The notes under the pieces are model-generated. The model saw only the letters and a list, made by a program, of their open reading frames with translations, was not told where the DNA came from and did no database searches. A stretch of 34,162 nucleotides of DNA, from contig MGOW01000083.1 of NCBI GenBank assembly GCA_001797255.1, positions 33,752-67,913 of the forward strand. The letters run 5' to 3'. The stretch comes from Clostridiales bacterium GWE2_32_10 (lineage in GTDB: Bacteria > Bacillota > Clostridia > Lachnospirales > UBA12420). This document shows positions 1-34,162 of this stretch, one piece after another (within the stretch, counting starts at the first letter, position 1; each line of letters begins with the position of its first letter). Position numbers and translations under genes: made by a program.

Positions 1-1
1 A

Positions 2-763
2 AATGCCAAGGCTGATGATCATCCTACAGCTATTGTCTATGATTATTCTATAAAGATACTCTTTGTTATAGGGCTTGGGTTGTTTATAAGAATGTATAAT
101 TATGTAATGTTTGATGGTATTATAAAAGGTGGTGGAGATGCGACTGAAACTTCGGAAAATAGATTGATATGGAGTAGAGAAATTTTAGGAGAGAAAAGAA
201 TGGAGTATATTAGAAACCTGCCATTAACTCATGAAATGTACATAAGTGGAAGCTTGGTTAGATTTATGCATATATCACCTAATAGTGTGTATGAGAAGGG
301 GGCTTATATAGATGATGAATATGGGAAGATCAAAATATTTTATCCAACTGAATATACACAGAGTGATAAAGTAGCCGACATTGTTTTTTATGCTGACATG
401 CATCAACAATTATTACAAAGATTTTTTTATAAAACTTTGATAAATGTAGGAAGTGTTGGTACTCCTATAGAGTCGCTTCAAAACGACGAATATAATGGAG
501 ATTACTTAGAATTAACAAATGCCATGTACTGTATAATAGAAGGAGATATAAACGAAGAAAAAGAAAAAACAGGTTTAGGTATTCAATTCGTAAGAGTTCC
601 GTATAGTATAGAAGGAGAGATACAACTAGCACGTGACAATGATGTGATAGAGATTGAAACTTATGCAAGGGAGCTTAGAACAGGAGAATCTAGAGTAAAA
701 GATGTTATAAATCAAAAATATAAGGAACTAAGAAGAAACCAGGCGGAGAGATATTTGAAATAG
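2..763 (+). CDS. Metallophosphoesterase-like protein, 5'-truncated and probably degenerate
   Basis: The frame is open from base 2, so the gene begins outside the window; the first canonical in-frame start is TTG at 80. The C-terminal two thirds resembles calcineurin-like phosphoesterases of the predicted-phosphodiesterase type: a Ser-Gly-Ser-Leu-Val-Arg strand, then INVGSVGTPIE (the family's 'N-x-GSVG' motif), then a charged tail. Two things are odd. The family's GHxH metal-binding motif reads ADMH (codons 392-403), so Gly and one His are lost. The part upstream of GGGDATETSENR lacks the family's GD and GNH-type motifs and instead holds a hydrophobic stretch (IKILFVIGLGLFI, bases 50-88) that looks membrane-like. 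I infer a decayed or rearranged phosphoesterase, perhaps joined to a fragment of another gene. Family assignment is fairly sure; activity is doubtful. Confidence 0.6.
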   Translation, partial: NAKADDHPTAIVYDYSIKILFVIGLGLFIRMYNYVMFDGIIKGGGDATETSENRLIWSREILGEKRMEYIRNLPLTHEMYISGSLVRFMHISPNSVYEKGAYIDDEYGKIKIFYPTEYTQSDKVADIVFYADMHQQLLQRFFYKTLINVGSVGTPIESLQNDEYNGDYLELTNAMYCIIEGDINEEKEKTGLGIQFVRVPYSIEGEIQLARDNDVIEIETYARELRTGESRVKDVINQKYKELRRNQAERYLK

Positions 764-805
764 GTGGATAAATAAGGCTCGAGGAGAAAGAGTAGGTGAT
801 AACTT

Positions 806-2134
806 GTGAATTTAGTAGAAAATCAGCATATTGAGCTGAAACGAGAGGTAGTTGATGATTTGGCAAAGGAGATAATAGCTTTTGCTAATGTAGATGGAGG
901 TAAAATTTATATTGGTGTAGATGATGATGGAACTATTATAGGCATAGATGACCCTGATGCAGTATCGCAGAAGATATCTAATATAGTGACCGAAAGTATA
1001 GACAAAGATTTGAAAGGTTATATAAGTATAGAAAATGAAATAATAGAGGGCAAAAACATAATAGTAATACATATAGCAAGAGGTGCAGATAGACCGTATT
1101 ATCTGAAAAGCAAAGGACTTATGCCGAGTGGAGTATATGTAAGAGTCGGTACAACAAAGAAACCAGCATCAGACGAACTGATAAAGCGTATGATATATGA
1201 GAGTATGGATACAAGTTATGAACGAACAGTATCAGAGAATCAAGAATTGACGTTTGAATATCTACAAAAGAAATTCAAAGACAAGAAAAAAGAATTTAAG
1301 ATGAATGCATTGAATTTTAGAAATAAAGATGGAATGTATAATTTTGCGGCATTTTTATTTTCAGACCAGAACACGTATGATATTAAATGTGCAACTTATG
1401 AGAAATTAAGTAAAGTTATATTTAGAGATAGAGAGTTATGTGAAGGGAGTTTGGTTGAGTGCTTAGATAAAGCTTTATTATATGCTAAATATCATAATAT
1501 GACAAGAGGTGTAATTACGAGCAGTCCAGCAAGGATAGATCAAAAAGACTACCCAGGTGATTCAATAAGAGAAGCACTGATAAATGGAATTATACATAAA
1601 GATTATTATATGAATGGTTCTACAAGAATGGAATTTTTTGATGATAGAGTAGAAATAATGTCAATGGGAGCACTGCAAAAGGGACTGTCAGTCGATGATA
1701 TGCTTGATGGAACTACTGCATATAAAAATCCGATTATAGTTAGGGTATTTCATATATTAGAATACATAGAGCACTATGGTACAGGTATACTAAGAATAAA
1801 GGAAGCATATGAAAACTATGATAATAAGCCAGAATTTAAAGTGGGAGATAGTTATGTTCGAGTAACTTTATATAACACAAATTACTATGAACCAGTAGCA
1901 AGAGAAGAAGTAAGAACTATGACAAATGCAATAATTTTCCCAGCAGGTTTAACTGAACAAGAGAAAGTGGTATATGAATATTTATTGAAAAATAATAGTA
2001 TAACTAGGAAAAATGTCGAAATAATAGTAAATGTAAAATATAGTAGAGCGGGAGAAATAATAAATGGACTATTAAATAAAAATATAATAATAAAAGAAGG
2101 TAATACAAAAAAATCTTTTTATAAACTAAAATAA
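806..2134 (+). CDS. AlbA_2-domain / GHKL ATP-binding protein with C-terminal winged helix
   Basis: GTG start, preceded by GAGGAGAAAG and TAGGTGAT. The 442-residue protein has three parts. Residues 8-125 form an AlbA_2 (Schlafen AAA_4-like) putative nucleic-acid-binding domain, with the family's E-x-K near residue 10, FANVDGGKIYIGVDDDG at 26-42 and YVRVG at 111-115. Residues 250-335 form a GHKL-type domain (HATPase_c_4), with IREALINGIIHKDY at 254-267 and the closing E-x-YGTGI at 322-328. Residues 375-442 look like a winged helix. This is a very common domain architecture, often mislabelled 'RecG-like helicase' although no helicase motifs are present. Proteins of this kind are thought to be DNA-binding regulators or accessory stress or defence factors; the role here is unknown. 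The stop codon overlaps the first unit of the 11-bp tandem repeat. Confidence 0.85.
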   Translation: MNLVENQHIELKREVVDDLAKEIIAFANVDGGKIYIGVDDDGTIIGIDDPDAVSQKISNIVTESIDKDLKGYISIENEIIEGKNIIVIHIARGADRPYYLKSKGLMPSGVYVRVGTTKKPASDELIKRMIYESMDTSYERTVSENQELTFEYLQKKFKDKKKEFKMNALNFRNKDGMYNFAAFLFSDQNTYDIKCATYEKLSKVIFRDRELCEGSLVECLDKALLYAKYHNMTRGVITSSPARIDQKDYPGDSIREALINGIIHKDYYMNGSTRMEFFDDRVEIMSMGALQKGLSVDDMLDGTTAYKNPIIVRVFHILEYIEHYGTGILRIKEAYENYDNKPEFKVGDSYVRVTLYNTNYYEPVAREEVRTMTNAIIFPAGLTEQEKVVYEYLLKNNSITRKNVEIIVNVKYSRAGEIINGLLNKNIIIKEGNTKKSFYKLK

Positions 2135-2193
2135 TCTACCGGTAATCTACCGGTAATCTACCGGTAATCTACCGGTAATCTACCGGTAGATTA
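2132..2193 (+). repeat. Five-copy 11-bp tandem repeat of TACCGGTA palindromes
   Basis: Five perfect copies of TAATCTACCGG lie at 2132-2186, followed by TAGATTA. Each unit centres on the 8-bp palindrome TACCGGTA, so five identical palindromes recur every 11 bp. The last one is extended into the 18-bp perfect palindrome TAATCTACCGGTAGATTA (2176-2193). The array begins inside the stop codon of the upstream gene and ends about 80 bp before the start of the HD-domain gene. It could be a multi-site operator, because the phasing is close to one helical turn, or a simple slipped-strand tandem repeat grown from a palindrome. Confidence 0.95.
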
Positions 2194-2275
2194 TAAAAGA
2201 ACCATCAAATTAGAACACGGTCATAGCGAATAATTAAATATGCATGACGGAAGAATTGAGAAAGGAGGAGTCGTT

Positions 2276-3340
2276 TTGAAGGAGTATTTATTATCAAGGA
2301 ATTCTGAACAAATAAAACTACATAATACATATTGTGGTGAACAACCCGAATTTTTGTTAGAGTTATTAAATGCACCAGAGGTACTTAGACTAGATGGAAT
2401 ATCGGTGAGTTGTGGTGGATGCTATACTAAGTTTTTAAAGCATAAATATTTTTTGTCTAAGCTTGACCATAGCTATGGTATGGCTTTAATAATGTGGAAC
2501 CACACAAGAGATAAGACTCAAACTTTATCGGCACTTTTTCACGATATATCTATTCCAGTTTTTTCTCATGCAGGAGATTTTTTTCTCGGTGATTCTCTAA
2601 AACAAGAGGCTTCTGAAACTATGACGTCCGAGATTATTAGAAACTCAAGTCAGGTCATGAGTTTTCTAGAAAAAAATAATATTAGTTTGTCGGATGTAGA
2701 CGATTATAAAAAATATCCACTTGCAGATAACGATAAACCAAGACTTGCAGCGGATAGGCTAGAGACACAGCTACATTTTCCTCTTTCCATTGGAAGTATT
2801 AGTTTAGATGTTGCTAAGGAGATATATAAAGATATTACCATATTAAGAAATGAGGACGATAATCCTGAGCTCGGGTTTAAATCTTTAAAATACGCCGAGC
2901 AATTTGCTAATATAGCTTTAGATAGCGACAAGAAATATTATAGAAGCTTTGAGGCTATTACTAATAATCAAATGATTGTAATGATATTAGAAAACGTGAT
3001 AAAAGAGGGTTTGATTAATAAGGAAGATATTTTTATTAAAACTGAGAAACAAATAATAGATATTATCAAAACTAGTGGCAGTAGAAGACTCAAAAGTATA
3101 TGGATGTATTTTGAAGAACTACATGACAAACATAAAATCACAGTTACCGCTGCAGAGCCGTTTGGTAATAAACTTTATGTTTCAAAAGTGAATGTTAAAA
3201 AGAGATATATAGACCCTCTGGTAAAAGCAGAGACTGGAATTTATAGAATTTCTGAATTGTCTAAGGCGATTAATGAATCGCTTAAAAATTATAATAATGA
3301 AGTTGATAATTTTTATGCTAGTGTGGATATAGATTTTTAG
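2276..3340 (+). CDS. HD-domain protein, putative metal-dependent phosphohydrolase
   Basis: The frame is open from ATG 2240, but a strong Shine-Dalgarno (AAAGGAGGAG, 2261-2270) sits six bases before TTG 2276, which I take as the start (354 residues). Residues 65-160 carry the H...HD...D signature of the HD superfamily: H65 (LDHSYGMA), H89-D90 (ALFHDISIP) and a candidate last ligand D160 (AADRLE). A CGGCY motif lies at 46-50. The C-terminal 150 residues have no recognisable domain and end in a charged helix-rich tail. HD proteins of this size include nucleotide and dNTP phosphohydrolases; the substrate here cannot be read from sequence. It lies just downstream of the TACCGGTA repeat array, which might control it. 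Confidence 0.75.
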   Translation: MKEYLLSRNSEQIKLHNTYCGEQPEFLLELLNAPEVLRLDGISVSCGGCYTKFLKHKYFLSKLDHSYGMALIMWNHTRDKTQTLSALFHDISIPVFSHAGDFFLGDSLKQEASETMTSEIIRNSSQVMSFLEKNNISLSDVDDYKKYPLADNDKPRLAADRLETQLHFPLSIGSISLDVAKEIYKDITILRNEDDNPELGFKSLKYAEQFANIALDSDKKYYRSFEAITNNQMIVMILENVIKEGLINKEDIFIKTEKQIIDIIKTSGSRRLKSIWMYFEELHDKHKITVTAAEPFGNKLYVSKVNVKKRYIDPLVKAETGIYRISELSKAINESLKNYNNEVDNFYASVDIDF

Positions 3341-3351
3341 AAGTGCTTTAA

Positions 3352-3465
3352 AAAGTTAAGAATGGGTATGAGTTAGTAGAATATGAAGATACAGAACCCT
3401 ATAATATAACGAAATCTTTTATAAATGCAAGGGATTCGATGCTAGAAGTATTGTTAGGAGACTGA
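3352..3465 (+). pseudogene. Short protein remnant with no start codon
   Basis: Between the HD-domain and nitrilase genes a frame stays open for about 37 codons, ending at TGA 3463-3465. It reads as ordinary protein (NGYELVEYEDTEPYN, then FINARDSMLEVLLGD). There is no start codon with a ribosome-binding site, and a stop (TAA 3349-3351) closes it upstream. It looks like the 3' end of a deleted gene. I do not recognise the parent family. Chance is the main alternative. Confidence 0.35.
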
Positions 3466-3486
3466 GTTAGGAGGGGAGGAAATTTT

Positions 3487-4224
3487 ATGAATATAGGTTT
3501 AGGAGTTATCAAAATAGTTGATTTTGATGTAGAAGGTAATATACAAAGAATAGAAATGGCTATTAAGAAAGTTAAAGAGCAGGGTATTGATTTTTTGTGC
3601 TTTGGAGAAGCAGTATTAAATGGATTTGATGGAATTACATGGGATTTAAAAAAAGATTTGAAAAATAACGCTATATCACAACACTCGGAAGTAATAAATA
3701 AAATTAAAATTCTAGCTATTGAAAATAAAATAGCAATTGGAGTTGGTTATTATGAAAAGGATGGGGAAAATATATATGATAGCTATATTATATTTGGTGA
3801 AAATGGAGAGAAGTTAATTAATTATAGGAGAGTATCGAAAATGTGGAAGCCTGAGAGAGTATATGGTACTAACTATCAAGAAGGAACAAAGTTTGAAACC
3901 TTTGAATACAAAGGAAAAATTTTTTCAATAGTAATATGTGGGGATTTATGGCATGAGGAACATCAACAGACTATTAGAAATATGGAATTTGATTATTTAT
4001 TATGGCCTTTGTATATTAGTTATAGTGTAGAAGAGTGGAAAGAGAATGCAAACAAACAATATTCAGAAAAAGTAAAATTAGGAAATAAAAATACATTTGT
4101 GATAAATTCATGGGATGATAGAATAGGTATGGCTAATGGAGGGGCATTTTATATAAAAGCTGATGGAACTATAATGAAAGAATTACCAATGCTTAATGAG
4201 GGGATTTTAAAACTAGAGTTGTGA
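3487..4224 (+). CDS. Carbon-nitrogen hydrolase (nitrilase superfamily)
   Basis: 245 residues, ATG start after a very strong Shine-Dalgarno (AGGAGGGGAGGA, 3469-3480). The nitrilase Glu-Lys-Cys triad is visible: E41 in CFGEAVLNG, K118 in INYRRVSKMW and C151 in IVICGDLWHEE. Family members hydrolyse amides, nitriles or N-carbamoyl compounds in the cytoplasm; the substrate is not predictable. At 245 residues it is slightly short for the family but complete. It opens a same-strand cluster with an ASCH protein, an SDR oxidoreductase and a second PUA/ASCH-like protein, with gaps of under 50 bp, which suggests one operon. Confidence 0.88.
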   Translation: MNIGLGVIKIVDFDVEGNIQRIEMAIKKVKEQGIDFLCFGEAVLNGFDGITWDLKKDLKNNAISQHSEVINKIKILAIENKIAIGVGYYEKDGENIYDSYIIFGENGEKLINYRRVSKMWKPERVYGTNYQEGTKFETFEYKGKIFSIVICGDLWHEEHQQTIRNMEFDYLLWPLYISYSVEEWKENANKQYSEKVKLGNKNTFVINSWDDRIGMANGGAFYIKADGTIMKELPMLNEGILKLEL

Positions 4225-4270
4225 AGGTAGATATTAGAGGAAAATCTGACCTGAGAGGAGGGAGAAAGCT

Positions 4271-4645
4271 ATGGCAATAATAACATTTAGTTTTTCAGGG
4301 GTATATAAGGATGCATTAATAAGTAAACAAAAAACAGCATCTATTGTATTAGGAGATAAGAAAATAGGAGTAGGTGAAAGTGTATTAGTTACTGTTTCGG
4401 ATGAAGATAATTTATATGATGGAAATAGTTTGAATATTATCGGAACCGGTGTGATAAAAAAGGAAGAAGTAAAGCTTGTGAAGGATATAGATGAGGGACA
4501 AGCGAAAAGATGTAGCTATAATAACATAAGCGAGCTGAAGGAAGGGCTTAAACATTGGTATGACGCTGATGATAGGACTGTTGTGACATATTTTGAATTT
4601 GATATTGAATTTAGGGGGGAAACAAACTATGAAAAATCAAAATAG
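4271..4645 (+). CDS. ASCH-domain protein
   Basis: 124 residues, ATG start after GAGGAGGGAG (4255-4264). The sequence fits the ASCH fold, a PUA-related beta-barrel proposed to bind RNA or modified nucleosides: an early ligand-facing K-T-A-S segment, the GVGESVLVTVSDEDNLYDG stretch, IGTGVIKKEEV, and the closing HWYDADDRTVVTYFEFD. It overlaps the next gene by 17 bp (that start is at 4629), so the two are probably translationally coupled. No catalytic residues are evident, although some ASCH relatives are amidohydrolases acting on modified nucleosides. The target is unknown. Confidence 0.75.
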   Translation: MAIITFSFSGVYKDALISKQKTASIVLGDKKIGVGESVLVTVSDEDNLYDGNSLNIIGTGVIKKEEVKLVKDIDEGQAKRCSYNNISELKEGLKHWYDADDRTVVTYFEFDIEFRGETNYEKSK

Positions 4646-5369
4646 GGTTGTACTAATAACTGGAGCCGCACAAGGGATTGGAGAAGCGATTGCTTATCAA
4701 TTTGCGAGTTTAGGAGATATAGTTGTGCTAAATGATTTTTTTAATTTTTATAAAATGAAGAATGTAGAAGAAAATATAAAAAATAGATATGGAACAAATT
4801 ATAAATCGTTTAAAGCAAACATTTCAGATGAAGCCGATGTTTATGAAATGGTTAATATGATCATTGCGGAGTATGGGAAGATAGATGTTCTCGTTAACAA
4901 TGCAGCTATTGTAAAAGATATGGATTTACAAAAAAGGGATGGGGGAGAATTTAGAGAGACTATAAATAATAATCTGACTGGTACATATATTATCACCAAA
5001 AAAGTATCTGAAAGCATGTTAGAAAACAAAAAGGGAAGAATTATTAATATTGTTTCAACAAATGGTATTGATTGTATTAATCCTGAGAGTATAGATTATG
5101 ATGCCTCAAAAGCAGGAATCATTTCCCTTACAAAAAACTTTGCAAAATATTTAGCTCCATATATAACTGTGAATGCAGTTGCTCCAGGGTGGGTAAATAC
5201 AGAGATGAACAAACAATTGCCAGATGATTTTCTACAATCAGAGCAGGAAAGAATTTATTTAAGACGATTTGCAGAACCAGAAGAAATAGCAAATCTTGTG
5301 TACTTTTTAGCTTCTGATGAAGCTGGGTATATCAATGCTGAAACTATAAAAATAGATGGTGGAATGTAG
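4629..5369 (+). CDS. Short-chain dehydrogenase/reductase (SDR family)
   Basis: The frame is open from ATG 4593, but AGGGGGGA (4612-4619) points to ATG 4629, giving MKNQNRVVLITGAAQGIG and 246 residues, the classical SDR length. Visible motifs are the nucleotide-binding TGAAQGIG (11-18), NNAA (90-93), and catalytic S143, Y157 and K161 (YDASK), with VAPGWVNTEM after it. SDRs of this type are NAD(P)H-dependent oxidoreductases; the closest generic match is 3-oxoacyl-ACP-reductase-like enzymes, but nothing around it suggests fatty-acid synthesis. It sits between two ASCH/PUA-like genes downstream of a nitrilase, so it may act on the same unknown small molecule. Confidence 0.88.
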   Translation: MKNQNRVVLITGAAQGIGEAIAYQFASLGDIVVLNDFFNFYKMKNVEENIKNRYGTNYKSFKANISDEADVYEMVNMIIAEYGKIDVLVNNAAIVKDMDLQKRDGGEFRETINNNLTGTYIITKKVSESMLENKKGRIINIVSTNGIDCINPESIDYDASKAGIISLTKNFAKYLAPYITVNAVAPGWVNTEMNKQLPDDFLQSEQERIYLRRFAEPEEIANLVYFLASDEAGYINAETIKIDGGM

Positions 5370-5398
5370 AAATTAAATATAAAAGGAGATGTTTTATA

Positions 5399-5827
5399 TT
5401 GGATCATGTAGTATATCTAGATGCAAAAGCTGATGAGCTAAATAAAATTTTGAGTAAGGAAAAGACTATGATTATAAGGGGAGCAACAGGTAGGAAGCTT
5501 CCCTATGGTAGGGTGAATATCGGGGATGTTCTTTATTTTATCAATAATAATGCTGAAGGTATTGTAAAAGCAAAGGCAATAGTACAGAATGTTTTTAATT
5601 CAGATAAAATGGATGAAGCTGAATCAATAGAACTAGTTAAATCTAATCAAGACAAACTAAAATTAACAGATAAACAATTTGAAAGATGGGCTGGTAAAAG
5701 GTATATAGTATTAATAGAAATTACAGCTGCACAATTGTGCAGCGAGGAATTTAGAATAGACAAAAGTAGCTATTCAAACATGGATGATTGGCTACCAGTA
5801 GAAAATATTGATTCAGTGAAGGAATAA
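5399..5827 (+). CDS. PUA/ASCH-like hypothetical protein
   Basis: 142 residues with a TTG start and AAAGGAG about 12 bases upstream. The sequence (HVVYLDAKADELNKIL, then MIIRGATGRKLPYGRV, GDVLYFINNN, FERWAGKRYIVLIEI, MDDWLPV) looks like a small PUA-superfamily barrel of the ASCH or EVE kind, as seen in Clostridia as hypothetical proteins. No membrane segment or signal is present. It is the last gene of the nitrilase-ASCH-SDR cluster, 29 bp after the SDR. The fold assignment is an inference from pattern; function is unknown. Confidence 0.6.
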   Translation: MDHVVYLDAKADELNKILSKEKTMIIRGATGRKLPYGRVNIGDVLYFINNNAEGIVKAKAIVQNVFNSDKMDEAESIELVKSNQDKLKLTDKQFERWAGKRYIVLIEITAAQLCSEEFRIDKSSYSNMDDWLPVENIDSVKE

Positions 5828-5857
5828 TTCAGACCTGACCCTATTCCATTCTTTTAA

Positions 5858-6631
5858 CTACAGTCTCTCTAAAAGCTCGTCACTTTCTTCAAAAGTAAGC
5901 TGGTTACCTAAACTAATACATCTATTATATTGCATTTGTTTTATATCTAACTCACGGCTAGCTTTTTTATTAGTACCATCTTTTAGTAAAGTGCATGTAA
6001 GTCCATTAATAGATTGTGAAATATCATAAAAAATATTATATTCTCCAATATAATCCCCAAGCGGATTATATTGCTTAGAGCAGTGGTAAATTCTAGGATC
6101 ATAGCAATGTGGAGAATTAAAATCAGATAAACGAGGGTTTTGTAAAGAATGGAGTATATATTCATCGCTTAAAAGATGAGTATTCTCATTTAGAACTTTT
6201 TGTAAAAGGGTTCCACAAAACACGCTTCTACCGTCTATATTTAAATTAGAAGGAGATAAAAACTTTTCCTCCAGTAATTTAAATATATTATTGTTATTAG
6301 GAAATATATTGGCTATACCTGCGAGAATAACTGCTGAATAATGGTCATAAACAGACACATTCATTGCAGCAGAATTCGGATGTATATTTTCAATAAATAA
6401 ACTCGCGATATCTTCATCATTGGAACACATAACATCAATTATTGCAAAAATTAATTCTAATGAAATAGGTTTTACATCATTAGGATATTTATTGCAATAA
6501 TTTTGCTCAATAAGCCTTGGAAAATATTTAATATAGTAATTAATAATATCTGTTTCTTTTCCAGAAGAGTACATTTGAGGGGCTTCGGGCATAAATTTAG
6601 TAAACCTTTCTATTACATCTTTGTTATTCAT
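5858..6631 (-). CDS. Hypothetical protein, unrecognised
   Basis: 257 residues on the minus strand, starting at ATG (complement of 6629-6631) behind a GGAGGAG ribosome-binding site with 5-nt spacing and a good promoter (6662-6690). The protein is soluble, mildly acidic, helix-rich in its first 150 residues, with a Cys/His/Tyr-containing middle (SPHCYDPRIYHCSKQYNP). No signal peptide or membrane segment is seen. I do not recognise a family. It converges with the nitrilase cluster (30-bp gap, no clear terminator) and is divergent from PFOR-1. Confidence 0.7.
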   Translation of the reverse strand: MNNKDVIERFTKFMPEAPQMYSSGKETDIINYYIKYFPRLIEQNYCNKYPNDVKPISLELIFAIIDVMCSNDEDIASLFIENIHPNSAAMNVSVYDHYSAVILAGIANIFPNNNNIFKLLEEKFLSPSNLNIDGRSVFCGTLLQKVLNENTHLLSDEYILHSLQNPRLSDFNSPHCYDPRIYHCSKQYNPLGDYIGEYNIFYDISQSINGLTCTLLKDGTNKKASRELDIKQMQYNRCISLGNQLTFEESDELLERL

Positions 6632-6661
6632 AAATCTCCTCCAAAATTTTAAATTTTTATT

Positions 6662-6690
6662 ATTTTACCATGAATAACAAAATAAGTCAA
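6662..6690 (-). promoter_or_regulatory. Promoter of the minus-strand hypothetical gene
   Basis: Read on the minus strand, TTGACT (complement of 6685-6690), a 17-bp spacer and TAAAAT (complement of 6662-6667) form a near-consensus sigma-A promoter about 30 bp before the start codon at 6631. Confidence 0.7.
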
Positions 6691-6732
6691 TAAATAGCAA
6701 ATTAATTTTTAAAAACATTTTATATAAAATCC

Positions 6733-10370
<3,638 letters not shown>

Positions 10371-10395
10371 CTCATCTTCTGTCCCTCAACCCCAA

Positions 10396-10420
10396 CCCCT
10401 CTCCCACCTCAGGAGAGGGG
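10396..10420 (+). terminator. Hairpin terminator after PFOR-1
   Basis: A perfect 9-bp GC-rich stem, CCCCTCTCC / GGAGAGGGG with a 7-nt loop, lies 25 bp after the PFOR stop. The downstream tract is pyrimidine-rich (CTTCTCTTG) rather than a clean U-run, so it may be an imperfect terminator, an mRNA-stabilising hairpin, or part of a dispersed palindromic repeat. Confidence 0.6.
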
Positions 10421-10435
10421 CTTCTCTTGCGGCTC

Positions 10436-10463
10436 TGTCGTTGCGAGGAACGAAGCAATCTCT
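10436..10463 (+). repeat. Dispersed palindromic element, half copy
   Basis: The 28-bp stretch starting TGTCGTTGCGAGGAACGAAG is identical to the left arm of the full copy at 12706-12733. The matching right arm is missing here, so this is a half element. It lies between the PFOR hairpin and the next promoter. Confidence 0.85.
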
Positions 10464-10592
10464 TTTTTAAAATTACTAGTATCCAATAATATCTTATAAT
10501 GTAATAATATAACAAAAAAATCTTGACATATTTGGAAGTTTTCAGTTATAAAGATTTTCAATTTATGTTATTAAATAAAAATTAGGAAAGTA

Positions 10593-10621
10593 TTGACAAA
10601 TATAAAATATTAGTGTATAAT
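10593..10621 (+). promoter_or_regulatory. Consensus sigma-A promoter of the 10659 gene
   Basis: A perfect TTGACA (10593-10598), 17-bp spacer and perfect TATAAT (10616-10621) lie 38 bp before the start codon. A weaker TTGACA with TTATAA lies about 70 bp upstream (10523-10551). Confidence 0.88.
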
Positions 10622-10658
10622 TGACAAAAATAAAATTATATAGGAGGTAATTATTAAT

Positions 10659-11723
10659 ATGAATGCAATTAATAAAGAAGTGGATAAAGGTAATTTAGAA
10701 ATAGTACCTTTAGGAAATGGGTTTACAGCAGATTATTTAATGCTAACGCAAGGAAAAGTCGGAGGAATGACCGTTGGAAGAAAATATAATAATAATGGAG
10801 AAAGACTAGGAGATATAGTATATAATTCTGATGAAAGTATATTTAAAACGGGGGTGGACGTTAATGTGTATCCAGGCGGATTGGTTTATAGTGTAAATAA
10901 ATTTATAGATAAAACAAGCGGCAAGATAATATATATATCTGAGCTATGTAAATTGGACGGAACTATAATAGCCACAAATAGTTCTGATGAAATTGAAGAG
11001 ATTAATAGGATTTACTATCATGATAGTATTAATTCACTTTACCAGGATACACTTATCATGCAAACAGGAGAAAAAGAAGTAACTTGGTTTTCTCCTGATG
11101 GTGATGAAATTTGTAAAGGTTCTAGAATTAATGCAGGAATAAATGGAATATTAGAAATAAATGGAATAATTTATGATAGAAAAATGAATCAAATAGGCAT
11201 AGGAATTATATGCGATAATGCGAGCAGAGAAGAAACCTATACTATAGATGGTCAAATATACCATGGAAATGAAATATCTTTTGTATTAAATTTGGGAGGT
11301 ACATATATAGTGAGGACAGATGGTACTATATTAGCAAGTGGGGAGGTAGAAGAATTAAAGAATAAAGGAATAATACATGAACCTGACACAAAGTGTATAT
11401 TAAATTATGGAAAATATATTGCTGATGAATTAAAAAAAATGGGAAATATGGTAGATGAAAATGAAGGTGGATTGGAAGTTGAAGATAAAGCCAGAATTTT
11501 AAAATATATAAAATCTTGTGAAAAAGGAATAAGCAAAGATATGACACCAAGTGATATATTCGAAAGACAGCTTATTACATCTACTGAAGTAGATAAAGAC
11601 GGACAAGGATGGGTTGAGGAATTTAGCGAATTAATGGATGCTACAAATCAACGTGAATCAGGAGAAACAGTAGATCCACATCCAATTACAGAAAAATTTG
11701 GATTTAGTGGTCTAGGTGATTGA
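10659..11723 (+). CDS. Hypothetical protein with beta-rich repeats, unrecognised
   Basis: 354 residues, ATG start behind AGGAGG. There is no signal peptide or membrane segment, so it should be cytoplasmic. The first 250 residues look beta-rich with loosely repeated blade-like units (KLDGTIIATNSSDE, SPDGDEICKG, YDRKMNQIGIG, RTDGTILASGE), reminiscent of WG or propeller repeats but too divergent to assign. The last 100 residues are charged and helical, ending in HPITEKFGFSGLGD. The only other clue is its fully consensus promoter, which predicts strong constitutive expression. It is monocistronic, and its stop is 2 bp from that of the convergent LysR gene. Confidence 0.7.
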   Translation: MNAINKEVDKGNLEIVPLGNGFTADYLMLTQGKVGGMTVGRKYNNNGERLGDIVYNSDESIFKTGVDVNVYPGGLVYSVNKFIDKTSGKIIYISELCKLDGTIIATNSSDEIEEINRIYYHDSINSLYQDTLIMQTGEKEVTWFSPDGDEICKGSRINAGINGILEINGIIYDRKMNQIGIGIICDNASREETYTIDGQIYHGNEISFVLNLGGTYIVRTDGTILASGEVEELKNKGIIHEPDTKCILNYGKYIADELKKMGNMVDENEGGLEVEDKARILKYIKSCEKGISKDMTPSDIFERQLITSTEVDKDGQGWVEEFSELMDATNQRESGETVDPHPITEKFGFSGLGD

Positions 11724-11730
11724 AATCACC
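11715..11730. terminator. Small hairpin shared by two convergent stop codons
   Basis: GGTGAT-TGAA-ATCACC is a perfect 6-bp stem with a 4-nt loop that covers the stops of the 10659 gene and of the LysR gene. It could act on both transcripts, but no T-run follows on either strand, so termination is uncertain. Confidence 0.35.
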
Positions 11731-12613
11731 CACCTAATATAAGCTCAAGCAGCTTCTTAACCCCAGAACTTGGTATAGTGTTATTCATAACTGCTATGCC
11801 AATGTTTCTTTTAGGAACACTAGGTACAGTCTTAATCTCAAAAAGACTCCCATCCTCCAAATCCTTAGTTATAAAATCTCGAGTAGCATATCCTATCCCA
11901 AAGCCGATTTTAGTGAAATCCATGACTAGATTATAGCTTACGATCTCTATTCTAGGTGTTAATTCTATATTATTTTCTATCAAAAAGTTATCTAAAAACT
12001 CCCGAGTGTTAGATGGCTTTTTTTGAAATATTAAAGGGTAAGTCTTTAATTCCTCTAAAGTAATTGTTTTCCCAGAAAGATATGAATATTCTTTACTAGC
12101 GACAAAGCAGTCTTGAACTTCTTTGAATGGGATAATATCAATGTCTTTAGTGGTTTTAATAGGTAGATTTAAAACAAGTATATCAACTGTCCCATTTCTT
12201 AGCATGTGCAACAAATCTTTAGTTAAATTATTAGTTATTTCTATATCTATATTAGGATAAAGCTTGTGAAATTGCTCTATATACGGAAGTAAAACATGCC
12301 GTGTTACAGTAGTACTTGCTCCGATTTTTATATTTCCTGTTTCTAAATTCAACAACTCTGAAAATTTATTTTCCCCATTATAAAAAAACTCCACGCCCTG
12401 CTTTATATAGCTGTAAAAAATCTTTCCTTCCTCAGTTAATGTAACCCCTTTCTTAGTTCTAACAAACAAAGCTCCCCCTAGCTGTGACTCTAGCTTCTTT
12501 ATTGATTGTGTAACTGCTGGCTGAGAAATATATAATTCATTAGCTGCCTTTGATATACTACCATTTTTAGCAACAACATAGAATATATTATAAAGCTCAA
12601 AATTGATATTCAT
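11726..12613 (-). CDS. LysR-family transcriptional regulator
   Basis: 295 residues, the standard LysR length, with ATG start behind AAGGAG on the minus strand. Residues 1-60 form the winged helix-turn-helix (FYVVAKNGSISKAANELY, then SQPAVTQSIKKLESQLGG and LFVRTKKGVTLTEEG). The remainder is the periplasmic-binding-like effector domain (IKIGASTTVTRHVLLPYI). Such regulators usually control the divergently transcribed neighbour, here the DUF2099 gene, with which it shares a compact intergenic region with interlocked promoters. The effector is unknown. Confidence 0.93.
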   Translation of the reverse strand: MNINFELYNIFYVVAKNGSISKAANELYISQPAVTQSIKKLESQLGGALFVRTKKGVTLTEEGKIFYSYIKQGVEFFYNGENKFSELLNLETGNIKIGASTTVTRHVLLPYIEQFHKLYPNIDIEITNNLTKDLLHMLRNGTVDILVLNLPIKTTKDIDIIPFKEVQDCFVASKEYSYLSGKTITLEELKTYPLIFQKKPSNTREFLDNFLIENNIELTPRIEIVSYNLVMDFTKIGFGIGYATRDFITKDLEDGSLFEIKTVPSVPKRNIGIAVMNNTIPSSGVKKLLELILGG

Positions 12614-12650
12614 ATAACCACTCCTTATAATTAATATAACAAATATATAT

Positions 12651-12679
12651 TTTACTTATATCACATTTTGACGTATAAT
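12651..12679 (+). promoter_or_regulatory. Promoter of the DUF2099 gene with possible LysR site
   Basis: TTTACT (12651-12656), 17-bp spacer and TATAAT (12674-12679) form a plausible promoter. The inverted repeat TTATA-N13-TATAA (12656-12678) lies inside it and inside the opposing LysR promoter, a fitting place for an autoregulatory LysR-type operator. The assignment of the operator is inference. Confidence 0.5.
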
Positions 12680-12683
12680 GCAA
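12655..12683 (-). promoter_or_regulatory. Promoter of the LysR gene
   Basis: On the minus strand TTGCAT (complement of 12678-12683), 17-bp spacer and TATAAG (complement of 12655-12660) face the DUF2099 promoter and overlap it almost completely, so the two promoters are likely mutually exclusive. Confidence 0.5.
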
Positions 12684-12705
12684 GATATAAATTAAATTAC
12701 TTGAT

Positions 12706-12779
12706 TGTCGTTGCGAGGAACGAAGCAATCTCTCTTTAAAAACGGGATTGCCACGCCAAAGAGCAGGCTCGCAATGACA
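12706..12779 (+). repeat. Dispersed palindromic element, full copy in a 5' leader
   Basis: The left arm TGTCGTTGCGAG with GCAATC and the right arm GATTGC with GGCTCGCAATGACA pair as a long imperfect hairpin. The right half (12745-12779) is, in reverse complement, nearly identical to the cores at 19146 and 30982. It lies between the promoter and start of the DUF2099 gene, so it is transcribed in the leader. Confidence 0.88.
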
Positions 12780-12803
12780 AAACGAATAGAAAGGAGCAAT
12801 ATT

Positions 12804-14126
12804 ATGATTTTACAAGAAAAAATATTAGAGGATTTAAAAAATGAAGGGAAGTATTCAAATGGAGATGTAAAGCTTGAGTTAACTCAAGATGGAGTAGATA
12901 TGATTTTCAACAAAAAGGAAAATATACGAGAAACTTTACTTACTGGTATAGATAAAAAAGAAATTTTGAATGCTAACCCAGCGGAAATACAAGTAACTGA
13001 TTTTATTTCTAAAAATACAAAAATCACTAAAGATACAAAACAACAATTAATTTTAAGTAGTTCAGGAGGTATCGAAGACTGCGTAGACGAGTTATTAAAC
13101 TTTTGCTATAGAATGCAAGAAACATACGATAAAACCGCAAGCCATATTACTAGAATGTTTGGTAGTTACATACTAATAGTTCGACGAAATGATGAACTTA
13201 AAGCCATATACTCAACTCCATCACCTATGAAGTACTGCCCATTAATGTTCAAGCTTTTGCGAGAAATCGGTGGAGATATAGCTGATAACCTATTAGCTTC
13301 ATTAAAAAATGGAAAGCAGGATGAATATCAAAAACATATGCTAGACTTGATCAATAATGTTGTAATAAAAGGCGGAGGATTCAATGATAATAGACCTCTT
13401 AACTCATGTGAAAAAAATGTTACTTTTGGAGCATCAGAAATAATGTCAGATGCAATGCAAACAGGAAAAATAGATGCAGCTGTTATTGTATCAAATAATT
13501 TAGGTACAGTTATAACCACAACCCCAGTCACAACCCAAGGTGTAGTAAAAAGGATGACGGGCTTATTCTACACAACTCCAAGTCCTGATTTGGTTAAAGG
13601 AGCATTCAAAAATGACATAATTCCAGTTTTCCCTTTTACAGGTAAAATAGATCAAGTAGAGGGTGTAAAGCAGGCGATAAAGCTGGGATTCAAAAATATC
13701 TCGGTATCGGTAGCAGCAAATGATAATTACAAATTAAAGGAATTATCAAGCCTAGAAACTGAGGGTATAAATATCTACAGATTTGGTTTATGTGCCACCG
13801 GGATAAACAACGAAACAGCAGAAATTATGGCTCAAAATGCGGACATAGTCTGGTCTTGTGCATCAAAGCCAGTTCGTGAGCTAATAGCTCCAAAAGCAAT
13901 ATCACAAGTAGGAGTAAAAATACCTGTGTATATATTAAGTAAACGAGGATGGGAACTTGTGAAACCTAGGATTGGCGAGATTGATGGGAAGTTTGATTTG
14001 GATGGAGTCATATTAGCTGATGGTGAGAATATGCCCGTGATATACAATAAACAAGGTGAGCTTGTTTCGATGAAATTTAGCGAGCTTGATGAAAGATGTG
14101 TCGATTGCCCAGAGCCTTGTGTGTGA
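12804..14126 (+). CDS. DUF2099 / methanogenesis-marker-8-like protein
   Basis: The frame is open from 12705, but its first 33 codons translate the dispersed repeat; the real start is ATG 12804 behind AAGGAG (12791-12796), giving 440 residues. The central region matches what I know of the DUF2099 family (methanogenesis marker protein 8): VTFGASEIMSDAM, GTVITTTPVTTQG, IDQVEGVKQAIKLGFK and ADIVWSCASKPVRE. The C-terminus carries a Cys-rich end (RCVDCPEPCV), a possible metal or cluster site. The family is best known from methanogens, where its role is not settled; members occur in some anaerobic bacteria. A divergent LysR regulator suggests induction by a small molecule. Family assignment is fairly good; function is unknown. 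Confidence 0.7.
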   Translation: MILQEKILEDLKNEGKYSNGDVKLELTQDGVDMIFNKKENIRETLLTGIDKKEILNANPAEIQVTDFISKNTKITKDTKQQLILSSSGGIEDCVDELLNFCYRMQETYDKTASHITRMFGSYILIVRRNDELKAIYSTPSPMKYCPLMFKLLREIGGDIADNLLASLKNGKQDEYQKHMLDLINNVVIKGGGFNDNRPLNSCEKNVTFGASEIMSDAMQTGKIDAAVIVSNNLGTVITTTPVTTQGVVKRMTGLFYTTPSPDLVKGAFKNDIIPVFPFTGKIDQVEGVKQAIKLGFKNISVSVAANDNYKLKELSSLETEGINIYRFGLCATGINNETAEIMAQNADIVWSCASKPVRELIAPKAISQVGVKIPVYILSKRGWELVKPRIGEIDGKFDLDGVILADGENMPVIYNKQGELVSMKFSELDERCVDCPEPCV

Positions 14127-14130
14127 TGCT

Positions 14131-14148
14131 AAATAAAATAATTTATTT
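14131..14148 (+). terminator. Weak AT-only hairpin after the DUF2099 gene
   Basis: AAATAAA-ATAA-TTTATTT followed by ATTTTT forms a 7-bp stem just after the stop. The all-AT stem is weak, so termination here is tentative. Confidence 0.3.
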
Positions 14149-14164
14149 ATTTTTACAAAAATAC

Positions 14165-14193
14165 TTGAAATATGTTTATAAAAATATTATAAT
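14165..14193 (+). promoter_or_regulatory. Promoter of the REC-HDOD / sensor operon
   Basis: TTGAAA (14165-14170), 17-bp spacer and perfect TATAAT (14188-14193), 66 bp before the response-regulator start. Confidence 0.75.
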
Positions 14194-14259
14194 TGTAGAG
14201 AACATTACAAATTTCTAATTTAAGCAATAAAATATAATGGAAATGAGGGATATTTTTAT

Positions 14260-15447
14260 ATGAAGAAAATACTTTTTGTTGACGATGAAGAACAGATATT
14301 AAGATCAATCACACGACTCTTTAGAACAACTGATTATGATATATATACAGCTCCTGAAGGTGAAAGTGCCCTTAAAATATTGGAGACAGAAGAAATAGAT
14401 TTAATAATCAGTGATATGAGAATGCCTTTTATGGATGGTTATGGATTATTATCTAAGGTGAAGGAACTATATCCTAAAGTAATAAGAGTAATGTTAAGCG
14501 GATATACTGAAGAAAAATTAATTTTTAAAGCAATCCAAAAAAATATAGCTAAATTATATGTATTTAAGCCCTGGGAAAATGAAAAATTGCTAAATGTTGT
14601 AGATCAGATATTCGAAAGCAAAAAATCCATAAAGGATAACAATCTTTTGATACATATAAATAACATTGAAGAACTTATTACTACTAATGTTAATTATCAA
14701 AGAATACTTTCACTTATTCAAAGTGGTACAGATATAGAAAAAATAACATTTGAAATAGAAAAAGATCAATCAATAGCTTTAAAAGTACTTCATGTTGCAA
14801 ATTCAGCCTACTGTAATGTAAAAACAGGCTCCATAAAGCAGGCTGTTTCTTATTTAGGACTTCAAAATATTAACAATATTATACTATCATATTCTGCGAT
14901 TGATACCTTTGACAACGATTCATTAGCAACATATTTAAATATGTTGAGTAAGCACTCATTTGTAACTAATAAATTAGTAAAATACATATATAACAAGCTT
15001 TTGTGTAAAGAATTAAGCGAAAAATATAGTGCTATAGGGCTACTTCATGATGTGGGAATAGTATTTCTGTTTAAATGCTTTGGAGAAAAATATTATAATT
15101 TATTTATAAAATCTATACAAGAAAACATAAATATTGCTGAGCTTGAAAGAGAAATACTTGGAACTACTCATGAAGAAGTAGGAGGGTATCTTTTGAATTG
15201 GTGGGGGCTGCCAGATCAGATTGTGGAAGCAGCTTTTTTTCATCATATGCCAATGGACATTAGAGTAATAAATAAAGAGATGGTTTGTGTTGTACATCTC
15301 GCTGATAAATATTCTTGGGATATTATTAAAGAAAAGTGTCCATGTAATTTTAATGACGCTGTATTTGATTTTCTTAATATTGAAAAAGGTAGGTTTGAAG
15401 AGGAGTTAAAGAATTTTATGTCTGTTTTAGGCGAAAGGGATGAATAG
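14260..15447 (+). CDS. Response regulator with HDOD output domain
   Basis: 395 residues. Residues 1-120 are a receiver domain with D8/D9, phosphoacceptor D52 (IISDMRMP), S80 and K103 (VFKPW). Residues 130-335 form an HDOD domain (LKVLHVANSAY, QAVSYLGLQNINNIIL, then AIGLLHDVG with H263-D264), an HD-related module of signalling proteins usually thought to be non-catalytic. The pairing signals through protein contact or nucleotide second messengers rather than DNA binding. It heads an operon with a sugar-binding lipoprotein (1-bp gap) and a histidine kinase, which is its likely cognate kinase. The Shine-Dalgarno (GAGG) is modest and about 11 nt from the start. Confidence 0.92.
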   Translation: MKKILFVDDEEQILRSITRLFRTTDYDIYTAPEGESALKILETEEIDLIISDMRMPFMDGYGLLSKVKELYPKVIRVMLSGYTEEKLIFKAIQKNIAKLYVFKPWENEKLLNVVDQIFESKKSIKDNNLLIHINNIEELITTNVNYQRILSLIQSGTDIEKITFEIEKDQSIALKVLHVANSAYCNVKTGSIKQAVSYLGLQNINNIILSYSAIDTFDNDSLATYLNMLSKHSFVTNKLVKYIYNKLLCKELSEKYSAIGLLHDVGIVFLFKCFGEKYYNLFIKSIQENINIAELEREILGTTHEEVGGYLLNWWGLPDQIVEAAFFHHMPMDIRVINKEMVCVVHLADKYSWDIIKEKCPCNFNDAVFDFLNIEKGRFEEELKNFMSVLGERDE

Positions 15448-15448
15448 T

Positions 15449-16441
15449 ATGTTTAAGAAATTTTTAGTTTTAGCTATGTGTATTATTGTTACAGGGTTAT
15501 TTGTAGGTTGTGGAGGTAAGTCTTCAAATGATGGGCTTATTCAAGATGAAAACACATTAAATGGAGAGTCTAAAGGTGAGACTAAGCCTTATACCGTTGC
15601 TCTTGTTATGAAAACCTTAACAAATCCTTTCTTTGTTAAGATGGAAGAAGGTGCAAGAAAAGCAGAAGAAGAACTTGGAATCAATCTGATTGTTAAGACA
15701 GGAGCAAAAGAAACATCTATTGAACAGCAGATAGGAATTGTAGAAGAACTTATAGAACAAAAAGTTGATGCAATAGTTATAGCACCAGGAAGTTCTACAG
15801 AGCTTGTGCAGGTATTAAAAAAAGCACAAGATGTAGGTATAAAAATTGTCAACATAGATAATAGACTTGATATAGAATTATCGAAAAAAGTGGGGTTAGT
15901 AAATGTACCATTCATAAGTGTGAAAAATAATGAAGGTGCATATCTTTCAGCTAAATATATTTCGGATATGATAACAACACCTACAAAAACAGCAATAATT
16001 GAAGGGATTAGAGATGCAGATAATGCTAATCAAAGAAAAATTGGTGCAGAGAAAGCTTTTGGTGAGAATAAAAACATAAATATAGTTGCTAGTGAAACAG
16101 CAAATTGGAAAATTGATGAAGCTCGTACAGTTGCAGCATCTGTATTTAAAAAGAATTCCGACATAAAAGCAGTATTTTGTGCAAATGATATGATGGCACT
16201 TGGGGTTATAGAGTGTCTAAAAGAAAATGATATTAAGGACGTGCTAGTAGCAGGATTTGATAATCTTGATGATGCAAGAAAAGCTATAAAAGAAGGTACG
16301 CTCTCAGTTACGATAGACCAACAGGCCGATATTCAAGGTTACACGGGGGTTATGAAGGTAATTGATCTTATAGAAGGTAGGGAAGTTCCCAATGAAACTT
16401 TTGTGCCAGTAAAAGTAATAACAAAAAAAGATTTACAATAA
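15449..16441 (+). CDS. Sugar-binding (RbsB-like) lipoprotein
   Basis: ATG 15440 overlaps the previous stop, but GAAAGGGA (15433-15440) fits ATG 15449 better, giving 330 residues that begin MFKKFLVLAMC. A lipoprotein signal ends at C21 (GLFVGCGG), so the protein should be anchored outside the membrane. The rest is a type I periplasmic-binding fold: VALVMKTLTNPFFVKMEEG, VDAIVIAPGSSTELV, AVFCANDMMALGVIECLK and VAGFDN. It is ribose/galactose-binding-like, but no ABC permease or ATPase accompanies it. Between a response regulator and a histidine kinase, it is more likely a ligand-sensing partner of the kinase than a transporter subunit. Confidence 0.9.
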   Translation: MFKKFLVLAMCIIVTGLFVGCGGKSSNDGLIQDENTLNGESKGETKPYTVALVMKTLTNPFFVKMEEGARKAEEELGINLIVKTGAKETSIEQQIGIVEELIEQKVDAIVIAPGSSTELVQVLKKAQDVGIKIVNIDNRLDIELSKKVGLVNVPFISVKNNEGAYLSAKYISDMITTPTKTAIIEGIRDADNANQRKIGAEKAFGENKNINIVASETANWKIDEARTVAASVFKKNSDIKAVFCANDMMALGVIECLKENDIKDVLVAGFDNLDDARKAIKEGTLSVTIDQQADIQGYTGVMKVIDLIEGREVPNETFVPVKVITKKDLQ

Positions 16442-16475
16442 TCTTCTAAATTATAAAAAACGGAAGTGTTAAATT

Positions 16476-18506
16476 ATGTTTAAAAAATATATTTCAAAAA
16501 GCATTACAGTTAAATTCGTTATATACATGTTCATTATAGGGCTCATTCCGCTTCTTATTTTTGGTATTTTAGCCATAACTGGATTAAAAAATATTTTGAG
16601 TGTGGAGTCAGAAAATTTTAACTCTGAAGTTGTAAAGGAGAAGAAGGTATATCTTGAACATTTAATGGATGATGTTGAAAGTCTTATTGCCAATATATCA
16701 GGTATTGAGGAAATAAAAGATACGTTATCAACTGATGATTTGGATGACTCTCCTTATCAAAAACTTACAACACAAGCAAAGATGGGTTATATCCTTAGTG
16801 GATATATAAATCTAAAGGGACTTATTTCAATAGATGTATTCTCTAAAAATAATGAGCATTATTATGTCGGGGAAACCCTTAACACGAACAAAATTAATAT
16901 TAAGCTAAAAGATAAATTATTACAGGAAGCAATAAGCTCGAAAAAAAATGTCTATTGGAGTGGGCTTGAAGAAAATATCAATTTAAATTCTAAAAATAAA
17001 TATGTTATTAATGCTGTAAAAGTTATTTATGCTAATGGTAAGGAAGCATATAATGTTACCCCAATAGGAGTTATCATAGTTAGTTATGATATCAATGTTT
17101 TTGATGATTATTTTAAAAATATAAAAAATTATGACGGTTATAATATTATAATAGATAGAAATAATAATATTGTCTATCACCATGAAAAAGCATACATAGG
17201 TAAAAAGCTTTCGGATAAGTTTGATAATAAATTTACTGGAGAAAATGGGCAATTTGTTGAAAAGATAAATAATGAATCAAACATGGTTATTTTTGAAAAA
17301 ACGGATAAAGCTAGATTAGCTATTGTTAGTATAATCCCTTTTAACACGATTTATAAAGAAAGTAAATTTATAACACTCTTTTTGAGTATATTACTTCTAC
17401 TTGCTCTCGTAATGATAATTATTTTTGCATTTATTATGTCAAAAAGTATTGTTAATCCTATAAAAATGATAGCGAACACATTTAAATTGCTTCAAGAAAA
17501 TCCTAATACGTTGCCTAAAAGGTTGGAGTTAAAGAATAAGGATGAAATAGGACAGCTTGGGACTTTATTTAATAGCTTTATTGATGCAATAGAAGATATT
17601 TCAGTACAAAAAAAGCTTGAAAGAAAGCTTAACGAAAGAAATGAAGAGCTTCAATCAACCTTAATGCAACTTACACAAACACAAGGGCAGCTTGTACAGC
17701 ATGAAAAGCTTGCTGGCATTGGGCAGCTTGCAGCTGGAGTTGCACATGAAATAAACAATCCCCTAGGTTTTATTTCGAGTAATCTAGAGACCTTAAATAA
17801 ATATATTACTGTTTATAGCGATATAATGAACATATATTTAGAGCTAGACTCCACACTACCAAGTGATGCAAAAAAAATTATTGAAAAAGCACGTAGTAAA
17901 CGAAAAGAAGAAGAATTTGATTACATAATGGAGGACATTAAGGATATTTTTAAAGATACAAATGAAGGTATTAGTAGAATAAATAAGATTGTTACTAGTA
18001 TGAAAATATTCTCAAGAGTTGACCAGTCTGATGAACATTCGGAGTATAGTATTAATGAGGCTATTAGTACTACGATTGTGGTGGCAAATAATGAAATAAA
18101 ATATCATGCAGAAGTAAAGTGTGATTTTGGTAATATTCCAAAACTATATGTTAATGGAGGGCAGATTAATCAAGTACTCCTTAACATTTTAATTAATGCA
18201 GTTCATGCAATCAAAGATAAGCATATAACAGGAAGAGGAGTAATAAATATTAAAACATACTCTACAGACGGGTATATATATTGTGAAATAGAAGATAATG
18301 GAAAAGGAATACCAGCTGAGATTGCAAATAAAATCTTTGATCCTTTTTTCACAACAAAGCCTATAGGTCAAGGAACTGGACTAGGTCTTGGAATAGCCTA
18401 TGACATTATTGTGAATAAGCATAAAGGCTTGATAAATGTAGAAAGTGAGGTTGATATGGGAACCAAGTTTATTATTAAATTACCAGTTACAAGTGGAGGT
18501 AATTAA
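16476..18506 (+). CDS. Membrane sensor histidine kinase
   Basis: 676 residues. A transmembrane helix at about 14-36 and another at about 298-322 flank an extracellular domain of about 260 residues that looks like a double-Cache sensor. A HAMP linker (about 323-375) and coiled coil (378-410) lead to the H-box, with H424 in GVAHEINNPLGFISSN, then the ATPase domain with QVLLNILINAVHAI, EDNGKGIP and TGLGLGIAY. It ends with the usual FIIKLP. Placed 34 bp after the RbsB-like lipoprotein, it probably reads the ligand-bound lipoprotein and phosphorylates the REC-HDOD protein. The ribosome-binding site is weak (CGGAAG). Confidence 0.93.
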   Translation: MFKKYISKSITVKFVIYMFIIGLIPLLIFGILAITGLKNILSVESENFNSEVVKEKKVYLEHLMDDVESLIANISGIEEIKDTLSTDDLDDSPYQKLTTQAKMGYILSGYINLKGLISIDVFSKNNEHYYVGETLNTNKINIKLKDKLLQEAISSKKNVYWSGLEENINLNSKNKYVINAVKVIYANGKEAYNVTPIGVIIVSYDINVFDDYFKNIKNYDGYNIIIDRNNNIVYHHEKAYIGKKLSDKFDNKFTGENGQFVEKINNESNMVIFEKTDKARLAIVSIIPFNTIYKESKFITLFLSILLLLALVMIIIFAFIMSKSIVNPIKMIANTFKLLQENPNTLPKRLELKNKDEIGQLGTLFNSFIDAIEDISVQKKLERKLNERNEELQSTLMQLTQTQGQLVQHEKLAGIGQLAAGVAHEINNPLGFISSNLETLNKYITVYSDIMNIYLELDSTLPSDAKKIIEKARSKRKEEEFDYIMEDIKDIFKDTNEGISRINKIVTSMKIFSRVDQSDEHSEYSINEAISTTIVVANNEIKYHAEVKCDFGNIPKLYVNGGQINQVLLNILINAVHAIKDKHITGRGVINIKTYSTDGYIYCEIEDNGKGIPAEIANKIFDPFFTTKPIGQGTGLGLGIAYDIIVNKHKGLINVESEVDMGTKFIIKLPVTSGGN

Positions 18507-18577
18507 TAAGTAATTTTAGATTTATGAATGCATAAAAGAGTAGAATTAATGCATTATAACATAAAAGGAATTACTTA
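18507..18577 (+). repeat. Nested inverted repeat after the kinase gene
   Basis: Outer arms TAAGTAATT (18507-18515) and AATTACTTA (18569-18577) are perfect complements; inner arms AATGCAT (18527-18533) and ATGCATT (18549-18555) are too. The structure starts on the first base after the kinase stop and ends 33 bp before the GNAT gene. It may be an intercistronic mRNA structure. There is no U-tract, so it is not a typical terminator. Confidence 0.6.
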
Positions 18578-18610
18578 GATAATAATAAATTTGAAGGAGC
18601 ATGATACAAC

Positions 18611-19111
18611 ATGAATAAAACTAAAATTCGGGTTGATATAATAAAAGCTACACTTAAAGATATAGATAAACTAGTACCACTGTATTTTAAGTTAAATAAA
18701 CATCATTATCAAAATATAGATGATTTTTATAAGGAATATACTAATTCAAAAATTAAAAAGCTAATAAAAAGAGCTATAGCTGAAAAAGAAAGGGACATAT
18801 ACATTGTTATTGATAAAGAAGATAATATAAAAGGATTGATAGAAATAGAATTTAAGGCTATAGAAGATGATATAGAGCTTATGGACAAAAACTATATAGA
18901 AATAAAATCTATTATAGTAGATGAAAATTATAGGGGAGAAAATATTGGTAGCGAGCTAATGCAGTATATTGAAAAAATAGGTCAAGAGAAGAAAATAGAT
19001 CACATCGAACTAAAAGTATACAACTTTAATGAGGCAGCTATAAAATTTTATGTAAAAAAAGGATATAAACCTTTTGCACATTATTATAAAAAAGATATTA
19101 GTAAAGTCTAG
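18611..19111 (+). CDS. GNAT-family N-acetyltransferase
   Basis: 166 residues, ATG start with AAGGAG about 12 nt upstream. The GNAT fold is visible: IEIKSIIVDENYRGENIG with the acetyl-CoA pyrophosphate loop R108-G113 (RGENIG), then HIELKVYNFNEAAIKFY and the KKGYKPF end motif. Such enzymes transfer an acetyl group from acetyl-CoA to an amine of a small molecule or protein; the substrate is unknown. It follows the kinase operon by about 100 bp and is closed by a strong terminator that overlaps its last codons. Confidence 0.88.
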   Translation: MNKTKIRVDIIKATLKDIDKLVPLYFKLNKHHYQNIDDFYKEYTNSKIKKLIKRAIAEKERDIYIVIDKEDNIKGLIEIEFKAIEDDIELMDKNYIEIKSIIVDENYRGENIGSELMQYIEKIGQEKKIDHIELKVYNFNEAAIKFYVKKGYKPFAHYYKKDISKV

Positions 19112-19121
19112 TATCTTTTTT
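19088..19121 (+). terminator. Rho-independent terminator after the GNAT gene
   Basis: AAAAAAGATA / TATCTTTTTT is a perfect 10-bp pairing, extended inward by a T-G wobble and TAG/CTA around a 6-nt loop. The last codons and stop of the GNAT gene lie inside it, and the A and T runs could make it bidirectional. It is followed 2 bp later by the dispersed element at 19124. Confidence 0.8.
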
Positions 19122-19123
19122 GT

Positions 19124-19204
19124 GTTACAGTTCAGACAACAATGGTGTCATTGCGAGCCTGTTTTTTGGCGTGGCAATCTGTTTTATTACCTCTGAACCG
19201 TAAC
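19124..19204 (+). repeat. MITE-like palindromic element upstream of the hydrogenase operon
   Basis: An 81-bp element with 13-bp terminal inverted repeats, GTTACAGTTCAGA and TCTGAACCGTAAC (one mismatch), around the core TGTCATTGCGAGCC...GGCGTGGCAATCTG. The same left arm occurs at 28127-28139, and the core recurs at 12745, 28166 and 30982. Six Ts follow, so the folded element could also terminate transcription. It codes for nothing. Confidence 0.88.
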
Positions 19205-19274
19205 TTTTTTGTTATATTCAAATGTAATAAATCATATATATTTCAATATACTTGTTTTTAAAGAGGTGATAATT

Positions 19275-19697
19275 TTGGCTAAAGAGTATAGGGAAAGTTA
19301 TACAACTGATGATATCAAAAGAAGAATAGACTATTTAAAAAATAGGATAGACTTTGCTGAAAGTAAATATGAAAAATTATACTTTATGGAGTTATTAAGA
19401 CAAGAAGAAACAAAATCAAATCAAGTAGAAGAAGATGAAACTAAAGCTGATAGAACAGCAATGATTACTAAAACAGATCTTACATTAGAACAACTAACAC
19501 AATATGATGGATCAGGAGGCAAACCAGCATATGTAGCGGTAGACGGCATAATTTATGATGTAAGTAGAGAAGGGTCATGGGGAGGAGGTACTCATTTTGG
19601 ACTATATGCTGGGCAAGATTTGACAGAGCAATTTAGCGGATGTCATCAAGCAGGGATTTTAAAGAATCTGCCTATAGTAGGTAGATTGATAAAATAA
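19275..19697 (+). CDS. Cytochrome b5-like heme-binding domain protein
   Basis: TTG start behind AGAGGTGAT (19262-19270), giving 140 residues; an upstream in-frame TTG (19209) lacks a ribosome-binding site. Residues 1-62 are a charged helical region without signal or membrane segment. Residues 65-138 form a bacterial cytochrome b5-like domain: LEQLTQYDGSGGKPAYVAVD, GIIYDVS, then GGTHFG and AGQDLTEQF with candidate axial ligands H107 and H124. The family binds heme b for electron transfer or, in MAPR-like relatives, other ligands. It is the first gene of the hydrogenase operon, 12 bp before the small subunit, which makes it the only candidate electron partner encoded there. Confidence 0.85.
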   Translation: MAKEYRESYTTDDIKRRIDYLKNRIDFAESKYEKLYFMELLRQEETKSNQVEEDETKADRTAMITKTDLTLEQLTQYDGSGGKPAYVAVDGIIYDVSREGSWGGGTHFGLYAGQDLTEQFSGCHQAGILKNLPIVGRLIK

Positions 19698-19709
19698 GGG
19701 GGAATACAT

Positions 19710-20576
19710 TTGGGAAGTGAAATATGTCCTGTAGTGGGTAATAAGCAAAATATTCTCAAAAGTATAATAGATAAGGCAATAAACAATATAGATCAAAATA
19801 AAAAAATAAATTTAATATGGCTTGAGGCTGCAACGTGTTCAGGAAATATAATATCATTATTAAATGCAGAGAACCCAGATGTTATATATTTACTAAGAAA
19901 AATGGTAAATATGACTTATAACAATAGTTTGATGGCAGAGGAAGGGGAAAGAGCTTTTAAAAAATTTTTAGATACATTGGATACAGAGTTTATTCTTGTA
20001 GTAGAAGGTGCTGTTGCTACTAAAAATAATGGATTATACAATGTGATAGCTAGATATAAGGGGAAAACTATAACTGGTATGGATGCAGTAGCTATGGCGG
20101 GGAAAAAAGCAAAATATGTGTTAGCAGTAGGCTCATGTGCATCCTATGGAGGACCATCTGCTGCCAGACCGAATCCATCGGAGAGTAAAAGTGTATATGA
20201 TTTTTTAGATAGAGAAGTTATAAGAGTACCAGGATGCCCAAGTAATCCTCAGTGGGTAATAGGAACGATAGCAAGTATTCTAATTAATGACAACCCAGAA
20301 CTTGATAAAGAAAATAGACCAGTTTTGTTTTACGGAATAACAATACATGACTTGTGCCCAAGAAGATCATATTTTGATAAAGGAATATTTGCAAAAAAGT
20401 TAGGTGAGCCCGAATGTATGTTTAAGTTGGGTTGTAGAGGACCTATTACTAGAACAGACTGTCCTATACGTAGATGGAACAATAGTACAAATTGGCCTAT
20501 AGGAGATAATACTCCATGTATAGGGTGTGCACGAAATGGATTTCCAGATTCTATGGAACCGTTTGTGAGATACTGA
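19710..20576 (+). CDS. [NiFe] hydrogenase small subunit
   Basis: 288 residues, TTG start behind AGGGGGAA. It carries three Fe-S clusters from the NiFe site to the partner. Distal and medial cluster ligands are all visible at the classical spacing: H213, C216, C236, C242 (distal) and C251, C270, C273 (medial, CIGC). For the proximal cluster, C43, C143 (VGSCASYGG) and C176 (PGCPSNP) are present, but the fourth ligand of the CxxC motif is Asn46 (C-S-G-N). There is no Tat signal (no RRxFxK) and no C-terminal membrane anchor, so the enzyme is predicted to be cytoplasmic. The subgroup cannot be fixed by eye. Confidence 0.95.
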   Translation: MGSEICPVVGNKQNILKSIIDKAINNIDQNKKINLIWLEAATCSGNIISLLNAENPDVIYLLRKMVNMTYNNSLMAEEGERAFKKFLDTLDTEFILVVEGAVATKNNGLYNVIARYKGKTITGMDAVAMAGKKAKYVLAVGSCASYGGPSAARPNPSESKSVYDFLDREVIRVPGCPSNPQWVIGTIASILINDNPELDKENRPVLFYGITIHDLCPRRSYFDKGIFAKKLGEPECMFKLGCRGPITRTDCPIRRWNNSTNWPIGDNTPCIGCARNGFPDSMEPFVRY

Positions 20577-20590
20577 TAGGGGGGGGTAAA

Positions 20591-21997
20591 ATAGAAAAGA
20601 TAGTTATTAATCCACTTACAAGAATAAGTGGATTTTTGGAAATAGAAGTTACTATAGATAATCATAAAATAATAGATGCTAAAAGTAGTGGAATGATGTA
20701 TAGGGGATTTGAAAAAATGTTACAGGGTAGACCACCATTAGATGCAATATACTTTACTGAAAGGATATGTGGTATATGCTCTACAGCTCATTCTGTTGCT
20801 TCTGCTCATGGATTAGAAGATGCACTAAAAGTGATTCCTACTCCTAATGATGAAATGGTTAGACAGATAATACATGGGTGTGAATTTTTACAAAATCATT
20901 TGAGACATTTTTATCAATACACATTTCCTGACTATGTAAATGGACCACAGATAAATCCTTTATACAAAGAGTCTCAAGGAGATTACAGGTTACCAGAAAA
21001 TCTTAATAAGACATTAAGCATACATTACTTAAAATCCATTGAATATAGTAGGTCTGCTCACAAGATGCTTGCTATACTTGGTGGGAAAGCTCCTCACAAT
21101 CATGGTGTTTTTGTTGGGGGAGTTACTGTAAACATGAATGCAGACAAATTTATAGAACTAAAGTCAATATTATCATCTATAAAAGCTTTTATAAATAACA
21201 TAATGGTGCCAGATGTTAATATTATTGCTGAATATTATAAAGATTACTTTGAGAATGGAAAAGGCTTTGAAAACCTTATGAGTTATGGTGTATATAATCA
21301 ATATATTGATAAGCCTTTTAAGTATGTTGAACCTGGGGTACTAATAAATAATAAAAGGTATAAGTTTGACAAGGATAAAATAACAGAAAATATATATCAT
21401 GCTTGGTATATAGCAGATGAAGTAAATATAAAGCCTGAGGAAGGATATGTAGAATCAGATGTTTCTAAAAAAGACGGTTATAGTTTTATAAAAGCTCCTA
21501 GATATGCCGGATATGGAGTAGAGGTAGGACCATTGGCTAGGATGTACTTGAGTGGAGAGTATACGAGAGGTATTTCTACTATGGATAGAACTATTGCTAG
21601 GGTATTAGAGGTAAGTAAAATATGCAATATACTAGAGCATCTGTTAAAAAAGATAAAACTTGAACCTACATCTCAAAAAATATATGAGGTTCCAGAACAG
21701 GCGAAGGGAATTGGACTTATAGATACTACAAGAGGTTCGCTTGGACATTGGATAGCTATAGGAGATAAAAAGATTAAAAACTATACTATCATAACACCAT
21801 CAGCTTGGAACTTATCACCAACAGATTCAAACGGAGTTAAAGGTGTAGTAGAAAAAGCACTGATGGGAACATATGTGAAAAATGAACAAAATCCAGTAGA
21901 AATAGGAAGAATTGTTAGATCGTTTGACCCTTGTGTCTCATGTGCCACCCATATTACAAGCGATAGATATAAAGATATAAGTATAAAAATAACGTAG
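20591..21997 (+). CDS. [NiFe] hydrogenase large subunit with apparent AUA start
   Basis: The catalytic subunit that holds the NiFe(CN)2CO site. The N-terminal motif is RICGICSTAHS (C60, C63) and the C-terminal motif is DPCVSCATH (C448, C451, H454), followed by a 14-residue tail that a maturation protease should remove. The conserved family N-terminus (EKIVINPLTRISGFLEIEV) begins at ATA 20591, preceded by a run of eight Gs that would serve as Shine-Dalgarno. There is no in-frame ATG, GTG or TTG nearer than GTG 20525 and ATG 20516, which lie inside the small-subunit gene and would add over 20 unrelated residues. I chose ATA on conservation and spacing; the upstream ATG is the fallback. Length 468 residues is complete. 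Confidence 0.9.
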   Translation: MEKIVINPLTRISGFLEIEVTIDNHKIIDAKSSGMMYRGFEKMLQGRPPLDAIYFTERICGICSTAHSVASAHGLEDALKVIPTPNDEMVRQIIHGCEFLQNHLRHFYQYTFPDYVNGPQINPLYKESQGDYRLPENLNKTLSIHYLKSIEYSRSAHKMLAILGGKAPHNHGVFVGGVTVNMNADKFIELKSILSSIKAFINNIMVPDVNIIAEYYKDYFENGKGFENLMSYGVYNQYIDKPFKYVEPGVLINNKRYKFDKDKITENIYHAWYIADEVNIKPEEGYVESDVSKKDGYSFIKAPRYAGYGVEVGPLARMYLSGEYTRGISTMDRTIARVLEVSKICNILEHLLKKIKLEPTSQKIYEVPEQAKGIGLIDTTRGSLGHWIAIGDKKIKNYTIITPSAWNLSPTDSNGVKGVVEKALMGTYVKNEQNPVEIGRIVRSFDPCVSCATHITSDRYKDISIKIT

Positions 21998-22453
21998 ATG
22001 ATAAAAATTATAGCTTTAGGAAATGTATTAATGATGGATGATGGGGTTGCTATAAAAGTGTTAAATAATATAGAAAAGAGTGTGTTTTCAATTGATAAAA
22101 ATATAGAAGTAATATATGGAGAAACAGATTTTGTATATTGTTTAAACAAAGTAAGTGATGGTGATTGTATAATAATAATTGATAGTTCATATTTTGAATT
22201 AGAACCTGGTACTATTACATTAAAAAATCTTAATAAGTTTGACTGCAAACTAGTTAGACCAAGCTCACAACATCAAATAAGCTTTATTGATATGATTAAA
22301 GATTATAAAAATAATATAGAAGCATATTTCATTGCTATAGAAATATTAAAAGTTGATTTTGGAGCAAGCTTTTCTAATGAGATTAATAGTATGTTTGAAC
22401 ATATATGTAGGGAAGTCTTAGACAAGATTAAATATATTGTAGCTAGTAAGTAA
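21998..22453 (+). CDS. Hydrogenase maturation protease
   Basis: 151 residues, starting on the base after the large-subunit stop (TAG-ATG), so probably translationally coupled. It matches the HyaD/HybD/HycI endopeptidase family that clips the large subunit's C-terminal tail after nickel insertion: GNVLMMDDG (8-16), D61 (IIIIDSS) and H91 (SSQHQISF) are the expected Ni-sensing residues, with Asp at the position that is often Glu. Its substrate is almost certainly the neighbour, whose tail begins after H454. Confidence 0.92.
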   Translation: MIKIIALGNVLMMDDGVAIKVLNNIEKSVFSIDKNIEVIYGETDFVYCLNKVSDGDCIIIIDSSYFELEPGTITLKNLNKFDCKLVRPSSQHQISFIDMIKDYKNNIEAYFIAIEILKVDFGASFSNEINSMFEHICREVLDKIKYIVASK

Positions 22454-22463
22454 GGAGGAAATA

Positions 22464-22811
22464 ATGCATGAAGTTTCTATAGTATCAGACATGCTAAACA
22501 TTGTTTATGAAAATGTACAATTACATAACATGAAAAGTATAAACAAAATAGTAATTAAAGTAGGTGAGTTTACATGTATTAACGAAAGTAGTTTAAGATT
22601 TGCATATGAATGTTTATGTAAAAATACAATATGTGAAAATGTTAAATTAGAAATAAAAAAAATAAAAGCAAGTGCCTACTGTAATAATTGCAGAAAAATA
22701 TTTAATATAAGCTATACAAATAGAGTCTGTCCGATATGTAACAAGTTTAGTAAAAATGTTGTTACAGGGGATGAATTAACAGTAGATAGCATAGAAGGAG
22801 AACAAAAATGA
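22464..22811 (+). CDS. hypA: Hydrogenase nickel incorporation protein HypA
   Basis: 115 residues with ATG behind AAGGAGG. HypA delivers nickel to the large subunit together with HypB. The N-terminal MHE (H2, Ni ligand) and the zinc site (CNNC at 73-76, CPIC at 89-92) are intact. Its stop overlaps the HypB start (ATGA). Confidence 0.96.
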   Translation: MHEVSIVSDMLNIVYENVQLHNMKSINKIVIKVGEFTCINESSLRFAYECLCKNTICENVKLEIKKIKASAYCNNCRKIFNISYTNRVCPICNKFSKNVVTGDELTVDSIEGEQK

Positions 22812-23473
22812 AAAGTATAGTAATAGAAAAAAACATATTAAAAAATAATAATGAAATTGCATCAAAGATCAGATCTGCTTTGAATGATAAAGGAATATAC
22901 ACAATAAATATGATAGGATCTCCTGGTTCAGGGAAGACATCAGTACTCGAACAAATAATAAAGCATATTAATAGAAAATTTAACATAGCTGTTATAGAAG
23001 GGGATTTATATACTACAAAAGATGCTGAAAGAATTGAAAATCAGGGCATTAATGTAGTACAGCTTAATACGGAAGGTGCTTGTCACCTTGATGCGAACAT
23101 GATTGAACAAGCATTAGACTGTATAGATATAAATAATGCAGATCTTTTAGTTATAGAAAATGTAGGAAACTTAGTGTGTCCAGCTTCTTATGATTTAAGT
23201 GAAGATAGTAAGATTTTGGTTATGAGTGTAACAGAAGGACATGACAAACCGCTCAAGTATCCATCTATGTTTCAAAAGGCAGAGGTATTAATATTAAATA
23301 AAATTGATCTAGTTAGATATACTAATTTTGATATTGGTGACTTTTATAAAGACGTGAAGTCGTTAAATGAACATATACATATATTTGAAATATCATGTAC
23401 ATCTGGCAAAGGTGTACAGAAATTGTGTGATTATTTAGAAGGACAAATAATGAGTAAAGGAGTGAATAGATAA
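22808..23473 (+). CDS. hypB: Hydrogenase nickel incorporation GTPase HypB
   Basis: 221 residues. This GTPase drives nickel transfer to the large subunit. The P-loop GSPGSGKT (37-44), VIEGDLYTTKDAERI, the metal-binding TEGACHLD (Cys-His) and NKIDLV are visible. It lacks both the N-terminal CxxCGC motif and the His-rich nickel-storage stretch seen in some HypBs, so it is the minimal form. It overlaps hypA by 4 bp. Confidence 0.96.
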   Translation: MKSIVIEKNILKNNNEIASKIRSALNDKGIYTINMIGSPGSGKTSVLEQIIKHINRKFNIAVIEGDLYTTKDAERIENQGINVVQLNTEGACHLDANMIEQALDCIDINNADLLVIENVGNLVCPASYDLSEDSKILVMSVTEGHDKPLKYPSMFQKAEVLILNKIDLVRYTNFDIGDFYKDVKSLNEHIHIFEISCTSGKGVQKLCDYLEGQIMSKGVNR

Positions 23474-23474
23474 A

Positions 23475-25736
23475 ATAGAAAATACTATTAGGAAATATAT
23501 ACTAATAAAAGGGGTTGTTCAAGGAGTAGGGTTTAGACCTTATATATATGTAAAAGCACTAGAAAATAATTTAAAAGGATGGGTAAAAAACACTAGTGAT
23601 GGTTTGTATATAGACATTGAGGGCAAAGAAGAAGATATAGGCATACTTTTGAATAATATAAAGACTAAACCACCTCAATTATCTAAGATTAATGAAATAC
23701 AAATTGAAGATAAGAAAGTAGTGAACTATGAAAAGTTTAATATTTTAAAAAGCAATGCTGAGGTTAATGCTATAACATTAATTTCACCAGATACAGGAGT
23801 ATGTGAGGACTGCATAAAGGATATAACAGATATGAAGAATAGACGATACAAATATCCCTTTACAAACTGTACAAATTGTGGTCCAAGGTTTTCTATAATA
23901 AAAGACTTGCCGTATGATAGAGAAGCTACATGCATGAACCAGTTTATAATGTGCAATGAATGCAGAAAAGAGTATGAGAATCCTTTAGATAGAAGGTTTC
24001 ACGCTCAGCCAACTGCTTGTCCAATATGTGGACCACAGATAGAGCTTGTTGACAATGAGGGAAATAAAATCAAGTCTCTAGGTATTGCAAAGAAAGTTCC
24101 AAATCTCATCGGGCAAGGTTTTATTCTTGCAATAAAAGGATTAGGAGGTTTTCATTTAGCATGCAATGCTAAATGCGAAGATGTAATACAAAAACTTAGA
24201 ATTAGAAAAAAAAGACCTACCAAGCCATTAGCATTAATGATGAAGGACATAGAAACTGTAAAAAAATTTTGTCATGTTAGTCATATAGAAGAAAAAATAT
24301 TATGTAGTGAAAGAAAGCCTATCATATTATTAAATAAGAAAAATGATTTACTGCCATATAATATAGCACCACATAATAAGAGACTAGGAATTATGCTACC
24401 TTATACTCCATTACATCATCTGTTATTTGATGAAGGGATAGATGTTTTAGTTATGACGAGTGCAAACAAGAATAGTATGCCTATAATTTATAAAAACGAT
24501 GATGCAATACATAATTTGAAAGATATTGCAGATTACATACTTATCCATAATAGAGACATACATATCCCTATTGATGATTCAGTTAGCATGGTAGTTTTAC
24601 ATGAAGAAAGAGTGCTAAGAAACTCTAGAGGATATGCACCTATAAATGTTAAGCATTCTATGACACACGACATATTAGCAAGTGGGTCCCATCTAAAAAA
24701 CACATTTGCAATATCAAAAAAAGATAACGTTTTTATAAGCCAATATATAGGGGATGTTGAAAATACAGAAACCTGTGATAGAGTTAATATGCTAGTAAAA
24801 CATTTTAAAAACGTCTATAACATAAATCCAGAACTCATAGTGCATGACATGCATCCTAATTACTGGTCAAAAGAATACGTAAAGACACATGACAGTAATA
24901 ATATAGAGGTGCAACATCATCACGCACATATAGTAAGCTGCATGGTTGAAAATGAGGTAAAGGATAGAGTAATAGGAATAGCCTATGATGGCAGTGGATA
25001 TGGAGCAGATAAGAAAATGTGGGGCGGAGAGTTTTTAATATGTGATTATGCCAGTTTTAAAAGAGTAGGGCACTTGAACTATGTATGCATACCTGGGGGA
25101 GAGTCAGCGATAAAAGAACCTTGGAGGATGGCTATAAGCTACTTACATAAAGTATTTGGTAATAATTTAGATGAAAACTTACCTAATTTATTCAAAGGTA
25201 AAGATGTAAAAAATGTAAAAACTATTATAAACAGTAACATAAATATAATAGATACATCCAGCGTAGGAAGACTTTTTGATACTGCAGCAGCTATTTTGGG
25301 TTTTATGGAAGAGGTAACATATGAAGGTGAAGCCGCGATATTTCTAGAACATATATGTGATGAAAACGAAAAAGAAAGTTATACATATGACGTAGAATAC
25401 GTAGATGATGTGTATATTATAAACACTAATAATATTTTAAAAGGATTGCTGTCTGATTTAGGAGACAAGATTTCTAGAAGCTTAATATCAAGAAGATTTC
25501 ATAATACTGTAATAAACTTTTCAGTACATTTATGCGAACTAATATCAGGTAAATATGATATTAATAAAGTTGCATTAAGTGGAGGAGTATTTCAGAATCA
25601 AATAATATTAAGAGAAATTTATAAAAAACTAATGTTGAAAGGGTTTGAGGTATATACTCACAAACTAATACCATGCAATGATAGTGGAATATGCCTTGGA
25701 CAAATAGTAATAGCAAATGAGAGATGTAAGGAGTGA
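23475..25736 (+). CDS. hypF: Carbamoyltransferase HypF with apparent AUA start
   Basis: HypF makes the thiocarbamate precursor of the cyanide ligands with HypE. From ATA 23475 the protein is 753 residues, the normal length: acylphosphatase domain with VVQGVGFRPYIY; zinc fingers CEDC, CTNC, CNEC and CPIC; a YrdC-like domain; and a Kae1-like domain with VQHHHAHIVSCM. The first canonical in-frame start is TTG 23604, which would delete the catalytic VQGVGFRP loop of the acylphosphatase domain. The frame is open back to TGA 23463-23465, with only ATA and ATT as possible starts. AAAGGAG (23457-23463) precedes ATA 23475 by 11 nt. The start context TAAAATAGAAAA is identical to that of the large-subunit gene. 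Confidence 0.92.
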   Translation: MENTIRKYILIKGVVQGVGFRPYIYVKALENNLKGWVKNTSDGLYIDIEGKEEDIGILLNNIKTKPPQLSKINEIQIEDKKVVNYEKFNILKSNAEVNAITLISPDTGVCEDCIKDITDMKNRRYKYPFTNCTNCGPRFSIIKDLPYDREATCMNQFIMCNECRKEYENPLDRRFHAQPTACPICGPQIELVDNEGNKIKSLGIAKKVPNLIGQGFILAIKGLGGFHLACNAKCEDVIQKLRIRKKRPTKPLALMMKDIETVKKFCHVSHIEEKILCSERKPIILLNKKNDLLPYNIAPHNKRLGIMLPYTPLHHLLFDEGIDVLVMTSANKNSMPIIYKNDDAIHNLKDIADYILIHNRDIHIPIDDSVSMVVLHEERVLRNSRGYAPINVKHSMTHDILASGSHLKNTFAISKKDNVFISQYIGDVENTETCDRVNMLVKHFKNVYNINPELIVHDMHPNYWSKEYVKTHDSNNIEVQHHHAHIVSCMVENEVKDRVIGIAYDGSGYGADKKMWGGEFLICDYASFKRVGHLNYVCIPGGESAIKEPWRMAISYLHKVFGNNLDENLPNLFKGKDVKNVKTIINSNINIIDTSSVGRLFDTAAAILGFMEEVTYEGEAAIFLEHICDENEKESYTYDVEYVDDVYIINTNNILKGLLSDLGDKISRSLISRRFHNTVINFSVHLCELISGKYDINKVALSGGVFQNQIILREIYKKLMLKGFEVYTHKLIPCNDSGICLGQIVIANERCKE

Positions 25737-25740
25737 TTTT

Positions 25741-25959
25741 ATGTGCATAGCAGTACCAGCTAAAGTTTTATCGATTGATAAGAACAATGCAGTTGTATGC
25801 TTTGAAGGTGTTAAAACGAATGCTAATGTTGAATTAGTGGGTGACTTGAAAACAGGTGATTATATTTTGTTACATGCAGGGTGTGCTATACAAAAAATAA
25901 ACGAAGTAGAAGCTAAAAAAACATTAGAAGTATTTAAACAAATGTTAGAACAAGATTAA
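25741..25959 (+). CDS. hypC: Hydrogenase assembly chaperone HypC
   Basis: 72 residues. The frame opens at 25717 inside hypF, but AAGGAGTGA places the start at ATG 25741, which exposes the essential N-terminal MC (MCIAVPAKV). HypC carries the Fe(CN)2CO unit with HypD and hands it to the large subunit. It follows hypF by 4 bp. Confidence 0.95.
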   Translation: MCIAVPAKVLSIDKNNAVVCFEGVKTNANVELVGDLKTGDYILLHAGCAIQKINEVEAKKTLEVFKQMLEQD

Positions 25960-25979
25960 CTAATTAATAGAGGTGAAAG

Positions 25980-27068
25980 ATGAATTATGTAGATGAGTTT
26001 GTAAAAGAAGGGTTAGTAGAAAATATATTAAAAAAGATTAGAAGTTCAGCAATAAGAGATATAAAAATAATGGAGGTATGTGGCACTCACACGATGGCAA
26101 TAATGAAATATGGAATAAAAGATTTACTACCACAAAATATAAAACTTATATCAGGACCAGGCTGCCCTGTATGTGTCACATCACAAGGGTACATAGATAC
26201 GGCAATAGAATTATCATATGAAGATAATATTATAATAGCTACTTTTGGAGATATGATGAAAGTTCCTGGAACAAATAGCTCTCTCAAAATAGAGAAGGCT
26301 TTAGGTAGAGATATTAGAGTAGTATATTCGCCAATACAATCACTTGAGATTGCAAAACAAAATCCTGAAAAAGAGATTGTATTTCTGGGTATTGGATTTG
26401 AGACAACAGCTCCTATTATAGCACTAAGCATATATAAAGCAAAGAATGAAAATATAAATAACTATTTTGTGCTAAATAGTATAAAAACGATGCCTAACAT
26501 TATTCAAAAACTAATAGTAAACAAGAATGTTAATATAGATGGATTTATACTTCCTGGGCACGTAGCATCAATAATAGGACACAAGCCTTTTTGTTTTATA
26601 GGTAAAGAATATAATATACCAGCTGTGATAACTGGATTTGAACCTTTAGATATATTATATGCACTATATCAAGTTGTAAGGGATGTTAAATATGGTAAGT
26701 GTAAAGTTGAAAATTTATATAGTAAAGTAGTTGAATATGAGGGGAGCAGAAAAGCTAAAGAAATAATCAATAAAGTTTTTATCCCATCAGACAGTAACTG
26801 GAGGGGATTAGGCAACATAGAAAATACGGGACTAAAAATTCTAGAGGGATACAAAGAGTTTGATGCAGAAAAAAATTTTAAAATAGTTATAAAAGAACAG
26901 TTAGCACAAACACAATGTATATGTGGTGATATTTTAAAAGGTGTAAAAGACCCTTTAGAGTGCAAAATGTTCTCAAAAATATGTAGCCCATCTAATCCAT
27001 TAGGACCTTGTATGGTATCTCTTGAAGGTGCATGTGCAGTATATTATAAATATGGTTTAAGGAGGTAA
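25980..27068 (+). CDS. hypD: Hydrogenase formation protein HypD
   Basis: 362 residues, the usual length, ATG start behind AGAGGTGA. HypD is the 4Fe-4S scaffold on which Fe(CN)2CO is built. Visible motifs: VCGTHT (C34), GPGCPVCVT (C62, C65), GFETTAP, and the C-terminal Cys set CICGD...CKMF...C...GPCMVS for the cluster. Confidence 0.96.
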   Translation: MNYVDEFVKEGLVENILKKIRSSAIRDIKIMEVCGTHTMAIMKYGIKDLLPQNIKLISGPGCPVCVTSQGYIDTAIELSYEDNIIIATFGDMMKVPGTNSSLKIEKALGRDIRVVYSPIQSLEIAKQNPEKEIVFLGIGFETTAPIIALSIYKAKNENINNYFVLNSIKTMPNIIQKLIVNKNVNIDGFILPGHVASIIGHKPFCFIGKEYNIPAVITGFEPLDILYALYQVVRDVKYGKCKVENLYSKVVEYEGSRKAKEIINKVFIPSDSNWRGLGNIENTGLKILEGYKEFDAEKNFKIVIKEQLAQTQCICGDILKGVKDPLECKMFSKICSPSNPLGPCMVSLEGACAVYYKYGLRR

Positions 27069-27071
27069 CAC

Positions 27072-28079
27072 ATGAATATAATCACTTTAGAACATGGAAA
27101 TGGTGGAGAATACACTCATGAATTAGTAAGGAACTTATTTTACAAACACTTTCAAAATGAACTATTGATGCAGCAAAGTGATTCTAGTATTTTAGGTAAC
27201 ATTGGCGGAAAACTTGCGGTTACAACAGACTCATTTGTAGTAGACCCTATTTTCTTTCCAGGTGGGGATATAGGTAAGCTATCTATTTGTGGAACAGTAA
27301 ATGATTTAGCAGTAGTAGGTGCAAAACCTTTGTATATTACAGCAGGATTTATAATAGAAGTAGGACTACGTATTGATATTCTAGAAAGAATAATTATATC
27401 AATGGCAAATACAGCAAAGGAAGCTAATGTAAAAATAGTTGCAGGTGATACAAAAGTGGTAGGAAAAGGAGATGTAGACAAAATATACATAAATACAACA
27501 GGAATAGGTGTTATAGAAGATAATACGCTATATATGAACTCAAGCAATATTGTCGAAGGAGATAAAGTTATATTAAGTGGGACAATAGGGGATCATGGAA
27601 TGTGTGTAATGAGTAAAAGAGCAGAATTTGATTTTGATACTGATATAGAAAGTGATTGCAGCTTATTGCATATATTAGTAACAGATATATTAGAGGTAAG
27701 CGAAAATGTAAGAATTATAAGAGATCCAACAAGAGGTGGAATAGCCACAACATTAAATGAATTTATAGAAAATACACAGATGAGTATTGTTTTAAATGAA
27801 GAATATATTCCAGTTAGGAGTAATGTTAAAAGCATGTGCAAAATGATAGGATTAGATCCGTTATATATAGCAAACGAAGGAAAGATTATATTAATTGTAT
27901 CAACCAAAGATGCAGAAAAAATATTGGAAGTTATGAAAAGAAATAAATTAGGATTAGAGTCTAGGATTATAGGGGAAGTAATAGGGGATAATCGAAATAA
28001 AGTATATTTGAAAACTGAAATAGGAGGAACTAGAATATTAAATATGTTAGAAGGAGATTTGCTACCTAGGATATGCTAA
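27072..28079 (+). CDS. hypE: Carbamoyl dehydratase HypE
   Basis: 335 residues, 3 bp after hypD, ATG start behind AAGGAGG. HypE dehydrates the carbamoyl group to a thiocyanate on its last residue. It ends in PRIC, with the required C-terminal Cys335. The AIRS/PurM-type core is clear: HGNGGEYTH near the start, CGTVNDLAVVGA, AGDTKVV and RDPTRGGIATTLNE. It is the last gene of the operon; the dispersed element at 28127 follows. Confidence 0.96.
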   Translation: MNIITLEHGNGGEYTHELVRNLFYKHFQNELLMQQSDSSILGNIGGKLAVTTDSFVVDPIFFPGGDIGKLSICGTVNDLAVVGAKPLYITAGFIIEVGLRIDILERIIISMANTAKEANVKIVAGDTKVVGKGDVDKIYINTTGIGVIEDNTLYMNSSNIVEGDKVILSGTIGDHGMCVMSKRAEFDFDTDIESDCSLLHILVTDILEVSENVRIIRDPTRGGIATTLNEFIENTQMSIVLNEEYIPVRSNVKSMCKMIGLDPLYIANEGKIILIVSTKDAEKILEVMKRNKLGLESRIIGEVIGDNRNKVYLKTEIGGTRILNMLEGDLLPRIC

Positions 28080-28126
28080 ATGTATTATAAGAATTTAAAA
28101 TACAAATTATTTTATAATGAGAAGCT

Positions 28127-28322
28127 GTTACAGTTCAGATGTCGAACTTACGAATATCCTCGTTCTGTCATTGCGAGCCCCCGTTTTTTAGGGCGTGGTA
28201 ATCTGTTTTATATTTTTATAAAGATTAAATACAGATCACCACGTCGGAAAGAACATCCTCCTCGTGATGACATACTTTGAGGCTTTTCTAATTTTTAATT
28301 AATCAGACACCTGAACTATAGC
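28127..28322 (+). repeat. MITE-like palindromic element downstream of the hydrogenase operon
   Basis: The outer arm GTTACAGTTCAGA (28127-28139) is identical to that at 19124; the far arm CCTGAACTATAGC (28310-28322) matches its complement at 10 of 13 positions. Inside lie two facing core units, TGTCATTGCGAG at 28166 and CTCGTGATGACA at 28261-28272. The ORF that can be drawn through it (28080-28280) is not a gene. Confidence 0.75.
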
Positions 28323-28351
28323 TTTATTTTTGTTAAAAATTTAAATTAGTA

Positions 28352-28380
28352 TTGACAAATAATTCTTTTATGAATATAAT
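28352..28380 (+). promoter_or_regulatory. Consensus promoter of the ars operon
   Basis: TTGACA (28352-28357), 17-bp spacer, TATAAT (28375-28380): a perfect sigma-A promoter, 50 bp before the ArsR start. Confidence 0.88.
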
Positions 28381-28391
28381 ATGCGTATATT
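28378..28391 (+). promoter_or_regulatory. Probable ArsR operator
   Basis: AATAT-GCGT-ATATT is an inverted repeat that overlaps the -10 box and the transcription start, where an ArsR repressor would be expected to block initiation. The functional assignment is inference from position and symmetry. Confidence 0.5.
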
Positions 28392-28430
28392 CGGAAAAAT
28401 AAATATAACATATTGTAGAGGATGATAAAA

Positions 28431-28793
28431 ATGAAAAAAATATTGAATGTAACAAATGCACTATCGGAAGAAATAAGACTTAGGATAATAAATATATTGT
28501 TTCAATCGAATTTATATGTTTGTGAAATGGTAGATATATTGGAGTTACCACAATCAACTGTATCAAGACATCTTACAATACTGAAAAATGCTGACATTGT
28601 AGAAGATGCTAAGAATGGTTTATGGGTTAGATATTCGCTAAATAAAAACAGAATATATGATACTATTATAAAAAATTTAGTTGCAGAAGAACTCACAAAT
28701 GTGCAAAAATGTAAGGAAGATTTGCAGAAATTAAAAAAGCGACTTGAAAAGGGTAGAGGATGTAAAGACAATTGTAAAGGAGGTATAGTATGA
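28431..28793 (+). CDS. arsR: ArsR-family metalloregulator
   Basis: The frame includes ATG 28422, but AGAGG (28417-28421) fits ATG 28431, giving 120 residues. It is a winged-helix repressor (SEEIRLRIINILF, then LPQSTVSRHLTILKNADIV and DAKNGLWVRYSL). The helix that in classic ArsR carries ELCVCDL reads NLYVCEM, with only C31, and two more Cys lie near the end (GCKDNC), so the metalloid site differs from the E. coli type and may combine C31 with the C-terminal pair. It overlaps the permease gene by 4 bp and sits behind a consensus promoter with an operator-like palindrome. Confidence 0.9.
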   Translation: MKKILNVTNALSEEIRLRIINILFQSNLYVCEMVDILELPQSTVSRHLTILKNADIVEDAKNGLWVRYSLNKNRIYDTIIKNLVAEELTNVQKCKEDLQKLKKRLEKGRGCKDNCKGGIV

Positions 28794-29794
28794 GTATATT
28801 TAACATTTTAAATGATCAAATTTTAAAAATGCAATGGCTTAGTGATATTACAAAATTATTTGTTGAGAAGGTACTCAATCTACCTGTACAGAGTAAAATA
28901 GGCGGCGCAATTCACTTTTTTATATATGATACTGTTAAAATATTTATTCTATTATCTGTTTTAATATTTTTAATGTCATATATACAAAGCTACTTTCCAC
29001 CTGAAAGAACCAGGAAAATACTAGGGAAATTTAAAGGAATTGCAGGTAATATAATGGGAGCTTTGCTTGGAACGATTACTCCGTTTTGTAGTTGCTCAAG
29101 TATACCTATATTCATAGGTTTTACATCTGCAGGATTGCCATTAGGGGTTACATTTTCTTTTCTTATATCGTCACCGCTTGTAGATATAGCCTCATTTTTA
29201 GTATTATTAACATTCTTTGGAGTTAAAATTGCTATAGCTTATGTTGTAGTAGGGATTATACTTGCAGTTGTTGCAGGAATTATTATAGAAAAGTTGAATC
29301 TTGAGGATCAAATACAGGATTATGTTAGAAAAATTGGTAGCCCTAATCTTGAAGCAGAGGAGTTGACTAAAAGAGCAAGAGCAATATATGCAGTAGGTGA
29401 AGTGAAAAGTATAGCTAAAAAAGTGTGGATATATATTTTAATTGGTGTTGGTATTGGAGCTGCAATCCATAACTTCATACCACAAGAAGTGATCGATAAT
29501 GTAGTAGGGTCTAATAATCCATTTGCAGTAATACTTGCAACATTAGTGGGAATACCAATGTATGCAGATATATTTGGTACTATACCAATAGCTGAAGCAT
29601 TATTTGCAAAGAATGTAGGTATAGGAACAGTACTTGCCTTTATGATGGCAGTAACTGCGTTATCACTTCCATCTATGGTGATGATTAGTAGAGTAGTAAA
29701 ACCGAAGTTACTTACAATATTTATATCGATAGTTATAGTAGGCATAATATTTATTGGCTATTTGTTTAATATATTTTCATATTTATTAATATAA
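28790..29794 (+). CDS. arsP: Permease of the ArsP / DUF318 family
   Basis: 334 residues with about eight hydrophobic segments in two halves joined by a cytoplasmic loop (about 155-205). The signature TPFCSCSSIP (C100, C102) lies in the first half and PMYADIFGTIPIAEAL in the second. The family includes ArsP, which exports trivalent organoarsenicals such as methylarsenite, and less defined permeases, so the gene symbol is provisional. In an operon with ArsR and ArsM, methylarsenical export is the best inference. Confidence 0.8.
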   Translation: MSIFNILNDQILKMQWLSDITKLFVEKVLNLPVQSKIGGAIHFFIYDTVKIFILLSVLIFLMSYIQSYFPPERTRKILGKFKGIAGNIMGALLGTITPFCSCSSIPIFIGFTSAGLPLGVTFSFLISSPLVDIASFLVLLTFFGVKIAIAYVVVGIILAVVAGIIIEKLNLEDQIQDYVRKIGSPNLEAEELTKRARAIYAVGEVKSIAKKVWIYILIGVGIGAAIHNFIPQEVIDNVVGSNNPFAVILATLVGIPMYADIFGTIPIAEALFAKNVGIGTVLAFMMAVTALSLPSMVMISRVVKPKLLTIFISIVIVGIIFIGYLFNIFSYLLI

Positions 29795-29816
29795 TTTAAA
29801 ATGAAAGGGGTAATGA

Positions 29817-30059
29817 ATGATGAATATAAAAATATTAGGAACAGGATGTGCTAACTGCAAGAAGTTAACTGGGTTAGTTGAGGAAGCAGTAAAGGAACTA
29901 AATGCAGATGTTGAGATACAGAAGGTAGAGGATATACAAAAAATAATGGAGTATGGTGTCATGAGAACACCAGCTATTGTTATTAATGAGAAAGTAAAAG
30001 CATTTGGGAGAATACCAAGTAAAGAAGAAATAAAGGAATATATAAAAGAAGAAGTTTAA
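29817..30059 (+). CDS. Thioredoxin-like small redox protein
   Basis: 80 residues, ATG behind GAAAGGGG. The CANC motif (C11, C14) right after the first strand and the RTPAIVINEK cis-Pro loop place it in the glutaredoxin-like/thioredoxin group of archaeal and anaerobe proteins (TM0996/MTH895 type). Next to DUF318 permeases such proteins are common; it may reduce arsenicals or supply thiols for ArsM. A second ATG at 29820 is equally possible. Confidence 0.88.
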   Translation: MMNIKILGTGCANCKKLTGLVEEAVKELNADVEIQKVEDIQKIMEYGVMRTPAIVINEKVKAFGRIPSKEEIKEYIKEEV

Positions 30060-30086
30060 AACAAATATAATTTCAGGAGGTATAGC

Positions 30087-30878
30087 ATGTCTAATAAAAA
30101 AGAAGAAATAAAAGATTATATTCGTAAAAGCTATGGAAGTATTGCGTTATCTAAAGGTTCAGGATCATGTTGCAGTGGAGGATGTAGTTGTAATGGGCAA
30201 AGTGATATAAAAGAAATATCTATGAATCTTGGTTATAATGAGGGGGATATTACTGAGATACCTACAGGAGCAAATATGGGACTTGGTTGTGGTAATCCTA
30301 TTGCTATAGCAGCGATTAAAGAGGGGGAGACAGTCCTTGATTTAGGAAGTGGGGGAGGATTTGACTGTTTTTTAGCAAGAAGAAAAGTAGGAGAAATAGG
30401 TTTAGTAATAGGTGTAGATATGACACAAGAAATGATAAAGTTATCAAGAGAAAATGCAGAAAATGCTGGATACAATAACGTAGAATTTAGACTTGGTGAA
30501 ATTGAACATTTACCAGTATCAGACTCATCTGTAGATGTTATTATATCAAATTGCGTAATTAACTTATCAAGTGAGAAAGAAAAAGTGTTTAAAGAAGCTT
30601 ATAGAGTTCTAAAACAAGGTGGAAGACTATCCATATCAGATGTTGTTGCTACAGCAGAGCTACCACCAAATATAAAACAAGACTTGTACATGATGGCAGG
30701 GTGTATTGCAGGTGCAGAATATGTAGAGGATATTAGGAAGATGTTAGAGAATGTAGGATTTAAGGATATAAAATTAGAGCCTAAGGACAATGGAAAAGAG
30801 ATAGTTAAGTCTTGGGTGCCAGATAAAAATATAGAAGATTATGTAACTTCATATATAATTGAAGCTAGAAAAGTATAA
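30087..30878 (+). CDS. arsM: Arsenite S-adenosylmethionine methyltransferase ArsM
   Basis: 263 residues, ATG behind AGGAGG. ArsM methylates As(III) with S-adenosylmethionine in the cytoplasm. The three conserved Cys are present (C68 in LGCGNP, C156 in ISNCVINLS, C206 in MAGCIAGAE), as is the SAM-binding LDLGSGGGFDCFLA. The N-terminus has an extra cluster of four Cys (CCSGGCSC, residues 28-35), common in ArsMs of anaerobes. It is the last gene of the ars operon. Confidence 0.95.
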   Translation: MSNKKEEIKDYIRKSYGSIALSKGSGSCCSGGCSCNGQSDIKEISMNLGYNEGDITEIPTGANMGLGCGNPIAIAAIKEGETVLDLGSGGGFDCFLARRKVGEIGLVIGVDMTQEMIKLSRENAENAGYNNVEFRLGEIEHLPVSDSSVDVIISNCVINLSSEKEKVFKEAYRVLKQGGRLSISDVVATAELPPNIKQDLYMMAGCIAGAEYVEDIRKMLENVGFKDIKLEPKDNGKEIVKSWVPDKNIEDYVTSYIIEARKV

Positions 30879-30941
30879 AATCTCTGAAATTATAATACTC
30901 GTAACCCCATTTGTAAATATATGCATTAATATAAATAAAAA

Positions 30942-30969
30942 TTGTATAGTTGGAAAAGCTAAATATATT
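30942..30969 (+). promoter_or_regulatory. Possible promoter of PFOR-2
   Basis: TTGTAT (30942-30947), 16-bp spacer and TATATT (30964-30969). It is the best candidate in the 188-bp gap, but weak. If real, the dispersed element at 30982 lies in the leader. Confidence 0.3.
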
Positions 30970-30981
30970 ATCAAACTAAAA

Positions 30982-31040
30982 AACAGATTGCCACGCCAAA
31001 GAACAGGTTCGCAATGACAGGGCTAGGTCTGAATAGTTAC
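30982..31040 (-). repeat. Dispersed palindromic element, inverted copy
   Basis: The reverse complement reads TGTCATTGCGAACC...GGCGTGGCAATCTG, nearly identical to the core at 19146. The outer arm TCTGAATAGTTAC (31028-31040) resembles the right arm of the 19124 copy (10 of 13). It lies between arsM and PFOR-2. No clear left outer arm was found. Confidence 0.8.
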
Positions 31041-31066
31041 AAGATTTATATAAGGGGATGGGTAGA

Positions 31067-34000
31067 ATGGGTGAGTTATTTACAAACGAAGAGAAAATAG
31101 GGAAAAATTTTATGGCAGGAACAATGAAAATGATGGATGGGAATCATGCAGCCGCTCTAGCATCATATGCATTTACAGAGGTAGCGGCAATATATCCAAT
31201 AACACCATCAACGCCAATGGCAGAAAATGTAGATGAATGGTCTGCTAAAGGAAAAAAGAATATTTTGGGGCAGCAAATTAAAGTTGTAGAGATGCAATCA
31301 GAAGCTGGAGCCGCAGGAGCAGTTCATGGGGCACTTGTTGCAGGAGCACTCACAACTACATATACGGCATCGCAAGGATTACTACTCATGATTCCTAATA
31401 TGTATAAAATGGCTGGAGAACTTTTACCTGCGGTATTTCATGTAAGTGCACGTGCAATTGCAACGCATGCACTATCTATTTTTGGAGACCACCAGGATGT
31501 AATGGCTACGAGACAAACAGGCTTTGCACTTCTTGCAGCTTCAAATGTACAAGAAGTAATGGATATGGCAAATGTTGTACATCTAGCTGCGATTAAATCA
31601 AGAATTCCTTTTTTACATTTTTTTGATGGATTCAGAACGTCACATGAATACCAAAAGATTGAAGTGATCAGTCAAGAAGATGTTGCCAAACTTGTAGATT
31701 ATGAGGCAATTAAAGAGTTTAGAGAACGTTCACTAAATCCAGATCATCCAAGCTTAAGGGGTACGGCACAAAATCCTGATATTTATTTCCAAGGAAGGGA
31801 GGCTTCAAATAAGTTTTACGTAGGAGTTCCTGATGTTGTTGAAAACTATATGAGAGAAATTGAAAAAATTACAGGTAGAGCGTATCATCCTTTCGATTAT
31901 TATGGGGCACAAGATGCAGAGAATATTATTGTAGCTATGGGCTCTGTCTGTGATACAATTGAGGAGACAATAGATTATGTAGGAAACAAGGGAGAGAAAG
32001 TAGGAATGATAAAGGTGCATTTATACAGACCTTTTTCACCTGATTATTTCTTCAAGGTGTTTCCGAAAACTGTTAAAAAGATTGCAGTGCTCGATAGAAC
32101 AAAAGAACCAGGTTCAATAGGTGAGCCATTGTACCTAGATATATCGAAGTTATTTTATAATTATGCTGAAAAACCAGTAATTATCGGTGGGAGGTACGGA
32201 CTAGGATCAAAAGATACGAGACCATCACAAATCATTGCTGTGTTTGATAATTTAAAGCAAGAGCAACCTAAAAATAACTTTACAATTGGTATCGTAGATG
32301 ATGTAACTAATACATCATTGCCCGAAGGAGATGTAATTGAAACGACACCAGAAGGAACTTTTAGCTGTAAATTCTGGGGACTCGGTTCTGATGGTACAGT
32401 CGGAGCAAATAAAATGGCTGTACAAATTATTGGTGAAAATACAGAACTTTATGCACAAGCATATTTCTCATACGATAGCAAAAAATCAGGAGGGAGTACA
32501 GTATCACATTTGAGGTTTGGTAAGAATCCTATAAGATCACCATATTTGGTTTATAATGCAGATTATATTGCTTGCCATAATAAATCTTTTCTATACAATC
32601 AGGATATTTTAAAAGGGTTGAAAAATGGCGGTATTTTTGTTTTAAACTGCCCCTTTAATGAGGCAGAACTAAACGATAAACTTCCAGCTCAATTTAAAAA
32701 ATATATTGCATTAAATAATATTCAGTTTTATATGATTGATGCTGTATCAATTGCACAAGACTTAAAGCTTGGTGGAAGGATTAATATGATCATGCAAGCT
32801 GTATTCTTTAAGTTAGCAAACATTATCCAGATAGACAAGGCAGTAGAGTTAATGAAAAAGTCTGTAGAGAAGACATACGGTAGCAAAGGTGAGGAAATAG
32901 TAGAGTCGAACAAGAATTCAATTGACAAAGGAATTGAACAGATTATTAAAGTGAATGTTCCGGCTGAATGGGCTGATCTAGAAGATGAAAAGTCTGAAGC
33001 TACGGGGCTTCCTGACTTTGTGACAGATATCCAATTCCCTATGGCAAGACATCAGGGGGATGAACTGCCTGTAAGTGCCTTTAATGGAAGAGAAGATGGA
33101 ACCTTCCCTCTTGGGACAACTGCTTATGAAAAACGTGGAATTGCTGTAATGATACCAGAGTGGCAAACAGATAAATGTATTCAGTGTAATCAATGTTCAT
33201 ACATTTGCCCACATTCGGTTATACGTCCATTTTTGCTAAATGAAGAGGAGAAACACAAGGCACCTGATGGATTTGAAACAAAGAAGCCAATAGGTAAAGG
33301 ATTAGAAAATCTATACTATAGAATTCAAATAAGTCCTCTTGATTGTACAGGATGTGGAAACTGTGCGGATATTTGTCCTGCTAATGGAAAAGCTTTGGTT
33401 ATGAAGCCTGCGGAGGAAGAAATTGATGCAGAGGCAGATAACTGGAACTTTGCAATGACTGTAACTGATAAACAAGATTTAGTAGATATAAAAACATTAA
33501 GAGGAAGTCAATTTGCAAGACCTTTAATGGAATTCAGTGGTGCATGTCCAGGATGTGGAGAAACGCCTTATATCAAGCTACTTACTCAACTCTTTGGAGA
33601 TAGGATGATGATTGCAAATGCTACAGGATGTTCATCAATTTGGGGCGGTAGTGCACCATCTATTCCATATACAGTTAATGCATCAGGGAAAGGGCCTGCA
33701 TGGGGAAATTCGCTATTTGAGGATAATGCCGAATATGGATACGGAATGTTTCTTGGTATAAGTCAAATACGTGAAAAATTGGATACACTGATAAAAGAGG
33801 CACTTAGTCAACCAATCAATGAAAAATTAAAGGATGCTTTTAAAGAATGGATTGACGGTATATACAATGGAGAAAAATCTGAAGAAGCAACTTCGAAAAT
33901 ACTAGAAGTAATAAAAGATGAAAATATAGAAAACACTCCTATCTTAAAAGAAATCATAGAAAGAAAGGATTATCTCACTAAGAAATCTCATTGGATAATC

Positions 34001-34162
34001 GGTGGAGATGGGTGGGCATATGACATCGGATTTGGAGGAGTTGACCAAGTATTGTCTACTGGTGACGATGTAAATATTTTCGTCATGGATACGGAGATGT
34101 ATTCAAATACAGGAGGTCAAGCTTCAAAATCTACACCAGTGGCATCTGTGGCAAAATTTGCT
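31067..34162 (+). CDS. nifJ: Pyruvate:ferredoxin oxidoreductase, PFOR-2, truncated by window end
   Basis: ATG start behind AAGGGGATG; the frame stays open for 1032 codons to the last base of the window, so roughly 140 residues are missing. It is a clear paralogue of PFOR-1: [29 protein letters not shown] (from C704), [12 protein letters not shown] (from C760), [21 protein letters not shown] and MYSNTGGQ are all present. Compared with PFOR-1 it has an extra N-terminal stretch (GELFTNEEKIGKNFMAG) and differs through the linker regions, so the duplication is not recent. It might be used under different conditions or for another 2-oxoacid. Confidence 0.96.
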   Translation, partial: MGELFTNEEKIGKNFMAGTMKMMDGNHAAALASYAFTEVAAIYPITPSTPMAENVDEWSAKGKKNILGQQIKVVEMQSEAGAAGAVHGALVAGALTTTYTASQGLLLMIPNMYKMAGELLPAVFHVSARAIATHALSIFGDHQDVMATRQTGFALLAASNVQEVMDMANVVHLAAIKSRIPFLHFFDGFRTSHEYQKIEVISQEDVAKLVDYEAIKEFRERSLNPDHPSLRGTAQNPDIYFQGREASNKFYVGVPDVVENYMREIEKITGRAYHPFDYYGAQDAENIIVAMGSVCDTIEETIDYVGNKGEKVGMIKVHLYRPFSPDYFFKVFPKTVKKIAVLDRTKEPGSIGEPLYLDISKLFYNYAEKPVIIGGRYGLGSKDTRPSQIIAVFDNLKQEQPKNNFTIGIVDDVTNTSLPEGDVIETTPEGTFSCKFWGLGSDGTVGANKMAVQIIGENTELYAQAYFSYDSKKSGGSTVSHLRFGKNPIRSPYLVYNADYIACHNKSFLYNQDILKGLKNGGIFVLNCPFNEAELNDKLPAQFKKYIALNNIQFYMIDAVSIAQDLKLGGRINMIMQAVFFKLANIIQIDKAVELMKKSVEKTYGSKGEEIVESNKNSIDKGIEQIIKVNVPAEWADLEDEKSEATGLPDFVTDIQFPMARHQGDELPVSAFNGREDGTFPLGTTAYEKRGIAVMIPEWQTDKCIQCNQCSYICPHSVIRPFLLNEEEKHKAPDGFETKKPIGKGLENLYYRIQISPLDCTGCGNCADICPANGKALVMKPAEEEIDAEADNWNFAMTVTDKQDLVDIKTLRGSQFARPLMEFSGACPGCGETPYIKLLTQLFGDRMMIANATGCSSIWGGSAPSIPYTVNASGKGPAWGNSLFEDNAEYGYGMFLGISQIREKLDTLIKEALSQPINEKLKDAFKEWIDGIYNGEKSEEATSKILEVIKDENIENTPILKEIIERKDYLTKKSHWIIGGDGWAYDIGFGGVDQVLSTGDDVNIFVMDTEMYSNTGGQASKSTPVASVAKFA

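Follow-up and report, generated by a model that had tools for sequence, protein, structure and literature searches.

How does a [NiFe] hydrogenase exchange electrons when the only redox protein encoded beside it is a soluble cytochrome b5-like protein? This question is raised by an operon in a 34,162-nucleotide stretch of DNA from Clostridiales bacterium GWE2_32_10 (contig MGOW01000083.1; hereafter, the window). A preliminary description of the window had placed the small and large subunits (HydS and HydL), a protease and all six Hyp proteins in one operon lacking any redox gene other than that for the b5 protein. Both points were confirmed: Pfam and TIGRFAM matches identified every component, with the Hyp genes in the order HypA, B, F, C, D and E to position 28079 (Table 1), and a search around 38 homologous loci found no other recurring redox gene, which rules out another conserved redox partner nearby. 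The b5 gene is the first gene of the operon, and the 12-bp gap between it and the HydS gene was as described, as were the positions of the candidate axial ligands His107 and His124. The source genome (G000), a 92%-complete assembly with 104 contigs totalling 1.87 Mb, contains a single b5-domain gene and a single small subunit of the HydS type. An Rfam search of the window yielded no RNA match. Elsewhere in the window, Pfam matches and protein reading identified two pyruvate:ferredoxin oxidoreductase genes (6837-10370 and 31058-34162, the second running past the window end), and an arsenic-type cluster of ArsR, ArsP-type permease, thioredoxin-like and methyltransferase genes lies downstream of hypE (28422-30878).

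Table 1. Features of the hydrogenase operon and its upstream region (window coordinates)
Feature	Position	Strand	Remarks
Candidate sigmaE-like -35 element, TTATATT	19212..19218	+	Score 10.0; dinucleotide-shuffle p=0.02
Candidate sigmaE/sigmaK-like -10 element, CATATATA	19233..19240	+	14 bp downstream of the -35 element
Hydrogenase-linked cytochrome b5-domain protein, 140 aa	19275..19697	+	PF00173, 1.4e-9; TTG start preceded by AGAGGTG
N-terminal helical hairpin of the b5 protein, residues 11-65	19305..19469	+	AlphaFold2 helices 11-27 and 31-65; weak IMEF_Flp match, E=0.011
b5 domain, residues 67-140	19473..19694	+	Best Foldseek matches 6nzx, 6vz6, 4hin
His107, candidate axial ligand, in [ST]HF/YG	19593..19595	+	Kept in intact linked b5 proteins
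Cys123-His124, His124 being the second candidate axial ligand	19641..19646	+	CH here, PH in lipoprotein-type b5 proteins
HydS, [NiFe] small subunit, 288 aa	19710..20576	+	TTG start; no Tat signal; PF14720, TIGR00391
HydS Asn46 at the second proximal-cluster Cys position	19845..19847	+	N/E/Q/D in 59/59 readable homologues
HydL, [NiFe] large subunit frame	20516..21997	+	PF00374, 6.8e-110; putative start near 20588
HycI/HyaD-type maturation endopeptidase	21998..22453	+	TIGR00072
hypA	22464..22811	+	TIGR00100
hypB	22808..23473	+	TIGR00073
hypF	23604..25736	+	TIGR00143
hypC	25717..25959	+	TIGR00074
hypD	25980..27068	+	TIGR00075
hypE	27072..28079	+	TIGR02124

The two subunits have the features of group 1 [NiFe] hydrogenases, namely the L1 and L2 Cys pairs in HydL (RICGIC and DPCVSCATH, followed by a 14-aa C-terminal extension), the C-terminal domain of the small subunit (PF14720, 5.9e-32, together with PF01058 and a TIGR00391 match above the cut-off) and intact ligands of the distal (H213, C216, C236 and C242) and medial clusters (C251, P263, C270 and C273). 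The four-Cys motif of the proximal [4Fe-4S] cluster is usual in group 1 and not universal, group 1h having been reported with Asp. In HydS it is incomplete, the second Cys being replaced by Asn46, and all of the 59 readable homologues have N, E, Q or D at this position, with or without a b5 gene. Loss of the proximal Cys was therefore rejected as a trait specific to the b5-containing clade, because relatives without b5 likewise carry N, D or E. At the level of sequence, these enzymes thus deviate consistently from four-Cys coordination of the proximal cluster.

The best solved relatives of HydS are the periplasmic [NiFeSe] and [NiFe] hydrogenases 4kl8, 1cc1 and 1frv (E about 1e-66). The medial and distal cluster ligands match those of these enzymes, from which HydS differs in having no Tat export signal, in Asn for the second proximal Cys and in being paired with a b5 protein rather than cytochrome c3. 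The actinobacterial-type hydrogenase of Ralstonia eutropha (5aa5), in which Asp is a proximal ligand, also has a non-Cys residue at the equivalent position, but this is Asp rather than Asn and the match is far weaker (130 bits versus 227 bits for 4kl8). Neither an RRxFxK motif nor a hydrophobic segment is present at the N-terminus of HydS, in agreement with the preliminary description, and a short conserved KCPI...SK segment is found there. In this respect, HydS departs from HydDB group 1a, which is characterized by a Tat signal and a periplasmic location, and because this signal is missing, the enzyme is very probably cytoplasmic. For HydL, the only standard in-frame start codon is ATG at 20516, which would overlap hydS by 61 bp, and none is present at ~20588; eight consecutive G occupy the region where homology begins (20570-20600), whereas L003, the closest relative, reads GTG there. 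Therefore, either HydL uses an unusual start or the assembly is wrong by 1-2 bases.

The b5 protein combines the profile and the fold of family PF00173. Residues 70-138 match the profile (E=1.4e-9; 38.3 bits, the cut-off being 23.7), and AlphaFold2 predicted a helical hairpin (residues 11-65) followed by a b5 domain (residues 67-140) with a pLDDT of 75. In a Foldseek search, 6nzx (4.9e-6) and 6vz6 led the matches, followed by bovine b5 (2.7e-4), and a sequence search was concordant. The nearest solved relatives of the domain in both sequence and fold are thus archaeal b5-domain proteins, from a member of the Hadesarchaea (6nzx) and from Methanococcoides burtonii (6vz6). They differ from the window protein in that the crystallized domains have neither the N-terminal hairpin nor the CH motif, and they are not known to be linked to hydrogenases. 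The two conserved His residues of the window protein are 17 residues apart and HPGG is absent; the His-His spacing in microsomal b5 is 24. Both His residues, and the Cys preceding the second (F..CH), are kept in the intact hydrogenase-linked b5 proteins (about 30), one deviating sequence (L080) having CGYH for the CH motif. Secreted lipoprotein-type b5 proteins from the same class have PH at this place, which defines the linked proteins as a distinct CH-type, hydrogenase-associated b5 subfamily.

Several of the b5 proteins carry additional regions. In the hydrogenase-linked protein of L080 (7368-9059, +), two b5 domains flank a long PG-rich repeat of the collagen-like kind known from some spore-surface proteins, and the b5 protein of L117 contains a G/T-rich repeat region. 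In L098 (8899-9717, -), a rubrerythrin domain (PF02915, 6.5e-13) forms the N-terminus of a linked b5 protein encoded immediately upstream of HydS. The b5 protein of Clostridium cibarium (L124:7092-8135, +), whose hydrogenase operon has no b5 gene, contains DUF5661 and a ferritin-looking N-terminus. The hairpin of the window protein gave an IMEF_Flp match with E=0.011 and Foldseek matches to encapsulated ferritins with E>1; these are too weak to identify it as ferritin-like, and we retain that identification only within one of the alternatives discussed below. An AlphaFold2 model of b5 and HydS as one chain, in which the b5 stop codon TAA was read as Q as a linker device only, reached a pLDDT of 56, too low to be informative about docking.

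To place the linkage in a wider context, a HydS profile was searched against a phylum sample, relatives of the source genome and a class sample, and the DNA around the best matches was extracted and its genes mapped. In a tree of 60 HydS sequences, a long branch (0.51; 99% support) sets 22 sequences without b5 apart from the remaining 38, including that of the window. Within the clade of 38, the b5 gene is in the operon in 33 cases (including one broken copy and one copy moved behind the protease gene), elsewhere in the genome in four (G508, G820, G731 and C. cibarium G822) and was not found in the one remaining carrier genome searched (G402). Homologous operons that generally lack the b5 gene, which the preliminary description had named as speaking against a dedicated partnership, are therefore not what this clade contains. 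Among the genomes of the class sample, a b5 gene is present in each of the 21 that encode this hydrogenase and in 16 of the 370 that do not (Fisher p=4e-25), although here and below the relatedness of the genomes causes p-values to overstate independence. No HydS of this kind was found in the 16 b5-only genomes, one of which (G691) has its b5 gene beside a large-subunit fragment and probably represents an incomplete operon.

Individual loci provide further evidence. In a finished, one-contig genome, b5 and HydS are naturally fused into one protein of 440 aa (L083:7896-9218, +). In L086, the b5 gene has moved to a place behind the protease gene, and a genome whose linked b5 gene is interrupted by two stops (G681) has an intact copy elsewhere. 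The b5 core and HydS have similar mean identities (56 and 58%), and their distances are correlated (r=0.79), as is also expected from vertical inheritance alone. Taken together, these data make it highly probable that the b5 protein is a dedicated partner of the hydrogenase. Outside the clade, a CH-type b5 gene (L123:6676-7023, +) was observed ~1.2 kb upstream of an outer-clade hydrogenase (G043), with a methyltransferase gene and a reversed protease gene in between.

Whether the partner carries electrons is a separate matter. Ferrochelatase is clear in only 4 of the 36 carrier genomes, and AhbD-like matches of >300 bits occur in about nine of the 36, all under the AhbD cut-off; in the 92%-complete source genome, a search for ferrochelatase and AhbD found neither. 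A recognizable last step of heme synthesis is thus absent from most carriers, and therefore either heme would have to be scavenged or the b5 pocket is not a heme site. We give slightly better than even chances to the b5 protein being a heme-bound electron carrier. The cytoplasmic b5-linked hydrogenase of the preliminary description stands in part: the partnership is supported by synteny, co-occurrence, fusion, relocation and unlinked copies, and the cytoplasmic location by the missing Tat signal, whereas the role of b5 as the electron partner is one that we infer, given the rarity of last-step heme synthesis genes in the carriers. Less probably, the b5 protein acts in maturation or heme sensing, as had also been proposed.

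The DNA upstream of the operon suggests when it may be expressed. CATAnnnT boxes, read by eye, recur ~40 bp ahead of the b5 starts, and promoters were scored with our own scorer for KMATATT-N13-16-CATACANT, a consensus for sigmaE. In Clostridioides difficile, sigmaE and sigmaK promoters have a common -10 element and the -35 element of sigmaE is of the ATA type (PMC3789822); the sigmaK -10 sequence cited there, CATATAAT, occurs as an octamer in L006 and L089. The window contains the candidate TTATATT-N14-CATATATA (19212-19240; p=0.02), and thus both an ATA-type -35 and a CATA -10 element lie near the operon start. A score of at least 9.5 was obtained for 9 of the 33 linked b5 genes, the set in which the motif had first been spotted by eye, versus 13 of 399 promoters taken from these loci as controls (p=7e-6); in a GC-matched subset, the counts were 9/23 versus 10/282. 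Two of the control matches are themselves first genes of hydrogenase operons (the protease gene in L066 and hypB in L098); when operon starts are counted with these included, the ratio is 11/38 versus 11/397 (p=2e-7). In two sets that played no part in forming the idea, a sigmaE-like site precedes 5 of the 9 unlinked CH-type b5 genes and none of the 11 lipoprotein-type genes. Strong sigmaA-like sites were found at none of the 33 linked b5 genes, as opposed to 59 of the 399 controls. Good sigmaE-like sites are absent from many GC-richer members.

All of the 36 carrier genomes tested contain spoIVA, compared with 257 of the 370 class genomes without the hydrogenase, so that in this sample the enzyme is restricted to spore-forming genomes as judged by spoIVA. 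Culturable species, for example Tepidibacter mesophilus and Anaerophilus nitritogenes, are among the carriers. On the basis of these motifs and genomes, the operon is probably expressed during sporulation. The promoter arrangement resembles that of the mother-cell promoters of the C. difficile sigmaE regulon, which includes an iron-only hydrogenase, CD3258; this, however, is an [FeFe] enzyme with no reported b5 partner, unlike the [NiFe] enzyme of the window (PMC3789822). In Clostridium acetobutylicum, the [NiFe] genes mbhSL, possibly outside the window clade, are expressed throughout stationary phase and hydA in exponential phase (PMC2530871). No paper was retrieved by a literature search that combined hydrogenase with spore coat. 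Some unlinked CH-type Clostridium b5 proteins (L103, L104, L106 and L117) have an extra C-terminal domain; several of their genes have near-consensus sigmaE promoters, and some lie beside queuosine-type genes.

These observations can be read in other ways. The same synteny and tree evidence would serve a hydrogenase for ordinary stationary-phase or vegetative H2 uptake, with b5 as its dedicated electron partner and the sigmaE-like motifs as chance matches in AT-rich DNA. The many members without a good site, and the presence of spoIVA in 71% of the class anyway, suit such an enzyme, but the enrichment over 399 controls holds after GC matching (9/23 versus 10/282) and extends to unlinked CH-type b5 genes, and strong sigmaA-like sites are absent; we thus regard this explanation as credible but unlikely. 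Doubtful, and somewhat more so, is a location of the enzyme and b5 in the spore or its coat, where, having been made by the mother cell, they would support an H2-dependent redox activity of dormant spores, such as reduction of peroxide, O2 or metal; some of the b5 proteins carry collagen-like or other repeats. It is slightly more doubtful still that b5 serves as a maturation or assembly factor, or as a structural adaptor or scaffold of the small subunit, and carries no electrons. A non-redox role of this kind would fit the scarcity of heme synthesis in the carriers, the PG-rich and G/T-rich repeat regions of the L080 and L117 proteins and a hairpin without strong likeness to any redox protein. 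However, both candidate axial His residues, which would be needless without a metal or heme, are kept in about 30 linked proteins, the natural fusion leaves b5 on the mature subunit, and the Hyp set and protease are already complete.

The rubrerythrin domain of the L098 protein, together with the faint ferritin-like hints in the window hairpin, would be in line with protection of spores or cells by H2-driven reduction of peroxide or O2 at a diiron ferritin-like centre, to which b5 would relay electrons from the hydrogenase. We consider this improbable, because L098 is a single clear case and the hairpin matches are non-significant. Finally, mostly vertical inheritance within one clade might have carried b5 along beside hydS as a functionally unlinked passenger. 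Such a passenger would hardly be retained after relocation and when unlinked, be fused to HydS once, be absent from the neighbouring hydrogenase clades and co-occur with the enzyme in 21 of 21 genomes, and the idea was ruled out as very improbable indeed.

The reading that we prefer, to which as a whole we give even chances, is a cytoplasmic group-1-type [NiFe] module with b5 as its electron acceptor and with sigmaE/sigmaK-dependent expression in the mother cell. The module would be self-contained and characteristic of endospore-forming Clostridia and related Firmicutes. HydL would split H2, and electrons would pass through the Asn-containing proximal cluster and then the medial and distal clusters of HydS to the b5 protein, a soluble carrier or adaptor in the role that a cytochrome b or c plays for exported relatives. 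The helical hairpin may dock or oligomerize b5, which would hand the electrons on to a further acceptor. The operon, with its full maturation set, would be transcribed during sporulation from the sigmaE/sigmaK-type promoter.

A b5 gene beside a group 1a hydrogenase is described in passages of a 2022 paper on Clostridium carboxidivorans, Clostridium drakei and Clostridium scatologenes (PMC9431212), where these acetogens are said to have incomplete heme synthesis genes and enzymes without a Tat signal, and where clostridial enzymes of similar description are assigned to HydDB group 1a. As in the window, an adjoining b5 gene accompanies HydS-HydL without a Tat signal, and by that description the enzymes can be compared with, rather than assigned to, the window clade. 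The passages treat b5 as occurring in only three species and link it neither to sporulation nor to a fusion or a hydrogenase clade. The clade-wide b5 link, the fusion, the CH subfamily and the sporulation promoters thus go beyond those passages. The preliminary description, in turn, had mentioned neither a sporulation-type promoter nor the confinement of the enzyme to spore formers nor Asn46 of the proximal cluster.

Our reading would account for the functioning of a [NiFe] hydrogenase that is widespread in clostridia yet has no export signal, no membrane anchor and neither a ferredoxin nor a flavin partner, and it would add a cytochrome b5-domain protein to the electron partners of hydrogenases. 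The non-Cys proximal residue provides a natural variant for hydrogenase biochemistry. H2 is reportedly an electron donor for spores of Desulfotomaculum reducens. Metal reduction by these spores is attributed in PMC5520028 to a study by Junier et al. (2009), and the spore-associated location, if true, would make the enzyme a candidate for this activity. If the link to sporulation is true, these hydrogenases would be developmental genes rather than vegetative energy enzymes, which would alter their interpretation in genome surveys, and the use of H2 by spores would become directly testable.
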